62,188 nt of DNA from Oscillospiraceae bacterium (GTDB lineage: Bacteria > Bacillota_A > Clostridia > Oscillospirales > Oscillospiraceae): positions 1 to 62,188 of the forward strand of contig JAFQHF010000075.1 in the NCBI GenBank assembly GCA_017398105.1. The letters are read 5' to 3'. Shown piece by piece: positions 1 to 62,188 of the stretch. Under the pieces are notes generated by a model that saw only the letters and a program-made list of their open reading frames with translations, did not search any database and was not told the origin of the DNA. Within the stretch, counting starts at the first letter, position 1, and each line of letters opens with the position of its first letter. Made by a program: the position numbers and the translations under genes.

Positions 1-548
1 CGGCTGGCCCAGGAGGAATTCAGCAGCAGGCCATATCCCTGAGATGTCATCAGGAAGGGAATGCCGCCATTGCCGCTGTAACGGAAACCATCCCACTGGT
101 GCCACATCCGCCGTTCCCAGCCCCGCAAATCCAAATCCGCAATAGAGTACTGGCCCAAGCCATAGACGCAGGTTTCCTCCGGCAGATCAAACCGCTGGGT
201 CAGTTTCTCCCCAGTCCAGGAAATGGTTTCTCCCTCAGGTGTGGAAAACACCAGATTGCCAACGGTATCCCGCACTTCCACATAGAACGGCTCCAGATAA
301 ATATACGCCGTAAGCTTTTGGGTAGAAATCACCACCAGATTGTCCTGTTCTGTTACACAGACATCGGGACAGTCAAAGGCCGTGCGCTCCACCACAAGGG
401 TTTCTTCCTGGCGGAAATCCTCCTGTAAGGTCGTCCACATTCTGAAAATGTTTTCTGCGACAAATTCCATTTTCAGTGAAACTGTCTCACCCCGCAGGCA
501 AATACCACCGGGAGTAGTCTGATGCATACCAATTTTCTTTAGATGCAT
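1..548 (-). CDS. Glycoside hydrolase family 31 enzyme, N-terminal part (cut by window edge)
   Basis: This is the first 182 codons of an alpha-glucosidase or alpha-xylosidase-like enzyme; the catalytic barrel lies outside the window. The visible part is the N-terminal beta-sandwich of GH31 proteins. It contains the family-like stretch VYGLGQ followed by GNGGIPFLMTSQGYGLLLNSSW, where the chain reaches the window edge. I chose the ATG at 548 because AGAGGTG lies seven bases upstream; a second in-frame ATG at 527 has no such site. A TTGCTT/TATAAT promoter lies just upstream. No signal peptide is seen, so a cytoplasmic enzyme acting on imported alpha-linked oligosaccharides is likely. The exact substrate cannot be read from this part. 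Confidence 0.82.
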   Translation of the reverse strand, partial: MHLKKIGMHQTTPGGICLRGETVSLKMEFVAENIFRMWTTLQEDFRQEETLVVERTAFDCPDVCVTEQDNLVVISTQKLTAYIYLEPFYVEVRDTVGNLVFSTPEGETISWTGEKLTQRFDLPEETCVYGLGQYSIADLDLRGWERRMWHQWDGFRYSGNGGIPFLMTSQGYGLLLNSSWAS

Positions 549-581
549 TTGGTCACACCTCTAAACTACAAATTTACTGTT

Positions 582-610
582 ATTATACGATATAACATAT
601 GTGAAAGCAA
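582..610 (-). promoter_or_regulatory. Sigma-A-type promoter of the GH31 gene
   Basis: TTGCTT (-35, 605-610) and TATAAT (-10, 582-587) are separated by 17 bp on the minus strand, about 35 bp upstream of the GH31 start codon. Confidence 0.6.
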
Positions 611-642
611 TGTGGCAACACAATTTCGTTTTCAGATATATT

Positions 643-796
643 GAAATTCAATTCACATCCGTACCGGATGCGTCTTGTATTTGAAGGACTCTCCACGGCC
701 TAAAAACATGCCACCGGCATGTTTTCTGAACGGCCTTTCAGGGCCCATCACGAGTATAAAAATATCGGCCACCTCGTAAGGGGTAGCCGATATTTT
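643..796. repeat. Dispersed intergenic repeat, copy A (right half only)
   Basis: This stretch matches the right half of the copy at 7446-7736. Both hold a CACATCCGTACCGGATGCGTCTT-like arm, a segment reading ACGGCCTAAAAAC, a GTGCC/GGCAC hairpin, and a closing hairpin with AT-rich flanks (here AATATCGGC...GCCGATATT, about 760-794). The reading frames are not conserved as a protein, so I treat it as a non-coding repeat. It forms the left border of the gene-remnant zone that follows. Confidence 0.7.
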
Positions 797-857
797 GGCA
801 TATGCTACGTTACTTGATACAGTGCAACGCTATTTTCCGGAGCGTTGCATATGAGAA

Positions 858-1172
858 TTATCTCAAAATTGCTTTCAGATCTTCTTCAGGAGTGGTAATG
901 GGCGCAATATTGAACTTCTCAACTAGGAAATTCAGCACATTGGGAGAAACGAATGCAGGCAGCGTAGGACCAAGGCGGATGTTCTTGATGCCCAGATGCA
1001 ACAAGGTCAGCAGGATGCAAACAGCCTTCTGCTCGTACCAGCTGAGAACCATACTCAAGGGCAGATCATTGACACCGCATCCAAAGGCATCTGCCAAGGC
1101 TATTGCGATCTGGATTGCAGAATAGGCATCATTACACTGTCCGATATCCATAAGCCGGGGCAAACCGCCGAT
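858..1172 (-). pseudogene. hcp: Hydroxylamine reductase (hybrid cluster protein), 3' remnant
   Basis: The translation begins [20 protein letters not shown] and ends [11 protein letters not shown]. This is the conserved C-terminal end of the hybrid cluster protein, which reduces hydroxylamine or NO in anaerobes. Only about 105 of roughly 540 codons remain. There is an in-frame stop four codons before the homology starts and no ribosome site, so this is a truncated remnant. It abuts the stop codon of the asrA remnant by two bases, giving a clean junction between two unrelated gene 3' ends. Confidence 0.8.
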
Positions 1173-1173
1173 G

Positions 1174-1725
1174 CTACTTGGTTACCTCCTTCATGGCATC
1201 GCCCAGCTTATTGACACAGTGGGAGAAAGAAATATATTCCGGACAGATATCGTCGCATCTACCGCAGCCGACACACATATGGTAGCCGTTTCGCTGCTTG
1301 TAATCCAGAACCTTGTGCAGCACCTTGAAGCGCATCCGCTCTCCATTCTTCTTCCGGTAGCTGCCGCCACCTGCCACATCGGTGAAGCCATCCACCATAC
1401 AGGAAGCCCAGACCCTGCGTCGTTCGCCAACCTTGGCATTTTCCGCGTAGTACAGATCCTGCATGGTAAAGCAGGTGCAGGTGGGGCAGACGAAATTACA
1501 GCGACCACAGTTAATGCAGCGCTTGTTGTACTGCTCCCACATTGTGGAGCGAGCTACATCACCGGTAAGATTATCCGGGATCTTCACAACGGTTTTGTTC
1601 TCATGCACCTGATCCGGAACGACCAGATGCCGGGATGCACCCATATCCAAAAAGAACTGATTCCAGACGGCATCCTTGCAGTTCAGCTCATAAACGCCAT
1701 CTGCCACATTGATCGAGATTGCCAT
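1174..1725 (-). pseudogene. asrA: Anaerobic sulfite reductase subunit A, C-terminal remnant
   Basis: The 183 codons carry the two 4Fe-4S ferredoxin-like motifs of AsrA, CINCGRCNFVCPTCTC and CVGCGRCDDICP, separated by GERRRVWASCMVDGF and GERMRFKVLHK. Full AsrA is about 340 residues and passes electrons to the sulfite reductase subunits; the N-terminal half is missing here. No asrB or asrC follows, which argues against a working complex. The ATG at 1725 lies inside a different truncated reading frame. A short functional protein cannot be excluded, because the remaining frame is intact. Confidence 0.75.
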
Positions 1726-1750
1726 ACCAGAATTCTTCCAAAACGTTCAT
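1688..1750 (-). pseudogene. 5' scrap of a small gene, possibly DUF6809
   Basis: After a plausible ribosome site (GAGGGTGAGGT), an ATG at 1750 opens MNVLEEFWYGN, which resembles the start of DUF6809-type proteins (typically M-x-I-L-E-x-L-W-Y-G-N-I). The frame then runs into the asrA sequence and stops after 20 codons. The junction is therefore about 1716. Only 11 residues support the family assignment. Confidence 0.35.
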
Positions 1751-1890
1751 ACCTCACCCTCTTTAAAAGCGTGTGTGATGTTACCTCTGCTGCCCGGGAA
1801 TTGCAAGTAGGTAAGCTGCACAAACCTGGGTGGTGTTTTTTGCTATCAATGGAAATAGCCTCGTTTTCCGCAAAAAAGGGCATAAAAAGC

Positions 1891-1985
1891 AGATACCGTA
1901 ACTGACACAATTGTATCAATTACGGTATCTGTGATGGTGCGAGTGTTCTTATAGGACTTTTTGAAAAAGTATGTCATACCAGCGT
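1891..1985. repeat. Dispersed intergenic repeat, copy B (left half) with hairpin
   Basis: A perfect 11-bp stem (AGATACCGTAA / TTACGGTATCT, 1891-1930) is followed by GTGCGAGTGTTCTTATAGG, then a run of ACTTTTTGAAAAAG and CATACCAGCGTTTTTC. The same series is at 7479-7565. With copy A it brackets the remnant zone. Confidence 0.65.
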
Positions 1986-2060
1986 TTTTCAGATTTCAGG
2001 GCAGTGAATTTCCATGTTTTCACTTTGCAATCCTCCATAAAACCGCTGATAGCCTTTTGA

Positions 2061-2888
2061 TTAAATAAAGGGATTAAAGTACCGGCTGCCGTTATGGAAG
2101 GTGATCAGCAAAGACAGGAGCATCAGTGCGGTACAGACCACAATACTGATGATATCCATCTTAGAGAATTTTCTTCCGGAATACCAGGTACGCTTTGCAC
2201 CCTTACCGAATCCACGAAGCTCCATGGCATTTGAGATAGTTTCGATCCGTTCCATGGAGGAAAGGATCAGCGGAATCAGAATGGAGCTGGCTGCTTTCAG
2301 CCGGTCTACCAGGCTGGCCTTCTTGCTCATTTCCGTGCCTCTTGCCTGCTGGGCCAGGGAAATATCCCGATATTCTCTCTGAATATCAGGAATGTAACGC
2401 AGGGCCAAAGCCACAGCATAGCTGATTTTATAGCTGACACCGATCCGGTTCAGGGATGCCGCGAACTCAGAAGGATTGGTGGTGCAGATAAACAGCAGAA
2501 CGATAGGAATGGTGCAGGCATTCTTCAAAATTACGTTCAGATGGTAAAACAGCTGCTCGGCCGTGACCACATAGGGGCCGAAGAGCTTAAAGAGCACGGT
2601 TTCCGTTCCGTAAATGCTGGTGCCATGATCCGGGCTGAACAGGAAAATCAGCACATTGTTCAAAATGATATAAACAAACATGATACCCAGCATGAAGGAA
2701 ATATCCTTCACCTTCAGATTTGCCACCCGGAACAGAATAAAGGAGCCAATGGTCAGGGCAATCAGCAGCGGGGTATAGAAGCTGGTCATGGCGGCCAGGC
2801 TCCAGGTGATCAGACACACCAGCTTACAAGCACCGGTGAGCCGGTGGATCTGGGAAGGCCGGTCAATGTAATTAAATAAATTGATCAT
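2061..2888 (-). CDS. ecfT: Energy-coupling factor transporter transmembrane protein EcfT
   Basis: This is the 275-residue membrane scaffold of an ECF importer (CbiQ/EcfT family). It couples ATP hydrolysis by the ATPase to movement of the S component. Several hydrophobic helices fill residues 20-130. The family-typical cytoplasmic coupling helices follow, including ALALRYIPDIQREYRDISLAQQ and the late SMERIETISNAMELRGFG. The start overlaps the ATPase stop by four bases (ATGA), with GGGAGG seven bases upstream, so the two are translationally coupled. Length is normal for the family. It is the last gene of a leftward operon beginning with a SAM-hydrolase-like enzyme. Confidence 0.9.
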   Translation of the reverse strand: MINLFNYIDRPSQIHRLTGACKLVCLITWSLAAMTSFYTPLLIALTIGSFILFRVANLKVKDISFMLGIMFVYIILNNVLIFLFSPDHGTSIYGTETVLFKLFGPYVVTAEQLFYHLNVILKNACTIPIVLLFICTTNPSEFAASLNRIGVSYKISYAVALALRYIPDIQREYRDISLAQQARGTEMSKKASLVDRLKAASSILIPLILSSMERIETISNAMELRGFGKGAKRTWYSGRKFSKMDIISIVVCTALMLLSLLITFHNGSRYFNPFI

Positions 2889-4594
2889 TTGCGCACCTCC
2901 CGATCCCGTGCGATAAAACGCCGTGTAAACTCCTCGGCATCTGCTATGCCGCAGGCCGCTGACAGATGGTAAAGAGATGTCTCTTTCAGGTGGGCAGCAT
3001 CTACGATGTCCGGGGAATTCAGAACCTCTGCCGCAGATTTATCCGCAATGACCCGACCAGCGTTGAAGACGATGGCTCTGGGAGTATACTCCAGCATCAG
3101 ATGCATGTCGTGGGTAATCAGCACAACGGTAACGCCCTGCCGGTTCAGCTCACTGAGGAAGTCCATGATCTCTGTATAGTGCTTCAGATCCTGACCGGCG
3201 GTGGGTTCGTCCAGCAGGATCATTTCCGGCTTCAGCACCAGAATGGAGGCAATTGTGACACGCTTTTTCTGGCCGTAGCTCAAAGCGGAAACCGGCCAGT
3301 TGCGGAAGGGATACAGGCCGCAGATTTTCAAAGTCTCCTCAACTCTGGGGCGGATCTCCTCTTCGGAAACGCCCCGGTTACGCAGGCCCAGGGCTACTTC
3401 GTCGAAGATCTGGGTCTTGGAGATCATCTGGTTGGGGTTCTGCATAACGTAGCCGATGTGGTCAGCACGCTCCTTGATGGACAAAGAGTTCAAGTCCACA
3501 CCATCCAACTCCAGTATGCCACTCTGGGCATTTTCAAAGCCGCAGACTACTTTGGAGAAGGTGGATTTACCGGCACCGTTGGTGCCAACGATACTGAGCA
3601 TCTCACCCTTATGGACGATGGCGTTGATGCCGCGAAGGGCATGGTGGCCGCCTTCGTAAGTAAAGTCCAGGTTTTCTACTCTCAGCAGGATATCCTGTTC
3701 GGGCGCTGCCTCCGGAGCAGGCTGCTTATCGAACCAGCTTTGGACCTGTTCCTTCTGCTGCTGGGACAGCTTCAGTTCCGGCAGGTAGGAAGGCCGCATA
3801 TCCGCCGTCAATTCCACACCGGCATATTTCAGTGCGGTAACATATAGTGGTTCCCGGATGCCCTTCCGCTGCAAAAGTTCAGAGCAAAGCAGGGCATCCG
3901 AATCGCCGTCATACTGGATCCGTCCATCGCCCATGACGATTACCCGATCCACAGGGCAGTACAGAACGTCTTCCACACGGTGTTCGATAATGATGACGGC
4001 GCAGCCGGTGCGCTTCTGGATCTCATCAATGAGCACGATGGCCTGCTTGCCGGTAGCCGGGTCCAGATTGGCAAGAGGCTCGTCAAACAGCAGAACATCT
4101 ACCTGCCCCACCATAACGCCGCCAAGGCCAACACGCTGCTTCTGACCGCCGGAAATTTCGTGGGGTGCATGCTTCAAAACCCGCTTTACATCCACCAGCT
4201 CTGCGATCCGCTCCACTTCCCTGTGCATTTCTTCAGTAGGGATGCAGTCGTTTTCCAGGGCAAAGGCAATATCCTCCGCAACCGTCAGACCGATGAACTG
4301 ACCGTCAGAGTCCTGCAAGACCGTGCCTACGATCTTGGAAAGGCCAAATAAGCCAAGCTCCAGAGCATTCTTCCCGCAAATAGTCAGCTTGCCTGTAGCC
4401 TTACCAGGGTAAGAATTGGGAACCAAGCCGTTGATACAGTGGGCCAGGGTAGATTTTCCGCAGCCGGAGGGGCCTGCGATCAGGACTTTCTCACCCTTAC
4501 GGATCTGCAAATTGATATCATAGAGGGTCGGCTCCGCCTGAGCGGTATACTGGAAACCAAAATCCTCAAAGGAAATAATTGCTTCGTTTTCCAA
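2885..4594 (-). CDS. ECF transporter ATPase with two fused ABC domains
   Basis: This 569-residue protein holds both ATPases of an ECF module in one chain (YkoD-like). The first domain has Walker A GPSGCGKST at residues 41-49 and signature ISGGQKQRV. The second has VGTNGAGKST near residue 335 and a variant signature, LSYGQKKRV, where tyrosine replaces the usual glycine. Each has a Walker B ending in LLFDEP or LLDEP. The start is TTG at 4594, supported by AGGAGG eight bases upstream; no better ATG exists. Fused ATPases usually mark a dedicated ECF system serving one S component, here the neighbour at 4654. A short hairpin lies between them. Confidence 0.92.
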   Translation of the reverse strand: MENEAIISFEDFGFQYTAQAEPTLYDINLQIRKGEKVLIAGPSGCGKSTLAHCINGLVPNSYPGKATGKLTICGKNALELGLFGLSKIVGTVLQDSDGQFIGLTVAEDIAFALENDCIPTEEMHREVERIAELVDVKRVLKHAPHEISGGQKQRVGLGGVMVGQVDVLLFDEPLANLDPATGKQAIVLIDEIQKRTGCAVIIIEHRVEDVLYCPVDRVIVMGDGRIQYDGDSDALLCSELLQRKGIREPLYVTALKYAGVELTADMRPSYLPELKLSQQQKEQVQSWFDKQPAPEAAPEQDILLRVENLDFTYEGGHHALRGINAIVHKGEMLSIVGTNGAGKSTFSKVVCGFENAQSGILELDGVDLNSLSIKERADHIGYVMQNPNQMISKTQIFDEVALGLRNRGVSEEEIRPRVEETLKICGLYPFRNWPVSALSYGQKKRVTIASILVLKPEMILLDEPTAGQDLKHYTEIMDFLSELNRQGVTVVLITHDMHLMLEYTPRAIVFNAGRVIADKSAAEVLNSPDIVDAAHLKETSLYHLSAACGIADAEEFTRRFIARDREVRK

Positions 4595-4612
4595 TGGATC
4601 TTCCTCCTACGA

Positions 4613-4641
4613 AGAAAGGCAGGCGCAGGGCCTGCCTTTCA
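4613..4641 (-). terminator. Intra-operon hairpin between S component and ATPase
   Basis: AAAGGCAGGC pairs with GCCTGCCTTT around a five-base loop. There is no long T-tract, so it is more likely an attenuator or RNA-processing hairpin than a full terminator. Confidence 0.5.
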
Positions 4642-4653
4642 AAATGTGTAGCA

Positions 4654-5202
4654 TTACTCCTTGGTCAGGCTGCCGGCCTTAGTCTTGGTGGCTGCGTAAG
4701 CAACGCACAGCAGGCTGCCCACGATAGCAGTGGTGACAGCGTTGCCGACTGCTGACATCAGGCCCTGGGCGAACAGCTTGTCCAGAGGTTCATTGTAGAT
4801 CAGGATGTCCAGCACAGGTGCAACAGCGCCCCAGCAGATGATGTGGGATACGATCTGGCCGATGTTGAACTTGACCAGGCCCTTCTTGCCCATTTCTGCC
4901 TCGTCCATCTTCAGCAGCTTGGCTGCAAAACCAACCAGCAGACCGAATACGGCAGAAGCAATAACCCAGCTCCACCAAACACCCCAGCCAAAGCTGAAGT
5001 CGATCAGTGCATGACCGATAAAGCCGATCAGAGCGCCAGCCACAGGGCCATAAACGATGGACATGAATGCCAGCAAGCCATACTGGGTGGAAATGTTAAC
5101 GTTGGGAACAGGGCTGGGAATGGCAACGAAGCGGCCCAGAACAAAGAACAGAGCAGCGCCGATGCCGATGGCTACGATGGATTTTACAGAAAACTTCTTC
5201 AT
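4654..5202 (-). CDS. ECF transporter S component, UPF0397 family
   Basis: This 182-residue integral membrane protein is the substrate-binding subunit of the ECF importer. The first half, with IVAIGIGAALFFVLGRFVAI, VNISTQYGLLAF, GALIGFIGHALIDF and WWSWVIASAVFGLLVG, is typical of UPF0397. An upstream ATG at 5217 is part of the ribosome site itself (ATGGAGG). The real start is the ATG at 5202, eight bases after GGAGG. Members of this family are often labelled riboflavin S components, but the ligand is not settled. The operon starts with a SAM hydroxide adenosyltransferase-type enzyme, so an adenosine, SAM or methionine-related ligand is possible. Confidence 0.85.
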   Translation of the reverse strand: MKKFSVKSIVAIGIGAALFFVLGRFVAIPSPVPNVNISTQYGLLAFMSIVYGPVAGALIGFIGHALIDFSFGWGVWWSWVIASAVFGLLVGFAAKLLKMDEAEMGKKGLVKFNIGQIVSHIICWGAVAPVLDILIYNEPLDKLFAQGLMSAVGNAVTTAIVGSLLCVAYAATKTKAGSLTKE

Positions 5203-5251
5203 AATTTCTACCTCCATAATATTTCTATTTCAGGCAAACGCCAAAAATACA

Positions 5252-6100
5252 TTAGAAGAATCCCTTAAAGGGTTCAATGCGAATCCGCCAGGAGTTGCCG
5301 GTGCCAACATTATAAGCCCGGGCAAAAGAACCCTGGTTAATGGCAACCGCCACACAGTCCAGGCTGTTCACATAGGCCAGTGCTTCACCCACATATACAT
5401 CCGCAAAGCTCTTGCCGAACAGGATGATATTGCGGTAAACGCATCGGGTATCATTCTCAATGGTAATGCTGACACGGTCGCCGTATTGGATACCGGTTTC
5501 CAGGAACAGAGTACGGGGAATATTGGTCCAGAGGCTGCCGAAACGGACATCCAGCACGTCGATGGTACCGCAGGCGGCATTGCCTTCGATATAAGGCTCC
5601 ACGATGGGCAGGCTCACCAGAGAAGTCACCGGAAGCTCAGGTCCAACGCCTTCAAAATCAATGATCCCAGCGGCCAGACGTGCACCGGTGTAGGCATAAA
5701 CATCCCGGCCATGGAAGGTATAGCTCTCACCAGAGCGGGGAAGTCTGTTTGTATTCTCGTCGATTTCCCGGACAGCCTCGATGCCTTCCAGACGGATTAC
5801 ATGGGTCAGGGTACCATTGTCGGGAGTAACAATATAACGTCCTGAATTGGTTTTCACCACAACGCTTTTTCTGTCAGAACCAACGCCGGGATCGACTACG
5901 GAAACAAAGACAGTTCCCTCGGGCCAGTAATTGATGGTCTGGATCAGACGGTAACTGGCTTCCCAGATATTAAACGGAGTAATGTCGTGGGTCAGGTCAT
6001 GGATTTTCAGGTTAGGATTGACCGTATAAGCTACGCCGTACATGGCACTGACAGCACCATCAACCAGACCGAAATCAGTTTGGAAAACCAAAGGATTCAC
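5252..6100 (-). CDS. SAM hydroxide adenosyltransferase (DUF62 family)
   Basis: This 282-residue enzyme belongs to the family that hydrolyses S-adenosylmethionine to adenosine and methionine with an activated water, and is related to fluorinase and chlorinase. The N-terminal motif TDFG-x-x-DGAVSAMYGV is present. The water-activating triad is visible as D70 and R77 (DPGVGSDR) and H130 (FHGRD), and the adenosine-binding TPDNGTL is at 92-98. It starts at GTG (6100), six to seven bases after AGGAGG, and is the first gene of the ECF operon behind a good promoter. Family assignment is firm. The link to the transporter is inferred from operon position and tight spacing (49 bp). Confidence 0.88.
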   Translation of the reverse strand: MNPLVFQTDFGLVDGAVSAMYGVAYTVNPNLKIHDLTHDITPFNIWEASYRLIQTINYWPEGTVFVSVVDPGVGSDRKSVVVKTNSGRYIVTPDNGTLTHVIRLEGIEAVREIDENTNRLPRSGESYTFHGRDVYAYTGARLAAGIIDFEGVGPELPVTSLVSLPIVEPYIEGNAACGTIDVLDVRFGSLWTNIPRTLFLETGIQYGDRVSITIENDTRCVYRNIILFGKSFADVYVGEALAYVNSLDCVAVAINQGSFARAYNVGTGNSWRIRIEPFKGFF

Positions 6101-6132
6101 AGGACAAACCTCCTAAGATCTAATACAAGAAC

Positions 6133-6160
6133 ATTATAAAATAATCCTGATAAATGTCAA
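6133..6160 (-). promoter_or_regulatory. Promoter of the SAM-hydrolase/ECF operon
   Basis: TTGACA (6155-6160) and TATAAT (6133-6138) lie 16 bp apart on the minus strand, about 33 bp from the GTG start. The short leader leaves no room for a riboswitch. Confidence 0.7.
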
Positions 6161-6595
6161 CCTGCAATCTCACCAAAATGCAATCTTACCCGTTTCCCTG
6201 ATAGCAACAGCTCACTCTGTTTAATTTAATGATCATCATATTTTTTAGAAAAAGCTGTTTAAATATTGAAACAGTCTTGAAATGATCACTTAGTCTATTT
6301 TATTCTCCTAGAATTCGCGCTTTGTATTTCTGTTTTTCCTTGTTATGTCTATCATTTCCCCATATTTTACCTTTTCAAAACACCAATTGGAGGCAAAACG
6401 GGGTCAACTTATTTGATTCAAATACCCAGTGTCCACCAAACGTGGAAAACTGCCTAAACCAAACAATTTAGGCGTTTGGGGGTACATAGCATCAAATTCC
6501 CTTATTCTTACATCACACCCTGTTAAGCCCGTGGATATCTGAATTATTTGCACCCAAATGAAAGTGAAAGATATAATGGATATAGGAGGTGTGAC
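6161..6595. other. AT-rich intergenic region with a nested inverted repeat
   Basis: No gene is visible in this stretch between two divergent genes. At 6436-6479 there is a nested structure: CCAAACG/CGTTTGG encloses GCCTAAA/TTTAGGC around an eight-base loop. It lies about 115 bp upstream of the ZIP transporter start and could be a leader RNA structure or the end of a lost element. I recognise no known riboswitch class. Confidence 0.45.
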
Positions 6596-7399
6596 ATGGA
6601 TTATTTTGTCATAATGGCACTGGTGGCAACATTAGGAACTTGGTTCGTAACCGCGCTTGGCGCTGCTACTGTCGTCTTTTTTTCATCCCCCAATCCAAAA
6701 GCTATGGACATCATGCTTGGATTTGCTTCCGGTGTTATGATTGCAGCCAGCTTTTGGTCTTTACTGCAGCCGGCAATCGAACATGCGGAAGTCTCATCCA
6801 AGCTGCCTGCGTATCTCGTGGCAACAGCAGGTTTTTTATTCGGAGCTTTGTTTATGTGGGCATCCGACAAGACGGTTTCCTTTGCAAGAAGGAAGGTGGA
6901 CAACACACAAGAGAAACCCAATGAACGCCTGCACCGCATCATCATGCTGATTCTTTCTATTACCCTCCATAACATACCGGAGGGTTTGGCTGTCGGTGTT
7001 GCGTTTGGTGCATTGCAGGGAAATGGACATACAACAGAAAACGTCATGGGTGCAATTTCAGTGGCTGTGGGAATTGGTTTGCAGAATTTCCCTGAAGGCG
7101 CAGCCGTTTCTGTTCCGTTGAGAAGAGAGGGGTATTCCAGAAAAAAGAGTTTTCTGTTGGGTCAGGCTTCCGGCATGGTGGAACCAATCGCCGGTGTCAT
7201 GGGCGCATTGCTGGTTGTTTATGTGGAAGCAATTTTACCCTATGCCCTATCTTTTGCCGCCGGAGCGATGATTCTGGTTGCTGTGCACGAATTGATCCCG
7301 GAATGCCAGAGGAGTCAACAGACGGAACCATATTTCGCAACAATGGGAATTATTCTCGGATTCGCTGTTATGATGCTGCTGGATGTTATGTTGGGATAA
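6596..7399 (+). CDS. zupT: ZIP family divalent metal transporter
   Basis: This 267-residue membrane protein is predicted to import zinc or iron. Helix 4 carries HNIPEG and helix 5 carries NFPEG, the metal-site motifs of the ZIP family, and helix 6 has HELIPE. About eight membrane segments fit the length. The cytoplasmic loop after helix 3 is short and basic (FARRKVDNTQEKPNERLHR). I place the start at 6596 (MDYFVIMALV) because GGAGG lies seven bases upstream; an in-frame ATG at 6548 has no such site. It stands alone, downstream of the structured region noted above and upstream of a repeat. The metal preference cannot be told from sequence. Confidence 0.9.
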   Translation: MDYFVIMALVATLGTWFVTALGAATVVFFSSPNPKAMDIMLGFASGVMIAASFWSLLQPAIEHAEVSSKLPAYLVATAGFLFGALFMWASDKTVSFARRKVDNTQEKPNERLHRIIMLILSITLHNIPEGLAVGVAFGALQGNGHTTENVMGAISVAVGIGLQNFPEGAAVSVPLRREGYSRKKSFLLGQASGMVEPIAGVMGALLVVYVEAILPYALSFAAGAMILVAVHELIPECQRSQQTEPYFATMGIILGFAVMMLLDVMLG

Positions 7400-7445
7400 T
7401 TCTATTGCGCCCATCAGTCTGTTTTATCTCTTCGTTTCGTACAGG

Positions 7446-7736
7446 AGGAGCTTTCGAGTCCCATCTTAAGCACAAAAAATTCCGGTCACTCCGTAAGAAA
7501 TAACCGGAATTTGGTGCGAATGTTCTTATAGGACTTTTGAAAAGTGCGCCCATACCAACGTTTTTTCGGTATCACACATACTCAAATTCAATCCACATCC
7601 ATACCGGATGCGTCTTGAATTTGAGGGACTCTCCCACGGCCTAAAAACGTGCCCCCGGCACGTTTTCTTAACGGCCTTTCGAGTCCCTGCTCGAGCATTA
7701 AAAAATCCGAATGCCCGTAAGGGCACTCGGATTTTT
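7446..7736. repeat. Dispersed intergenic repeat, copy C (complete, with tRNA 3'-end-like segments)
   Basis: Order on the plus strand: TTTCGAGTCCC with flanks resembling a tRNA T-arm (about 7453), a hairpin AATTCCGG...CCGGAATT, then GTGCGAATGTTCTTATAGG (left half, as in copy B). Next come ACATCCATACCGGATGCGTCTT and ACGGCCTAAAAACGTGCC (right half, as in copy A), a second TTTCGAGTCCC segment at about 7678, and a terminator hairpin ATCCGAATGCCC...GGGCACTCGGAT with a T-run on the minus strand. The last hairpin (about 7704-7736) also ends the adjacent tRNA-Leu transcript. The open reading frames here look accidental. Confidence 0.65.
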
Positions 7737-7819
7737 TGGTGCGAGAGATGGGACTCGAACCCACACGGCATAACCACACGCACCTCAAACGTGCTTGTCT
7801 ACCATTCCAACACTCTCGC
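7737..7819 (-). tRNA. tRNA-Leu (anticodon GAG)
   Basis: This is an 83-nt class II tRNA. The acceptor stem GCGAGAG pairs with CTCTCGC, and the 3' ACCA is encoded. The anticodon stem CACGT/GCGTG encloses loop TTGAGGT, giving GAG. A variable arm and the T-arm GGGTTCGAGTCCC are present. A TTGACA/TATAAT promoter precedes it and a hairpin terminator follows. Confidence 0.95.
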
Positions 7820-7833
7820 AAATGTGCCTGATT

Positions 7834-7862
7834 ATTATAACTGCACGATTCGGATTTGTCAA
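7834..7862 (-). promoter_or_regulatory. Promoter of tRNA-Leu(GAG)
   Basis: TTGACA (7857-7862) and TATAAT (7834-7839) are 17 bp apart, about 15 bp upstream of the tRNA 5' end. Confidence 0.8.
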
Positions 7863-7921
7863 CATATTTTTCTTGAAAGCGTTTATAATGAAATCCAGTG
7901 ACAGTGCCAGTCCTGCATATC

Positions 7922-7960
7922 AAAAATAAAAGCACATCCTAATGGATGTGCTTTTATTTT
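7922..7960 (-). terminator. Rho-independent terminator after tRNA-Leu(CAG)
   Basis: AAAAATAAAAGCACATCC pairs with its complement around the loop TAAT. The A/T flanks make it active on the minus strand directly after the tRNA. Confidence 0.85.
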
Positions 7961-8048
7961 TGGTGGGCGAGGCGGGACTTGAACCCGCACGTCCGCAGTG
8001 AACACTAGAACCTGAATCTAGCGAGTCTACCAATTCCACCACTCGCCC
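7961..8048 (-). tRNA. tRNA-Leu (anticodon CAG)
   Basis: This is an 88-nt class II tRNA. The acceptor is GGGCGAG/CTCGCCC with encoded ACCA. The anticodon stem CTAGA/TCTAG with loop TTCAGGT gives CAG, and the T-arm is CGGGTTCAAGTCCCG. It has its own promoter and terminator, so it is transcribed separately from the neighbouring tRNA-Leu(GAG). Confidence 0.95.
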
Positions 8049-8087
8049 ATATCCGCTTTCTGAAGGGGTTTCCCTCAGCGCTTGAGT

Positions 8088-8116
8088 ATAATAACACAGG
8101 CGGTGGAATTTGTCAA
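8088..8116 (-). promoter_or_regulatory. Promoter of tRNA-Leu(CAG)
   Basis: TTGACA (8111-8116) and TATTAT (8088-8093) with a 17-bp spacer on the minus strand. Confidence 0.75.
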
Positions 8117-8144
8117 TATGTTTTTTCAAATTTCTTTATTTTTT

Positions 8145-8651
8145 TCAAATATCTTTACGAAGGATATATCGGACAGAGCCATACTTCTCCTGCTGCTTCT
8201 CAATTGTAAATCCACGCTTCAATGCATTGTTCAGACTGAAGGTATTTTCCGGGTGGATCGTGCACAGCAAAATATAATTCCCACGCTGCCGAAGCTCCTG
8301 CTCTGCAAGGAGCATCATCTTTCTCTGCAGACCAAGTCCCCGGTAATCCGGATGGACGGCAGCATTGTCCAGATTGATCACACGCTTCAGATCCGCCTCT
8401 GAAAAGTTCAGATCGTAGCCATAATTGCACGCCTCCAGCTCCGGCAGCAGAATGTCAAAAACGGCCGCAAGCCGGTCACCGTCCGTGGCAACCCACAATT
8501 CGATTCTCCCCTGCTCCATCATCCGGCGAACATAGTCCGGCGGGTCCAGGTAGAACCATTCCTTGTGTGCCATCGAATTCCGGACTGTCTGCAAAAAGGT
8601 GATAAACCCTTCAGTATCCGCAGCTGTCCCCTTTCGTATCTCAATTGCCAT
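8145..8651 (-). CDS. GNAT family N-acetyltransferase
   Basis: This 168-residue protein has the GNAT fold pattern. The acetyl-CoA motif A is AAVHPDYRGLGLQRKMM, with the usual R-G-x-G-like turn, followed by LLAEQELRQRGNYILLCTIHPEN and an asparagine-containing motif B (SLNNALKRGF). The acceptor is unknown. The chosen ATG at 8651 has GGAG seven bases upstream; a TTG at 8666 is in frame but lacks a site. It starts four bases after the stop of the GH25 protein gene, so the two are probably co-transcribed. Confidence 0.85.
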   Translation of the reverse strand: MAIEIRKGTAADTEGFITFLQTVRNSMAHKEWFYLDPPDYVRRMMEQGRIELWVATDGDRLAAVFDILLPELEACNYGYDLNFSEADLKRVINLDNAAVHPDYRGLGLQRKMMLLAEQELRQRGNYILLCTIHPENTFSLNNALKRGFTIEKQQEKYGSVRYILRKDI

Positions 8652-8655
8652 ACCG

Positions 8656-10476
8656 TCACTCCACAACTCTCAGATAGCTGCTGACACAATACAGGATCTG
8701 GCCGTTGTATTCCACTCTTGACCAGCCCACATCCCGGTTGATGCCGGTGCGGCGAACTACCTCACCGTTTTTCAGAGAGGCCACCACCACGCAGTCCGGA
8801 TCTTCCACGCTGGGAAGACTGCGAAGGTTCACTTCCTTCTTTGCCGTTACCTTGTCGTCACAGTCTTCAAACTGTGTCTGAATTTCATCCGGATCTGCCG
8901 CTTCTCCAACAGGCTCCAAATACCGGGTCACGGCATAGCAGGTTTGTCCCTGGTACGTCAGCTTCGACCAGCCATTGTCACTGATGCCGATGCAGGTGGC
9001 CACATCGCCGTTTTTCAGCTGGGTAATTACCTGGGCATCCTCATGCTCCACACTGGGCAGTCGGCGCAGATTTACGGTATCCTTTGCTGTCACCTGATAA
9101 TTCTGGGGTGTAAACTGCGTTTCGATCTGTTCTTCTGACTCCTGCTGCGCCGTTTCCGTTGTACTGCCGTCTGCACTCATCAGATAGCTGCTGATGGCAT
9201 AGCAGACCGTTCCCCGGTACTCCAGCTTGGACCAGCCGTTGTCACTGACACCGATGCACAACGCCACATCTCCCCTCTTCAGCTGCGCGATCACCTGGGC
9301 ATCCTCATGCTCCACGCTGGGCAGTCGGCGCAGGTTGACTGCGTCCTTGGCTGTAACACGCTGATTGGCAGGAGAAAACTGTGTCTGGATATCATCGGAA
9401 TTTGCTTCGGCATCAATGGAAATTTCAGTATCATAGCCGTATTTCAGATCCGTGGTCAGGTAATTGGATACTGCATAATAGATTTTTCCTTCATATTCCA
9501 GCTTGGACCAGCCGCTGGTGCTGACAGCGATGCGATGCGCCACCTCGCCGTTATTCAGGGTATCCAAAACCTGGGAGTAGGTATCCTGGCTGGGCATATC
9601 CCGAAGATTGGTTTCCTGCTTTGCAGTCACAAGCTCATCTGTTTCTTCAAAATCCATCATGGCTTCAATGTCCGGCTTGACTTCTTCCGGAACTTTTCTG
9701 CCCCTGGCAGGCTCAATTCCGTCATAGGTAAAATAGGCAACGTTTAAATCCACCGGTGCCCGGATTCCCGCAACATTTCCTTCCATGGAATACTGCCACA
9801 TCTGATGGGGGCCCTCGTAGCTGGAGCCAGGTGTCTCCGGGAATGGGATCGCTGGATACTGGGCAACCCAGATCTTATACTCCGGTTCGATCCGGGACAT
9901 TTCCCAATGATTCTCATTTTCCATATCCGTTTTGGAGGCATAAAACATTCCCTCGTATCCGTGAGACTCAATCTCCTCCAGGAAGGCCAACGCAATATCC
10001 GTTCTTGCCTTTTTCGTCAGCAGGAACTGCCGGCTGTCCGGTTCCTGGAAGCCCTCGCAGTCATAGGCCACGGGATACGTAACGGGATACCCCGCGATCA
10101 GGTCTGCCACAAACTTCGCCTCCTGCCTGGCTTCCTCCTCAGAAATGGCAGTGGAGAAGAAATACACACCGATCTTGACACCGGCCCGTGATGCTTCCTG
10201 CAAATTATAACGTCCGTTGGGATCTTCTTCAATTTCACCGTTCAGGGCTCTGCGGTATCCCACCCGGATCATGGCGAATTCCACACCGGACTTGGAAACC
10301 TGAGGCCAGTCGATGGTTCCCTGATATCTGGCAACATCGATGCCAAGCGCAGTTCCCTCCAGTTCCTGAGTCACACGTTCTTTCCTGGCACAGCCAGACA
10401 GAACGGACAATCCCATAAAAATCGCCAGTATGAGGCAAAGCCGGGCCAGTTTTTCTCTCTTTTTCATAAATTGCAC
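8656..10476 (-). CDS. GH25 muramidase-like lipoprotein with four SH3 repeats
   Basis: This 606-residue exported protein begins with a lipoprotein signal peptide (basic MKKREK, hydrophobic core, lipobox LSGC). A glycoside hydrolase 25 domain follows at about 45-255: GIDVARYQGTIDWPQV, FAMIRVGYR, VAYDCEG and a closing MWQYS segment. It is followed by four bacterial SH3-type repeats (about 275-345, 370-430, 455-515, 535-604), each with VTAK-x-x-VNLR and a W-S-K-L or W-S-R-V core. GH25 enzymes cleave peptidoglycan between MurNAc and GlcNAc, and the SH3 repeats probably bind the wall. The best start is GTG at 10476, six bases after AGAAG; an ATG at 10467 is the alternative. Confidence 0.88.
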   Translation of the reverse strand: MQFMKKREKLARLCLILAIFMGLSVLSGCARKERVTQELEGTALGIDVARYQGTIDWPQVSKSGVEFAMIRVGYRRALNGEIEEDPNGRYNLQEASRAGVKIGVYFFSTAISEEEARQEAKFVADLIAGYPVTYPVAYDCEGFQEPDSRQFLLTKKARTDIALAFLEEIESHGYEGMFYASKTDMENENHWEMSRIEPEYKIWVAQYPAIPFPETPGSSYEGPHQMWQYSMEGNVAGIRAPVDLNVAYFTYDGIEPARGRKVPEEVKPDIEAMMDFEETDELVTAKQETNLRDMPSQDTYSQVLDTLNNGEVAHRIAVSTSGWSKLEYEGKIYYAVSNYLTTDLKYGYDTEISIDAEANSDDIQTQFSPANQRVTAKDAVNLRRLPSVEHEDAQVIAQLKRGDVALCIGVSDNGWSKLEYRGTVCYAISSYLMSADGSTTETAQQESEEQIETQFTPQNYQVTAKDTVNLRRLPSVEHEDAQVITQLKNGDVATCIGISDNGWSKLTYQGQTCYAVTRYLEPVGEAADPDEIQTQFEDCDDKVTAKKEVNLRSLPSVEDPDCVVVASLKNGEVVRRTGINRDVGWSRVEYNGQILYCVSSYLRVVE

Positions 10477-10618
10477 CCATTTCTTCTAATGCTAGGGTAA
10501 GAATACCATAAAAAATGCGCCCTGTCTATATTTTTGAACTTTACAGTTTCGTTACACATATCCGCACTTTGCATGATATCCTTATTTATACAATCACTGG
10601 AAGGAGGAACGAATCGTC

Positions 10619-10891
10619 ATGCTTCGGGATCGATGGAATGCCTTGTCAGCTGCCGGGAAGCGGCTTCGCATCATGCAGCTTATCTTTTTCGTGCTTACAG
10701 TCACAGCAGCCTCTTTGCAGCTTTCCGGGATTTGGAAGGATGCCAACCTGCTCGCCGTTCCCTCGGTTGGACTGGTGATTTTCATTCAGTCCCTGCTGGA
10801 ATGGAAGCGCAATCGGGTAACCGCTGTACTGGGTTTTCTTGCATCTGTCAGTGTCGGAATCATGTTCCTTCTCGGACTTTATCTGAAATAA
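10619..10891 (+). CDS. Small membrane protein of unknown function
   Basis: This 90-residue protein has a basic N-terminus (MLRDRWNALSAAGKRLR) and three hydrophobic segments, roughly residues 18-36, 44-60 and 68-88. AGGAGG lies eleven bases before the ATG. I recognise no family. It converges on addA, and a terminator follows immediately (10898-10930) that is duplicated on the far side of a non-coding element. Confidence 0.6.
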   Translation: MLRDRWNALSAAGKRLRIMQLIFFVLTVTAASLQLSGIWKDANLLAVPSVGLVIFIQSLLEWKRNRVTAVLGFLASVSVGIMFLLGLYLK

Positions 10892-10897
10892 GCCAAA

Positions 10898-11263
10898 GGC
10901 GGCTCCGTGAATATACGGAGCCGCCGCTGTATGTCAAAAATCCCCTTCGGGGCTTTTCGCCAGTTTTTTTGCAGTCTGCTGCGCGCACTTCGTCGATGCA
11001 TCAGATACACTGTTGCATTTTCCGCAAGCAGAAAATTCCACCCGTATCTGTGCATCTCCTCTCCCCATCAAGCACAATTTGCTTGATGGGGGCCCCGTAG
11101 CCAATGGCGTAAAAATTCCACACTTGCATCCTGAGCAGTATTTTCTGCCAGGTACACGCCCCGGCAGAAAATGTTTTTCACTTTATTTCCCGCTTTCGCA
11201 GAAAACTCTGCGAGGCTTTATTGAAAATCTGAGGCGGCTCCGTGAATATACGGAGCCGCTGTT
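10898..11263. mobile_element. Terminator-flanked non-coding element, copy 1
   Basis: Left and right borders are near-identical terminator hairpins. GGCGGCTCCGTG...CGGAGCC plus GCTGT is at 10898-10930 and again at 11233-11263, where the T-tract is intact. Between them are about 300 bases with no convincing gene. The first 63 bases (10929-10991) and last 112 bases (11120-11231) align closely with the element at 38493-38696 in opposite orientation; the middle 130 bases do not. The left module has hairpin CCCCTTCGGGG followed by TTTTCGCCAG. The right module has CACTTGCA, GTACACGCC and a TTTCGCAGAAAACTCTGCGA hairpin. Confidence 0.6.
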
Positions 11264-11264
11264 T

Positions 11265-14200
11265 TTATACCTCTACATACCGGTTCAACCGGAAGAAATA
11301 CAGATATTTTGCTTTGATTCCGGTTTCATAGATCCTGCTCAGCGCTTCTGCATAGGTCTGCAGCTGAGTACGATACCTGGCTGCCGCTGCTGCCAGGGTT
11401 TCCTCTGTTACATGATCCGTTTTAAAATCCAGGATGGTGATCCCGTCCTCTTCCAGAAGCGCACAGTCCACAACGCCCTGCAGCAAAACCTGCTCCCCTT
11501 CCAGGCCGTCGCCGTAATGACTTCCATCATCCAAAATGGAGAATTTAAATTCCCGCAGATGTTCAATGCCGCCGCAGAGCTTTTTTCCGATATCCGAAGC
11601 AAAGAAGGCCGCTATTTTTTCTCCGTCCACCAGGCTTCCCTGCTCCTCCGTCAGGAAGCGGCTGTCCACAAGCCGCCGGATCTCCGCCTTTACGGACTGC
11701 ACATCAGCGCAGTTCTCGTAACGAATATACTGCATGGCCGCATGGATGGCATTGCCGTAGGCCTTTCCGCCAACGGACTTCTCCAGGAATTTTGGCTGCC
11801 GCCAGCGCCGGAGGATCTGTACCGGTTCTGCAGTATCCTCTGCCGCTTCTTCATCCTTCTGTCGTCCCTTCCGGTCCGTTGCGGTCTGCTTGGAGGGAGC
11901 CTGGGTCGCCGGCAGGTGGGTATACCGGAAGCCCAGAGCTTCACGAAGCTGCATTTGCGCCTGGCCCGGCATTTCTTTTCTTTCACCGGACATTCCGGAG
12001 GTTCTTTCTTCCGGATCAGACGCCGAATCCACAGTGATCTTCCACGGATAGTCGCAGAGCACGGTGTTCTCCGGCTTTCCGCCCAAGGCATGGAGCTGAC
12101 CTGCTTCCATTCTTTGTACCGCCGCCATCAAAACCCAGTCACCCATACAGATGGCATCCCGGCACAGCAGTTCACCGCCGTCATAGCCCAGACGCATTGC
12201 CGCGTCCTGAATATCCTTATCCGGATTTTTGGCCGCATAGGTCATGATCAGCCGATCCCGTGCCCGGGTCATGGCAACATACAGAACCCGCATTTCCTCG
12301 CTGACGCTTTCCTCCATCATTTTTGCGCCAATTGCCGCCTTGGCTATGGACGGATATCGGACGCGGTTCTTCGTATCCGCAACGGACAGTCCCAGCCCCA
12401 GCTCCCTGTCGCACAGGATCTGGGCCTGAAGATCCTTCTGATTGAACTTCCTGGACAGATTACACAGGAAAACCACCGGGAATTCCAGTCCCTTGGACTT
12501 ATGGATGCTCATGATATTGACGCAGCCGGAAGCAGCACCGGAGGCCATCACCATTCCCCGCTCCTCCAGTGCATCCAGATGCTCCAGGAACTGGGACAGA
12601 TCCTTCAGGCTTCCATTCTCAAAATCCGCCGCCAGCTGGTAAAAGATCTGAAGATTCTCCCGTTTGACCTGCCCGTCCTCCATAGCTGCATAAATGCTGT
12701 CAAGCCGCGTCAGATGAAAGCAGACCTCCAAAAGTCCGGTCAGGGTATTCATTCTGGCCTCACGGCGCAGGCGATCCAGCACAGTCAGAAACTGTCCTGC
12801 TTTTTCATGCTCGGATCCCAGCAGAGCATCATAAAAGCTTCCCTTCTTTTCCGCACTGCGTACTGCCGCCAGATCCTCTGCAGTAAAACCGAAAATCGGA
12901 CTCGCCAAAGCGCTGATCAGCGGAATATCCTGCCGGGGATTTACGATCACCTGCAAAAAAGCCCGCAGCGTACCGATCTCCTGGGTCTGCAGCAGATCTG
13001 TTCCGCCGCCGGATGCACAGCGAATACCCCGCTCCTCCAATGCACGCTGAAAATAACCGGCGGCGCTGCCGGGAGAGCGCAGCAAGATCACAATGTCCTC
13101 CGGAGCCACCGGCTTAAGGGTGCCGTCCTTGCGAACCAGTGTCCCCTGATCCAGCATTGCCTTAATTTTTTCCGCAGCAAAGGCCGCCTCCTCCGGATAG
13201 GTTTCCTGCTGCACCGAAAGCACGTGAAATTCCACACCGGGTTCCGGCAGAGGTTCATGAGGAATTCCCTCCCGCAGCGCTTCCGCATCGCCGTAGTGCA
13301 GGCCGCCAACACTGGGCCGCATACAGGAACGGAATACATGGTTGACACCCTCCACCACCTCCGGCCCGGAACGGAAATTGTGGCTCAGCAGAACCTTCCT
13401 GTCCTCGCCCGTCTTTGCGTCTTCCGCCGGGATATGTGTCTGATACTTTTTCAGGAAAATCCCCGGATCTGCCAGACGGAACCGATAGATGGACTGCTTC
13501 ACGTCACCGACCAAAAAGCAGTTGTTCCTCTGACGGGTCAGCGCATCGAAAATGGCATCCTGCACACCGTTGGAGTCCTGATACTCGTCCACCAGTATCT
13601 CCCGAAACTGCGCTGCGATCTCCTGTGCTGCCACGGTGGGACCTGACCGGGATTTTCCCAGCAGCAGATCCAGGGTCTTATGCTCCAAATCCCCAAAATC
13701 CAGAACTCTCCTGCTTCTTTTTGCAGCGGCATAGTCCGTTCCGAACTGCCGCACCAGCGCCACCAGACCCCTTGCCCCGGCAGCGCACTGGCTAAGATCC
13801 CGGCTGATCTGCTCTGAATTATCCGCAAAGCTGTGCAGCTTCTTATCCAATCCTTTTTTCAATGCATTTCGGACCGCTTTGACCCGCTCGATCAGATCAA
13901 AATCCACATCTTTTCTCGGAAAGGACAATCTGCCGTAATCTATGCTGCGCAGGGAAACGATCTGATCCCAGCTGTCTGCTAAGCGCAGCGCTTCCAGCTG
14001 ATACAGAATATCCGCAAATACCTTGGCCGGTTTTTCCATTCTGTCGCTGGACTGCAGCTGACGGACACACAGGCGAAGCACCTGGATCTGGCAGTCCAGA
14101 TAACTGTGAAGATCCCGGATCAAATACGCACCCCAGGGTGTTTTTGAGATATCCGTACAGTCCTCCTGCTGCACATCACGCAGGCACTGTTCAAGCCAGC

Positions 14201-14774
14201 CTTCCGGGTCCAGATGACACCGGGCGCTGTCGTACACCTGTTCCAGCAGCTGCGGTACAAGCCGGTCATCGCGTCCCAGCCCCTGAGAATCCACAAAAGC
14301 CCGAAAATCTTCATTTTCTCCGGCACTTTCGTAGGCCCGGTCCAGAAGTTCAGAGAGCACCGTTTCCCGGATCTCACGGCATTCATTTTCATCCGCCACC
14401 CGGAAATCTGCTGCCAGATCCATCCGATAGGCATACTGGCGGAGAAGATCACTGCAAAAGCCATGAACGGTGGAGATCTTCGTCAGATACAGCCGCTGCA
14501 TCTGCTTTTGCAGGTGCCGATTCTCCGGCTCCAGGGCAATGCGCTGCGTCAGCTTGTCCGCGATTTTTCCCCGCAGCTCCGAAGCCGCTGCCCGGGTGTA
14601 GGTAATGATCAGAAAATCATCCAGATTGGCAGGCTCGCTGGGATCAGTCAGATAGGTCAGCAGCCGATCCACCAGCACCTTTGTTTTACCAGAACCCGCT
14701 GCAGCAGAAACCAGCAGTTTTCCGCCCCGGTCATGGACTGCCATATGCTGTTGAGGTGTCAGTTTTTCAGCCAT
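11265..14774 (-). CDS. addA: ATP-dependent helicase/nuclease subunit AddA
   Basis: This 1169-residue protein is the UvrD-like helicase and nuclease subunit of AddAB, which processes double-strand breaks for recombination. Walker A is AAAGSGKTKVLVDRLL near residue 22. DEYQDSN (helicase motif II), VGDVKQSIYRFR (motif III) and LYVAMTRARDRLI (motif VI) follow in order. The C-terminal RecB-type nuclease core is visible as QGVVDCALLEEDGITILDFKTDHV. The start has AAAGGAG ten bases upstream and overlaps the addB stop by eight bases, so the pair is coupled. Length is normal. It is the last gene of the ispE-spoIIR-addB-addA cluster. Confidence 0.96.
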   Translation of the reverse strand: MAEKLTPQQHMAVHDRGGKLLVSAAAGSGKTKVLVDRLLTYLTDPSEPANLDDFLIITYTRAAASELRGKIADKLTQRIALEPENRHLQKQMQRLYLTKISTVHGFCSDLLRQYAYRMDLAADFRVADENECREIRETVLSELLDRAYESAGENEDFRAFVDSQGLGRDDRLVPQLLEQVYDSARCHLDPEGWLEQCLRDVQQEDCTDISKTPWGAYLIRDLHSYLDCQIQVLRLCVRQLQSSDRMEKPAKVFADILYQLEALRLADSWDQIVSLRSIDYGRLSFPRKDVDFDLIERVKAVRNALKKGLDKKLHSFADNSEQISRDLSQCAAGARGLVALVRQFGTDYAAAKRSRRVLDFGDLEHKTLDLLLGKSRSGPTVAAQEIAAQFREILVDEYQDSNGVQDAIFDALTRQRNNCFLVGDVKQSIYRFRLADPGIFLKKYQTHIPAEDAKTGEDRKVLLSHNFRSGPEVVEGVNHVFRSCMRPSVGGLHYGDAEALREGIPHEPLPEPGVEFHVLSVQQETYPEEAAFAAEKIKAMLDQGTLVRKDGTLKPVAPEDIVILLRSPGSAAGYFQRALEERGIRCASGGGTDLLQTQEIGTLRAFLQVIVNPRQDIPLISALASPIFGFTAEDLAAVRSAEKKGSFYDALLGSEHEKAGQFLTVLDRLRREARMNTLTGLLEVCFHLTRLDSIYAAMEDGQVKRENLQIFYQLAADFENGSLKDLSQFLEHLDALEERGMVMASGAASGCVNIMSIHKSKGLEFPVVFLCNLSRKFNQKDLQAQILCDRELGLGLSVADTKNRVRYPSIAKAAIGAKMMEESVSEEMRVLYVAMTRARDRLIMTYAAKNPDKDIQDAAMRLGYDGGELLCRDAICMGDWVLMAAVQRMEAGQLHALGGKPENTVLCDYPWKITVDSASDPEERTSGMSGERKEMPGQAQMQLREALGFRYTHLPATQAPSKQTATDRKGRQKDEEAAEDTAEPVQILRRWRQPKFLEKSVGGKAYGNAIHAAMQYIRYENCADVQSVKAEIRRLVDSRFLTEEQGSLVDGEKIAAFFASDIGKKLCGGIEHLREFKFSILDDGSHYGDGLEGEQVLLQGVVDCALLEEDGITILDFKTDHVTEETLAAAAARYRTQLQTYAEALSRIYETGIKAKYLYFFRLNRYVEV

Positions 14775-17700
14775 TGCGCTTCATCTCCTTTCCGATCTCT
14801 TCCCAAAATCTTGCCGCTTCCATGGTTTTGTAATTGCGCCTGTTCTCCACGGATTCCCTGTGGCAGATGATTCCATAGGGGCAATAGCCGCAGGCATCAT
14901 GGCTGGAGCCCCGGGAATAAGGATTCGGCTCTACATTGCCGGAGGCGATTTCCTCCACAAACCGGGCAAGCACCCGGAATACATACCCCTTTAATAGCTG
15001 CATCTGTTCCCGGTCTGCCAGATACCCGGACAGGGAGCCGTCCCGCTTAATGCTGTAGCACATTCTTTCCGGGTTTTCTCCCGGTTCCATGGCCTGCAAA
15101 ACCTGCTCATCCTGAAGCAGCAATCCCCGCCGAACCCACTGCTTCTTCCGTTCCCGGAGGGCCTCCTCCTCGTTCAGGCGGCCCTCCGCCGCCAGATACG
15201 GAACTCTGGCCGGGAAATACTGAACGCCTGCCGGAACGGGAGTCAGCCCCAGCATCTCATCGCCGCTGTCACGCAGGGCAAACAGGTACAAAAGCATCTG
15301 CAGCCCTACCCCGTTGAACACATCGCAATAGTCAAAATCCTTTTTTCCGGTCTTATAGTCTACCACCCGGTAGTAGGGGCTTCCCGGCGACTGCCATACA
15401 TCCACCCGGTCGATAAAGCCCCGCAGGATGGCATTCATGCTGTGATTGGAGATCGCAATGGGAGGCAGGCCATCCTTACCGCCAAAGCTTACCTCAAAGC
15501 CTACCGGCTCGAACAGCGAATCCTTCAGTTCCATCCACAATTCTTCCACCACCATATCCAGCTCCCGGAGATTCCTCCGGAACAGATAGGTCAGTCGTTC
15601 CGATTCAATGTCCCGGAACCGCTCCGAGGCGTATTCTTCACTGAACCGATGCGCAATTTCCAGCGTTTCTTCCAGTGATACGTTATGGAAGCCGCCAAGA
15701 TCCCGGATGCACCGGGCCGTATTCTCCAGAACCGCATGGACATAGGTACCAAATTCCGCCGGATCGACCGCAGCCTCCTTGCGTTCCTTTGCCCGCAGGC
15801 CGTATTTCAGGAAATAGGAGAACCGGCATTCCGCATGTCGGTCCACCTGGGAGGCGGACAGATTCAGCGTATTTCCATACAGCTTCCGAACCGTATCCCG
15901 CTCCACATCTCCAAGTGCGTATTTTTTTCTCTGACAGGCATCCTGATAATCGGCCAGAATACCAAGCTCCCTGGCTGTATCCACAGCCTCCCATCCGGAA
16001 AGGTATGCCGCAGCCTCCCGGGTATCTGCAGCAGCAAATCCGATCCCCGGATCGATTTTCCGGACACCGCCGCTTAATTCTGCCAGACGGCGATATACAA
16101 AAGACTGCTGCTCTGAGGATGCATAGACCCGGATGGATTCCACAGCGCCGCAGAAAACACCGTAAATCTCCGCAAATTCCGCCTGAATACCCTCCATGGC
16201 ACCACCGGTTAGGGGAACCCCCATCTGCCGCAGCGCCACACGTTCCTGATCCGTCAGCACACCGGAGGAGCCGGTATATCCCGGCAGCTTGCCTTCCTCG
16301 CAGCCCAGAACAATCAGATGCTTTTCCTGATGGCACCGCATAGCGCTTACCGGGCCCATCTGCACCGCATCCAGGACAGGCGGAATGGTTCCCACATCAT
16401 ACTGGCTCAGCAGCAGCCGGAAAAGTCGGACAAAATGCTCCGATTCCCAGCGGGTCTGTCCCAGAACATCATAAAGCTGCTCCAGTGCGGAAAGCAAAAT
16501 TTCCCACAGCTGATTCAGGATCTGGGCATCCCGGTTATTCCCCGCATCATCCATCTGACGGGCAAACTGAGAAAGCCGTCTTTCCAGCTGCAGATCCTCC
16601 AAAAATCCGTACAGTGCCAGAACCTGCTCCTGCAGATTCCCGGCAGCCTGAAAGCCCTTCTGCAGGCGGCTCAGGGGCATTACGGCAAGACTGCGCAGCC
16701 CATTCAGCTCCTGCAGGCGCATTTGAGAAGCATCGTCCCAGACACCGCTTAAGCCATCCGGATGGCTTTTCCAGGCATCCTCCCATTTTTTGCCGCGGAT
16801 GCCCCAGAGGATCGCATAGTTCTCCACCAGATCACACGCATCCGGAGAAAGCGGTGACAGCGCAGAGCGCAGATAACGCAGAACATTCTTCTGGTCAAAG
16901 CCGCTCAATGCCGCATCCAGTCCGGCCAAAACGGTGCTGATCACACTTTTATGCAGAATTTCTTCGGTGCCGGAGCGGTAAACCGGAATCTGAAACCGAT
17001 GAAAAACCATATCCACCAGCGGCTGATATACCGCCATATCGGTACAGACCAGCGTGATATCCCGATAGCGGCAGCCGCCGGACACCAACGACCTGATATG
17101 ATTGGCCGCACTGATGCACTCCTGCCAGGGAGATTCGCCCAGAAATACCTGAAGCGACATTTTTCCGCTGCCATTTTCAATTGGTCCCTGAAAAATTCCT
17201 TCCCGAACCATATGCAGCGGCACCTGATTTTCCGGAATCAGTTCGACCTTCACCGGCACACCGGCTCTCCGGGCGCATGTTACGATTTCTCCGGCCGTAT
17301 CTCCGGCTTTTTCAAACGCCAGCAGTCCGGAATCTATCCGGTCACAGTTAAGACTTACCGTTACATTGGGAGATTCCTGAATGAGATATTCCAGAATTGC
17401 CAGATTCTGCCGGGTAAAATCCGGAAAACCGTCTATGTAAAATTCATGCGTCTGCGCAAAGTCGCCTTCCTCCAGCTGCTCCAGCAGCCATGTCATCTGA
17501 TCTCTGGGGTCCCGCTTGCCCCGGCTGCACAGACTGTCATAGGCTTCCATGATCAGCGAAAGCTCTTCCAGCTTCTGGGCAAAGCTTCCCTCTGTTTCCC
17601 GGGCAGCATGCAGAAGATCCTGAGAGGAAATACAGCAACGCTTGAATTCATCCACCGCATCGATCAGACCCGTAAGGAACTCCGGCCGGGTCTCCACCGC

Positions 17701-18024
17701 CGCATAGGCCTTCAGCCGGCTGCTGAGCTGCCGGGCAGCCGCAGCCATAGCCACTACCCGACCGCCGCTGTCCAGACATTCCTGCGCCGCGCTGCCCACA
17801 CTGTCCGAGACCCGCCGGGCCAGACGGGTAAAGGACAGCACCTCTGCATACCGGCTGGCAGTATCTCCCGCAGTTTGGCACAGTCTGCGTTCCGTTTCAT
17901 GACTGATCAGCTCCGGTACAATCAGAATCCGGTTTCCTTTTCGCTGTTTCACATCGGATGCAATTCTTCTTAAAATTTCATCCCGATTGGCCGTCCAGTC
18001 CCGGCCAAGAAGCAGATGCAGCAT
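14767..18024 (-). CDS. addB: ATP-dependent helicase/deoxyribonuclease subunit AddB
   Basis: This 1085-residue partner of AddA contributes the second nuclease and an inactivated helicase-like core. The N-terminal LLGRDWTANRDEILRRIA is typical. The C-terminal nuclease domain shows RGFIDRVDVW and YYRVVDYKTGKKDF. The cysteines for the 4Fe-4S cluster are present: one in HAECRFSYF and three in HDACGYCPYGIIC. The ATG at 18024 has a GGGGG-containing site upstream. It lies 70 bp after spoIIR. Confidence 0.95.
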   Translation of the reverse strand: MLHLLLGRDWTANRDEILRRIASDVKQRKGNRILIVPELISHETERRLCQTAGDTASRYAEVLSFTRLARRVSDSVGSAAQECLDSGGRVVAMAAAARQLSSRLKAYAAVETRPEFLTGLIDAVDEFKRCCISSQDLLHAARETEGSFAQKLEELSLIMEAYDSLCSRGKRDPRDQMTWLLEQLEEGDFAQTHEFYIDGFPDFTRQNLAILEYLIQESPNVTVSLNCDRIDSGLLAFEKAGDTAGEIVTCARRAGVPVKVELIPENQVPLHMVREGIFQGPIENGSGKMSLQVFLGESPWQECISAANHIRSLVSGGCRYRDITLVCTDMAVYQPLVDMVFHRFQIPVYRSGTEEILHKSVISTVLAGLDAALSGFDQKNVLRYLRSALSPLSPDACDLVENYAILWGIRGKKWEDAWKSHPDGLSGVWDDASQMRLQELNGLRSLAVMPLSRLQKGFQAAGNLQEQVLALYGFLEDLQLERRLSQFARQMDDAGNNRDAQILNQLWEILLSALEQLYDVLGQTRWESEHFVRLFRLLLSQYDVGTIPPVLDAVQMGPVSAMRCHQEKHLIVLGCEEGKLPGYTGSSGVLTDQERVALRQMGVPLTGGAMEGIQAEFAEIYGVFCGAVESIRVYASSEQQSFVYRRLAELSGGVRKIDPGIGFAAADTREAAAYLSGWEAVDTARELGILADYQDACQRKKYALGDVERDTVRKLYGNTLNLSASQVDRHAECRFSYFLKYGLRAKERKEAAVDPAEFGTYVHAVLENTARCIRDLGGFHNVSLEETLEIAHRFSEEYASERFRDIESERLTYLFRRNLRELDMVVEELWMELKDSLFEPVGFEVSFGGKDGLPPIAISNHSMNAILRGFIDRVDVWQSPGSPYYRVVDYKTGKKDFDYCDVFNGVGLQMLLYLFALRDSGDEMLGLTPVPAGVQYFPARVPYLAAEGRLNEEEALRERKKQWVRRGLLLQDEQVLQAMEPGENPERMCYSIKRDGSLSGYLADREQMQLLKGYVFRVLARFVEEIASGNVEPNPYSRGSSHDACGYCPYGIICHRESVENRRNYKTMEAARFWEEIGKEMKRNG

Positions 18025-18094
18025 ATCTGCGCCCCCTTCATTTCTTTATTTTTTACATAATACCACAAAATCTGTCCAAAGAACAGGGTACAAT

Positions 18095-18706
18095 TCATTC
18101 AGGAAACAACTTCCGTTCCAGATTCCCCAGTGCATCCAGCAAAAAGAAACGAATCTCACAGTCAGTCCCGTTCTGCAGGGTATCGGTTAACGCTTCCGAG
18201 AAGCCACCGGTTTGCGCAGCCTCCCGGAAACCGGCTCCCGATGCCGGAATACACAGGGTTGGAAACGCCACACACCACCAGTTTCTGCCTGCTCCCTCCC
18301 CGATCACGATCCGCAGTGATTCATAGATCCCGGCAGGCAGGGAAAACGTATCATAATGGCGGGTATCAAAGGACTCCCGGCACAGCGTAACGCTGGTCTT
18401 TTCAGAAAAGCCTGCTGTTTCCAGGGCCAGATCCGCAATTTTCCGGATCTTGGGAAGATTTTCCTGAAGATAGGCCTTTGCCGATTCCACATCCGCAATT
18501 CCAGCAAGATCCTGACGGATGCTGTCCATCACTGCATCCCTGACCCGAAGCTTCACAAGCTGATCCGCATCCGCGTCCGAATTGGCTACCACATGCAGCC
18601 GGATCAGCTGCGTATTCAAAACCGCCCTGTCCCGCAGCAGTCCCACCAGAAAGCATACTGCCGAAATCAGAAGGCAGATTCCCACAAGTTTCCCTTTCCG
18701 TTTCAT
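18095..18706 (-). CDS. spoIIR: Stage II sporulation protein R
   Basis: SpoIIR is secreted from the forespore and triggers processing of pro-sigma-E in the mother cell, so the organism is a spore-former. The 203-residue protein has a signal anchor (KLVGICLLISAVCFLVGLL), then IRLHVVANSDADADQLVKLRVRDAV and the central SVTLCRESFDTRHYDTFSLPAGIYESLRIVIGEGAGRNWWCVAFPTLC, all family hallmarks. The start is uncertain: the ATG at 18706 follows the T-run of a terminator hairpin and has no clear ribosome site, and a GTG at 18715 is in frame. A forespore promoter inside ispE would be expected but I could not identify one. Confidence 0.93.
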   Translation of the reverse strand: MKRKGKLVGICLLISAVCFLVGLLRDRAVLNTQLIRLHVVANSDADADQLVKLRVRDAVMDSIRQDLAGIADVESAKAYLQENLPKIRKIADLALETAGFSEKTSVTLCRESFDTRHYDTFSLPAGIYESLRIVIGEGAGRNWWCVAFPTLCIPASGAGFREAAQTGGFSEALTDTLQNGTDCEIRFFLLDALGNLERKLFPE

Positions 18707-18747
18707 AAAAAACACCGTCCATACCGAAATACTTCCAGTATGGACGG
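18707..18747 (-). terminator. Terminator hairpin ending ispE, touching the spoIIR start
   Basis: A perfect 10-bp stem, CCGTCCATAC with GTATGGACGG (18738-18747 and 18715-18724), has a 13-base loop and is followed by TGTTTTTT and then the spoIIR ATG. It would stop readthrough from ispE and also mask the region where a ribosome site should be. Confidence 0.75.
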
Positions 18748-18759
18748 ATTTTGTCAGGA

Positions 18760-19617
18760 TTATACAGGCATTCCAATGTACACCTGGGGATAATTTTCTT
18801 TGAGCATATTGCAGACCACTGCTGCATACTCAAAGCTGGGCATAATAGCAAAGACTGCAGAGCCGGAACCGGTCATCTGGAAGCCAACCGCACCATAGCT
18901 GTTGAAAATGGATTTGATATAGTTCAGTTCCAGATGGTCTGCCGTAACGATGGGGTCAAATACGTTGCACAGATTTTCTGCGACCTTACCCAGATCACCG
19001 GCCAGCAGAGCGCTTTCCATGGCACGGTTGTCAGGACGTTTGGCAATGGCGACCGTATCGATCTTCTGATACAGTTCCGGAGTGGAAACGGAGAAGTCCG
19101 GCTTGCAGACTACGAAAACACACTCCGGCATATCAGGCAGCTTTCTCAGGATCTCACCCCGGCCTTCCACCATTGCAGTACCGCACAGGACACAGAAGGG
19201 CACATCGCTTCCCACCTGGGCGCCCAGCTCTGCCAGTGCCAGAATAGACAGCGGATTGCCGTAATGATCATTCAGCGCCCGAAGAACCGCAGCTGCATCT
19301 GCACTGCCGCCGCCCATACCGGCACCGGAAGGAATCCGCTTGGTGATCCGGATCTCGATGCCATTGGGGTTCTTGTTCAGCGCATCGCAGTAAACCTTTG
19401 CCGCCTTCCAGGCCAGATTCGTTTCATCCGTGGGAATGCCCTCCTGAGAGCACAGCAGCTTCCAGGGCTTACCGGTACCGATATCAATTTCCACATCGTC
19501 CCGGATGGAGATGGTCTGCATAACGCTCTGCAGGTCATGATAGCCATCCTCCCGCTTGCCCAGAACATCCAGCGTCAGATTCAGCTTGGCATAGGCGCCT
19601 TCATAAAGTGTTGTCAT
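18760..19617 (-). CDS. ispE: 4-diphosphocytidyl-2-C-methyl-D-erythritol kinase
   Basis: This 285-residue GHMP kinase phosphorylates CDP-methylerythritol in the non-mevalonate isoprenoid pathway. Visible motifs are AYAKLNLTLDVLGKREDGYHDL at the N-terminus, the ATP-binding IPSGAGMGGGSADAAAVLRAL, and the C-terminal GAVGFQMTGSGSAVFAI. I use the ATG at 19617 with GGAAGG eight bases upstream; a TTG at 19623 is less likely. Placement before spoIIR is common in related clostridia. Confidence 0.95.
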   Translation of the reverse strand: MTTLYEGAYAKLNLTLDVLGKREDGYHDLQSVMQTISIRDDVEIDIGTGKPWKLLCSQEGIPTDETNLAWKAAKVYCDALNKNPNGIEIRITKRIPSGAGMGGGSADAAAVLRALNDHYGNPLSILALAELGAQVGSDVPFCVLCGTAMVEGRGEILRKLPDMPECVFVVCKPDFSVSTPELYQKIDTVAIAKRPDNRAMESALLAGDLGKVAENLCNVFDPIVTADHLELNYIKSIFNSYGAVGFQMTGSGSAVFAIMPSFEYAAVVCNMLKENYPQVYIGMPV

Positions 19618-19750
19618 ACACAATACCTTCCTTTATTTGCAATGCAATCATTATAGCGGACGCACCGATAATTTGCAATCGCAATCCTGATAAAATTACA
19701 AAAAACTGCACACCCTATGGTTAGTCCAAAAATGGAATGGAGGTTTTGTT

Positions 19751-19954
19751 ATGGATACCATTGCGCTGATCCTGTCCATCGTCGGATGTGTAAACTGGGG
19801 ACTGGTGGGTATTTTCGGCTTTGATCTGGTCGCCTGGCTCTTTGGCGGCTCCGGCTCCCTGTTCAGCCGGCTGGTGTATACCGTTGTTGCCCTTTCCGGG
19901 CTCTGGTGTGCAACCTTCCTGTTTCGCAAAAATGCCATCATTGAAGGCGAATAA
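19751..19954 (+). CDS. DUF378 family small membrane protein
   Basis: This 67-residue protein has two membrane helices separated by a glycine-rich loop (FGGSGSLFSR). The INWGLVGIF-type signature of DUF378 (YuzA-like) appears as CVNWGLVGIFGFDLVAWLFG. The function of the family is unknown. GGAGG lies seven bases before the ATG. It is a single gene converging on the next leftward gene across a shared terminator. Confidence 0.85.
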   Translation: MDTIALILSIVGCVNWGLVGIFGFDLVAWLFGGSGSLFSRLVYTVVALSGLWCATFLFRKNAIIEGE

Positions 19955-19956
19955 AC

Positions 19957-19995
19957 GGACACGGCAGCTCCATAACGGAGCTGCCGCATTTTTCT
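19957..19995. terminator. Bidirectional terminator
   Basis: CGGCAGCTCC and GGAGCTGCCG pair around ATAAC and are followed by ATTTTTC. It serves DUF378 on the plus strand and probably the converging gene on the minus strand. Confidence 0.75.
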
Positions 19996-20005
19996 ATTCA
20001 GGATA

Positions 20006-21088
20006 TCAGCCGCAGCGCACTCTGCACTTGACCACCTGATCACCGTACTTGGCAACGATGTCTGTGGTACCGGCCTTCAGGGCTGTTACAACGCCCTTCT
20101 CGTCCACCTTGGCAATATGGGGATGCTCGGAACTCCACTCAACATCAGTGGGCTCCAGATCGCAGTCCAGCTTCAGCGTCACATAATAATAGACACCCAG
20201 CTTAATATCGAACTGCTTCAGCTTCAGAACCACATTGGGGTCAACGGAAGAAGATGCCGCCACCGTGGTTTCGGGAACCGTCTCCTGCTGGGCAGGCTCC
20301 TGAGGCTGTGTTTCTGCCTGAGACTGCGTCTCCTGTACAGCCTCGGTCGCTTCCGTTTCCGCTGCCGCAGTCGTGGGAGGCTCTGTCTCCTCCACATATT
20401 TTACCACAACGGGGCATTCCAGGCTGACCTTGCCGCAGCTGATGAAAATGGTCGTCTCACCCTCGGATACCGCGGTGATCCTGCCATCCTCCGTGACCGT
20501 TGCAATGCTTTCATTTCCGGAAGTATAAATAATCTTATCCGTCGTGTTCTCCGGCTTCATCTGCATATGGATCAGGAACTGCTGGCCGGGAGTGCTCAGC
20601 TCGGCCACGCCGACACTCAGCATAAACAGCTGCTCACAGGGAACGGTCTGCTCCGCAGCCTCCGTGGTGGGCTCCACCCATACAGTAGTCTCCGGCTGAA
20701 TGGGCTCATCCTGCTTCATATTGGGCAGGAAATAGCGGAAGAAAATAAAACCGGCAGCGATCAGAAGTCCGGCGATCAGCACGGTCAGCAGAATGACGAC
20801 CACGGTATTGTGACGGGGAGCTTCCTCCTCATCTTCTTCCTCATCGTAGTCCTCTTCTTCCACCTCATCTTCTTCAGGTTCTGCGTTTACTTCATCGTAA
20901 TCAAAAATTTCTTTTTTTCTGGGAGAAACCCGGCCGACGTCAACCTCAGTCTCGTCAACGATCTCCTCTTTCAGGAATTCCTCGCCCAGCAGATCTGCCG
21001 CTGCATCCCGGGCACACCCACAGATTGGGCAGCATTCCGCGGTATCCTGATAGGTCGTACCGCAAATGTCACAGATAATCTTACTCAT
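20006..21088 (-). CDS. Zinc-ribbon, single-pass membrane protein with Ig-like (BIG2) domains
   Basis: The 360-residue protein starts with a zinc ribbon (CDICGTTYQDTAECCPICG) and an acidic linker rich in Glu and Asp. One membrane helix (VVVILLTVLIAGLLIAAGFIFF) follows. Outside are an Ig-like BIG2 domain (STPGQQF to VVVKY), a Thr/Glu/Gln-rich spacer, and a second BIG2-like domain ending in AGTTDIVAKYGDQVVKCRVRC. The start at 21088 has GGAGG six bases upstream; an ATG-like frame at 21121 lacks it. It is divergent from the kinase-like receptor at 21244 and shares its overall plan (cytoplasmic domain, one helix, Ig/FN3-like exterior). Function unknown; a surface sensor or adhesin is possible. Confidence 0.75.
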   Translation of the reverse strand: MSKIICDICGTTYQDTAECCPICGCARDAAADLLGEEFLKEEIVDETEVDVGRVSPRKKEIFDYDEVNAEPEEDEVEEEDYDEEEDEEEAPRHNTVVVILLTVLIAGLLIAAGFIFFRYFLPNMKQDEPIQPETTVWVEPTTEAAEQTVPCEQLFMLSVGVAELSTPGQQFLIHMQMKPENTTDKIIYTSGNESIATVTEDGRITAVSEGETTIFISCGKVSLECPVVVKYVEETEPPTTAAAETEATEAVQETQSQAETQPQEPAQQETVPETTVAASSSVDPNVVLKLKQFDIKLGVYYYVTLKLDCDLEPTDVEWSSEHPHIAKVDEKGVVTALKAGTTDIVAKYGDQVVKCRVRCG

Positions 21089-21139
21089 AATATGCCTCCA
21101 GTTGTTTCGACACTGTACCATTATTATTTATCATTCGAC

Positions 21140-21168
21140 ATTATAGCACGCCTTTTCAATTATTACAA
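21140..21168 (-). promoter_or_regulatory. Promoter of the zinc-ribbon/BIG2 gene
   Basis: TTGTAA (21163-21168) and TATAAT (21140-21145), 17-bp spacer, minus strand. Confidence 0.55.
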
Positions 21169-21189
21169 CAACAAAAACCACGAAAGTGG

Positions 21190-21218
21190 TTGCATTTTTC
21201 GCATTTTTATTTTATGAT
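21190..21218 (+). promoter_or_regulatory. Promoter of the kinase-like receptor gene
   Basis: TTGCAT (21190-21195) and TATGAT (21213-21218), 17-bp spacer, about 26 bp before the TTG start. It is back-to-back with the divergent promoter at 21140. Confidence 0.55.
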
Positions 21219-21243
21219 ATACTGGTTAAAGGAGGCGATACGA

Positions 21244-24200
21244 TTGTCTGATCCCAATATCATCTCTCCTTTGCTGGACGGATTTACCATGGGAAACCCC
21301 ATCAGCGAACACGACGGTGTCCGCTGCTGTCCTGCCATAAAGGAAAATACAGATAAAAAATACATAGTAAAAATCATCTCTATCCCGGCTTCCCAGGTGC
21401 AGATGGATGCATTGCTCCTTGCCGGTGCCTATAAAGATCCTGCCGATGCCATGGAGTATTTCCGCCAAACTGGTGAAGGCATTCTGAAAGAGGCAGAGCT
21501 TCTGAAAACCCTGTCCAGGCTGGACGGTTTCCTTCCCTATGAAGGCTGGCAGATGGAGCCCATTACCCGCCATCGGCTGGGATACGAAGTCTATCTGGTA
21601 GGCAGCTACAAGCGATCTCTGGAAAAGTATCTGAAGAAGCATCCGGTGACCCATCTGGAAGCCATCAATCTGAGTCTTGACCTGTGTGCAGCCCTTTCCG
21701 TCTGCCGTCAGGCCGGAGCGCTGTATGTGGCACTGAAGCCTGCCAATGTGTTCGTTTCCGAGAAGAAGGATTACCGCATCGGCGATCTGGGCTTTGTGCA
21801 GCTGGATGACCTGCGTTTTCTGGCCCTTCCCGGAAAATATCACAGCGCCTACACTCCGCCGGAACTTCTGGACCCCATGGCTTCCATTAACCTGACGGTG
21901 GATACCTATGCTGTAGGTATGATCCTGTATCAGCTGTACAATGATGGTCAGCTCCCCTTCAAGGGACTCAGAAATGCGGAGGATGTTCTCCCCTCCCCTG
22001 TCAATGCGGATTACGAGCTGGCAGAGATCATCATGAAGGCCATCCATCCCGATCCCGATCAGCGCTGGTCTGATCCCGCTGACCTGGGAAAGGCGCTGGC
22101 TTCCTATATGCAGAGAAATTCCGTAAATGATGTGCCCATCACACCGCACACCCCCCTGGATGTGAAGCCGGAAGACATCGTTGTCCTGCCGAAGAAGAAA
22201 AAGAAGCGGAGCAAACAGGAACCCGATGCAGCTGCTGCACAAAATACAGCTGCCGTACCGGAGATGCAGGAGCAGCCGGAGGAAGCAGCAGAACCGGTCG
22301 AAAACAGCACGGAAATCCCGGATGATACTCCCGTTGTTTCTGAAACCGCACTTCCGGAGGAAGCACCTGCTGAAGAAGACACCGAAGAAGCCGCAGAAGC
22401 AGTTCCCCCGGAGATTCCGGAGGAGCTCCCGGAAGAATCCCCGTTGGAATCGGCGTCCGAAGAAGAAATCACCCCGGAAGACGAAGAACCGTCTGCCGAA
22501 CCGGAGATTCCGGAGGAATCGCCCGAAAGCCCCGAAGAATCGGTTCCGGAGCCGGAAGAACCGGAAGCTGTGTCCGAAGAAGATGTGCCTGAAGAGCCGA
22601 CCCCCGACACGGAAGAGGATCTGAAGCTGTCCGAAGAGCTTTCCAGAATCATTGCCAAGGCTGATGATCTGATCTCCCACGAAATTCCCGAGGAAGCCAT
22701 TCTTCCCCCACCGGAGGAGGCAGCAGACCCCTTTGCCTTTGTCCGGGAGGATTCTGACGAAATCGACGATTCCGATATCCCGCTGGATCCCGTGATGGAG
22801 GATGAGGAAGAACCCGCTCCCAAATCCAAAAAGAAGAAAAAGGAGCAGAAATTCGCAGATCCCAAATATAAAAAGCGCAGAAAGCGTCTTTTCGGCACCA
22901 TTGCCTTCCTGCTGGCACTGTGCATTGCCGCTGCCGCCGGTTTCTGGTATTATCAGAACATGTACCTTCGCACCATCCATGCCATCACCATCGACGGCAG
23001 CCGGGATGCGCTTCTGGTACAGGTTGATACGGATGCAGAGGAAAATCTGATCACCGTGATCTGCTCTGACAACTACGGAAACACCCTGTCCCATCCCCTT
23101 ACGGCGGGTCAGGCGGTATTTAAGGATCTGCTGCCCAACACCATGTACAAGATCCAGCTGGAAATCGACGGGTTCCATGGTCTGGTGGGCAAAACCTCCG
23201 ATATTTACACAACGGATGCTACCACGAAAATTGCCAGCTTCACCTATGTAGCCGGTGCAGAAGACGGCTCCGTAATGCTGAATTTCACCGTTGACGGTGA
23301 AGAACCGGACAGCTGGACTCTGTTCTACAGTGCCGAAGGCGAAGATGAGCTGCGCAAGACCTTTACCGGTCATTCCATTACCGTCAATGGACTCACGGTG
23401 GGCAAGCTCTATACCTTCACCCTGGATACCAGCGACAATCTTTCCCTGGATGGACAGACCACACTGGAACTGATGGCAAGCCGGCTGATCCTGGCTGAGG
23501 AGCTCCATGTCTCCACCAGCGGCAGCAGTGACATCACCGTCTCCTGGAGCGTTCCCGGCGATGTGGTTGTGGACAGCTGGGAGGTTCGCTGCTACAACAA
23601 TGCCCACTACGACGAAAAGGTCTATGTTTCCGATACGCAGGCAACATTCTTCAATATCGATCCCGCTTTCGACTACACTGTGGAAGTTACCGCTGCCGGA
23701 ATGACCCAGCCCGCACGGGCAAGCATCACCAAGAATCCCATCGCCATCAATCAGATCAGCTTCCATGATTCCTCCGCGGAAAAGCTGACTGTGGACTGGG
23801 AATTCTCCGGTGAAAAGCCAAAAGACGGCTGGCTTCTGATGTACACCATCGACGGCGGCGAAAAGAACGTGGTCAAGTGTGACCAGGCCTCCGCCGTGAT
23901 CACCCCAAAGATCCCCGGTGCAAAGTACGACATCAGCATCCACGCCTCCAATGGCACCTCTATTTTCAACAACACCGATGTGTTCACCGTTCCTCAGGCC
24001 GCTCCCTTTGACAAAAACAACCTGAAGGCTGAGCAGCTTCGTGTTGATCTGGTGAAAACCCCTGCAGAAGAAGAATGGACCTTTGAAGATCTGGAGGAAG
24101 GCGCCATCGCCGATACCTTTGCCCCCGGTGAAAGCATCTCCATCGTTATGCGCTGTGAGGATGCATTCTATCTGCCCGGTGCTTCCGTGAAGATTTTGTA

Positions 24201-24405
24201 TGTGATCCGGGATACCTACGGAAATGTTCTTCCGGATTATGTTTCCGAGGAGAGTATTTCCTGGAAGAAAATCTGGACCCGCGGCGAAGCGACAAACGGA
24301 GAACTGACGATCCCCAAACTTCCCAACACCTCCGGTGCATATACGCTGGATCTGATCTTTGACGGTATGTCCGTTGCCTCCCTTTCCTTTACCATTGCGC
24401 CCTGA
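21244..24405 (+). CDS. Membrane-anchored protein kinase-like receptor, probably a pseudokinase
   Basis: This protein has 1053 residues from a TTG start at 21244, placed eight bases after AAAGGAGG. Residues 1-290 have the layout of a Hanks-type kinase: K43 in YIVKII, LKPANVF at 164-170, GDLGF at 180-184 and YTPPELLDP. The HRD triad is replaced by Y161-V162-A163, so the catalytic aspartate is missing, while K165, N168 and D181 are kept. A long Glu/Pro/Ser-rich linker follows (about 300-530), then a basic stretch and one membrane helix (about 545-568). About 480 extracellular residues contain FN3-like repeats. PrkC-type kinases share this plan with PASTA domains instead. Inference: a signalling scaffold or receptor rather than an active kinase. 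Confidence 0.75.
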   Translation: MSDPNIISPLLDGFTMGNPISEHDGVRCCPAIKENTDKKYIVKIISIPASQVQMDALLLAGAYKDPADAMEYFRQTGEGILKEAELLKTLSRLDGFLPYEGWQMEPITRHRLGYEVYLVGSYKRSLEKYLKKHPVTHLEAINLSLDLCAALSVCRQAGALYVALKPANVFVSEKKDYRIGDLGFVQLDDLRFLALPGKYHSAYTPPELLDPMASINLTVDTYAVGMILYQLYNDGQLPFKGLRNAEDVLPSPVNADYELAEIIMKAIHPDPDQRWSDPADLGKALASYMQRNSVNDVPITPHTPLDVKPEDIVVLPKKKKKRSKQEPDAAAAQNTAAVPEMQEQPEEAAEPVENSTEIPDDTPVVSETALPEEAPAEEDTEEAAEAVPPEIPEELPEESPLESASEEEITPEDEEPSAEPEIPEESPESPEESVPEPEEPEAVSEEDVPEEPTPDTEEDLKLSEELSRIIAKADDLISHEIPEEAILPPPEEAADPFAFVREDSDEIDDSDIPLDPVMEDEEEPAPKSKKKKKEQKFADPKYKKRRKRLFGTIAFLLALCIAAAAGFWYYQNMYLRTIHAITIDGSRDALLVQVDTDAEENLITVICSDNYGNTLSHPLTAGQAVFKDLLPNTMYKIQLEIDGFHGLVGKTSDIYTTDATTKIASFTYVAGAEDGSVMLNFTVDGEEPDSWTLFYSAEGEDELRKTFTGHSITVNGLTVGKLYTFTLDTSDNLSLDGQTTLELMASRLILAEELHVSTSGSSDITVSWSVPGDVVVDSWEVRCYNNAHYDEKVYVSDTQATFFNIDPAFDYTVEVTAAGMTQPARASITKNPIAINQISFHDSSAEKLTVDWEFSGEKPKDGWLLMYTIDGGEKNVVKCDQASAVITPKIPGAKYDISIHASNGTSIFNNTDVFTVPQAAPFDKNNLKAEQLRVDLVKTPAEEEWTFEDLEEGAIADTFAPGESISIVMRCEDAFYLPGASVKILYVIRDTYGNVLPDYVSEESISWKKIWTRGEATNGELTIPKLPNTSGAYTLDLIFDGMSVASLSFTIAP

Positions 24406-24441
24406 CAAAAAGCCTCCCTGGAAATCCAGGGAGGCTTCGTT
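24406..24441 (+). terminator. Rho-independent terminator
   Basis: AAGCCTCCCTGG and CCAGGGAGGCTT pair around a short AAAT loop just after the stop codon, followed by CGTTATTT. Confidence 0.75.
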
Positions 24442-24570
24442 ATTTCCCACAAAGGTCTTGTCAAGCGTAAGCGATTACGTTGGGCGCATCTCCGATTTTT
24501 GCAGTTGTTCACAAATTCTGCGCAAAAATGTGCTATGATTGGGGTAAATTATAAGAAAGGGGCCAATTTG

Positions 24571-25122
24571 ATGCGCGGAAAAAGTCATCGCTGCCTTGGC
24601 CGGTATCTGGCAAAGCATTATATGGAAGAGGTTCCGGAAATCTGCGTGAAGGCATTTCTGATCGGCTGTATCGAGCCGGACAGAAATCCTGCCACATACC
24701 TGAAGGGGTCTGTACGTTGCCAGTGGCTGCGGGGCCATAACTACCGGAATGCCCGTCGCTTCATGCGCAGGATCTCCCTTCGTCTGGAGCAGAAGGATAC
24801 GCTGAATCTTTATGATTACTATACCCTCGGCAAACTGATCCATTATACGACCGATGCCTTTACTTACGCCCACAACGATACCTTTCCTACCGATCTGGCA
24901 GAGCATAAGGTATACGAAGACGCCCTGCAGGAGCATTTTCTGGAATTCATGGAGCAGGACCCCCATGTGGATATCCGCTTTGCCCGTTCCATCATGGATG
25001 CAATTTACAGTTACCATCAGGAATACGAGCAGACGGAATCCAATATCCAGAACGATTCCAGATTTGCCCTGACTGCCTGCTGCTGCGTGCTGGCCCTGTT
25101 GTTTGTAAAACCGATTTTCTGA
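24571..25122 (+). CDS. Zinc-dependent phospholipase C-like protein
   Basis: The 183-residue protein resembles the zinc-dependent phospholipase C/S1-P1 nuclease group common in clostridia. It opens MRGKSHRCLGRYLAKHYM and has histidines and acids in the expected order: C-I-E-P-D-R-N, RGHNYRNA, LGKLIHYTTDAFTYAHND and EHFLEF. There is no export signal. I take the ATG at 24571 because AAAGGGG precedes it by eight bases; the longer in-frame start at 24499 lacks a site. It is followed at 18 bp by a VanZ-like gene, so the two are probably one transcript. Catalytic activity is inferred from the family only. Confidence 0.75.
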   Translation: MRGKSHRCLGRYLAKHYMEEVPEICVKAFLIGCIEPDRNPATYLKGSVRCQWLRGHNYRNARRFMRRISLRLEQKDTLNLYDYYTLGKLIHYTTDAFTYAHNDTFPTDLAEHKVYEDALQEHFLEFMEQDPHVDIRFARSIMDAIYSYHQEYEQTESNIQNDSRFALTACCCVLALLFVKPIF

Positions 25123-25139
25123 TTTCCGGAGCTGCTGTT

Positions 25140-25718
25140 ATGCAACGAATTTTATGGATGCTTCTGGATGCCGCTGTGGCTTCTGTGGTGCTGATTCCCC
25201 TGTTTTACTGGCTGAACAAGCGGTATTACCAAAATCCCGGTAAAACGGTCTGCTATTTTCTGTTTGCCTTTTATCTGTCGGCTGTATATGAAGTGGTGGG
25301 GCTTCCGGATGTGACCTATGTGCGGTTTCACCCCAACACAAATCTGATTCCCTTTGCCTACATGTTTTCGGATCACACCGGCAGCCTTCTGAATGTGGCG
25401 CTGTTTTTTCCGCTTGGCACTATGCTGCCGCTGTTCTGGAGATATTTTCATCCTTTTTACAGAACGGTGCTGTTCGGCATCGGCACTTCCCTGCTGATCG
25501 AAATTCTTCAGCTGTTTACCTACCGCGCCACGGATGTCAATGATCTGATCACCAATACCCTCGGCACTGCGGCAGGATGGCTGGCGGCAAAGCTGATCCT
25601 GCGGCTGTTTCCCGGAATCCGCTCCAGCAGTCATGGTGCGGAAGCTTTTACCGTATATTGGGGAGCCTTTGCTGTGATGTTTTTCGTGCAGCCGCTTCTG
25701 ATGAATATATTGATATAG
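25140..25718 (+). CDS. VanZ family membrane protein
   Basis: This 192-residue protein has four to five membrane helices. The VanZ-type core includes PNTNLIPFAYMF, NVALFFPLGTMLPLF, IGTSLLIEILQLFTYRATDVNDLITNTLG and GWLAAKL. VanZ relatives have been tied to resistance to lipid-II-targeting glycopeptides, but most are of unknown role. CGGAG precedes the ATG by eight bases. It sits behind the PLC-like gene, and a shared terminator follows. Confidence 0.88.
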   Translation: MQRILWMLLDAAVASVVLIPLFYWLNKRYYQNPGKTVCYFLFAFYLSAVYEVVGLPDVTYVRFHPNTNLIPFAYMFSDHTGSLLNVALFFPLGTMLPLFWRYFHPFYRTVLFGIGTSLLIEILQLFTYRATDVNDLITNTLGTAAGWLAAKLILRLFPGIRSSSHGAEAFTVYWGAFAVMFFVQPLLMNILI

Positions 25719-25726
25719 CAAAATGT

Positions 25727-25757
25727 GCGGCGTCCCACAAAGGACACCGCACATTTT
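25727..25757. terminator. Bidirectional terminator
   Basis: GTGCGGCGTCC and GGACACCGCAC pair around CACAAA and are followed by ATTTTTA. It separates VanZ from the converging YitT gene. Confidence 0.75.
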
Positions 25758-26605
25758 TATGCTATATTCTTCGGCTGGTAACTGATCTCACTGACCGAAT
25801 ATACCGTGACAAAAGCCTTGGGATCGGTCTTTTTCAGATAATCCATAAGCTTTCTGTATTCCTGATTGTCCACTATGGTGATGATCTCCCTGCGGACCTG
25901 ATTGTCATAAGCACCGATGGCATCGTACAGGCTGGCTCCGCTGTGCAGATCATGCAGGATATAGTTCAGGATCTCATCCGATTTCCCGGAAAGAATGCAT
26001 ACCCGCCGCTTCAGATTCAAGCCAAAAATAAAATGATCCACAACCATACCGCCAAAGTATGTGCCCAGCACACTGAGCACCACGATTTTTTTATCATAGC
26101 AAAGTGCGGAGGACAGAGCAACCAGCATTCCCGACAGGGACATTGCTTTTCCAAGCTCCATCCGCAGGTATTTGTTCATCAGCTTTGCCACAATATCCAG
26201 TCCGCCGGAAGAAGCGTTGCAGGAGAACAACAGCGCCAGGCCGATGCCTACGGTCAGAATATAGCACACCACATCCAGAAACGGATCCTGGGTAATCGAC
26301 TGAAAATTGGGAAATGCCAGCTCGTAAAGCCGCATCACCGCAGGCAGCAGAACGGAAGTATACACAGTTTTGGCACCAAATTCCGGTCCGATCAGCAGAA
26401 ATCCGATAATCAGCAGTCCCACATTCAGCACAAAGGTGATCGCGGAAACCGGAAGCGGCACAAAATTACTGATCACCAGTGCCAATGCAGATGCACTGCC
26501 AACCGTTACATGGCTGGGCAGCATAAAGAAATACACCGCCGCCGCGATGATCGCCGTTCCGACAGTGATCACAGCAAATTCTCTTACTGTACGTTTGTTG
26601 ACCAT
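25757..26605 (-). CDS. YitT family membrane protein
   Basis: This 282-residue protein has about six membrane helices (YitT/DUF161), including PLPVSAITFVLNVGLLIIGFLLIG and the conserved FSCNASSGGLDIVAKLMNKYL. A soluble C-terminal DUF2179 domain of about 80 residues follows (RREIITIVDNQEYRKLMDYLKKTDPKAFVTVYSVSE). The family function is not established. GGAGAGG lies about eight bases before the ATG, and a good promoter lies about 110 bp upstream. Confidence 0.9.
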   Translation of the reverse strand: MVNKRTVREFAVITVGTAIIAAAVYFFMLPSHVTVGSASALALVISNFVPLPVSAITFVLNVGLLIIGFLLIGPEFGAKTVYTSVLLPAVMRLYELAFPNFQSITQDPFLDVVCYILTVGIGLALLFSCNASSGGLDIVAKLMNKYLRMELGKAMSLSGMLVALSSALCYDKKIVVLSVLGTYFGGMVVDHFIFGLNLKRRVCILSGKSDEILNYILHDLHSGASLYDAIGAYDNQVRREIITIVDNQEYRKLMDYLKKTDPKAFVTVYSVSEISYQPKNIA

Positions 26606-26715
26606 TTCGAATACCTCTCCAAACCTATTCTGAATCCCACAGCAGCTTCCCGCATTCAGCAGTCTTCCTTAAGAAACAAAACATCATAATTTGTTTGTGC
26701 CTCGAGCATACTTCC

Positions 26716-26744
26716 ATTCTATTCCGTTGTGTACTTTTTGTCAA
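26716..26744 (-). promoter_or_regulatory. Promoter of the yitT-type gene
   Basis: TTGACA (26739-26744) and TAGAAT (26716-26721), 17-bp spacer. The roughly 110-bp leader to the start codon shows no recognisable riboswitch. Confidence 0.65.
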
Positions 26745-26865
26745 GGACATTTTCTATCATTTTGTCTTTCTATCAAACATCTTTACAAATCGGCTCACCC
26801 ATCCTGCAGCCTTCTTCCGTTCTGTTTATCAGCTGCTGTGCATATCATTGCCCTGAGGTGATTCC

Positions 26866-27156
26866 ATGGGCTATCGGATCGATTACCAGCCAATTCCCAA
26901 AATCCGGCGGGCGGAAACCAGGCGGACACGAAGAGCGGCCTTCACTGCAGTTTGCTTTATCCTGTTTCTGCTGCTGGTCAGCAGCTGCTGGCCGGAAGGA
27001 GCGCAGATGCTCCGCTCCTGGCTTCTTCCCGGGGATGGTTCCGTGGCAGTGGCAGCCATGGAGGAATTGTCCAGAAACCTGAAAGCAGGCCAGTCATTTC
27101 CGGGAGCCTGGGAGGTTTTTCTGCAGCGGGTTTTGCCGGAGGGAACCGGTGGTTAG
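26866..27156 (+). CDS. Small single-pass membrane protein upstream of an M50 protease
   Basis: The 96-residue protein has a strongly basic cytoplasmic N-terminus (KIRRAETRRTRRA), one membrane helix (AFTAVCFILFLLLVSSCW) and a short exterior. It contains no catalytic motif. Its stop overlaps the start of the M50 protease by eight bases. SpoIVFA, the partner of the sporulation protease SpoIVFB, is likewise a single-pass protein encoded just before it but is larger with an extra domain. A stripped-down SpoIVFA-like partner is a reasonable guess, not shown by homology. Confidence 0.6.
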   Translation: MGYRIDYQPIPKIRRAETRRTRRAAFTAVCFILFLLLVSSCWPEGAQMLRSWLLPGDGSVAVAAMEELSRNLKAGQSFPGAWEVFLQRVLPEGTGG

Positions 27157-27712
27157 CGCAGGTGCCTGTTTTCTGGCAGCGCTGCTGCTTCTGACCCTGC
27201 CCCTTGATTATCTGGCTGCCGCTGTCATCGCCGCAGCGGTACACGAAGGATGTCATATGGCCGCCATTTTTCTGCTGGGCGGAAAAATCCACACAATCCG
27301 TTTCGGTAGCACCGGTGCCGTTCTGGAAGCACAGACCAACGGAATTCTCCGGGAGCTGGTCTGTGCCGCGGCCGGGCCTGCCGGAAGTCTGAGCCTGCTT
27401 CTTCTATGTCATAGCTTCCCGCAGGTCGCCCTTTGCGGCCTTTTTCAGGGGCTTTTTAATCTGCTGCCCGTTTATCCCATGGATGGCGGAAGAATTCTGA
27501 ATTGTCTTCTGGAACGGTTTCTCCCCCAAAAGGCTGCAGCCGGAATGCAGATTGCGCAAAGGCTGACCTGTTTCGTGATCCTGCTCCTGGCCGCAGCAGG
27601 GACTTTTTTGTTTTCTCTGGGGTATTTTCCTGTTTTGGCAGCGTTATTTTTGCTGCTTCAGGTGTTCTCAAGAAAAATCCCTTGCAAACAGAGTCAAATC
27701 AGAGTACAATAG
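27149..27712 (+). CDS. Site-2 protease, M50 family (SpoIVFB-like)
   Basis: This 187-residue polytopic metalloprotease has HEGCH (H32, E33, H36) in a membrane helix. The second zinc-ligand motif, LLPVYPMDGGRIL, sits at about 105-118, which is the M50 layout. It starts at GTG (27149), six bases after GGAGG and inside the previous gene. SpoIVFB cuts pro-sigma-K in the mother cell during sporulation. The size and the small upstream membrane partner fit that role, but other intramembrane substrates are possible. spoIIR in the same window shows that sporulation is present. Confidence 0.8.
   Translation: MVSAGACFLAALLLLTLPLDYLAAAVIAAAVHEGCHMAAIFLLGGKIHTIRFGSTGAVLEAQTNGILRELVCAAAGPAGSLSLLLLCHSFPQVALCGLFQGLFNLLPVYPMDGGRILNCLLERFLPQKAAAGMQIAQRLTCFVILLLAAAGTFLFSLGYFPVLAALFLLLQVFSRKIPCKQSQIRVQ
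27682..27710 (+). promoter_or_regulatory. Promoter of the radical SAM gene pair
   Basis: TTGCAA (27682-27687) and TACAAT (27705-27710), 17-bp spacer, inside the end of the M50 gene. Confidence 0.6.
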
Positions 27713-27739
27713 TGCTACCATTTTGAACGAGGTAACCTT

Positions 27740-29575
27740 ATGACCGAACTGAAACAGCGCATTCTCCCCACTGTGCAGAAGCCTGCCCGGTATACCGGCG
27801 GAGAATGGGGAGAAATCAAAAAGAATTTGGATGACGTTCGTGTCCGCGTAGCATTCTGTTTCCCGGATACTTATGAGATCGGTATGTCCAATGTTGGCAT
27901 GCGTATCCTGTACGGCGTCATGAACGAGATGGACGGTGTCTGGTGCGAGCGTGTTTTTGCTCCCTGGGGCGATATGGAAGAAGCCATGCGAAAGCACGAT
28001 CTTCCTTTGTGGGCGCTGGAAAGCCAGGAGCCGGTGAAGAACTTCGACATGATCGCTTTCACCATCGGCTACGAAATGGCCTATTCCAATATTCTGAATA
28101 TGCTGGATCTGGCAGGCGTGCCTCTGCATGCCAAGGATCGTCCGGGTCTTGAAAACATGGTATTTGCCGGTGGTGTCTGTGCATTCAATCCGGAGCCTCT
28201 GGCAGACTTTATCGATTTCTTTTCGCTGGGTGAGGGCGAGGACATTACGGTGGAGATCGTGTCCCTGTACGACCGCGCCAAGGCGGAAAGCTGGAGCAAG
28301 GATACGTTCCTGCATGAGGTGGCGAAGATCCCCGGTGTCTATGTTCCCGGCTTTTACCACCATGAATATAACGAGGATGGAACGCTGTCCGCTATCGTTC
28401 CTCTGGAAGGTGCCCCCGAAAAGGTGACCAAGCGGATCATCGAGGATCTGGACAATGCCTATTTCCCCACAAAAATGATCGTTCCTTCCACAGAGATCGT
28501 CCATGACCGGGCGAATCTGGAGGTTTTCCGCGGCTGCATCCGGGGCTGCCGGTTCTGTCAGGCAGGCTTTTCCTGCCGCCCCGTCCGGAAAAAGAGTCCG
28601 GAGGTGCTATACCGTCAGGCTGTGGAAACCCTGGAGCATTCCGGCTGCAATGAGATCACCATTTCCAGCCTTTCCACCTCCGACTATCGCGGACTGAAAG
28701 CACTGACGGACGAAATGATCCCTTACTGTGCCGAAAATAAGATCAATCTTTCCGTTCCCTCTCTCCGGGCGGACAACTTCTCCCGGGAACTGATGGAAAA
28801 GCTGCAGACCGTCCGGAAAAGCGGCCTGACCTTCGCACCGGAGGCCGGTACCCAGCGTCTTCGGGATGTGATCAACAAGAATCTGACCGAGGATGAGATC
28901 CTGAATACCTGTGCCCAGGCCTTCTCCGGCGGTTGGAACAACGTCAAGCTCTACTTCATGCTGGGCCTGCCTACAGAAACGGATGAAGACGTACTGGGCA
29001 TCGCAGAACTGGTCTATAAGGTCATTCAGACCTGGAAGGCCAATGCCTCCAACAAAAAGCGCGGCCTGCGTGTGCACGTTGCCACCGCTTATTTTGTGCC
29101 CAAGCCCCATACCCCCTTCCAGTGGGAAAAGCAGATTTCTCCTCAGGAATATCTGCGGCGCTGCAAGCTGCTGAAATCCCATTTCTATTCCAAATCCATC
29201 GAGTATGACTATCACAGCCCCGACCTGAGCCGCCTGGAAGCCGTATTTGCCCGGGGCGACCGCCGCCTTGGCCCTGTGATTGAAACCGCCATGCGCAGCG
29301 GCGCACGGCTTGACGGCTGGGATGAATACTTCAATTATGCCAAGTGGTACGATGCCTTCCGTCAGTGCGGCATTGAGGAAAGCTTCTATACTACCCGGGG
29401 CTACGGTGAAGATGAAATCCTGCCCTGGGATACCATTGATGTGGGCGTAACAAAAAAGTTCCTGCAGCTGGAACGCAGGCGTGCCTATGCAGAAACCGTA
29501 ACCCCGGACTGCCGCCATGGATGCGCAGGCTGCGGTGCCAATTGCCTGCTGAAGGAGGTGCAGTGCGATGCCTAG
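27740..29575 (+). CDS. B12-binding-type radical SAM protein, TIGR03960 family
   Basis: This 611-residue enzyme has an N-terminal Rossmann-like region (VAFCFPDTYEIGMSNVGMRILY) and a radical SAM core. The 4Fe-4S cysteines are C266, C270 and C273 (FRGCIRGCRFCQAGF). The C-terminus ends with a cysteine cluster, DCRHGCAGCGANCLL. The family is widespread in clostridia and almost always precedes a DUF2344 protein, as here. The reaction is unknown; tRNA or cofactor modification is often suggested. GAGG lies seven bases before the ATG, and the stop overlaps the next start by eight bases. Confidence 0.9.
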   Translation: MTELKQRILPTVQKPARYTGGEWGEIKKNLDDVRVRVAFCFPDTYEIGMSNVGMRILYGVMNEMDGVWCERVFAPWGDMEEAMRKHDLPLWALESQEPVKNFDMIAFTIGYEMAYSNILNMLDLAGVPLHAKDRPGLENMVFAGGVCAFNPEPLADFIDFFSLGEGEDITVEIVSLYDRAKAESWSKDTFLHEVAKIPGVYVPGFYHHEYNEDGTLSAIVPLEGAPEKVTKRIIEDLDNAYFPTKMIVPSTEIVHDRANLEVFRGCIRGCRFCQAGFSCRPVRKKSPEVLYRQAVETLEHSGCNEITISSLSTSDYRGLKALTDEMIPYCAENKINLSVPSLRADNFSRELMEKLQTVRKSGLTFAPEAGTQRLRDVINKNLTEDEILNTCAQAFSGGWNNVKLYFMLGLPTETDEDVLGIAELVYKVIQTWKANASNKKRGLRVHVATAYFVPKPHTPFQWEKQISPQEYLRRCKLLKSHFYSKSIEYDYHSPDLSRLEAVFARGDRRLGPVIETAMRSGARLDGWDEYFNYAKWYDAFRQCGIEESFYTTRGYGEDEILPWDTIDVGVTKKFLQLERRRAYAETVTPDCRHGCAGCGANCLLKEVQCDA

Positions 29576-30227
29576 AGCCTTGTTTGAAAAGCTGGACAAC
29601 GCCATCTATATTTCCCATCTGGATCTGATGCGCCTGTTCCAGCGGGCCTTCAAGCGCGCAGGGCTGCCCCTGACCCATACCCAGGGCTTCAATCCCCGCC
29701 CTTCTGTTTCCATCGCCCTGCCTCTGAGTCTCGGAGTGGAAAGTGTGTGTGAGCTTCTGGACTTCGATCTGGAAGGAGAAAAAATACCCTGTGATGAGAT
29801 ATGCCTGCGGCTGAATCAGGCACTGCCTGCCGGAGTCCGTGTTCTGCGTGTTTATGAGGACGGTGCAAAGCTGAAGCATCTGGCCCTGCTGGACTGCCGG
29901 CTGACGCTGGAATATGACGGCGGTGTTCCCGCAGACGCAAAGGAACAAATCGAAGCATTGTTCCGTCAGCCGGAAGTGTTCGTGGAGAAGAAGGGAAAAA
30001 ACGGCGTGACATCCCAGGATATCCTGCCTATGATTAAAAGGCTTTCTCTGGAAGCAGCAGGCAGCCGGGAACTGACGATCCATGCCCTGGTCTGCTGTCA
30101 GAACCCCACCCTGAATCCCATGCAGCTCAGCGCTGCCATCAGCAAGTATTTACCCAGTCTGTCACCGGACTTTGTCCGCTGCCGCCGGCTGGAAGTATAT
30201 GACATCAACGAAACTGTATTCAGATAA
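29568..30227 (+). CDS. Radical SAM-associated protein, TIGR03936/DUF2344
   Basis: The 219-residue protein begins AL-FEKLDNAIYISHLDLMRLFQRAFKRAGLPLTHTQGFNPRPSVSIALPLSLGVES, the DUF2344 signature. It is the usual partner of the preceding radical SAM gene, with an overlapping start behind AGGAGG. The two are sometimes fused in other genomes. Its biochemical role is unknown; in many clostridia an RNase E/G gene follows the pair, but it does not here. Confidence 0.9.
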   Translation: MPRALFEKLDNAIYISHLDLMRLFQRAFKRAGLPLTHTQGFNPRPSVSIALPLSLGVESVCELLDFDLEGEKIPCDEICLRLNQALPAGVRVLRVYEDGAKLKHLALLDCRLTLEYDGGVPADAKEQIEALFRQPEVFVEKKGKNGVTSQDILPMIKRLSLEAAGSRELTIHALVCCQNPTLNPMQLSAAISKYLPSLSPDFVRCRRLEVYDINETVFR

Positions 30228-30239
30228 GGAGAAATCACT

Positions 30240-30458
30240 ATGGATGAACTGATTATGCTGGACGAATGCCCCATCTGCCGGGGTGCAGGTCTGATCATGC
30301 ACGAAGGCGGCTGGAGCGTACAGGTGGAATGCGCTGACTGCAGCGCCCATACCATCTATATGGAATATAACAACGACCAGGAAAAGAAGGAAGCCGAAAA
30401 GGCGGTTGCCCATCTGTGGAATATCGGCAAGGTGGTCACCAGCGAGCGCGGCGAATAA
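30240..30458 (+). CDS. Small zinc-ribbon protein, Lar-like
   Basis: This 72-residue protein has a four-cysteine ribbon (CPICRGAG near residue 10 and CADC near 33) followed by HTIYMEYN and a helical C-terminus. It resembles the Lar restriction-alleviation fold, but the sequence is too short to assign that function. AAGGAG lies eight bases before the ATG, and it follows the DUF2344 gene by 12 bp in the same transcript. Confidence 0.6.
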   Translation: MDELIMLDECPICRGAGLIMHEGGWSVQVECADCSAHTIYMEYNNDQEKKEAEKAVAHLWNIGKVVTSERGE

Positions 30459-30542
30459 GTGCCCCCATTCCCTCCATGAATCGGCCGTGTGTCGGTTCAT
30501 GGAGGTTCCTGAAAAATATTTTAAAAAAAGAAAAAATAATGC

Positions 30543-30571
30543 TTGACATTTTGAAGGAAGCATGTTAATAT
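30543..30571 (+). promoter_or_regulatory. Promoter of tRNA-Pro(GGG)
   Basis: TTGACA (30543-30548) and TAATAT (30566-30571), 17-bp spacer. Confidence 0.75.
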
Positions 30572-30610
30572 ATCGAAGTCGTCAGGAGACAGGCGACAAA
30601 AACAAAATAT

Positions 30611-30687
30611 CCGGGTGTGGCGAAGTTTGGTATCGCGCTTGAATGGGGTTCAAGAGGCCTCGAGTTCGAATCTCGACACTCGGACCA
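30611..30687 (+). tRNA. tRNA-Pro (anticodon GGG)
   Basis: This is a 77-nt cloverleaf. The acceptor is CCGGGTG/CACTCGG with encoded ACCA. The anticodon stem CTTGA/TCAAG with loop ATGGGGT gives GGG. The T-loop is GAGTTCGAATCTC. It is nearly identical to the convergent tRNA-Pro at 31219 outside the anticodon arm. Confidence 0.93.
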
Positions 30688-30722
30688 AAACGGCTGATTT
30701 CTTAAGAAATCAGCCGTTTTTC
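30688..30722 (+). terminator. Perfect palindromic terminator of tRNA-Pro(GGG)
   Basis: AAACGGCTGATTTC and GAAATCAGCCGTTT form an almost loopless perfect inverted repeat around TTAA, ending in T5. Confidence 0.85.
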
Positions 30723-30893
30723 TTATTATTTGAGATATCTGCTTTTACTGTTTTTAAGAGCGTTGATACGGGGTTTCGACGCCGTTGCTGCTTACACTGC
30801 ACAGGCTTCATTTGGAGGCTTTCCATTTCAGTTTACAGTATCACGTTTCCTCAACTACTCCAGTTCCCTGAATGCTTTCCGGTTACTCCGACG

Positions 30894-31073
30894 TTACTTT
30901 CCTTCCTGGATTATCCGAAGTGTAAAGTGTTCCTTCGCATACGACTGCGGATAACCTGCCTTCAACGATGTGTCATACAATTCTTTGGCCATCATCTGAG
31001 CTTCCTGCAGTTTCTCTTCCAGAATCGATTTTCGCGTTCCATTGAATTCCACAGTTACAAATTTCTGTACCAT
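30894..31073 (-). CDS. 59-residue hypothetical protein between two tRNA-Pro genes
   Basis: A short intact frame begins MVQKFVTVEFNGTRKSILEE and ends LRIIQEGK. AAAGGA stands about ten bases before the ATG. It is soluble, lysine- and glutamate-rich, and predicted mostly helical after a first strand. I recognise no family. Its place between two near-identical, inverted tRNA genes suggests acquired DNA. The remaining bases on its 3' side (30723-30893) hold nothing I can identify. Confidence 0.5.
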   Translation of the reverse strand: MVQKFVTVEFNGTRKSILEEKLQEAQMMAKELYDTSLKAGYPQSYAKEHFTLRIIQEGK

Positions 31074-31178
31074 TTACAGCAGTTCCTTTCGTTTAAAATC
31101 ATCATACGGTAAATAACGGAAAACTTCTTTCCGTTTTTTCATAACCAACAATTTAATATTATTAACTGAAGTAACGAA

Positions 31179-31214
31179 GAAAGTCCGGCATCCTGAACGG
31201 ATGCCGGACTTTCT
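31179..31214 (-). terminator. Terminator of tRNA-Pro(CGG)
   Basis: GAAAGTCCGGCATCC and GGATGCCGGACTTTC pair around TGAAC, directly after the tRNA on the minus strand. Confidence 0.85.
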
Positions 31215-31218
31215 TCGC

Positions 31219-31295
31219 TGGTCGGAGTATCGGGATTCGAACCCGAGGCCTCTTGGACCCGAACCAAGCGCGATACCAAACTTCGCCATACCCCG
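31219..31295 (-). tRNA. tRNA-Pro (anticodon CGG)
   Basis: This is a 77-nt cloverleaf. The acceptor is CGGGGTA/TACTCCG with encoded ACCA. The anticodon stem CTTGG/CCAAG with loop TTCGGGT gives CGG. Confidence 0.94.
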
Positions 31296-31306
31296 AAATC
31301 CAATAT

Positions 31307-31335
31307 ATTATAACGGTTATTTTACCATATGTCAA
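31307..31335 (-). promoter_or_regulatory. Promoter of tRNA-Pro(CGG)
   Basis: TTGACA (31330-31335) and TATAAT (31307-31312) with a 17-bp spacer on the minus strand. Confidence 0.8.
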
Positions 31336-31369
31336 CCTAAATTATTGTCGAATCCCGATTTCTGTTTTT

Positions 31370-31412
31370 TCGTGATTTTGTCACAGCGGATTTTTCCGGA
31401 ATCGGGTATACT
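31370..31412 (+). promoter_or_regulatory. CRP/FNR-type operator and -10 box of the thioredoxin/thioredoxin reductase operon
   Basis: The palindrome TCGTGATTTTGTCACAG (31370-31386) is centred at 31378, exactly 29 bp before the -10 box TATACT (31407-31412). No proper -35 box is present. This is the class II activator geometry (about -41). The same half-sites and distance occur at 40871-40939. Confidence 0.65.
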
Positions 31413-31438
31413 GTAGACAAAGAAAGGAGCTGGCACAT

Positions 31439-31756
31439 ATGAAGCATTTGAACAAGGAACAGTTTATGGAAGAAATCAACAGCGGCAAGGCGGTTCTGGC
31501 TGAGTTCTGGGCTCCCTGGTGTGTTTACTGCCGAAGGATCGTTCCGGCACTGAAGCAGATCGATGCACAGTTCGCAGAAGAGCTTTCCATCGTGCAAATC
31601 AATATTGACGAAGAACCCGCTCTGGCGGATCAGGAAAAGATCCAGGTCATCCCTACCCTGGTGCTCTATCAGAATGGCGAACGTCTGGCTTCGGTCGTCA
31701 ACCCCGGCTCCAAAGCAGCCATTGCCGAATTCATTCAGGAAAACCTGGGATTGTAA
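31439..31756 (+). CDS. Thioredoxin-like protein
   Basis: This 105-residue thioredoxin fold has the redox motif WCVYC (C28, C31) instead of WCGPC, and the conserved cis-proline in VIPTLVLY. It reduces protein disulfides using electrons from the reductase encoded 13 bp downstream. AAAGGAG lies eight bases before the ATG. It is controlled by the CRP/FNR-type site upstream. The VY dipeptide would change its redox potential compared with the second thioredoxin at 40530. Confidence 0.9.
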   Translation: MKHLNKEQFMEEINSGKAVLAEFWAPWCVYCRRIVPALKQIDAQFAEELSIVQINIDEEPALADQEKIQVIPTLVLYQNGERLASVVNPGSKAAIAEFIQENLGL

Positions 31757-31769
31757 AGGAGGGTATTCC

Positions 31770-32690
31770 ATGCGTATTTATGATATGATCATTATCGGCG
31801 GCGGCCCCGGCGGATATACCGCCGCACTGTATGCTGCCAGAGCCGGACTGGATACTCTGGTGCTGGAAAAGCTGTCCGCAGGGGGCCAGATGGCTCTGAC
31901 GCCCCAGGTCGACAATTATCCGGGATTCCCGGAGGGCATTGACGGATTCACCCTTGGTGAAAAAATGCAGGAGGGCGCCCATCGTTTCGGCGCTGTCACG
32001 GAATACGCAGAAGTTTACCGGCTGGAGCTGCAGGAGAATCCCAAGGCTGTCCACACCAGCGAAGGCACCTTCTATTCCAGAACCATCGTGCTGGCAACCG
32101 GTGCCGGTCCCCGGGAGCTGGGAATCCCCGGTGAGCAGGAAAAGGTCGGCCACGGACTGCACTACTGCGCCCACTGCGACGGGATGTTCTACCGGAACAA
32201 AACCGCTGTGGTGGTTGGCGGCGGCAACAGCGCCGTGGCGGAAGCTCTTACTCTGAGCCGGATCGCAAAAAAAGTCATCCTGGTTCACCGCAGAGATTCC
32301 CTGCGGGCGGATAAAATTTACCATGAGCCTCTGAAAAAGACGGAGAATCTGGAATTCCGATGGAACAGTCAGGTGGTGGATCTGATCTACCGGGACAGTC
32401 TGACCGGTGTGCTTCTGAAGGATACCGTGACCGGTGAACAATCCACGCTGGAATGCGATGGCGTTTTTGTCAGCATCGGAAGAGTCCCTGCCACGGATCT
32501 GGTGGCAGGACAGCTGGAGCTGGATGCCGGCGGGTATATCGCAGCCGGTGAATCCACCGCCACCAGCATTCCCGGAGTCTATGCCGTAGGTGATGTCCGG
32601 TCGAAGGTGCTGCGTCAGATCGTAACGGCAGTTTCCGACGGAGCCAACGCCGTACATGCGGCCCAGGAATATTTATCCGAAACCATTTAA
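31770..32690 (+). CDS. trxB: Thioredoxin reductase
   Basis: The 306-residue flavoprotein passes electrons from NAD(P)H or another donor to thioredoxin. The FAD-binding IIIGGGPGGYTAALYAARAG is at the N-terminus. The redox pair is CAHC (C133, C136). The second nucleotide-binding site, VVVGGGNSAVAEAL, is followed by HRRDSLRA, and the C-terminal FAD motif is GVYAVGDVRSKVLRQIVTAVSDGA. The ATG at 31770 follows AAAGGAGG. It forms an operon with the thioredoxin. Confidence 0.95.
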   Translation: MRIYDMIIIGGGPGGYTAALYAARAGLDTLVLEKLSAGGQMALTPQVDNYPGFPEGIDGFTLGEKMQEGAHRFGAVTEYAEVYRLELQENPKAVHTSEGTFYSRTIVLATGAGPRELGIPGEQEKVGHGLHYCAHCDGMFYRNKTAVVVGGGNSAVAEALTLSRIAKKVILVHRRDSLRADKIYHEPLKKTENLEFRWNSQVVDLIYRDSLTGVLLKDTVTGEQSTLECDGVFVSIGRVPATDLVAGQLELDAGGYIAAGESTATSIPGVYAVGDVRSKVLRQIVTAVSDGANAVHAAQEYLSETI

Positions 32691-32696
32691 CGAACC

Positions 32697-32742
32697 AAAA
32701 GGCCTGCCGCAAAGCACGTCGCTTCTGCAGCAGGCCTTCTGT
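32697..32742. terminator. Terminator between trxB and the GLUG gene
   Basis: AAGGCCTGC and GCAGGCCTT pair across an imperfect middle, followed by CTGTTTTATT. It lies between convergent genes. Confidence 0.6.
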
Positions 32743-32743
32743 T

Positions 32744-35368
32744 TTATTCCGCTTTCTTCTTTATTCTGTGCCAGATCAGGCCTGCCAGCAGCGGGATCGC
32801 CGCACCGGCAAGAACCAGAAGCAGTGCAGACATGCCCTCCGTCCGGTACAGCAGCAATGCATCATCGCCCATGGAGACAGGAACCACCAGGCAGCTTCCG
32901 TCCGGTTCCGCCTCCTGATGCCGCCAGACGCCGTCAGCACCCCGGAGAAGCACCTTAGCATGTTCCCCATCCGCATCCTTCGGAAGCCGCAGGCGGGCTG
33001 TTGTGACCGTCTGTGCGCCGGTTGCGGCAAATCGCCAGGCGCCAAGGATCTCTCCGTCCGCCTCCGGGATTCCCTCTGTCAAAGGTTCCACCGTCAAATC
33101 CGCTTCTTGGGAAAAGCTTCCCTGCAGCAGAAGAAGCGGCTGTCCGTTCAGCAGCTGATTGCTGCCCAAAACGGTTCTCTGGCTGGTGCTTCCCGGCTCG
33201 AATTCCACATCAAACATCAGGTCTGTCAGGTCTGCCTCTTCCAGTCCCACCCAGAAGGTAACAGCCTGAGGAATCGGAGGCAGAGGCGGTGTCCAGTTTT
33301 TGTCAAAGCTGCCGCCCAGAGGTACCGTAAAGCTGCGTTCTGTGCCGTTGGCATACCGGAAACGAACCGCCACCGTGCGGAACTGTTCCGGAATTCCCTC
33401 CTGGACAAGGAATTCATCCATCGTAAGGGGTTCAGCCTCCCCGGCGTAGCTGATGCCGTCGATACCGCCCTGATCCTGATCCAAAATGAGGTAATAGTTC
33501 CCGGCTACCGGGTTCTTTTCATCCTGATAGGGTGTTTCCGCAGCGCCAAGCACCACACCGGTCTTTTCACCGGAGGCAGCCAGTTTCACCAGCGCCCGGC
33601 AGTCTGTAAGCACCGTTGCAGAGCCGGCAATACCGCCCACATGGTTTCCGCCGGACACTTCCGCCCTTGCGGCGCAGCAGCGGATAAAGCCCTTACTCTG
33701 ACCGGAGATACCGCCCACATTGTCCGCAGCGGAAGCATCCAGATCACCGCAATTGCGGCTGTTTTTCACAAGACCCAGAGACTGCCAGCCGGTAATGCCG
33801 CCGGCATTTTCTTTTTTCACCGTAATATCGGCGTAGTTATCGCAGTTTGCAATGACCGCACGCAGTTCACTTTCGAAATTCAGGGAGTTGCTTCCCTTCA
33901 GCGTCCAGTCCTCCTCATGATCCAAATCATTTTCCATGGCCATGGCACCGGCAATACCGCCCGCGTTCCGGTCCGCCAGAACGGCACCGTAATTCACACA
34001 GTCGGATACCTTGCCGGTCAGGTCTTCATCCGTATCCTTATCGGAAACATCCGTCAGGCTTCCACCCAGCGTCTCGGAGATATTGCCCAGGGTATTGCGC
34101 ATGGAATTCATCTGATTCTGAAGGGCATGCAGATTGGTGGACACGGCACCCACAGCGCTGTAAGCGGTGCTGCCAAGGCCCTGCAGGGTCTGGTTCATAC
34201 CGGACAAACTGCTGCTGATATTGTTCTGCGCCGCCTGAATGGTATCCCAGTCCGGGATCTCCGGGTTTTCCGGGTCGGGTATCAGCACATCCACTGCATC
34301 CTTAGCCGTACTCACATGGTTTTTCAGAGTGCCCACCTGCCCCATAAGGGTGGTTCCGGTTCCCTGGATGTTGGACATGGTATCGTTGACGATGCCCCCC
34401 ATGCCGTCCAGCTGACGCTGCAGGATCTGAATGGCGTCCTCTTCATATTCGATCAGGGCCGTAGGCTCCATCTGACCGGCAATGCCGCCGATCTCTTTTC
34501 TGCCCCGGATCTGCCCATGGTTTTCACAGCCCTGGATCAGGCCCGACTGGCTTCCGGCGACACCGCCGATGTTGTAGCCCATATACCGGTAACCCACATC
34601 TGCCCGGTTGATGCAGCCCCGGATCACACCGTTGCTGGTACCGGCAATGCCGCCGATATCCGTTACCGTTGCGGCATATTCCGACCGGGTCAAAGATTCC
34701 AGATTGATTCCCGTCAGATCCACCAGATTTTCAACCGCGGTATCGTTCACATTGCCAAGATTCTCACACTGGCGGATCACGCCGCTGCTTTTTCCGCAGA
34801 TACCGCCCACAAAGTGACTGCCGGTAACGGAAGCCTCATTCCGGCAGTTTTCAACGACACCGGTAACACGGTTTTCACCTGTGATGCCGCCGACATAGTC
34901 ATTACCGGAGACGGTTCCCGCAAAGCTGCAGTTTATGATCCGTCCCTCATTGCTGCCGGCAATGCCGCCCACGCGGCTGCGGCTGCCCTCCGGCTGGATG
35001 GTGCCCTCCACGTGTAGATTCTGCACCACCGCCGTATCCCGCAGGTAGCGGAACAGGCCCACATCCGAACCTTCCTGGGTAAGAGAAAGGCCCCGGATGG
35101 TGTGTCCGTTTCCTTCAAAGGTTCCGCAGAACATGGGGATTCCGGTAAATGCCATGTCCGTCAGATCCAGGTTCCCCCGCAGCTCAACGGTCAGATTTTC
35201 GCTGTAGCTGTCCAGGCGGCAGCTTTCCGCAAATTTCAGGAAGTTCACTTCATGGTAGATGACCAATGTCTGCTTCTGCTCCCCTGTTTCCTCCTGCGCA
35301 AAGGCAGGCAGCGCCAGGGACAGCAGCAACAGCAGCACCGAAAGCATCGATAGGATTCGTTTACACAT
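32744..35368 (-). CDS. Large surface protein with GLUG motifs
   Basis: This 874-residue protein has a signal peptide (KRILSMLSVLLLLLSLALPAFA) and a C-terminal membrane anchor (LLLVLAGAAIPLLAGLIWHRIKKK). The exterior contains many GLUG-type repeats such as VGGIAGSNEGRIINCSFAGTVSG and VGGICGKSSGVIRQCENLGNV, which form beta-helices in bacterial surface proteins. A helical, coiled-coil-like insert (EDAIQILQRQLDGMGG to about NTLGNISETLGG) interrupts them. The start at 35368 (MCKRIL) is set by GGAGG eight bases upstream and overlaps the end of the MMPL gene by eight bases. Coupling with an MMPL transporter suggests a joint surface function. Confidence 0.85.
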   Translation of the reverse strand: MCKRILSMLSVLLLLLSLALPAFAQEETGEQKQTLVIYHEVNFLKFAESCRLDSYSENLTVELRGNLDLTDMAFTGIPMFCGTFEGNGHTIRGLSLTQEGSDVGLFRYLRDTAVVQNLHVEGTIQPEGSRSRVGGIAGSNEGRIINCSFAGTVSGNDYVGGITGENRVTGVVENCRNEASVTGSHFVGGICGKSSGVIRQCENLGNVNDTAVENLVDLTGINLESLTRSEYAATVTDIGGIAGTSNGVIRGCINRADVGYRYMGYNIGGVAGSQSGLIQGCENHGQIRGRKEIGGIAGQMEPTALIEYEEDAIQILQRQLDGMGGIVNDTMSNIQGTGTTLMGQVGTLKNHVSTAKDAVDVLIPDPENPEIPDWDTIQAAQNNISSSLSGMNQTLQGLGSTAYSAVGAVSTNLHALQNQMNSMRNTLGNISETLGGSLTDVSDKDTDEDLTGKVSDCVNYGAVLADRNAGGIAGAMAMENDLDHEEDWTLKGSNSLNFESELRAVIANCDNYADITVKKENAGGITGWQSLGLVKNSRNCGDLDASAADNVGGISGQSKGFIRCCAARAEVSGGNHVGGIAGSATVLTDCRALVKLAASGEKTGVVLGAAETPYQDEKNPVAGNYYLILDQDQGGIDGISYAGEAEPLTMDEFLVQEGIPEQFRTVAVRFRYANGTERSFTVPLGGSFDKNWTPPLPPIPQAVTFWVGLEEADLTDLMFDVEFEPGSTSQRTVLGSNQLLNGQPLLLLQGSFSQEADLTVEPLTEGIPEADGEILGAWRFAATGAQTVTTARLRLPKDADGEHAKVLLRGADGVWRHQEAEPDGSCLVVPVSMGDDALLLYRTEGMSALLLVLAGAAIPLLAGLIWHRIKKKAE

Positions 35369-37799
35369 GCTCGGCACCTCCCTCCTCTTCCAGCTGGCCG
35401 CCGGTGGCAATCTGTGCATCCAGCTGACCGTGAAGAACGCCGTCAAACTCTCCATCCACCATACCGGAAATATATCCGCGGATATGACCCTGAACCCGGA
35501 CGGTGCCGCTGACGGTTCTGGCCCTGGGTTCGAAGCCCTTGATGGTAAAGGATGTCTTTTCAATAATGGAATCGCCTAGCACCAGAATGGAAGGCAGCAC
35601 AAACAGCACCAGGAAAATGGAAATAATGGTGCCCCGTCCAATGCAGGTGCCCATAATGGAAACAACGGGCTGCGCCGACATATTGCCGATCAGCAGACCG
35701 GCCGATGCCATAATGGTGCCGGAGGTAAAGACCGTGGGGAAGGAAGAATTCAGGGCATGCACAATGGCTTCCTTATGGGGCATTGTCTGCTTCATCTCCC
35801 GGTAGTGGCTGGAGATGACGATGGCATAGTCGATGTTTGCGCCCATCTGGATCGCGTTGACGATCAGGTAGCCCAGGAAGTACAGCGGTGTTCCCGTCAG
35901 GGTGGGCACGGAGAAATTGATCCAGATGCTGCCCTGGATGACCGCGATCAGAAGCACCGGCAGACCGGCAGACTGGAAGGTAAACAGCAGCACCAGAATC
36001 ACGAAGAAGATCGACAGGAAGGATATGGTCAGATTGTCTGTCGCGAAGGATGCCGAAAGGTCACGGGAGCTGGTGGAATTGCCTACCACATAGTAATCAC
36101 CGTCATAGTATTTTCCGATGGTTTCCCGGATGGTTCCCAGGAAAGCAAAGGTCTCTTCGCTTTCCTCCGGCAGATTCAGGTATACCACCATACGGGTATA
36201 CCGCTTGCTCTGCATCTGATTCCGGGCCATATCCAGAAGGCCGAACATCTCCTCCGGGGACATGCCATCCATTTCCGGAAGGGAGATATTCTTGCTTTCC
36301 AGCATATCCTTCAGGTACAGAAACATGTCGAATAAGGGTATCCGGAATTCCTCCAGGCCGCTGAGGATCTCACCGTACTCATTGTTTTCCGCTGCATAGG
36401 CAGTATACAGCAGCTGAACGATCTCGTAATCCAGCCCCAGCAGTTCCGACAGTTCCCGGGGCGTCAGGGCTTCCGTCAGCGTATAGCCCTCCATGGCCTC
36501 CATACCGGAAAGACCCATGGTGCTGTTGACCTCCGGCATGGCCTCCAGATCGGCCAGCAGCTGCGCTTCCGCTTCATAGTCCCCCACCGGTACCAGCAGC
36601 GCAACCATGTTGCTGGTGCCGAAGGTATCCTTGATCTTGAAATAGGCCACCTGACGGTCAGCCATCTTGGCGGTCTTCAGGTCATTGTAGCTGTAGGCAT
36701 AGGGGCAGTTGCTGGACAGATAAAATGCGCCCACCAGGGAAAGCAGGAACAGCGGCGGCAAAATATTCCGGACTTTCACCGCAAATTTGCCCACAGGGGT
36801 GATGTTGGGCAGAAGCTTCCTGTGTCGGGTCTTGTCCAGCAGCGGACAGAACAGCACCAGAAGACCGGGCATCAGGGTAAATACCGTCATCAGGCTCAGG
36901 AAGATCGCTTTCACCAGCACCATCGCCATATCCAGGCCGATGCCGAATTCCATAAAGCCCAGCGCCGACAGACCGCTGATGGTGGTCAGAGAGGATGCGC
37001 TGATCTCCGGAATGGCCTTGCTCAGAGCATCAATAGCCGCCTCCCGGGCAGGAAGGGTCTCATGCTCGTCTGTAAACCGGTGGCACAGGATGATGGCATA
37101 GTCAATGGCCAGAGCCAGCTGCAGCACCACCGCAACGGAGTCGGAAATAAAGCTGATCTTTTCAAAAATAAAATTGGTGCCCATATTCAAAATGGCTGCC
37201 ACACCGAAATTGATCAGCAGCACCGCCACCTCCATATAGGCCCGGCTGGTCAGCGTCAGCACGATCAGCACGATGGCCACACCCACGATCAGAATGACCA
37301 GCATTTCTTCGCGCAGCATGTCGTTTTCATCATAGCCAATGAGGGTATCGATGTACAGGTCGTATCCGGTCAGCTCTTCCCGGATGGTTTCGATGGCCTG
37401 AAGGCTGGATTCGTCGAAATTGCCGCCCTCGAAATTCACATCATACAGTGCGGCGGCATCCTTGTAGTAGGAAGGGCTGTCATCGAAGGTAACCATCATG
37501 ATCCCATCAATGCCGGAGATCATTTCATAGATCTCCTGTGCCCTCTCATAGGTCACGTTGGAAACCATGATCTTGGCAGTGGCAAAGGAGGCAAAATTCT
37601 CGTTCATCGCCGTGATACCCTGACGGGTCTCCACATCCTCCGGAAGATAGGTAGTCACATCGTTCTCAACGGTTACCCAGCCGATGGAAAACAGGCAGAA
37701 AACGATGGCGCACAGATACAGAACAAAAAACATGTTCCGTTTGTCAACGATAAATGTGGCAAGCTTACGGACAAAGCCGCCATTGCTTTGTTTGCTCAT
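35361..37799 (-). CDS. MMPL family RND-type transporter
   Basis: The 812-residue membrane protein has the repeated MMPL plan: helix 1, a large exterior loop, then a bundle of helices, twice. Typical stretches are WVTVENDVTTYLPEDVETRQGI after helix 1, LALAIDYAIILCHRFTDE in the first bundle and GANIDYAIVISSHYREM in the second, the latter two holding the proton-relay aspartates. MMPL proteins export lipids or other hydrophobic molecules. The substrate here is unknown. The next gene on the same strand overlaps and encodes a GLUG surface protein. Confidence 0.9.
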   Translation of the reverse strand: MSKQSNGGFVRKLATFIVDKRNMFFVLYLCAIVFCLFSIGWVTVENDVTTYLPEDVETRQGITAMNENFASFATAKIMVSNVTYERAQEIYEMISGIDGIMMVTFDDSPSYYKDAAALYDVNFEGGNFDESSLQAIETIREELTGYDLYIDTLIGYDENDMLREEMLVILIVGVAIVLIVLTLTSRAYMEVAVLLINFGVAAILNMGTNFIFEKISFISDSVAVVLQLALAIDYAIILCHRFTDEHETLPAREAAIDALSKAIPEISASSLTTISGLSALGFMEFGIGLDMAMVLVKAIFLSLMTVFTLMPGLLVLFCPLLDKTRHRKLLPNITPVGKFAVKVRNILPPLFLLSLVGAFYLSSNCPYAYSYNDLKTAKMADRQVAYFKIKDTFGTSNMVALLVPVGDYEAEAQLLADLEAMPEVNSTMGLSGMEAMEGYTLTEALTPRELSELLGLDYEIVQLLYTAYAAENNEYGEILSGLEEFRIPLFDMFLYLKDMLESKNISLPEMDGMSPEEMFGLLDMARNQMQSKRYTRMVVYLNLPEESEETFAFLGTIRETIGKYYDGDYYVVGNSTSSRDLSASFATDNLTISFLSIFFVILVLLFTFQSAGLPVLLIAVIQGSIWINFSVPTLTGTPLYFLGYLIVNAIQMGANIDYAIVISSHYREMKQTMPHKEAIVHALNSSFPTVFTSGTIMASAGLLIGNMSAQPVVSIMGTCIGRGTIISIFLVLFVLPSILVLGDSIIEKTSFTIKGFEPRARTVSGTVRVQGHIRGYISGMVDGEFDGVLHGQLDAQIATGGQLEEEGGAEHV

Positions 37800-37907
37800 A
37801 GGATACCTCCGGGGATCGTGCAGATTTGCATATCACCTATTATAATGCAGATCCCGGTTTAAGTACAGCAACAATTTTGAAATATGTGTAGAATTTTTCC
37901 ATTCTGC

Positions 37908-37942
37908 GCAAAAAATCCCGGGCAGTGCAAAACCTGTCCGGG
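37908..37942 (-). terminator. Terminator of the RNHCP gene
   Basis: ATCCCGGACAGG and CTGCCCGGGAT pair on the minus strand and are followed by T6. Confidence 0.8.
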
Positions 37943-37953
37943 ATCATGCGGGA

Positions 37954-38406
37954 TTATTCCGTTTCCTTTTTCCGGTACATCTCCGGCAGTTCGCCCTGAC
38001 CGCCCATCATGGCGGTCATCTCCTCGATCCGTTCCAGAGGGAAGGGAGGATTTGCCAGCGGCTTCATGGCAATGGACATGAGCTTCATGGGATTGTCATC
38101 TGCCAGCACCCGGTTGGAATTCAGCTCGCCGCAGCGGCGGCAGCGGTGGATGATAGCCCATTCGCCCTTGTTGCGGACCCAGACTGCCACCGGCTCCATG
38201 ATGCCGCCGCAGTCGGATTCCCGGTCTCCGGGCTCGATGTCCACATGCAGGGAGTGCAGACAGTTGGGGCAGTGATTCCGGTGGTCGCTGCCGGCACCGG
38301 CGGGCACCACCAGCCGTCCGCAGTTGCGGCAGGTAAAGCTTTCTTCGCAGGCGTGGGTCTTATAGTAGCCCTTTTCATACTGTTTTCTTTTATTTTCACG
38401 ATTCAT
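37954..38406 (-). CDS. RNHCP domain protein
   Basis: This 150-residue cysteine-rich protein carries the name-giving DHRNHCPNCLHSLHVD. An upstream CRNCGR pair and a downstream HRCRRCGELNSNRV fit a multi-zinc fold. The function of RNHCP proteins is unknown; RNA or DNA binding is often assumed. It has its own TTGACA/TATAAT promoter and a terminator, so it is a single-gene unit. Confidence 0.9.
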   Translation of the reverse strand: MNRENKRKQYEKGYYKTHACEESFTCRNCGRLVVPAGAGSDHRNHCPNCLHSLHVDIEPGDRESDCGGIMEPVAVWVRNKGEWAIIHRCRRCGELNSNRVLADDNPMKLMSIAMKPLANPPFPLERIEEMTAMMGGQGELPEMYRKKETE

Positions 38407-38442
38407 AGCGGTTTTCCCCAGTCTATTATGATTTGTACTCTT

Positions 38443-38470
38443 ATTATACCGGGGAATGGGGATATGTCAA
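38443..38470 (-). promoter_or_regulatory. Promoter of the RNHCP gene
   Basis: TTGACA (38465-38470) and TATAAT (38443-38448), 16-bp spacer, starting just outside the terminator-flanked element. Confidence 0.75.
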
Positions 38471-38473
38471 GAA

Positions 38474-38718
38474 AAAGACCGCCCGGAGGCGGTCTCAGAC
38501 TGGCAAAAAAGGCTTCGCAGAATTTGCCGCCAAAGCGGCAAACCCATTTAAATCATTTTTGGCCGCGGCGTGTACGTGGACAAAAATACATCTCAGACTG
38601 CAAGTGTGCGAGTTGTGTGCCTTCGGCGCACAAGGAGTGCACACAGCAGGCTGTAAAAAAGCTGGCGGAAAAGCCCGAAGGGCTTTTTCGACAAACAAAG
38701 ACCGCCCGGAGGCGGTCT
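38474..38718. mobile_element. Terminator-flanked non-coding element, copy 2
   Basis: A 22-bp hairpin sequence, AAAGACCGCCCGG plus AGGCGGTCT, is present identically at 38474-38495 and 38697-38718. The roughly 200 bases between show no gene. Read on the minus strand they match copy 1 at both ends: GCCCTTCGGGC, TTTTCCGCCAG and CAGCCTGCTGTGTGCAC on one side, and CACTTGCAGTCTGAG, GTACACGCCGCGGC and TTCTGCGAAGCC on the other. Because the flanking terminators differ in sequence between the two copies but match within each copy, they behave like a target duplication. Confidence 0.62.
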
Positions 38719-38724
38719 TTCTGA

Positions 38725-38880
38725 TTATTCCTGAGAGAACATATCCTTCCCGACGGAGCACAGGGGACACTCGAAATCCTCGGGCACGTCCTCCCACTTG
38801 GTTCCGGGAAGAATCCCGCCGTCCAGGTAGCCTTCGGCCTCGTCATAGACCCAACCGCAAACATCGCATACATACTTCAT
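38725..38880 (-). CDS. Rubredoxin
   Basis: This is a 51-residue rubredoxin. The iron is bound by CDVCG near residue 5 and CPLCSVG near residue 39, with the usual WVYDEAEG and PGTKWEDVPEDF between them. It carries electrons to flavodiiron proteins and peroxide-reducing enzymes in anaerobes; fprA lies 2 kb away. The ATG at 38880 follows a GAGAGGAG site. Its terminator is the right copy of the duplicated hairpin. Confidence 0.95.
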   Translation of the reverse strand: MKYVCDVCGWVYDEAEGYLDGGILPGTKWEDVPEDFECPLCSVGKDMFSQE

Positions 38881-38935
38881 AATTTTTCTCCTCTCGTATT
38901 TTGAAATACGGGCTTAGTATGCCCCGAAAACGCGT

Positions 38936-39712
38936 TTAGTGGCAGTGACCGCTGCCGCAGCCATGGTCGCCGCAGGTGTGGCCTTCTCCATGGTGATGCT
39001 CGCCGTGATGATTGCATTTGACATTGGGGTTGTAGGCCAGATTGCCGGACACAAGGGCTTCCACAGCAGCATCTGCGCTGCCGGAAACGCCGCCGAAGAG
39101 CTGGATGCCCGCTGCTGCCAGGGCCATCTGGGCACCGCCGCCGATACCGCCGCAGATCAGAACATCCGCATTCAGTGCGGTCAGAACACCGGCCAGAGCA
39201 CCGTGGCCGCTGCCGTTGGTATCCACCACCTCGGAAGCAACGATCCTGCCCTCCTGAACATCATAAACCTTAAACTGGCTGGTGTGGCCGAAGTGCTGGA
39301 AGATCATTCCGTTTTCATAGGTAACTGCGATTCTCATTGTATTATCTCCTTTCGGTTTTTCATACTTCTGACTGTAATGCTGCTTGAAGCAGGTATCCTG
39401 GCCGCAGGAAGCACTGTCTCCCCGGCAAAGGCGATAGTCACCGCCTTCAATTCTGAGAGGACGTCCTTCCACCAGCACATCCGCCAGTTTTTTCCGGGCG
39501 GAGGTATAGATCAGCTGCACCGTTGTCCGGGCCACGTTCATGCGCTGGCCGCACTGCTCCTGGGAGAGGCCCTCCCGGTCGATCAGGCGAAGGGTCTCAT
39601 ATTCGTCCACCGTCAGGATCACAGGCTCCCCTGTCCCCTGTCCGTCCCCCGGTTCAAAGCGCAGCGTGCCCGGAAAATGACACACGATCCGGTTTTTTCT
39701 GGGTCTTGGCAT
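38936..39712 (-). CDS. DUF134 (helix-turn-helix) protein fused to a NifX/NifB-type domain
   Basis: The 258-residue protein begins with DUF134 (PRPRKNRIVCHFPGTLRF and a sigma-like helix-turn-helix, LTVDEYETLRLIDREGLSQEQCGQRM). It continues with a NifX/NifB dinitrogenase-cofactor-type domain from about residue 126 (MRIAVTYENGMIFQHFGHTSQFKVYDV and ADVLICGGIGGGAQMALAAAGI). It ends in a His/Cys-rich metal-binding tail (HHGEHHHGEGHTCGDHGCGSGHCH). A strong internal ribosome site (AAAGGAG) precedes ATG 39337 at the NifX boundary, so a shorter 133-residue protein may also be made. No nitrogenase genes are present; a role in metal or Fe-S handling is inferred. Confidence 0.85.
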   Translation of the reverse strand: MPRPRKNRIVCHFPGTLRFEPGDGQGTGEPVILTVDEYETLRLIDREGLSQEQCGQRMNVARTTVQLIYTSARKKLADVLVEGRPLRIEGGDYRLCRGDSASCGQDTCFKQHYSQKYEKPKGDNTMRIAVTYENGMIFQHFGHTSQFKVYDVQEGRIVASEVVDTNGSGHGALAGVLTALNADVLICGGIGGGAQMALAAAGIQLFGGVSGSADAAVEALVSGNLAYNPNVKCNHHGEHHHGEGHTCGDHGCGSGHCH

Positions 39713-39743
39713 GAGCGCCCTCCTTTCCCTGCTTCTTACCCTT

Positions 39744-39771
39744 ATTATACCTCGTTATTGGCATATGTCAA
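39744..39771 (-). promoter_or_regulatory. Promoter of the DUF134-NifX gene
   Basis: TTGACA (39766-39771) and TATAAT (39744-39749) with a 16-bp spacer, divergent from the CRP/FNR gene promoter 10 bp away. Confidence 0.75.
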
Positions 39772-39781
39772 TAATAAATAT

Positions 39782-39810
39782 TTGACAGAATTCGGTTTTG
39801 GCAGTATACT
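39782..39810 (+). promoter_or_regulatory. Promoter of the CRP/FNR family regulator
   Basis: TTGACA (39782-39787) and TATACT (39805-39810), 17-bp spacer. No GTGA/TCAC palindrome is present, so autoregulation through that site is not indicated. Confidence 0.75.
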
Positions 39811-39836
39811 ATATGCAGGCAAAGGAGGCTTGCGTT

Positions 39837-40493
39837 ATGGATTTTGCGGAATATTTTCCCATCTGGAACAAACTGACACCATCCCATAAGGATCGTCTGA
39901 TCTCCTCATCCGAGTATATCACGGCAAAGGCAGGCACCGTTGTACATAACGGCAGCATGGACTGCCTGGGGCTGCTGCTGATCCGCACCGGACAGCTGCG
40001 GGTCTATACCCTGTCCAGTGAGGGCCGGGAAATTACCCTTTACCGTCTGTTTGACCATGATATCTGCCTGTTCTCGGCCTCCTGCGTGATGCCAAACATT
40101 CAGTTTGAGGTCATTATCGAAGCTGAAAAGGACTGTGAAATGTGGGTGCTTCCCTCCTGCCTGTTCAAGGATCTGATGGAGGAATCCGCAGTGGTCGCCA
40201 ACTATGCCAATCAGCTCATCAGCAGCCGTTTTTCCGAAGTCATGTGGCTGATGGAGCAGATCATGTGGAAGAGCTTCGACAAGCGGCTTGCCACCTTCCT
40301 GCTGGAAGAAAGCGCCCTGGAGGGCACCACCGCACTGAAGATCACCCACGAAAAGATCGCAAATCACATGGGCACCGCCCGGGAGGTGGTTACCCGGATG
40401 CTGCGCTATTTCCAGGGCGAGGGTATGGTAAAGCTGACCCGGGGCACCGTGGAAATTGTGGACGAAGGAAAGCTGGAGGATCTGGCGGAATAA
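39837..40493 (+). CDS. CRP/FNR family transcriptional regulator
   Basis: This 218-residue protein has an N-terminal cyclic-nucleotide-binding-type beta-barrel, a dimer helix (about 112-145) and a winged helix-turn-helix. The recognition helix is GTAREVVTRML, with R182, E183 and R187 at the positions CRP uses (RETVGR) to contact GTGA half-sites; FNR has V-E-x-x-S-R instead. The FNR iron-sulfur cysteine pattern is absent, but C77, C83, C100 and C108 could be redox-active. The ATG at 39837 follows AAAGGAGG. The neighbouring thioredoxin/fprA promoters carry GTGA-N5-TCAC palindromes, making this the likely regulator. Confidence 0.9.
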   Translation: MDFAEYFPIWNKLTPSHKDRLISSSEYITAKAGTVVHNGSMDCLGLLLIRTGQLRVYTLSSEGREITLYRLFDHDICLFSASCVMPNIQFEVIIEAEKDCEMWVLPSCLFKDLMEESAVVANYANQLISSRFSEVMWLMEQIMWKSFDKRLATFLLEESALEGTTALKITHEKIANHMGTAREVVTRMLRYFQGEGMVKLTRGTVEIVDEGKLEDLAE

Positions 40494-40529
40494 AAAACAG
40501 GGACGGTTTTCCGCCCCCGTTTTCCTGTA

Positions 40530-40838
40530 TTAGCCCAGCATGGCCAGGATCTGCTTTTTGGGCCGTGCGCCCAGCATTTTATCTTCGATCCTGCCGTCCT
40601 GCAGGAGCATCATGGTGGGAATGCTGACCACCTTATACTGGGAGGCCAGGTCGTATTCCTCATCCACATTGACCTTGCAGACCTTGATATCGGGGCGCTC
40701 TGCTGCGATCTCATCGAGAATGGGGCTGAGCATCCGGCAGGGGCCGCACCAGGGAGCCCAGAAATCCAGGAGTACCGGCTTGTCGCTGTGCAAAACCTCC
40801 TGGTGGAAATCATGCTTGCTGATATGCTTCACTTTCAT
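40530..40838 (-). CDS. trxA: Thioredoxin
   Basis: This 102-residue classical thioredoxin has the active site WCGPC (C31, C34) and cis-proline in VSIPTMML. The ATG at 40838 has AAGGAGG seven bases upstream; a longer frame from 40880 has no site. It is divergent from fprA, and both share a single CRP/FNR-type palindrome placed symmetrically between their -10 boxes. It converges with the regulator gene. Confidence 0.96.
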   Translation of the reverse strand: MKVKHISKHDFHQEVLHSDKPVLLDFWAPWCGPCRMLSPILDEIAAERPDIKVCKVNVDEEYDLASQYKVVSIPTMMLLQDGRIEDKMLGARPKKQILAMLG

Positions 40839-40870
40839 ATCGATTCCTCCTTGTGTTTTTTCTTGTCTAC

Positions 40871-40939
40871 AGGATACCACGCAATCGTGATTTCTTCCGT
40901 GATCTTGTCACGGTTTTCCCCTTCCAAAAACTGTATAAT
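40871..40939. promoter_or_regulatory. Shared CRP/FNR-type operator between two divergent promoters
   Basis: The palindrome CCGTGATCTTGTCACGG (40897-40913) has its centre at 40905. The -10 box of trxA (TATCCT on the minus strand, first base 40876) and that of fprA (TATAAT, first base 40934) are each exactly 29 bp from that centre. This puts the site at about -41 for both genes, with no good -35 boxes. Confidence 0.7.
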
Positions 40940-40976
40940 TCAAGCATAACAATGATACATAAAGGAGAGCTTACAT

Positions 40977-42128
40977 ATGACCATTACCAAGGACATCAGA
41001 TACATCGGCGTAAATGACCATCAGGTCGACCTGTTTGAAGGACAGTACGACGTGCCCAACGGCATGTCCTATAATTCCTATGTGATCCTGGACGAGAAGA
41101 TCGCCGTTATGGACACCGTGGATCAGAATTTCGGTCAGGAATGGCTGGGCAATCTGGAATCCCAGCTGGAAGGCCGGAAGCCTGATTACCTGGTCGTTCA
41201 GCACATGGAGCCTGACCACTCCGCAAATATCGACGTTTTCCTGAACCGCTACCCCGAGGCCACCGTGGTGGCTTCCGCCAAGGCCTTCGTGATGATGAAG
41301 CAGTTCTTCGGCACCGATTACACCGAGCGCCGCATCGTGGTGGGCGAAGGCGACACCCTGAGCCTGGGCAAGCACGTTCTGACCTTCGTTACCGCCCCCA
41401 TGGTTCACTGGCCCGAAGTCATCGTGACTTATGACGCATACGACAAGGTTCTCTTCTCCGCTGACGGCTTCGGCAAGTTCGGCGCCCTGGATGCAGAGGA
41501 AGACTGGGCCTGCGAAGCCCGCCGCTACTACATCGGCATCGTGGGCAAGTACGGCGCTCAGGTTCAGGCCCTGCTGAAAAAGGCCGCCGGTCTGGATATC
41601 GCCATCATCTGCCCCCTGCACGGCCCCGTGCTGACGGAAAACCTGGGCTACTACATCAACCTGTACGATATCTGGTCTTCCTACCGTGTGGAGAGCGAGG
41701 GCGTAGTCATCGCTTACACCTCCATCTACGGCAATACGAAGAAGGCTGTTCAGCTGCTGGCAGAAAAGCTGGAAGCAAAGGGTCAGAAGGTCACCGTTAC
41801 CGATCTGGCACGGGATGACATCCACGAAGCCGTGGAGGATGCCTTCCGTTACGGCAAGCTGGTGCTGGCCACCACCACCTACAACGGCGATATCTTCCCC
41901 TTCATGAAGGAGTTCATCCATCATCTGACGGAGCGCAGCTATCAGAACCGCACGGTCGCTTTCATCGAAAACGGCTCCTGGGCACCTGTGGCCGCAAAGG
42001 TCATGCGCAAGATGCTGGACGGCAGCAAGAATCTGATCTTTACCGAGAACAATGTTAAGATTTTCTCCGCTGTGGACGAAAAGAACGTGGCTGAGATCGA
42101 AGCTCTGGCTGAGGAACTGAGCAAGTAA
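40977..42128 (+). CDS. fprA: Flavodiiron protein (A-type flavoprotein, FprA)
   Basis: This 383-residue enzyme reduces oxygen to water or NO to N2O in anaerobes. The N-terminal metallo-beta-lactamase-like domain binds two irons through HMEPDH (H76, E78, D80, H81) and later histidines (VHWPE, PLHGP). The C-terminal flavodoxin domain starts near residue 241 (VVIAYTSIYGNTKKAV) and binds FMN. Rubredoxin at 38725 is the expected electron donor. GGAG precedes the ATG by about eight bases. It shares an operator with trxA, and a terminator follows. Confidence 0.95.
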   Translation: MTITKDIRYIGVNDHQVDLFEGQYDVPNGMSYNSYVILDEKIAVMDTVDQNFGQEWLGNLESQLEGRKPDYLVVQHMEPDHSANIDVFLNRYPEATVVASAKAFVMMKQFFGTDYTERRIVVGEGDTLSLGKHVLTFVTAPMVHWPEVIVTYDAYDKVLFSADGFGKFGALDAEEDWACEARRYYIGIVGKYGAQVQALLKKAAGLDIAIICPLHGPVLTENLGYYINLYDIWSSYRVESEGVVIAYTSIYGNTKKAVQLLAEKLEAKGQKVTVTDLARDDIHEAVEDAFRYGKLVLATTTYNGDIFPFMKEFIHHLTERSYQNRTVAFIENGSWAPVAAKVMRKMLDGSKNLIFTENNVKIFSAVDEKNVAEIEALAEELSK

Positions 42129-42156
42129 ACAGTTTCCCTCCCCTGAATAGACGCTT

Positions 42157-42190
42157 AACAGGCACGACAGTTTCTTCTGTTGTGCCTGTT
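42157..42190 (+). terminator. Terminator of fprA
   Basis: AACAGGCACGACAG and CTGTTGTGCCTGTT pair around TTTCTT. Confidence 0.8.
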
Positions 42191-42265
42191 CTTGTATATC
42201 CGTAGGAATTATGGTAGTATTAAAGACAGGGAAACAAACTTGAATTTGGCAAAGGAGGCTTTGCT

Positions 42266-42658
42266 GTGGTAGAAGTAGTTTCGCTAATCATTTTAACTGT
42301 TGTGATGTTGGGCGTTTTTATATTCCTTTATAGCCAAGGCTATATGGTTCTCAAGTCCACAAGTGCTGTTGCATTTATTGGCTCAACGAAAGGAAACAGT
42401 GCAAGGTTTTCTTCTTGTAGTGGCTATATGAAACGAGTTATAAGGTTCAAAGCCGATGGCACATATACCTTTGTGCTAGATGCGGAATTGAGCAAAGGCG
42501 ATATGTCGGTGGAACTTCTCGATTCTACCAAGCAAAAAATCATGCAACTGAATTGTTCCAATCGAAGTGGTTCCATTACTGTAGAGAAAAAGAAGAAATA
42601 CTATTTGGTTATCAATTTTAGTTCTGCAACTGGTAGATATACCCTTATCCGAGAGTGA
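42266..42658 (+). CDS. Hypothetical membrane-anchored protein
   Basis: The 130-residue protein starts at GTG, seven bases after AAAGGAGG. One N-terminal helix (VSLIILTVVMLGVFIFLYSQGYMVL) anchors a small beta-rich exterior domain (FKADGTYTFVLDAELSKGDMSVELLDSTKQKIMQL and KKKYYLVINFSSATGRYTLIRE), reminiscent of pre-peptidase or jelly-roll carbohydrate folds. I recognise no family. Its codon use is more A/T-rich than the neighbouring genes, which suggests recent acquisition. Confidence 0.55.
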   Translation: MVEVVSLIILTVVMLGVFIFLYSQGYMVLKSTSAVAFIGSTKGNSARFSSCSGYMKRVIRFKADGTYTFVLDAELSKGDMSVELLDSTKQKIMQLNCSNRSGSITVEKKKKYYLVINFSSATGRYTLIRE

Positions 42659-42772
42659 ATCGTTATCAGGAAATTCCAATTTACTGAACAGTAAGGACAC
42701 ACTTCTATACCCCTTCGGATGTATCGTGCTGTCTGCGCTATTACACCGCACCTGAACCGGTACATATCAGAA

Positions 42773-42804
42773 AAACCGACCCGTGATCAATCACAGGTCG
42801 GTTT
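42773..42804. terminator. Terminator between the hypothetical gene and the DUF3798 operon
   Basis: AAACCGACC and GGTCGGTTT pair around a loop that itself contains TGATCAATCA. Confidence 0.65.
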
Positions 42805-42852
42805 AACTGTTTTACGATCAACACCTTAAGGCAGGCGCTTCCAGGATTTCAA

Positions 42853-44373
42853 TTACTTGGGACGGGAATTGGCTGCGGGAGCGGCGGGCTGCATCATCAC
42901 AGCAGTCATACCCTCAGCGGAAGGGTTGCGCTTGCCGCTGGACTTCCAGGCGTGCATTGCCAGGGAGACGGCGATGACACCGTAGGAGAAGAACATACGG
43001 ATGTACTCGGAGATAGCAGAGTCACCCACCAGCTCGGTAGCGGCCAGAGGAGCCACCACGAACAGGGTGTGGAACAGGATGACGCCGATGATGGCCTGCT
43101 TGTTGCTTGCCTTCTGGACATTGGCGCCGCCGACCAGGATTGCGGCAACGGCGTACAGACCGACGTTATCCTGCTGCTGGACAGTATTGAAGGTGCCCAG
43201 GTTCTGCAGGAAGATCATCTGACCCCAGGCTGCCAGAACGGTGGAGATGCAGGTGGCGATGATACGGGTCTTGTTCACATCGATACCGGCAGAGGTAGCG
43301 ACCGCACGGTTCTGACCGACAGTACGCATGTTCTGACCCAGACGGGTATTGACGATCCAGTTGTTGAAGAATGCGAAGAAGGCAATGACCGCATAGGTCA
43401 TGGTGGGAATCCGGACGGAACGGTAGACCTTGTTGATGCCGGGAACCATATTGGAGGCCAGCAGCACGGCTGCAACGGCAGCGATCTTCACAAGCTTGGC
43501 AAACTGTGCGCTGCCCTTGGCAGGACGATCCTTCAGGAACATGACGGCGCAGTAAACCAGAACGCCGATGCCGCCCAGCAGGATGCCGTCAGCCAGGATG
43601 ACCCGGTTCTTGCCCAGCATCTCAGCCACGGCAGGGATCATCTTGCCGGCGATGGAAGCAGCGATCACGATGATGCCGCCAACGACCTTGAAGATCAGGG
43701 ACTTGGTGTTCAGCTCCTTGCCCATCTTCTTGTCGTGCAGTGCCAGAACAACGGTGGACAGGATGTACACAACAGCCAGAACGGCAGCGGTGGTCAGGAA
43801 GCTGATATCATCCACGGCATACTTCAGGTTGCCGGTCAGGTCGAATGCGTTTCTCAGACCGAAGCCGCGGTCCAGCAGGTTGGGATCATCGAAGGGGATG
43901 ACACCGCCGATGATGTACAGAACGAACAGACGGTACAGACCTGCTGCGAAGAAGCCCAGCACCAGACCGGCGATCATCTCAGCGCCCTTGGTCTTGTTGA
44001 ACAGCTTGCCCAGCAGCCAGCCGAAGAAGATGGCCAGAGGGGTGCAGATCAGCAGGCACAGCAGGAAGCCGCCGATGCCGGTGAAGCCCCAGTGGACGAC
44101 CCAGAAAATGGAGATCTGTGCGGCGATGGCGCCAACAACGATACCGAAGTTCATGCCCAGACCTGCCATACAGGGAATGATCAGGGCCAGAACCAGACAG
44201 GTATTACGGCCGAAACGGGAGAAGACCTCGCCTGCGATGTAGGAAATGTTTGCGCCGGAGATCAGGATACAGGCAACGCTCAGAAGAACAAACAGCAGAA
44301 TGACCTTGTTCTCAAAGACGAAACGCTTGATGCTGTCCAGAGCGCCCTTCTTGTTCAGAGAATTATTGCTCAT
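42853..44373 (-). CDS. ABC transporter permease (DUF3798-associated importer)
   Basis: This 506-residue membrane protein belongs to the permease type used by nucleoside and sugar importers (BPD_transp_2). Recognisable parts are AGLGMNFGIVVGAIAAQ, the cytoplasmic coupling stretch TRLGQNMRTVGQNRAVATSAGIDVNKTRIIATCISTVLAAWGQMIF, and AVAAILVGGANVQKAS. It is the last gene of the operon. Its ATG overlaps the stop of the other permease (TAATG). The substrate is unknown. Confidence 0.88.
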   Translation of the reverse strand: MSNNSLNKKGALDSIKRFVFENKVILLFVLLSVACILISGANISYIAGEVFSRFGRNTCLVLALIIPCMAGLGMNFGIVVGAIAAQISIFWVVHWGFTGIGGFLLCLLICTPLAIFFGWLLGKLFNKTKGAEMIAGLVLGFFAAGLYRLFVLYIIGGVIPFDDPNLLDRGFGLRNAFDLTGNLKYAVDDISFLTTAAVLAVVYILSTVVLALHDKKMGKELNTKSLIFKVVGGIIVIAASIAGKMIPAVAEMLGKNRVILADGILLGGIGVLVYCAVMFLKDRPAKGSAQFAKLVKIAAVAAVLLASNMVPGINKVYRSVRIPTMTYAVIAFFAFFNNWIVNTRLGQNMRTVGQNRAVATSAGIDVNKTRIIATCISTVLAAWGQMIFLQNLGTFNTVQQQDNVGLYAVAAILVGGANVQKASNKQAIIGVILFHTLFVVAPLAATELVGDSAISEYIRMFFSYGVIAVSLAMHAWKSSGKRNPSAEGMTAVMMQPAAPAANSRPK

Positions 44374-45455
44374 TAGTCGGAACCTCCTTTGGCCTGTGCC
44401 AGAGCGTAGAGAATAACGCCGTTCTGGATGATCTGGCGGATGGTATCGGAAATGTCGGTACCGGCCAGCAGATGGTTGGAAACAGGGGGCGTGAAGATGA
44501 TCAGGCCCTGATACAGGAAGGTACCGATCAGAACGTGCATGATGGTGGCCTTGGTGGTGGTTGCGCCGCCGATCAGGACGGAGGCAACACAGATGAAGCC
44601 CATGCTCAGAGGTGCGGTGTAGGCCTGCAGATAGCCGAAGCCCTGGGTGTAGACGATGATGCCGATGGCACCCAGAACGGTGGACAGGGCAATGCCCTTG
44701 ACGCGCATTTTGTCAACGTCAATGCCGCTGGCTCTTGCGAAGGTGGGGTTGGCACCGGCTGCGGTGATGGCAATGCCGGTCTTGGAACGGAAATACAGGT
44801 AAACGAAAGCGGAAGCGATCAGAACTGCCAGAACGATGCCGGTGGGGATGTACACAGGGCCCAGGTTGAAGCCCAGGAAGTCATTCAGCAGACCGCCGAA
44901 GGAGGACTCCATAGCAACGGAGTTACGCACGCCCACGCCGCCCAGGGGCCAGATGATCTCGCCGCTGGAGAAGGGAGCACGGAACCAGACAATGCACATC
45001 AGATAGATGGCAGAGTAGCCGATGTAGGTGGTAACGGTCATTTCGCTGCCCTTGACCAGGTTCAGCAGCTTGCCGTAGGCCTTGCCCACCAGCCAGGCGA
45101 TGACACCAGCCACGATCATGGCAAAGAACATGGAAGCCCAGGGGCCGAAGCCGGGGATCATTTCATTGACAGCGGGAGCAATGTTGAACTGGATCGCCAG
45201 CAGTACGCCCAGCAGGCCGCAGACGATACCCAGCGAGACACCGAAGTTGGGGCCGATGCCGCACTTGATGGAGGGGATCATGGCCAGAACCAGGATGCCC
45301 CACATGCCGAAATACTTCAGCGTGGAAGAGAAATAGGATGCCACATCGATGCCGTTGACGGCAGCGGTGATGACGATTGCTGCGAAGAAGCAGAAGACGA
45401 TCAGTCGGGGCAGGCCGATGACGTCAATGGCTTTCTTGAATTTTTCCTTAGTCAT
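44373..45455 (-). CDS. ABC transporter permease (DUF3798-associated importer)
   Basis: The 360-residue second permease has the same family features: IPSIKCGIGPNFGVSLGIVCGLLG, the coupling stretch SKTGIAITAAGANPTFARASGIDVDKMRVKGIALSTVLGAIG, and VLIGGATTTKATI. Its start overlaps the ATPase stop (TGATG) behind GGAGG. The two permeases would form a heterodimeric channel. Confidence 0.88.
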   Translation of the reverse strand: MTKEKFKKAIDVIGLPRLIVFCFFAAIVITAAVNGIDVASYFSSTLKYFGMWGILVLAMIPSIKCGIGPNFGVSLGIVCGLLGVLLAIQFNIAPAVNEMIPGFGPWASMFFAMIVAGVIAWLVGKAYGKLLNLVKGSEMTVTTYIGYSAIYLMCIVWFRAPFSSGEIIWPLGGVGVRNSVAMESSFGGLLNDFLGFNLGPVYIPTGIVLAVLIASAFVYLYFRSKTGIAITAAGANPTFARASGIDVDKMRVKGIALSTVLGAIGIIVYTQGFGYLQAYTAPLSMGFICVASVLIGGATTTKATIMHVLIGTFLYQGLIIFTPPVSNHLLAGTDISDTIRQIIQNGVILYALAQAKGGSD

Positions 45456-47053
45456 CAGACTTTACCTCCTTCGGTAACACCGGACATGGCCAGGCCGTAT
45501 TCGGCATCGGATGCGTCGGGTGCGAAGATACCGGCCAGCTTACCGTCAGAGACGATGGCGATCCGGTCGCACAGGGAGCGCAGCTCATTCAGCTCGGAAG
45601 AGACCATGATGATGGTCATGCCCTGCTCCCGGTTCATCTTTGCCAGCAGCTCCAGAACCAGCTTCTTTGCGCCGATATCGATGCCGCGGGTGGGCTCAGA
45701 GACGATCAGCAGCTTGGGCTCCATGGTGATGGCACGGGCCAGGCAGACCTTCTGCTGGTTGCCGCCGGACAGACGGCCGGCATACTGATCGGGGCCGGTG
45801 CAGCGGATATCCAGGGCCTTGATCATGTCCAGAGCATGATTCTTGGCAGCCTTGTCGTCGAACTGGGTAAAGGGGCCGTACTTCTTCAGGAACTTGCGCT
45901 GGATCTGCAGGGAAGTGAAAATGATATTCTGCTCGATGGACTCATCCAGCAGCAGGCCCACACCACGGCGGTCTTCGGAAACGAAGGCAATGCCCTTGTT
46001 CAGCGCGTCGCCCAGCTTGGTGGGGTCGATCTTCTGACCGTCGAAGGTGATATCACCGGCAGCGGGATACAGGCCCAGGATACCGTTGGGGATGCCAACC
46101 TTACCCTGACCGGCCAGACCGCCGATGCCCAGAATCTCGCCGCGGCGCAGGTTCAGGTCAATGCCCTTGACCTTCTCACCGGGCATATCCACGTAGAAAT
46201 TCTTCAGGGAGAGCATGATGTCATCGTCCCGGATGGAGCGGTTGTCCGCGCCGGTGTCATCCACCAGCTTTTCCACCTGACGGCCGATCATCAGCTCGGC
46301 GATCCGGGCAGCGGTGGTGCCCTTGGTTTCCAGACGATCCACGAAGGTGCCGTCGCGCAGGACGGTCATGGAATCGGTGACCTCGATGACCTCGTTGATG
46401 CGGTGGGTAATGAAGATGATGGCAATGCCCTTGGAAGCGATGACACGCATGGTATCCAGCAGGCGCTCAGCCTCAGACTCGGTCAGCACAGCGGTGGGCT
46501 CATCAAAGATCAGCAGCTTGATGCCGGTCTTGTCGATCTCACGGGCGATCTCCACGAACTGCATGTAGCCAACAGGCATGCCGGCCACCATGGCATAATC
46601 CTCAACGCCCAGGCCGATGGTATCCAGAGCCTTACGGGCATCGGCAGACATGGCAGGCTTGTCCAGCTTTTCCAGGGCCTTGCCGAAGATGGAGCTGGCT
46701 ACGGTCTCGGTGGTGATCTCACGGCCCAGCTTCACGTTCTCGGTGACGGTAAAGCCGGGGATCAGCATGAATTCCTGGTGCACCATGCCGATGCCCAGTT
46801 CCATGGCCTTGTGGGGATTCTCGATCTTGACGGGCTCGCCGTTGAATTCGATGGTGCCGCCGAAGCCGCCGGTAGAATGGATCACCGGCATACCGAACAG
46901 GATGTTCATCAGCGTGGACTTACCCGCGCCGTTCTCACCCATGAGGGCATGGATCTCACCGGGCTTGACCTTCAGCTCAACGCCCTTCAGGACCTTGTTG
47001 CCGAAGTATTCCTTGGTGATGCCCTCCATTTTCAATACATATTTGTTTTCCAT
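45455..47053 (-). CDS. ABC transporter ATP-binding protein, sugar/nucleoside type (two domains)
   Basis: The 532-residue protein has two ABC domains like RbsA or YufO. The first has GENGAGKST and D-E-P-T at the Walker B end (FDEPTAVLTESE). The second has a degenerate Walker A (GGLAGQGKVGI), the signature LSGGNQQKV and SEPTRGIDIGAK. Such degeneration in one domain is common in this class. The ATG at 47053 has AAAGGGG seven bases upstream; a longer frame from 47113 does not. Two strong hairpins separate it from the upstream binding protein gene. Confidence 0.92.
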   Translation of the reverse strand: MENKYVLKMEGITKEYFGNKVLKGVELKVKPGEIHALMGENGAGKSTLMNILFGMPVIHSTGGFGGTIEFNGEPVKIENPHKAMELGIGMVHQEFMLIPGFTVTENVKLGREITTETVASSIFGKALEKLDKPAMSADARKALDTIGLGVEDYAMVAGMPVGYMQFVEIAREIDKTGIKLLIFDEPTAVLTESEAERLLDTMRVIASKGIAIIFITHRINEVIEVTDSMTVLRDGTFVDRLETKGTTAARIAELMIGRQVEKLVDDTGADNRSIRDDDIMLSLKNFYVDMPGEKVKGIDLNLRRGEILGIGGLAGQGKVGIPNGILGLYPAAGDITFDGQKIDPTKLGDALNKGIAFVSEDRRGVGLLLDESIEQNIIFTSLQIQRKFLKKYGPFTQFDDKAAKNHALDMIKALDIRCTGPDQYAGRLSGGNQQKVCLARAITMEPKLLIVSEPTRGIDIGAKKLVLELLAKMNREQGMTIIMVSSELNELRSLCDRIAIVSDGKLAGIFAPDASDAEYGLAMSGVTEGGKV

Positions 47054-47146
47054 TAAATAACCCCTTTTTAGAGTTTTTTTAACATAATAAGTACTCAGCG
47101 ACCGGCACAGCAAGACTGTGCAGATCGGTCAGAACTTATGGTTTCA

Positions 47147-47210
47147 ATTATTCCGCCCGCAGGAACTGCGGACGGAATAATGCGCCCACCGATCAAGGAC
47201 CGATGGGCGC
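47147..47210 (-). terminator. Two tandem hairpins between binding protein and ATPase
   Basis: Hairpin 1 (47147-47181) has the stem ATTATTCCG/CGGAATAAT extended inwards by CCGC-type pairs. Hairpin 2 (47182-47210) has the stem GCGCCCATCGG/CCGATGGGCGC-type pairing on the minus strand. They sit just after the binding-protein gene and lack a long T-tract, so they probably stabilise its mRNA 3' end or attenuate downstream expression. Confidence 0.65.
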
Positions 47211-47260
47211 ATTGATCTTGCTAAGTTTCTCTGTGAAACGGTGCGCTTTCTACCTTTTAA

Positions 47261-48400
47261 TTAGAAGGTGTAGAAGGGGCACAGGATCATGAAGAAGTTG
47301 GCGATCTCGCCGGAAGCCTCGTCAGAGTACTTGGAGATAGCAGCAGCATCGCCGGCAATAGCCTGGATTTCCTTCAGCAGAGCAGCCTCGTCGCAGCGGT
47401 CAGTGATCTCGCCTTCAATCCACTTCTGAGCGTAGTTGAAGCCAGCCTCGATCATAACCATGTTGACGGGAACTTCCCAGGTGGACATACGGCCGGTGTT
47501 GCCATACTCAGCAACCTTGGCAGTGATCTGCTCCAGCATGTAGGGAACGTCGCCCTCGTGGCCCTCGGTGGAGATGTTGAAGGCGCTGGGGTAGCCGTGG
47601 TAGGGAGAGGGGCAGCACTGCTGGGGATAGATAGCGCCCAGCTCAGCACACTGCTGGATCAGGGGAACCTGCATGGAGCAGTTGGTGCAGAAGAAAGCGG
47701 TGTCCTTGCCGTACTGATCGACGTAGACCTTGATGTTCTCGGTGACCCAAGCCTGAGCGCCGGTAACGCCAGCGTCGCCGGTGGGATCGGGAGCGGTAGC
47801 TTCGACGTACTCAATGCCGTTGGCAGCGCAGTTCTCCTTGAACAGCTGCTGACGGGCGGAGATGGTAGCGTAGCCCAGGTGACGCTCGAAGGAGATGTGC
47901 ACGAAGGTCTTTGCGCCCATAGCAACAGCCTGGTCGATGATGGTCTTGCCCATCTGGATTTCGTCAACCAGCAGGCAGATGTCGGAAGCAGCAGCGATGA
48001 CAGCGGGGTCCTCAGCGCAGACGCCGGAGATGAACAGGATGTCGTCGCGGGTCTCCTTGACCTTGTTGATGGCAGCAGCAGCGCCGGGAACAGCCTGAAC
48101 GAAAACGATAGCCTTGACATCGGGGTCAGCGGCCATGTTGGTCACGGTTGCGATGGTCTGCTCGGTCTCGGTGGAGAAGTTGTCGGGGTAAGTAGCGGTA
48201 ACGACCATGTCGCCGTACTTAGCCTTCAGGTTCTGTGCAGCCTGGTACTCTTCCTCGCCCTGGGAAACGGTGCCGGTGATGATGCCGATCTTGTAATCAG
48301 CGCCGGTCTCAGCAGCTGCTTCTTCCTTAGCAGCGCCGCCGCAAGCGACCAGAGAGAAGACCATGACCATAGCCAGAAGCAGGGTTACGAGTCTTTTCAT
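47261..48400 (-). CDS. DUF3798 lipoprotein, substrate-binding protein of an ABC importer
   Basis: This 379-residue lipoprotein (MKRLVTLLLAMVMVFSLVACGG, lipidated at the cysteine) resembles periplasmic-binding folds: DYKIGIITGTVSQGEEEY, ATVTNMAADPDVKAIVFVQAVPGAAAAI, and AMGAKTFVHISFERHLGYATISARQQLFKENC. It matches the DUF3798 family. It is the first gene of the importer operon, so it should bind the ligand, which is unknown. The ATG at 48400 follows GGAGG. Codon use is strongly biased, fitting high expression. Confidence 0.88.
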   Translation of the reverse strand: MKRLVTLLLAMVMVFSLVACGGAAKEEAAAETGADYKIGIITGTVSQGEEEYQAAQNLKAKYGDMVVTATYPDNFSTETEQTIATVTNMAADPDVKAIVFVQAVPGAAAAINKVKETRDDILFISGVCAEDPAVIAAASDICLLVDEIQMGKTIIDQAVAMGAKTFVHISFERHLGYATISARQQLFKENCAANGIEYVEATAPDPTGDAGVTGAQAWVTENIKVYVDQYGKDTAFFCTNCSMQVPLIQQCAELGAIYPQQCCPSPYHGYPSAFNISTEGHEGDVPYMLEQITAKVAEYGNTGRMSTWEVPVNMVMIEAGFNYAQKWIEGEITDRCDEAALLKEIQAIAGDAAAISKYSDEASGEIANFFMILCPFYTF

Positions 48401-48520
48401 TTTCTTGTCCTCCAATTTTATTACTCCCATTCCCCCTCTGAAAAGGGAAAACAGGGATTTTACTGCCTTAATTTTACTTTACCACTTTACTTGGATAAAG
48501 TATTCTTAAGGGCTGTGCAT

Positions 48521-48549
48521 ATTATAGACCATATTTTTCCGATTTGCAA
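48521..48549 (-). promoter_or_regulatory. Promoter of the DUF3798 importer operon
   Basis: TTGCAA (48544-48549) and TATAAT (48521-48526) with a 17-bp spacer, leaving a leader of about 115 bases. The leader shows no riboswitch I recognise. Confidence 0.65.
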
Positions 48550-48747
48550 GCAAAAGTGGCCGGTTTTCCAAGTTATCGGCAATTTTTGGTTATTTCACCA
48601 GATTTAATACTTTTTTAATAATTGGTCTGTGCATTTTGCCCATGCTTCAGGGAGCTTTGTGCGCATTGGACGGACAAAGAATTGGCAAAGAGCAAATTTT
48701 CCGGTATTTCTCCCGTTTTTCTTCCCGGAGCGTACATTCGTCCGTTA

Positions 48748-48776
48748 TTGACAGATGTGCCGGTACATGGTATTTT
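48748..48776 (+). promoter_or_regulatory. Promoter of the EamA-family gene
   Basis: TTGACA (48748-48753) and TATTTT (48771-48776), 17-bp spacer. The 200 bases between this and the divergent promoter hold no gene. Confidence 0.6.
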
Positions 48777-48810
48777 TACTGCACGAAATCGAATGTAAAG
48801 GATGATCTCC

Positions 48811-49671
48811 ATGAAGCAAACCAGCCGCGCCAGGCTCAGCCTGATCGTTTCCATGGCTGCCTTCGGCACCCTGGCCCCCTTTGTACGCAATATTTCCGTA
48901 TCCTCCGGCGAGCTGGCCCTGTACCGGGCGGTGCTGGCCGCGGCCCTGATCGGGCTGTTCCTGCTGGTGAAGCGTCAGCGCATCCGGGTGCCGGGTGGAA
49001 AGAAGGAGCTTCCCCTGCTGCTGCTTTCCGGCATGGCCATGGGCATCAACTGGATTCTGCTGTTCGAAGCCTACAAATATACCACGGTGGCCATCTCCAC
49101 CCTGAGCTATTATTTCGCGCCGGTGATCGTAACGGCGGTGTGTCCCTTCTTATTTAAAGAGAAGCTGACAAAAAAGCAGCTGCTGTGCTTTGTGATGTCC
49201 ACTTTGGGTCTTTCCCTTGTCATCGGCATCACTGACCTGGGACGGGGCGGCAATGATGTGCTGGGCATCGCATTCGGTCTGGGGGCCGCCTGCTTTTATG
49301 CCGCGGTGATCCTGCTGAACAAATTTATCAGAGGCGTGACCGGCATTCACAGGACGTTTCTGCAGTTTCTGGCTGCCATCGTGATCCTGGTTCCCTATGT
49401 AGCCTTCACCGGCGGTGTCAGCGTTGCTTCCCTGGACGCTCTGGGCTGGGTGTGCCTGCTGATCGTGGGTCTGGTGCACACGGGCATCACCTACTGCCTG
49501 TACTTCTCCGCACTGAAGGAGCTGCCCGGCCAGGAGGCGGCGATCCTGAGCTATATCGACCCGCTGGTGGCCGTCATCATCGGCGTTGCGGTGCTGGGCG
49601 AGCCCCTTACCTGGCAGCAGCTGGTGGGCGGCAGTCTGATCCTGGGATTTACCCTGTGGAACGAAGTGTAA
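48811..49671 (+). CDS. EamA/DMT family transporter
   Basis: The 286-residue protein has ten predicted membrane helices in two EamA repeats (ELALYRAVLAAALIGLFLL and GINWILLFEAYKYTTVAISTLSYYFAPVIVTAV; repeat 2 ending with ALKELPGQEAAILSYIDPLVAVIIGVAVLGEPLTWQQLVGGSLILGF). DMT proteins export amino acids or other metabolites. The ATG at 48811 is chosen because AAAGG lies nine bases upstream; the ATG at 48802 would touch that site. Confidence 0.9.
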   Translation: MKQTSRARLSLIVSMAAFGTLAPFVRNISVSSGELALYRAVLAAALIGLFLLVKRQRIRVPGGKKELPLLLLSGMAMGINWILLFEAYKYTTVAISTLSYYFAPVIVTAVCPFLFKEKLTKKQLLCFVMSTLGLSLVIGITDLGRGGNDVLGIAFGLGAACFYAAVILLNKFIRGVTGIHRTFLQFLAAIVILVPYVAFTGGVSVASLDALGWVCLLIVGLVHTGITYCLYFSALKELPGQEAAILSYIDPLVAVIIGVAVLGEPLTWQQLVGGSLILGFTLWNEV

Positions 49672-49684
49672 TCACACTGCAAAA

Positions 49685-49724
49685 TGCAGGACGGAGACTT
49701 CCCCTCTGTCCTGCAATATTTTTT
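49685..49724 (+). terminator. Terminator of the EamA gene
   Basis: TGCAGGACGGAGA and TCTGTCCTGCA pair around CTTCCCC and are followed by ATATTTTTT. Confidence 0.8.
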
Positions 49725-49859
49725 CCGGAGGGTATACTGGCTTCCGGGAAAAGCTCTTGACATACTGCCCAACTTCGCCTAAAATATAAGTTAAGAGGTT
49801 ATGGGATTTGCACACCCTCTCTGCCAATTTTGCAAAATACAAACGAAAGGTGACGTTTT

Positions 49860-52061
49860 ATGTATCGTATCTTAGAACTGAATCCTCAGCTGCATAGCTT
49901 TGCCGGTGATATCGACCTGCGTATGTTCCTGTACCGGGCCACCAAGAGCCGCATCCTGGGCGAGGGTCAGACCCTGAACGACTTTGCCAATGCCCATAAT
50001 TACTATGGTTTCCACCATGTGGACGGCGGCTGGTACTACCGCGAGTGGGCCCCCTCTGCATATGCGCTGTATCTGGAAGGCGAGTTCAACAACTGGAACC
50101 AGACCTCCCATCCCCTGACCCGGGTGGGCGACGGCAACTGGGAAATCTACCTGGAGGGCGATGATGCCCTGTGGGACGGCTGCAAGGTCAAGACCGTTGT
50201 GGATGCCAATATGACCCGCACCGAGCACCTGCCCCTGTACTGCCGCCGGGCTGTGCAGAACAAGACCAACAACAGCTTCGAGGCCGAGGTCGTGGACGAC
50301 CGCAAGGTCTTCGAATGGACCGATGCCGGTTTCGTGGGCGAGAAGAACCTGTACATTTACGAGGCACACGTGGGCATGGCTCAGGAAGAGGGCCGCGTGG
50401 GCACCTACCGGGAATTTGCCGACATCACCCTGAACCACGTGAAGGAAGCCGGCTACAACACCATCCAGCTGATGGCCATTATGGAGCATCCCTACTACGG
50501 CTCCTTCGGCTACCAGGTTTCCAATTTCTATGCCGCCTCCTCCTGGTTCGGCAAGCCCGAGGACCTGAAGTATCTGGTGAACAAGGCCCACGCCATGGGC
50601 ATCCGGGTGCTGCTGGATCTGGTCCACTCCCACGCTGTCAAGAACACCGCCGAGGGCATCAACATGTTCGACGGCACCACCTGGCAGTTCTTCCATGACG
50701 GCGACAAGGGCGAGCATCCCGCCTGGGGCACCAAGTGCTTCGACTATGGCAAGACCGGCGTGCTGCACTTCCTGCTGTCCAACCTGAAGTTCTGGCTGAC
50801 CGAGTACCACTTCGACGGCTTCCGCTTTGACGGCGTCACCTCCATGCTGTACCACGATCACGGCCTGGGCACCGACTTCAACGACAACAGCAAGTATTTC
50901 TCCTACAATACCCACACCGAGGCCATCACCTACCTGCAGCTGGCCAATGAGCTGATCCGGGAAGTGAAGCCCGACGCCATCACCATCGCTGAGGATATGT
51001 CCGGTATGCCCGGTATGGCACTGCCCATTGAGGACGGCGGCATCGGCTTCGACTACCGCCTGGGCATGGGTCTGCCGGATATGTGGATCAAGGCCGTCAA
51101 GGGCCAGGACGAGTTCTGGGACATCAATAAGATGTGGGGCGACATGTGCCTGCGCCGTCCCGGCGAGAACACCGTGGCCTATGTGGAATCCCACGACCAG
51201 GCTCTGGTGGGCGACAAGACCATGATCTTCCGTCTGGCTGACGCTGCCATGTACACCGACATGAACAAGTCCACCCACAACCCCGTCATCGACCGGGCCA
51301 TTGCCCTGCACAAGATGATCCGTCTGTTCACCCTGGCAGGCGGCGGCGAGGGCTACCTGAACTTCATGGGCAACGAATTCGGCCATCCCGAATGGATCGA
51401 CTTCCCCCGGGAGGGCAACGGCTGGAGCTTCCACTACTGCCGCCGTCAGTGGAGCCTGAAGGAAAACGGCTTCCTGAAGTATCAGTGGCTGAACGAATTC
51501 GACCGGGACATGGTTGCCGTCACCAAGGAAAACAATATGTTCAACCAGCGCATGGCTGACATGATGCTGATGAAGGGCCCCGAGCAGACCTGTGCCTTCT
51601 ACCGGAACGGTCTGATGTTCGTGTTCAACTTCCATGCCCACCGCTCCCTGAACAACGTTCTGATCCCCGTGCACCAGCCCGGCGAATACACCGTGATCCT
51701 GTCCTCCGACGACGAGAAGTACGGCGGCTTCAACAACGTGAAGATGCAGACCTACTCCACCAAGCTCTTCGACGGCAGGCATTACATCGAGCTCTACATC
51801 CCCGCCCGTACCTGCTTCGTGCTGAAGGAGAAGGTGATCCTCCCCCCTCCTCCGGTGACCGAGGCTCCCGCAGAAGCTGAGGTCGCAAAGAAGACTACCC
51901 GTAAGAGAACCACTAAGAAGGCCGGGGAAGCACCCGCTGAGGAGGCTCCCAAGAAGACCACCCGCAAGCGCACCACCAAGAAGGCCGAGGAGGCTGCTCC
52001 CGCTGAGGAAGCACCCAAGAAGACCACCAGAAAGCGCGCTGCCAAGAAGACTGAGGAATAA
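49860..52061 (+). CDS. glgB: 1,4-alpha-glucan branching enzyme with a lysine/arginine-rich tail
   Basis: This 733-residue enzyme forms alpha-1,6 branches in glycogen. The N-terminal CBM48 region shows FHHVDGGWYYREWAPSAYALYLEGEFNNW. The GH13 barrel holds the nucleophile in GFRFDGVTSMLYHDHG, the acid/base glutamate in TIAEDMSGMPG and the stabilising aspartate in VESHDQ. These motifs resemble the eukaryotic branching-enzyme type more than the E. coli type. The last about 68 residues form a tail with three copies of KKTTRKRTTKK or similar, separated by acidic AEEAP spacers, which is not part of the enzyme fold. No other glycogen gene is adjacent. Confidence 0.93.
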   Translation: MYRILELNPQLHSFAGDIDLRMFLYRATKSRILGEGQTLNDFANAHNYYGFHHVDGGWYYREWAPSAYALYLEGEFNNWNQTSHPLTRVGDGNWEIYLEGDDALWDGCKVKTVVDANMTRTEHLPLYCRRAVQNKTNNSFEAEVVDDRKVFEWTDAGFVGEKNLYIYEAHVGMAQEEGRVGTYREFADITLNHVKEAGYNTIQLMAIMEHPYYGSFGYQVSNFYAASSWFGKPEDLKYLVNKAHAMGIRVLLDLVHSHAVKNTAEGINMFDGTTWQFFHDGDKGEHPAWGTKCFDYGKTGVLHFLLSNLKFWLTEYHFDGFRFDGVTSMLYHDHGLGTDFNDNSKYFSYNTHTEAITYLQLANELIREVKPDAITIAEDMSGMPGMALPIEDGGIGFDYRLGMGLPDMWIKAVKGQDEFWDINKMWGDMCLRRPGENTVAYVESHDQALVGDKTMIFRLADAAMYTDMNKSTHNPVIDRAIALHKMIRLFTLAGGGEGYLNFMGNEFGHPEWIDFPREGNGWSFHYCRRQWSLKENGFLKYQWLNEFDRDMVAVTKENNMFNQRMADMMLMKGPEQTCAFYRNGLMFVFNFHAHRSLNNVLIPVHQPGEYTVILSSDDEKYGGFNNVKMQTYSTKLFDGRHYIELYIPARTCFVLKEKVILPPPPVTEAPAEAEVAKKTTRKRTTKKAGEAPAEEAPKKTTRKRTTKKAEEAAPAEEAPKKTTRKRAAKKTEE

Positions 52062-52073
52062 TGTTTCATAACA

Positions 52074-52108
52074 CAAGGCCGTCCGGAACAAATCCGGGCG
52101 GCCTTGCA
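52074..52108 (+). terminator. Terminator of glgB
   Basis: AAGGCCGTCCGGA and TCCGGGCGGCCTT pair around ACAAA. No clear T-tract follows. Confidence 0.65.
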
Positions 52109-52560
52109 CATGTCCGGTTCACTGTGTGCATCCTGACGTCCGATAAAGTCAGCAGGATTTGTTCTGATTTTTCCTAAATTCAGAGGTATATCCCTCTGTT
52201 ATCATCAGCAAAAATATATACTGCACATATGCACGTGCATTTTCCTATATTATATATAGAAAGAATAATAATCCTGTAATGATACCTCCTGCTTTCTCCT
52301 GCAAAAAAACCGGAGCCGGCAGGTCACACATTTACAAACTGCGTATAGGCCAATATGGGGAACGCACGCGTGCAGACGTGCGGCGCAGTTTAGCGGCGGT
52401 CATCATCCATATACATTCCCTGTCCACCTGCCCGCAAACCAGGCTGCCGCAGCGGCAATACAAATTCCCCCTGGCAAACAGTCACCTCTTTTGAGCCCCA
52501 CAGCCTGCTGCTTTCAGAATAAATCCCTCTATCTTTCTCCTGCTTTCTGTGGTAAAATGT
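52109..52560. other. Long intergenic region without a recognisable gene
   Basis: The stretch has an AT-rich part (52205-52270), short palindromes such as TGCACATATGCA and ACGCACGCGTGC, and a repeated phrase CTCCTGCTTTCT (about 52286 and 52536). Frames here are short, have no ribosome sites and resemble nothing known. The last part presumably holds the promoter of the GH2 gene (TGTGGTAAAATG). Confidence 0.4.
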
Positions 52561-52585
52561 AAAAAAACCACAAGGAGGATTTTTC

Positions 52586-54847
52586 ATGCGCACCATTGTC
52601 AATTTCAATGCCGGCTGGGCCTTCCGGAAGGATATGCCCCAGGCTCCCACGGTCATGCCTGCTGACTGGCAGACCGTCTGCCTGCCCCATACCTGGAACG
52701 CCATCGACGGACAGGACGGCGGCAATGACTATTTCCGGGGCACCTGCTGCTATGCCAGAGCCTTCCGCCTGGAAGACCTGCCCCAGAGCGAAAAGATCTA
52801 TCTGGAGATCAACGGCGCCGCCAGCTCTGCCGATGTGATCCTCAACGGCAGCCGGCTCGCCCATCATGACGGCGGCTTTTCCACCTGGCGTGTGGATCTG
52901 ACGGACACCCTGGCTGAGGACAACCTGCTGTGCATTCTGGTGGACAACGCCCCCAACAACCGGGTCTATCCCCAGGTTGCCGACTTTACCTTCTACGGCG
53001 GCCTGTACCGGAATGTGAACCTGATCTGCGTCCCCGCTTCCCACTTTGATCTGGACTATTACGGTGCCCCCGGCATTCAGGTGACCCCCACCATGGAAGG
53101 CGCCGATGCCAAGGTTGCCGTCCAGGTCTACCTGACCGGCCGCAAGGAAGGCCAGAGCGTCCGCTACAGCCTGAAAAACCGGGACGGCAAGGTTATCGGC
53201 ACCTTCGAAGGCGGCGCAAAAGCCAATTTCCGCATTCAGAACGCCCATCTGTGGAACGGCCGAAAGGACCCCTACCTGTATTCCATGACCGCCGAGCTGG
53301 TGGAAGCGGGCACCGTGCTGGACAGCGTATCCACCCGCTTCGGCTGCCGCAGCTATGTCATCGACTCCCAGCTGGGCTTTATCCTCAACGGAGAGGAATA
53401 TCCCCTGCGGGGCGTGGCCCGGCATCAGGATCGCTGGGGCATCGGCAACGCCCTGCTGCCCGAACACCATGAAGAAGACATCGACCTGATCTGCGAAATG
53501 GGCGCCACCACCATCCGTCTGGCCCATTATCAGCATGATCAATATTTCTATGACCTGTGCGACGAAAAGGGTCTTGTGATCTGGGCGGAGATCCCCTATA
53601 TTTCCAGCCATATGCCCACCGGCCGGGACAATACCATTTCCCAGATGACGGAGCTGATCGCCCAGAACTACAACCACCCCTCCATCGTGGTCTGGGGCCT
53701 TTCCAATGAGATCACCATCGGCGGTGCAAAAGACCCGGATCTGCTGGAAAACCACCGCATCCTCAATGACCTGTGCCATAAGATGGATGCCACCCGTCCC
53801 ACCACCATGGCCGTGGTCTCCATGTGCGGCATGGACGAGGAGATCGTCCATATCTCCGATGTGGTCAGCTACAACCACTATTTCGGCTGGTACGGCGGCG
53901 AGACCCACATGAACGGCCCCTGGTTCGACAAGTTTCACGAAAAATATCCCAACCGGGCCGTGGGCATCTCCGAATACGGCGCAGAAGCCCTGAACTGGCA
54001 CAATTCCGATCCCCAGCAGGGCGACTACACGGAAGAATACCAGGCATACTACCACGAGGAGCTGATCAAACAGCTCTTTACCCGCCCCTATATCTGGGCC
54101 ACCCACTGCTGGAACATGTTCGACTTCGGCGCCGATGCCAGAAGCGAGGGCGGTGAAATGGGACAGAATCACAAGGGCCTGGTGACCATCGACCGTAAAT
54201 ATAAGAAGGATGCCTTCTACGCCTACAAGGCATGGCTTTCCGATGAGCCCTTCGTCCATATCTGCGGCAAGCGCTACGTTGACCGGGTGGAGGATGTGAC
54301 GAAGATCACCGTCTATTCCAACCAGCCTGCCGTTGAGCTGCTTGCCAACGGTGTTTCCCTGGGCGTAAAGGAATGCGCCGACCACTTCTTCTATTTTGAG
54401 GTTCCCAACGCCGGGGAAACCAGACTGGAAGCCCTGGCAGGCGACTGCCGTGATGAAAGCCTGATCCGCAAGGTGGATACCTTCAATCCCGCCTACCGGC
54501 TCCAGGAGAAGAACGCCATCATCAACTGGTTTGACATCACCATGCCTGAGGGCTATTTCTCCATCAACGACAAGATCGGCGATATTATGAAGACCTTCCG
54601 CGGAAAGCTCGTTCTGGGCGCCTTCCTGCTGAAGCTGATGAAGCAGATGAAGAAGCCCAAGGCTGACGGCGCAGAAGGCGGCCACGGCGGCACCTTCTCC
54701 CTGACCCCCGACATGCTGCAGATGATCGGCAGCTTCACCATCCTCCGGGCCTCCGGCATGGTGGGCATGGTGGGCATCACGCTGGAAGAAAAGGATCTTC
54801 TGACCCTGAACGCAAGACTGAACAAGATCAAGGTTCCCGGGAAGTAA
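52586..54847 (+). CDS. Glycoside hydrolase family 2 enzyme (beta-galactosidase-like)
   Basis: The 753-residue enzyme has the GH2 order: jelly-roll (LPHTWNAIDGQDGGNDYFRGTCCYARAF), an Ig-like domain, then a TIM barrel. The acid/base is E375 (WGLSNEIT) and the nucleophile E463 (ISEYGAEA). RGVARHQDRWGIGNAL is the usual start of the barrel. No signal peptide is seen, so it acts on imported oligosaccharides. The last 110 residues after the barrel carry an unusual domain with FDITMPEGYFSINDKIGDIM and a hydrophobic/basic helix (KLVLGAFLLKLMKQMKK). Substrate could be beta-galactoside or beta-glucuronide; the pathway genes downstream favour an acidic sugar, but this is inference. Confidence 0.9.
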   Translation: MRTIVNFNAGWAFRKDMPQAPTVMPADWQTVCLPHTWNAIDGQDGGNDYFRGTCCYARAFRLEDLPQSEKIYLEINGAASSADVILNGSRLAHHDGGFSTWRVDLTDTLAEDNLLCILVDNAPNNRVYPQVADFTFYGGLYRNVNLICVPASHFDLDYYGAPGIQVTPTMEGADAKVAVQVYLTGRKEGQSVRYSLKNRDGKVIGTFEGGAKANFRIQNAHLWNGRKDPYLYSMTAELVEAGTVLDSVSTRFGCRSYVIDSQLGFILNGEEYPLRGVARHQDRWGIGNALLPEHHEEDIDLICEMGATTIRLAHYQHDQYFYDLCDEKGLVIWAEIPYISSHMPTGRDNTISQMTELIAQNYNHPSIVVWGLSNEITIGGAKDPDLLENHRILNDLCHKMDATRPTTMAVVSMCGMDEEIVHISDVVSYNHYFGWYGGETHMNGPWFDKFHEKYPNRAVGISEYGAEALNWHNSDPQQGDYTEEYQAYYHEELIKQLFTRPYIWATHCWNMFDFGADARSEGGEMGQNHKGLVTIDRKYKKDAFYAYKAWLSDEPFVHICGKRYVDRVEDVTKITVYSNQPAVELLANGVSLGVKECADHFFYFEVPNAGETRLEALAGDCRDESLIRKVDTFNPAYRLQEKNAIINWFDITMPEGYFSINDKIGDIMKTFRGKLVLGAFLLKLMKQMKKPKADGAEGGHGGTFSLTPDMLQMIGSFTILRASGMVGMVGITLEEKDLLTLNARLNKIKVPGK

Positions 54848-54857
54848 AAAACATATT

Positions 54858-54891
54858 TGCAGGGAGGGCTTTGCCTTCCCTGCTTTTTTCA
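54858..54891 (+). terminator. Terminator of the GH2 gene
   Basis: GCAGGGAGGG and CCTTCCCTGC pair around CTTTG, followed by T6. Confidence 0.8.
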
Positions 54892-55091
54892 GCCTCGCTA
54901 CCACTTTTTTACCAGTTTGTCAAGTGGCCTGCACGTAAAAGAAAGCTGTTCAATTTTGTACAAAACGCTAAAAATACTGCAACAGTGCGGATTATAATTG
55001 ATTTTTCTGGTTATTTTCGGTATTATTTAATTATCAATGGTCTGCGATAAGCGCGGGCCGAAAAGGCAAGAATTTTAGGAGGCTAATCACT

Positions 55092-55721
55092 ATGACTGTA
55101 ATGGAAAGACTCGCAAATTCCGTCGTTGTTCCCGTTGTTGTTCTGGACAAGGTCGAGGACGCTGTTCCTCTGGCTAAGGCTATGGCTGCCGGCGGCGTCG
55201 ACACCATGGAAATCACCTTCCGTACCGCCTGCGCTCCCGAGTGCATCAAGGCTGTTGCTGAGGCTTGCCCCGACGTTCTGGTCGGCGCCGGCACCATCGT
55301 CAACCTGGATCAGTGCAAGCTGGCTATCGAGATGGGCGCTAAGTTCATCGTTTCCCCCGGCTTCTCCGATGAGATCGTCGGCTACTGTGTCGCCAACGGC
55401 GTTGCTGTCGCTCCCGGCTGCGTCACTCCCACCGAGATCATGGGCGCTCTGAAGCACGGCCTGAAGATGGTCAAGTTCTTCCCCGCCAACGTTTACGGCG
55501 GCCTGAAGGCTCTGAAGAACCTGGCTGGTCCCTTCGTCGGCCTGAAGTTCCTGCCCACCGGCGGTGTCAACAATGACAACATCAAGGAATTCATCGACAC
55601 CCCCTTCATCCACGCTGTCGGCGGCTCCTGGGTCTGCCCCAAGGCTGACGTTCTGGCCGGCAACTGGGACAAGATCACCCAGCTGTGCATCGACGCCCGC
55701 AAGGCTGCCAAGGGCGAGTAA
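55092..55721 (+). CDS. eda: 2-dehydro-3-deoxy-phosphogluconate (KDPG) aldolase
   Basis: This 209-residue class I aldolase splits KDPG to pyruvate and glyceraldehyde-3-phosphate. The Schiff-base lysine lies in MVKFFPANVYGG and the catalytic glutamate in MEITFRTA; VGAGTIVNLDQ and SPGFSDEIV are also typical. AGGAGG lies nine bases before the ATG. Codon use is extremely biased towards a few C-ending and GCT codons, indicating high expression. It is followed by KDG kinase, so the pair completes conversion of 2-keto-3-deoxygluconate to central metabolism. Confidence 0.95.
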   Translation: MTVMERLANSVVVPVVVLDKVEDAVPLAKAMAAGGVDTMEITFRTACAPECIKAVAEACPDVLVGAGTIVNLDQCKLAIEMGAKFIVSPGFSDEIVGYCVANGVAVAPGCVTPTEIMGALKHGLKMVKFFPANVYGGLKALKNLAGPFVGLKFLPTGGVNNDNIKEFIDTPFIHAVGGSWVCPKADVLAGNWDKITQLCIDARKAAKGE

Positions 55722-55735
55722 GATTTCACCCGCAG

Positions 55736-55860
55736 TGTGAAATCAATTCAAAATTGCAAATATGCAATTGCAGCAAAGCTGTGGCTCCGGCCATAATTTG
55801 TAATTCGTAATTTGTAATTTATAATCATTCCGTATTCCCAGTTTTTTACTATATAATATA
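55736..55860. repeat. AT-rich spacer with 7-bp tandem repeats between eda and kdgK
   Basis: At 55794-55826 TAATTTG, TAATTCG, TAATTTG, TAATTTA and a partial TAATC follow head to tail. Before them, AAAATTGCAAATATGCAATTG forms inverted and direct repeats of TTGCA. The stretch interrupts an otherwise high-GC, highly expressed operon and contains no gene. The kdgK ribosome site (AAAGGA) begins at its end. Confidence 0.65.
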
Positions 55861-55881
55861 TTTGAAAGGATTCTGATTACC

Positions 55882-56904
55882 ATGGCAAGAATTGTTACCT
55901 TCGGCGAACTGATGCTGCGTCTGCAGCCCTACAACTACGAGCGTTTCGTTCAGGCTTCCAACGTCGAGTTCACCTTCGGCGGCGGCGAGGCTAACGTCTC
56001 CGTCTCTCTGGCTAACTATGGCATGGACGCAGCTTTCGTCACCAAGCTGCCCGCTCACGCTATCGGCCAGGCTGCAGTCAACTCCCTGCGTCGTTACGGC
56101 GTCGACACCTCTCTGATCGTTCGCGGCGGCGAGCGCGTCGGTATCTACTACAACGAGAAGGGCGCTTCTCAGCGTGGCTCCGTCTGCATCTACGACCGTG
56201 CTTACTCCGCTATTCAGCTGGCTAAGCCCGAGGACTTCGACTGGGACAAGATCTTCGAAGGCGCTGACTGGTTCCACTTCACCGGCATCACCCCCGCACT
56301 GGGCCCCAACGTTGTTGAGATCTGCAAGCAGGCTTGTGTTGCTGCAAAGGCTAAGGGCATCAAGATCTCCTGCGACCTGAACTACCGCGGCAAGCTGTGG
56401 ACCCGCGCTCAGGCTAACGAGGCTATGACCGAGCTGGCTAAGTACATCGACGTCTGCATCTCCAACGAAGAGGACGCTAAGGACGTGTTCGGCATCGAAG
56501 CCGAAGCTACCGACATCTACGGCGGCACCATCAACCACGAAGGCTACAAGTCCGTTGCTAAGCAGCTGGCTGACAAGTACGGCTTCGAGAAGGTTGCTAT
56601 CACCCTGCGTGAGTCCCACTCCGCATTCGACAACGGCTGGTCCGCAATGCTGTACGACGGCGAGAACTACTGCTTCTCCAAGAAGTACAACCTGCACATC
56701 ATCGACCGCGTTGGCGGCGGCGACTCCTTCGGCGGCGGCCTGATCTATGCTCTGCTGTCCGGCAAGGACACCCAGGCAGCTGTTGAGTTCGCAGTTGCAG
56801 CTTCCGCTCTGAAGCACTCCATCGGCGGCGACTACAACATGGTCACCGTTCCCGAAGTCGAGAAGCTGGCAGGCGGCGACGGCTCCGGCCGTATCCAGAG
56901 ATAA
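55882..56904 (+). CDS. kdgK: 2-dehydro-3-deoxygluconokinase (PfkB family)
   Basis: This 340-residue sugar kinase phosphorylates 2-keto-3-deoxygluconate to KDPG, the substrate of the preceding aldolase. The PfkB features are FGGGEANVSVSLANYG near residue 32, the substrate-binding DLNYRGKLW, NEEDAKDVFG, and the catalytic/ATP motif DRVGGGDSFGGGLIYALL. Codon bias is as strong as in eda. AAAGGA lies about eleven bases before the ATG. A terminator follows. Confidence 0.93.
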   Translation: MARIVTFGELMLRLQPYNYERFVQASNVEFTFGGGEANVSVSLANYGMDAAFVTKLPAHAIGQAAVNSLRRYGVDTSLIVRGGERVGIYYNEKGASQRGSVCIYDRAYSAIQLAKPEDFDWDKIFEGADWFHFTGITPALGPNVVEICKQACVAAKAKGIKISCDLNYRGKLWTRAQANEAMTELAKYIDVCISNEEDAKDVFGIEAEATDIYGGTINHEGYKSVAKQLADKYGFEKVAITLRESHSAFDNGWSAMLYDGENYCFSKKYNLHIIDRVGGGDSFGGGLIYALLSGKDTQAAVEFAVAASALKHSIGGDYNMVTVPEVEKLAGGDGSGRIQR

Positions 56905-56927
56905 TTTCTCTGCCCCACAAACCAAAG

Positions 56928-56961
56928 AGACGAGGAAGGTTCGCCTTCCTCGTCTTTTTCG
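56928..56961. terminator. Bidirectional terminator
   Basis: AGACGAGGAAGG and CCTTCCTCGTCT pair around TTCG, followed by TTTTC. It lies between convergent kdgK and the Mbeg1-like gene. Confidence 0.85.
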
Positions 56962-58074
56962 TTATTCTTCCTTAGGGGCATCCAGCAGTTCCCTGCTTTC
57001 GTCAAATCTTGCCTTTGTCTTCCTCGCCGCCTCGATCAGGCTCTGGAATTCCGTGGACAGCACCCGGCGGATGCCTGCATCGGAGCTGAGGGTCTTGATA
57101 TAGGTGCGGATATTCTTCGGCTGCAGCAGATCCTGCACTGTGCTTACCTCGCCGCTGCCCAGCAGGGTGAACATCACATCCACCAGCTGGTTCCGGTCCG
57201 CGTTGGACATGTCTGCAAACCAGGTCTTGATGGTGGCATCCACAAACTGGGAGGATTCCGTGATCTCCTGCACCGGGATAAACTCCCTGCCCAGCACCTC
57301 CCAGGAGTAGGGATCGTGCTGCAGAAGGCCCACATTTTTGCTGCGGATCACCGTATAGGGTTCCTCATGCTCCAGCAGCATCCCGATCACCGAGGACTGG
57401 GGGATGTAGGTTTTGATTTTCGGCACCATGGCAAGATACCCGGGATCACCCATCAGATATTTGGTAAAACCGGGGCCGTCGTTGCTGAAGACACCATGAA
57501 TCCGGCTCTGGAGCATGGGTGAGGAACGAGCCGCCGCAAAAACCGCCAGATTACCGCCCTTGGAATGACCGCCCAGATACATGGGCTGCGGATACTCCAG
57601 TGCCACATCCCGGACATACTGCTGCGCCAGCCGCTGGGCCGGCACCGTCTGCTGGAAGGTCATATTAAAGTCCTCCTTCCAGCCCACCAGAGAGTAATCC
57701 GTGCCCCGGAAGGCCAGGAACATGCTGCCGTCATCCAGCAGGAAGGTCATGGCCGCAAACTGGGTCTCCTGCTCCGGGATCAGCTCATCCCGATACCGGA
57801 CGATCTGCGCATTGCCGAAACGGACGCTCCCGGCCGCCAGATGCAGCAGATCCAGGTCATGCTTCACCCGGCACCGCTCCTCATGGTTTTCCAGGGCAAA
57901 GTAGCTTTCCGCCGCATCCTTCAGCACCACCGGCGTGTCCGGCTCGCCCTGAACCCGGCAGCCATAACAGATATAGGACAGGGCGGAAAAAACCAGGGCA
58001 TCCACCGCATTGACACCGTCCTGGGTAAAGGTCAGGTCTCCCCGCCATTTCACATAATCCAAAATATTTGCCAT
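56962..58074 (-). CDS. Mbeg1-like alpha/beta hydrolase (DUF2974)
   Basis: The 370-residue protein opens with ANILDYVKWRGDLTFTQDGVNAVDALVFSALSYI, a hallmark of the DUF2974/Mbeg1-like family. It has a lipase-type core: FLAFRGTDYSLVGWKEDFNM, then the nucleophile elbow GGHSKGGNLA with the catalytic serine, and GPGF. Proteins of this family are lipase-like but their substrates are unknown. GGAG lies ten bases before the ATG. It is a single gene, divergent from the BlaI/M56 pair. Confidence 0.88.
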   Translation of the reverse strand: MANILDYVKWRGDLTFTQDGVNAVDALVFSALSYICYGCRVQGEPDTPVVLKDAAESYFALENHEERCRVKHDLDLLHLAAGSVRFGNAQIVRYRDELIPEQETQFAAMTFLLDDGSMFLAFRGTDYSLVGWKEDFNMTFQQTVPAQRLAQQYVRDVALEYPQPMYLGGHSKGGNLAVFAAARSSPMLQSRIHGVFSNDGPGFTKYLMGDPGYLAMVPKIKTYIPQSSVIGMLLEHEEPYTVIRSKNVGLLQHDPYSWEVLGREFIPVQEITESSQFVDATIKTWFADMSNADRNQLVDVMFTLLGSGEVSTVQDLLQPKNIRTYIKTLSSDAGIRRVLSTEFQSLIEAARKTKARFDESRELLDAPKEE

Positions 58075-58175
58075 ACGCAGATCACTCCTTTGGCACTAGC
58101 ATACCATGGGTTTGTGAATTTTTCTACCTTTTCCTGGCAGTTGCTGAAAGGATTCTTAATTTTTCTTTAAACACC

Positions 58176-58231
58176 TTGACAGTTTGGTTTATTGATAGTA
58201 AACTAAAGAAAAGGTTTATTACCAATAAACC
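58176..58231 (+). promoter_or_regulatory. Promoter and two dyad operators of the BlaI/M56 operon
   Basis: TTGACA (58176-58181) and TAAACT (58199-58204) have a 17-bp spacer. One inverted repeat, GTTTA-N7-TAAAC (58187-58203), overlaps the spacer and -10 box. A second, GGTTTATT-ACC-AATAAACC (58213-58231), covers the transcription start region. Both share the half-site GTTTA and would let the BlaI-type repressor block its own operon. Confidence 0.75.
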
Positions 58232-58246
58232 AAAGGAGGTGCCAAC

Positions 58247-58615
58247 ATGGAAGATTACAAGCTCGGCCTGGTGGAATCCAAATTTGCAGACATTATCTGG
58301 CAGAATGAACCGCTCCCCTCCCGGGATCTGGTTGCCTTGTGCCAGCAGGAGCTGAACTGGAAGAAGCCCACCACCTATACCGTCCTGCGCAAGCTCTGCG
58401 AGCGGGGCATTTTTCAGAACGAGGGCGGTCTGGTCACATCCCTGATCTCCCGGGAGGAATTCTACGCCCGTCAGTCGGAGCGGTTTGTGGAGGATACCTT
58501 TGACGGTTCCCTGCCCGCCTTCTTCGCTGCCTTTACCCGGCGCAAGGCCCTGAGTCCCCAGGAAATCGCAGAAATCCGCCGCATGATCGATGCCTATGGA
58601 GGTGATACGCCATGA
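58247..58615 (+). CDS. BlaI/MecI-type transcriptional repressor
   Basis: This 122-residue winged-helix repressor has the N-terminal DNA-binding domain with DIIWQNEPLPSRDLVALCQQELNWKKPTTYTVLRKLCERGIF, followed by LVTSLISREEFYARQSERFV and a C-terminal dimer helix region. In this system the partner M56 protease causes cleavage of the repressor when the signal is sensed. AAAGGAGG lies seven bases before the ATG. Its stop overlaps the protease start (ATGA). Confidence 0.9.
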   Translation: MEDYKLGLVESKFADIIWQNEPLPSRDLVALCQQELNWKKPTTYTVLRKLCERGIFQNEGGLVTSLISREEFYARQSERFVEDTFDGSLPAFFAAFTRRKALSPQEIAEIRRMIDAYGGDTP

Positions 58616-61353
58616 CGGAGCTGTTTTTCAAGCTGGCGGATTTGAGCATCGATGCCGGATGGCTGGTTCTTACGGTGATCGCAGCCCGGTTCCTGCTGAA
58701 AAAAGCGCCAAAATCCCTGCATTGCTGCCTGTGGATTCTGGTGGCTGTCCGGCTGGTATGTCCCTTCTCCTGGGAAAGTGTCTTCAGCCTGATGCCGGAA
58801 CGGCCTGAGGTGCCGAAAGGCGTTCAGTTTGCTGTGAGCCACGCGCAGCCCGGCCAGATCGTTTATTCCCGGTCAGAACCGGTGCAGGAGGATGCCGGAG
58901 AGCAGCCCCGAAGCGTCAGCTATGTGGCCGTTCCCACATTTGAAGGGGAAACCCGGGCTCTGAAGGTATCGCACCCCGATGTAATGGGGGTTGTGCTTGG
59001 CCATGCCGGATGGATCTGGCTCGGCGGCATGACACTGATGTGCGCTTATGCCGCCGTCAGCTATCTTCGCATCCGAAAACGTATCCGGGTGTCCCTGGAG
59101 CTGAGTCCCGGTGTTCTGCTGTGCGACTATATCGATACGCCCTTTATTCTGGGCATTCTGCGGCCGAAGATCTGTCTGCCCTCGGAAATGAATCCGGCGG
59201 ATGCAGCCCAGGTGCTTGCCCATGAAAAGGCCCATCTGAAGCGCCGCGACCACTGGTGGAAGCCTCTTGGCTATCTGCTTCTGAGCATCTACTGGTTCCA
59301 TCCCCTGCTGTGGCTGGCCTATATCCTGCTGTGCAGGGACATCGAGCTTGCCTGCGACGAGCGGGTGGTCAAAACCATGGAAGAAACCGACAGAAGGGCC
59401 TATTCCGAAGCCCTGCTCAAATGCAGCGTGCCCCGTCACCTGATCCTGGCCTGCCCCCTGGCCTTTGGCGAAGTGGGCGTAAAGCAGCGGATCAGAGCAG
59501 TGCTGCATTACAGGAAGCCGGGGTTCTGGATCATTTTGGTCAGCCTCATGGTGACTGCTGTTATATCCGTATGTTTCCTGACAGACCCAGATCGGGACAC
59601 ACTCAGCGATCTATGCGAAAACAACCGAACAGATGCCGCCCAAATAAGCCTGTGGGGACGTTATGGCTTTACACATCTGCGTTCCCCCAAGGAGTTGGAC
59701 GATGTGTGGGATGCTTTGGATTCAATCACCTATGATCCGGAGCCCCATATGACGGAAACAGAATGGGAGCCGAATAACCTCAGATTATGGCCCTGGTATG
59801 AGCTGCGATTTGAAACAGAGGAAGAAACACTGCAGACCATCTATATCTACCGGGACTATTCCGCTATCTGCATTGAGGCCGATGATACACTTCAGCATTA
59901 CCATGTCAATGATTCTGATCTGCTGGAAGCACTGTTTACCCGTCATCTGACATACGGTTACCGACATGAACCTTCAGCGGAACCGTTTGCTACCTGGGAT
60001 GAGCCTTTGAATTGGATGCACAATCTGACACCGGATGCATTCAGCTCCATTCGCTTCAGAGAATACTCGTCACATAGCATCAACGGCAATCCAATCTCCA
60101 CATTTCGCTTTCAGGAACTGTTGGAGATTCTCAAGGATATACCCGCAGAAGCCCTTTCTGACCCGGTTACGTTAAACAGCACACCAAACGGCGACTTGTT
60201 TCATAACTTCCTGCGTGACAATGTCAACGCAAATCTGATTTTTACCGACCAGGCTAACGATTTGACCGTTCTGATCCGCTACCAGGAAGAATCCGGGCCG
60301 AAATTGGAATTATACATGGTAAACGGAACAAAATACGAAAGTTTTTCCTACAAGGTAAAATCTGCAAATATGTGGACGATCCACAGTCAGGAACTGACAC
60401 AATACCTGCTGGATTTACTGGAATATACACCCGGTATTCACCTGTCCCGGGGGTACTGGCTGGAATTTGAAGACGAATTCTTTTCCGTTACCAACGGGGA
60501 AGGAACCATAGATGTCCGCCGCACAGACAAATGGGTGTATGAAATCGTGGAGCCCGGTGATGCAGACAGCTTCGGCATCCGCTGCCGTCCCAAGGAAGTC
60601 AAAGAAGGCTGGATCTATTTCAGTCTTTGGCCGGATGGCTTTGAGGTGGATGAAGTCAACCGCTATTATGCAGCATATTCCAACGGATACACCAGCTATC
60701 CGTTAACGGTTCACAATCCCAACGGAATGTCCTTCAGTGAAACAATTTGGTCGTACAGACGCTGCTTTACCTCATTGGGAGATTATGTAATCCTGAACGA
60801 AGGCGCAGACGACTGGCTGCTTGCCTATCAGGACGATCTGGAAGCCATAGAAATGTATTCCGGTTTTTCCGGCGGAGATTACCTCGATACAGAAATTCCC
60901 GTACCGAAATTGGAACCCATCGCCTATACCCAGTGCGATAAATCCGACCTGAATCTCCTGAATACAGCCACTTTCGAAACACCGGACAAAGCTACCATGA
61001 CTCTGGATTTCGTCTGGAAGAGTACAAACGTACCCAATTCCCAGGACAACAGCCATATTCTCTTCGCTTTCTGGCCTGAATATGAGACCGAGGGCATGGT
61101 ACTCGTGGAATACTGGGAAGGTTTCTTCCAGCCGGAGGAATCACTGCTGATTGAAGAAACCAAAGTATACTACTACAGCGGCTGGTACGATGGCTTTATC
61201 GGAACCTATCCCGGTGACGAACGCTGGACATATCTATGGATCAACCGGGAGTACGGCAGCTATGTATTCCGCTGTGAAAATACCGATCATTGGGACACGC
61301 CCAAAATGGATTGTGTCCTGCACGAAATCGGTGAAATCAAATTCCATAAATGA
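58612..61353 (+). CDS. M56 family metalloprotease sensor (BlaR1-like) with a novel exterior domain
   Basis: This 913-residue membrane sensor protease has helices at about 15-30, 38-62, 128-150 and near 222-240. The zinc motif HEKAH (H204, E205, H208) in VLAHEKAHLKRRDHWW is followed by LACDERVVK, matching the BlaR1/MecR1 protease core. A last helix (FWIILVSLMVTAVISVCFL) near residue 305 leads to about 590 extracellular residues. These do not contain the penicillin-binding SxxK/SxN/KTG motifs; they are rich in acidic and aromatic residues, with repeated short strands. So it senses something other than a beta-lactam through a binding protein. It is coupled to the BlaI-type repressor. Confidence 0.88.
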   Translation: MTELFFKLADLSIDAGWLVLTVIAARFLLKKAPKSLHCCLWILVAVRLVCPFSWESVFSLMPERPEVPKGVQFAVSHAQPGQIVYSRSEPVQEDAGEQPRSVSYVAVPTFEGETRALKVSHPDVMGVVLGHAGWIWLGGMTLMCAYAAVSYLRIRKRIRVSLELSPGVLLCDYIDTPFILGILRPKICLPSEMNPADAAQVLAHEKAHLKRRDHWWKPLGYLLLSIYWFHPLLWLAYILLCRDIELACDERVVKTMEETDRRAYSEALLKCSVPRHLILACPLAFGEVGVKQRIRAVLHYRKPGFWIILVSLMVTAVISVCFLTDPDRDTLSDLCENNRTDAAQISLWGRYGFTHLRSPKELDDVWDALDSITYDPEPHMTETEWEPNNLRLWPWYELRFETEEETLQTIYIYRDYSAICIEADDTLQHYHVNDSDLLEALFTRHLTYGYRHEPSAEPFATWDEPLNWMHNLTPDAFSSIRFREYSSHSINGNPISTFRFQELLEILKDIPAEALSDPVTLNSTPNGDLFHNFLRDNVNANLIFTDQANDLTVLIRYQEESGPKLELYMVNGTKYESFSYKVKSANMWTIHSQELTQYLLDLLEYTPGIHLSRGYWLEFEDEFFSVTNGEGTIDVRRTDKWVYEIVEPGDADSFGIRCRPKEVKEGWIYFSLWPDGFEVDEVNRYYAAYSNGYTSYPLTVHNPNGMSFSETIWSYRRCFTSLGDYVILNEGADDWLLAYQDDLEAIEMYSGFSGGDYLDTEIPVPKLEPIAYTQCDKSDLNLLNTATFETPDKATMTLDFVWKSTNVPNSQDNSHILFAFWPEYETEGMVLVEYWEGFFQPEESLLIEETKVYYYSGWYDGFIGTYPGDERWTYLWINREYGSYVFRCENTDHWDTPKMDCVLHEIGEIKFHK

Positions 61354-61372
61354 TCCGCAAATCCAGAATGCC

Positions 61373-61401
61373 TTGACAAAATTCCTCCTGAGAAGTACAA
61401 T
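61373..61401 (+). promoter_or_regulatory. Promoter of the HD-domain gene
   Basis: TTGACA (61373-61378) and TACAAT (61396-61401), 17-bp spacer. Confidence 0.75.
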
Positions 61402-61427
61402 AGCCTCATATTTTTCTCAGGAGGAAT
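61381..61427 (+). promoter_or_regulatory. 14-bp inverted repeat overlapping promoter and ribosome site
   Basis: ATTCCTCCTGAGAA (61381-61394) and TTCTCAGGAGGAAT (61414-61427) are perfect complements 19 bases apart. The right arm contains the AGGAGG ribosome site of the HD gene, and the left arm lies in the promoter spacer. Only transcripts entering from upstream would contain both arms. Confidence 0.7.
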
Positions 61428-61432
61428 TTTTT

Positions 61433-62005
61433 ATGGAACTGAACCGTGAGCAGGCATTGACCCTGCTGAAAAAGTATAACAAGGAGCCTTTTCACATCCA
61501 GCACGCCCTGACTGTGGAGGGCGTTATGCGCTGGTATGCCCAGGAAAACGGTGAAAACGTTGATTTCTGGGGTCTGGTGGGTCTGCTGCATGATATCGAC
61601 TTTGAAGTCTACCCCGACCAGCACTGCAAGATGGCGCCTCAGCTGCTGTCTGAAGTCAATGCCAGTGAAAAGATGGTTCACGCCATCTGCTCCCACGGCT
61701 ACGGCCTGTGCAGCGATGTGGAGCCTGCAAATCTGATGGAGAACATCCTGTTCACCGTGGACGAGCTCACCGGTCTCATCGGTGCTGCCGCCCGGATGCG
61801 CCCCTCCAAGAGCGTTATGGATATGGAACTTTCTTCCCTGAAGAAGAAGTTCAAGGACAAGAAGTTTGCCGCAGGCTGCTCCCGGGATGTGATCAAGCAG
61901 GGTGCCGAGCGCCTGGGCTGGACTCTGGATGCGGTTCTGGACAAGACCATCCTGGCCATGCGCAGCTGCGAGGCTTCCATCAACGAAGAAATGGCTGCTC
62001 TGTAA
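61433..62005 (+). CDS. HD-domain phosphohydrolase
   Basis: The 190-residue protein has the HD metal-binding motif in LVGLLHDIDFEVYPDQH (H53, D54). It has an earlier histidine in FHIQHALTVEG, and later HAICSHGYG and DELTGL, the order seen in small HDIG hydrolases. Such enzymes cleave phosphate esters of nucleotides; the substrate is not known. The ATG at 61433 follows AGGAGG by eight bases. It is a single gene with its own promoter and terminator. Confidence 0.88.
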   Translation: MELNREQALTLLKKYNKEPFHIQHALTVEGVMRWYAQENGENVDFWGLVGLLHDIDFEVYPDQHCKMAPQLLSEVNASEKMVHAICSHGYGLCSDVEPANLMENILFTVDELTGLIGAAARMRPSKSVMDMELSSLKKKFKDKKFAAGCSRDVIKQGAERLGWTLDAVLDKTILAMRSCEASINEEMAAL

Positions 62006-62020
62006 GCAAGCGGACATAAG

Positions 62021-62049
62021 AAAAGACCTGCCGGATCGGCAGGTCTTTT
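62021..62049 (+). terminator. Terminator of the HD-domain gene
   Basis: AAAAGACCTGCC and GGCAGGTCTTTT pair around GGATC. It is directly followed by CAGACTGTCAAAAAA, which matches the end of the terminator-flanked element. Confidence 0.85.
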
Positions 62050-62097
62050 CAGACTGTCAAAAAAGTAGATTTACACGTAAAAGTTTACCAAAATGCA

Positions 62098-62170
62098 CAG
62101 CACCCAAAGCCTCCCTTGTGTAAAGGGAGGTGGCTCGCCGTAAGGCGAGACGGAGGGATTGTGCAGAGAA
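62098..62170. repeat. Double-hairpin intergenic repeat at the window edge
   Basis: Two adjacent hairpins are seen: CCTCCCTT-GTGT-AAAGGGAGG (about 62110-62130) and CTCGCC-GTAA-GGCGAG (about 62134-62149), followed by ACGGAGGGATTGTGC. The outer GCACAGCACCC/GGATTGTGC flanks are partly complementary. This kind of double hairpin is a frequent REP-like repeat in gut clostridia by my recollection; no second copy is in this window. Confidence 0.55.
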
Positions 62171-62188
62171 ATCTTACGTATTCGCATA

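What the first reader, a model, noticed from the sequence alone, without database searches (positions are those of the whole stretch)
10898..11263. Non-coding element flanked by a duplicated terminator (copy 1)
The terminator shared by the 90-residue membrane protein gene and addA occurs twice, 300 bases apart, as near-perfect direct repeats (25 identical bases plus GCTGT). Everything between is non-coding and matches, over two modules of about 63 and 112 bases, a second locus in this window that is flanked by a different duplicated terminator. A mobile element that targets terminators and duplicates the whole hairpin would explain this. A structured RNA copied with its terminator is an alternative.
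Basis: seen in the sequence. Interest (0 to 1): 0.72.

Follow-up and report, generated by a model that had tools for sequence, protein, structure and literature searches.

The report
Hairpin-duplicating IS1182-type miniature transposon
A short, gene-less jumping DNA element lands on transcription-terminator hairpins and leaves a full copy of the hairpin on each side of itself, so both neighbouring genes can keep a stop signal; it is probably moved by a branch of the IS1182 transposase family.

Summary
Copy 1 (10897-11259) and copy 2 (38474-38718, minus strand) belong to a ~202-bp miniature transposon (MITE) family with ends like CAGnCTGTCrAAAA. It is multicopy in relatives from the genus of Candidatus Faecousia. 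Of 78 distinct copies with both ends, 63 are flanked by a locus-specific direct repeat of 17-35 nt (40 of them perfect), against 0 of 1000 mismatched-flank controls; 59 of the 63 repeats score as stem-loops. Two loci have clear single-hairpin empty sites in other species. Elements with other interiors but the same ends behave alike, which argues against an RNA copied with its terminator. Partner elements of 1.5-1.6 kb encode IS1182-family DDE transposases, have the same ends and duplicate hairpins. In a wider IS1182 sample, duplicators lie on one side of a branch (support 100/97, after I relabelled four rows post hoc). IS1182 members are known to target palindromes; the best-described, IS1272, deletes its hairpin target and leaves no duplication. 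Whole-hairpin duplication had been drawn as a hypothetical pathway (PMC5678879). Attack at both 5' feet of an extruded cruciform would explain why duplication length follows the hairpin; that step is inferred.

The parts
10897..10924 (.). Left copy of the duplicated target hairpin (after the 90-aa ORF)
   Evidence: 100% identical to 11232-11259
10925..11231 (+). MITE copy 1; 305 bp if counted from the degenerate left end CTGTATGTCAAAAA at 10927; right end TTATTGAAAATCTG ends at 11231
   Evidence: matches the MITE profile in two blocks, model 3-63 and 71-202
10991..11099 (.). Stretch inside copy 1 that is mostly extra (about 100 nt) relative to the 202-position profile
11232..11259 (.). Right copy of the duplicated target hairpin (after addA)
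10619..10891 (+). 90-aa ORF converging on the hairpin
   Evidence: relatives 59-70% identical
38474..38495 (.). Copy 2: one duplicated hairpin (22 nt)
   Evidence: 100% identical to 38697-38718
38496..38698 (-). MITE copy 2 (about 203 bp; junction with the hairpin ambiguous by 2 nt)
38697..38718 (.). Copy 2: other duplicated hairpin, after the ORF 38725-38880 (-), which looks like a rubredoxin (recalled, no family search)
62021..62049 (.). Hairpin directly abutting a third element end
   Evidence: sequence read by eye
62050..62188 (+). Third element: end CAGACTGTCAAAAAAG followed by a different interior; runs off the window

Best explanation
Copies 1 and 2 are non-autonomous IS1182-type transposons (MITEs). 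SHOWN by sequence: ends like CAGnCTGTCrAAAA in inverted orientation; length near 202 bp in most copies; many copies in relatives; most copies bounded by a direct repeat that is a locus-specific stem-loop; single-hairpin empty sites in other species for some loci; IS1182-family transposase elements in sister genomes with the same ends and the same whole-hairpin duplication. [quoted passage not shown] At a four-way junction these two sites lie next to each other however long the arm is, so gap filling copies the whole hairpin and duplication length follows hairpin length. Both convergent genes can keep a terminator, which would make the landing site tolerable.
For: Window copies. Flanking repeats: 63 of 78 distinct two-ended copies, 17-35 nt, median 27; 0 of 1000 mismatched-flank controls reach the score; 40 of 63 are perfect. 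Hairpin nature: inverted-repeat score >=8 in 59 of 63, control 6 of 126. Repeat length follows hairpin span: Spearman 0.58, n=61, median offset 0 at both ends, 46 of 61 within 4 nt. Hairpin at the element's edge, matched 34-nt windows: left 72 of 77 (control 1 of 77), right 69 of 78 (control 4 of 78). Empty sites. Other interiors, same behaviour. Partners with a transposase; IS1182 identity NF033551 383-410 bits (cut-off 270) and PF13751/PF05598, three proteins tested. Multi-copy ISs elsewhere: hairpin duplication in 5 of 6, 3 of 3, 3 of 3 and 3 of 3 copies in four sets. One branch of the tree, 100/97.
Against: 15 of 78 copies lack a clear duplication; L081 and L084 show no convincing hairpin pair. 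Full-length ISs L108 and L109 have different hairpins on their two sides, L112 shares only 9 nt, and G173 copy L249 has two different hairpins. Of 20 loci taken by end pattern, 5 with two ends (L190, L191, L195, L205, L209) have no strong repeat. A cruder hairpin measure gave r=0.37, with 42 of 63 within 3 nt at both ends. Of five genomes aligning across the L070 site, only two show a hairpin there by eye. The window's genome is not held and the window has no match to the one IS1182 transposase tried, so supply of transposase there is inferred. The first tree labelling needed 4 changes, not 1; four rows were relabelled afterwards, and the tool warned of long branches. Copies were chosen by hand from hits to copy 2 and are not independent; the profile was trained on 46 copies that had strong repeats. 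Cruciform extrusion is not shown.
Confidence: 0.87

Rival explanations
1. Structured RNA gene copied together with its terminator by ordinary duplication or recombination.
For: The 46-sequence alignment folds at -36.5 kcal/mol against a mean of -5.6 for 30 column shuffles, and the reverse strand at -56.3 with no control made; column shuffling is a weak control.
Against: The flanking hairpin differs from locus to locus; empty sites keep one hairpin; elements with other interiors but the same ends behave alike; transposase-bearing elements do the same; the covariation term on the tested strand is +3.0, unfavourable as I read the sign; Rfam shows no RNA family but tRNAs at gathering score.
Confidence: 0.02
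2. The transposase reads the inverted repeat in duplex DNA, or a hairpin on single-stranded (lagging-strand) DNA, rather than an extruded cruciform, and cuts at both bases.
For: The same products are expected. The hairpins share no sequence; a run of TTTT or AAAA lies beside 40 of 63 (no control).
Against: Variable spacing (17-64 nt) is hard for a rigid dimer on linear duplex, whereas at a four-way junction the two sites are adjacent (geometry, inference).
Confidence: 0.3
3. IS1272-like hairpin replacement (the target stem-loop is deleted, no duplication), the apparent repeats being two separate hairpins.
For: IS1272 is an IS1182-family member that targets hairpins and terminators (PMC4923244 passages, PMC5678879 sections).
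Against: 63 of 78 copies have the same hairpin on both sides; empty sites hold one copy of it.
Confidence: 0.03

Closest known systems
IS1182 family (NF033551; PF13751, PF05598, PF01609)
   Same: Three partner transposases match the family well above cut-off. Some members target palindromes (Siguier et al. 2015 as cited in PMC4923244 and PMC5678879; original not read).
   Different: Here the entire hairpin is duplicated, with length following the hairpin, and a MITE swarm uses it. Other members are listed with 4-bp duplications: ISPse1 (PMC3281130, table passage) and ISCaa15 (PMC3196728, table passage). PMC12056078 (passages) says the family acts with or without target duplication or deletion. 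I recall, from no call, that ISfinder-type tables list IS1182 duplications as variable.
IS1272 / TnSha1 (staphylococci, IS1182 family)
   Same: Targets hairpins, several of them transcription terminators, with no sequence consensus.
   Different: IS1272 removes the stem-loop and leaves no duplication (PMC5678879: abstract, sections 22, 24 and part 1 of 29; PMC4923244: passages). The Fig 13 legend of PMC5678879 draws whole stem-loop duplication as hypothetical pathway b, which fits what is seen here.
Bacterial MITEs (review PMC10969869, passages)
   Same: Short elements with terminal inverted repeats and target duplications, often intergenic.
   Different: The term IS1182 has no occurrence in its main text; the passages seen mention no hairpin-sized duplication.
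IS elements targeting repeated palindromes (ISPpu9, IS1111)
   Same: Extragenic palindromic targets (ISPpu9: abstract start of PMC8450116 in a search listing; IS1111: passage of PMC10969869).
   Different: Those use particular palindrome families; here hairpins of unrelated sequence serve.

Membership tests
MITE | Short, without a transposase gene, many copies | tested here: met
   About 202 bp; matches in 30 of 101 genomes, 3 of them only to the terminator and 1 only over 36 nt; no match to an IS1182 transposase in the window
MITE | Terminal inverted repeats shared with an autonomous element | tested here: met
   CAGnCTGTCrAAAA-like ends in MITEs and in IS1182 elements; copy 1's left end is degenerate
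MITE | Target site duplication and empty sites | tested here: met
   63 of 78 copies; clear empty sites for 2 of 16 loci, a third in part
MITE | Mobilised in trans by the partner transposase | not testable with these tools
   Needs an experiment
IS1182 family (partner elements) | IS1182-type DDE transposase | tested here: met
   NF033551 383-410 bits, cut-off 270; PF13751 and PF05598; 3 proteins tested
IS1182 family (partner elements) | Palindromic target (some members) | tested here: met
IS1272-type stem-loop replacement | Target stem-loop deleted, no duplication | tested here: not met
   Hairpin present on both sides
Structured RNA family | Known Rfam family or covarying pairs | tested here: not met
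   No Rfam hit but tRNAs at gathering score; covariation term +3.0 on one strand, not computed for the other
Group IIC introns (terminator-targeting; recalled) | Intron-encoded reverse transcriptase or intron fold | tested here: inconclusive
   No intron family in Rfam at gathering score; partner elements carry a DDE transposase; no search for a reverse transcriptase was made

The most novel reading that the evidence does not exclude
One branch of the IS1182 family uses a cruciform four-way junction as its target, so the length of its target duplication is set not by the transposase but by the arm of the hairpin it lands on (17-64 nt seen). By construction it leaves a terminator on both sides, which lets MITE swarms fill the terminators of a genome at little cost.
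Probability: 0.6. Interest if true: 0.78.

Novelty: new variant of a known kind. Interest (0 to 1): 0.64.

Why it matters
Target duplication length is normally a fixed signature of a transposase. Here it varies with a DNA structure, which makes structure-directed target choice readable from genomes and directly testable in vitro. It gives natural evidence for a pathway drawn only as a hypothesis for IS1272, separates two target modes within one family, and explains a class of intergenic repeats flanked by doubled terminators. An element that lands on many different terminators without removing them could also be of use as a gene-insertion tool.

Tried and rejected
Structured RNA: rejected as the main explanation. 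Replacement without duplication: rejected for this branch. Orthologous addA loci as empty sites for copy 1: no match to the element in L001-L006; by eye they have a terminator-like hairpin after addA, but the downstream gene differs and in L005 another repeat lies between, so they are weak evidence. Orthologues of the gene downstream of copy 2: 29 loci; a rubredoxin-like gene was found in two of them (L134, L141), adjacent only in L134, which has one hairpin by eye and no element. G370: its direct repeats first looked like IS duplications, but for 5 of its 6 copies they lie outside the copies' shared region, roughly 115-145 nt away, so it is read as an IS1182-type element nested in a MITE; the sixth copy (L256) shows no repeat. 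G225: the repeats found are not hairpins; tandem or nested copies suspected. Correlation of repeat and hairpin length: the first measure gave r=0.37 because stems were extended through mismatches; perfect stems gave 0.59-0.60. The edge-hairpin control (1 of 77) used shorter windows than the test; one search repeats it with equal windows. Tree labels: the first labelling (13 dup, 21 non, 4 changes) had L230 as duplicator and L213, L216, L217 as non-duplicators. After reading their flanks (L230 nested; L216 cut by a contig end close to its ORF; L217 with different hairpins on its two sides; L213 with a hairpin at its left end and no direct repeat found) I moved L230 to non and left the other three unassigned, giving one change. 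This was done after seeing the tree. Single-stranded hairpin and duplex reading could not be separated from a cruciform.

Full report
The observation. The hairpin between the convergent 90-aa ORF (10619-10891, +) and addA (11265-14774, -) is present twice as a perfect 28-nt copy, 10897-10924 and 11232-11259. The DNA between matches, in two blocks, a second place in the window on the minus strand (38484-38608 at E 1.9e-15, 38636-38697 at E 4.1e-11), which is bounded by a different perfect 22-nt duplicated hairpin (38474-38495, 38697-38718). Rfam at gathering score finds only four tRNAs in the window.

Relatives. The window's genome is not held. The six addA loci found are 59-70% identical and come from Oscillospiraceae and other Bacillota MAGs. 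A search with copy 2 in the genus of one of them (G002) gave matches in 30 of 101 genomes, with 7 or 8 matches in 16 of them, 7 candidates per genome being scored. Three of the 30 (G022, G080, G101) match only the terminator part of the query, and G084 has only a 36-nt match. The genome of Candidatus Faecousia intestinigallinarum (L006 lies in G006) and G002 both appear in the list for the genus of G047, so the group is that genus; whether the window belongs to it was not tested. I used 31 loci returned by searches and 60 more chosen by hand from the hit list.

Ends and duplication. A profile of 202 positions was built from 46 copies, chosen for length 195-206 and strong repeats. It was then run on everything fetched so far. 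Eighty elements have both ends (copy 1, which has an insert, was added by hand); two were identical duplicates and were dropped and nine partial ones not counted, leaving 78 distinct. Of these, 63 have a flanking direct repeat with score >=14, which none of 1000 mismatched left-right flank pairs reaches (maximum 13); 40 of the 63 are perfect. The repeats are 17-35 nt, median 27. In the rebuilt single-copy site the repeat is an inverted repeat with score >=8 in 59 of 63, against 6 of 126 control windows. The span of the perfect stem-loop and the repeat length correlate (Spearman 0.58, n=61), with median offset 0 at both ends and 46 of 61 agreeing within 4 nt; a looser measure gave r=0.37 and 42 of 63 within 3 nt at both ends. 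With equal 34-nt windows, a hairpin abuts the element on the left in 72 of 77 copies (control 1 of 77) and on the right in 69 of 78 (control 4 of 78). Among the 15 copies without a clear repeat, 12 have a hairpin at the left, 11 at the right and 9 at both. Some of these hairpins plainly differ (L061), as expected if recombination between copies exchanged flanks; others are diverged versions of one hairpin (L098, L082). L081 and L084 remain unexplained.

Empty sites. Sixteen joined flank pairs were searched in 136 genomes, two candidates scored per genome, and the 30 loci returned were realigned. For L069, five other genomes carry the continuous site with a single hairpin of nearly the same sequence (93, 84, 84, 77 and 78% identity over the site). 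For L076, three genomes carry a single, diverged hairpin. For L070, five genomes align across; two (L176, L177) show one hairpin of another sequence by eye and three show none. The other 13 loci gave no crossing alignment among those 30 loci. For window copy 2, the syntenic gene pair in G008 (L134) has one hairpin by eye and no element.

The partner. IS elements with the same ends occur in sister genomes. Six (L108, L109, L110, L113, L114, L126) have an open frame of 473-503 aa from the first ATG; the G008 copy (L107) is broken by a stop. Three proteins were tested and match NCBIfam IS1182 at 383-410 bits (cut-off 270) and Pfam PF13751 and PF05598. L107, L110, L113, L114 and L126 are flanked by duplicated hairpins of 25 (one mismatch), 34, 25, 64 and 27 nt. 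L108 and L109 have different hairpins on their two sides, L112 shares 9 nt, and L115 is cut by a contig end. Of 20 loci taken by hand from a list of end-pattern matches, 11 have two ends and a repeat with score >=18: L207 and L208 belong to the main family, L197 matches it weakly, and L192, L193, L194, L196, L198, L200, L201 and L206 do not match the profile. Five with two ends have no strong repeat (L190, L191, L195, L205, L209), and four have no second end in the fetched stretch (L199, L202-L204). So the property goes with the ends rather than with the interior.

Across the family. In a phylum-wide sample, 48 of 249 genomes have an IS1182 transposase at E<=1e-60. I examined 60 copies from 15 genomes (16 sets), chosen because several copies let the ends be found, and the 30 loci returned, some of which are the same copies; two of the 30 (L222, L226) had no usable frame. 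Whole-hairpin duplication was seen in G173 (5 of 6), the first IS of G157 (3 of 3), G275 (3 of 3) and G339 (3 of 3), and in the single loci L214, L220 and L234. It was not seen in ten sets (G286, G291, G342, G317, G340, G231, G283, G139, G373 and the second IS of G157), seven of which have ends of the GGGGCTGT or GGGGCCGT type; G370 (nested) and G225 (tandem or nested) are unresolved. In a tree of 38 transposases the 12 duplicators lie on one side of a branch with support 100/97 against 19 non-duplicators, with seven rows unassigned. An earlier labelling gave four changes; four rows were relabelled after their flanks were read, as told under Tried and rejected. The root is unknown and the program warned of long branches, so 'one branch' is not proof of one origin.

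Mechanism. In DDE transposition the element's 3' ends attack the target strands at a stagger, and gap filling duplicates the stagger (established). A stagger that follows a hairpin from 17 to 64 nt means that the attack points are the feet of the hairpin. In an extruded cruciform those feet meet at the four-way junction whatever the arm length. PMC5678879 (abstract, sections 22, 24 and part 1 of 29) draws this as hypothetical pathway b while reporting that IS1272 itself removes the stem-loop; PMC4923244 (passages) reports the same removal, and terminator targets, for TnSha1/IS1272. The duplications, empty sites and ends are shown here; the cruciform and trans-mobilisation are inferred.

Literature. 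Eight searches of the held library listed no title or abstract start that reports whole-hairpin duplication by an IS1182 element or MITE. Six papers were opened, for passages or sections only: PMC5678879, PMC4923244, PMC12056078, PMC3281130, PMC3196728 and PMC10969869; PMC8450116 was seen as a listing. PMC3281130 and PMC3196728 list 4-bp duplications for two other IS1182 members. Subscription papers and ISfinder/TnPedia pages were not available; I recall, without a source here, that IS1182 duplications are tabulated as variable. The novelty claim is therefore limited to a new variant of a known kind.

Noticed in passing
window 62021-62188: A third element end CAGACTGTCAAAAAAG directly follows a hairpin and has a different interior; it runs off the window, so its second hairpin cannot be checked.
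   Followed up: partly
window 10991-11099: Copy 1 holds about 100 extra bases in the middle of the element, including an inverted repeat CCCCATCAAGCACAATTTGCTTGATGGGG; a 310-bp relative (L208) also has a longer middle.
   Followed up: partly
L010, L024, L098 flanks: In some insertions the two hairpin copies differ by paired compensating changes (L010) or by a reverse-complemented or changed loop (L024, L098), as if both are kept as hairpins or flip.
   Followed up: no
L252-L257 and L230 (G370): For 5 of 6 copies, direct repeats lie outside the shared IS1182 sequence: apparently another IS1182-type element nested inside a MITE that itself lies between duplicated hairpins.
   Followed up: partly
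L276-L279 (G317) and the GGGGCTGT/GGGGCCGT-ended group (L240-L245, L260-L265, L272-L275, L283-L285, L289-L294): The other IS1182 branch shows no hairpin duplication; some flanks are complementary across the insertion (e.g. L278 TAGCGCC / GGCGCTA), suggesting insertion inside or replacement of a palindrome.
   Followed up: partly
L013 (G045) and L048 (G047): The same insertion with the same flanks occurs in two genomes, presumably inherited.
   Followed up: no
L005, after addA: Another repeat type (AATGGATAATGGAAAATG...) sits in the addA downstream region of this relative.
   Followed up: no
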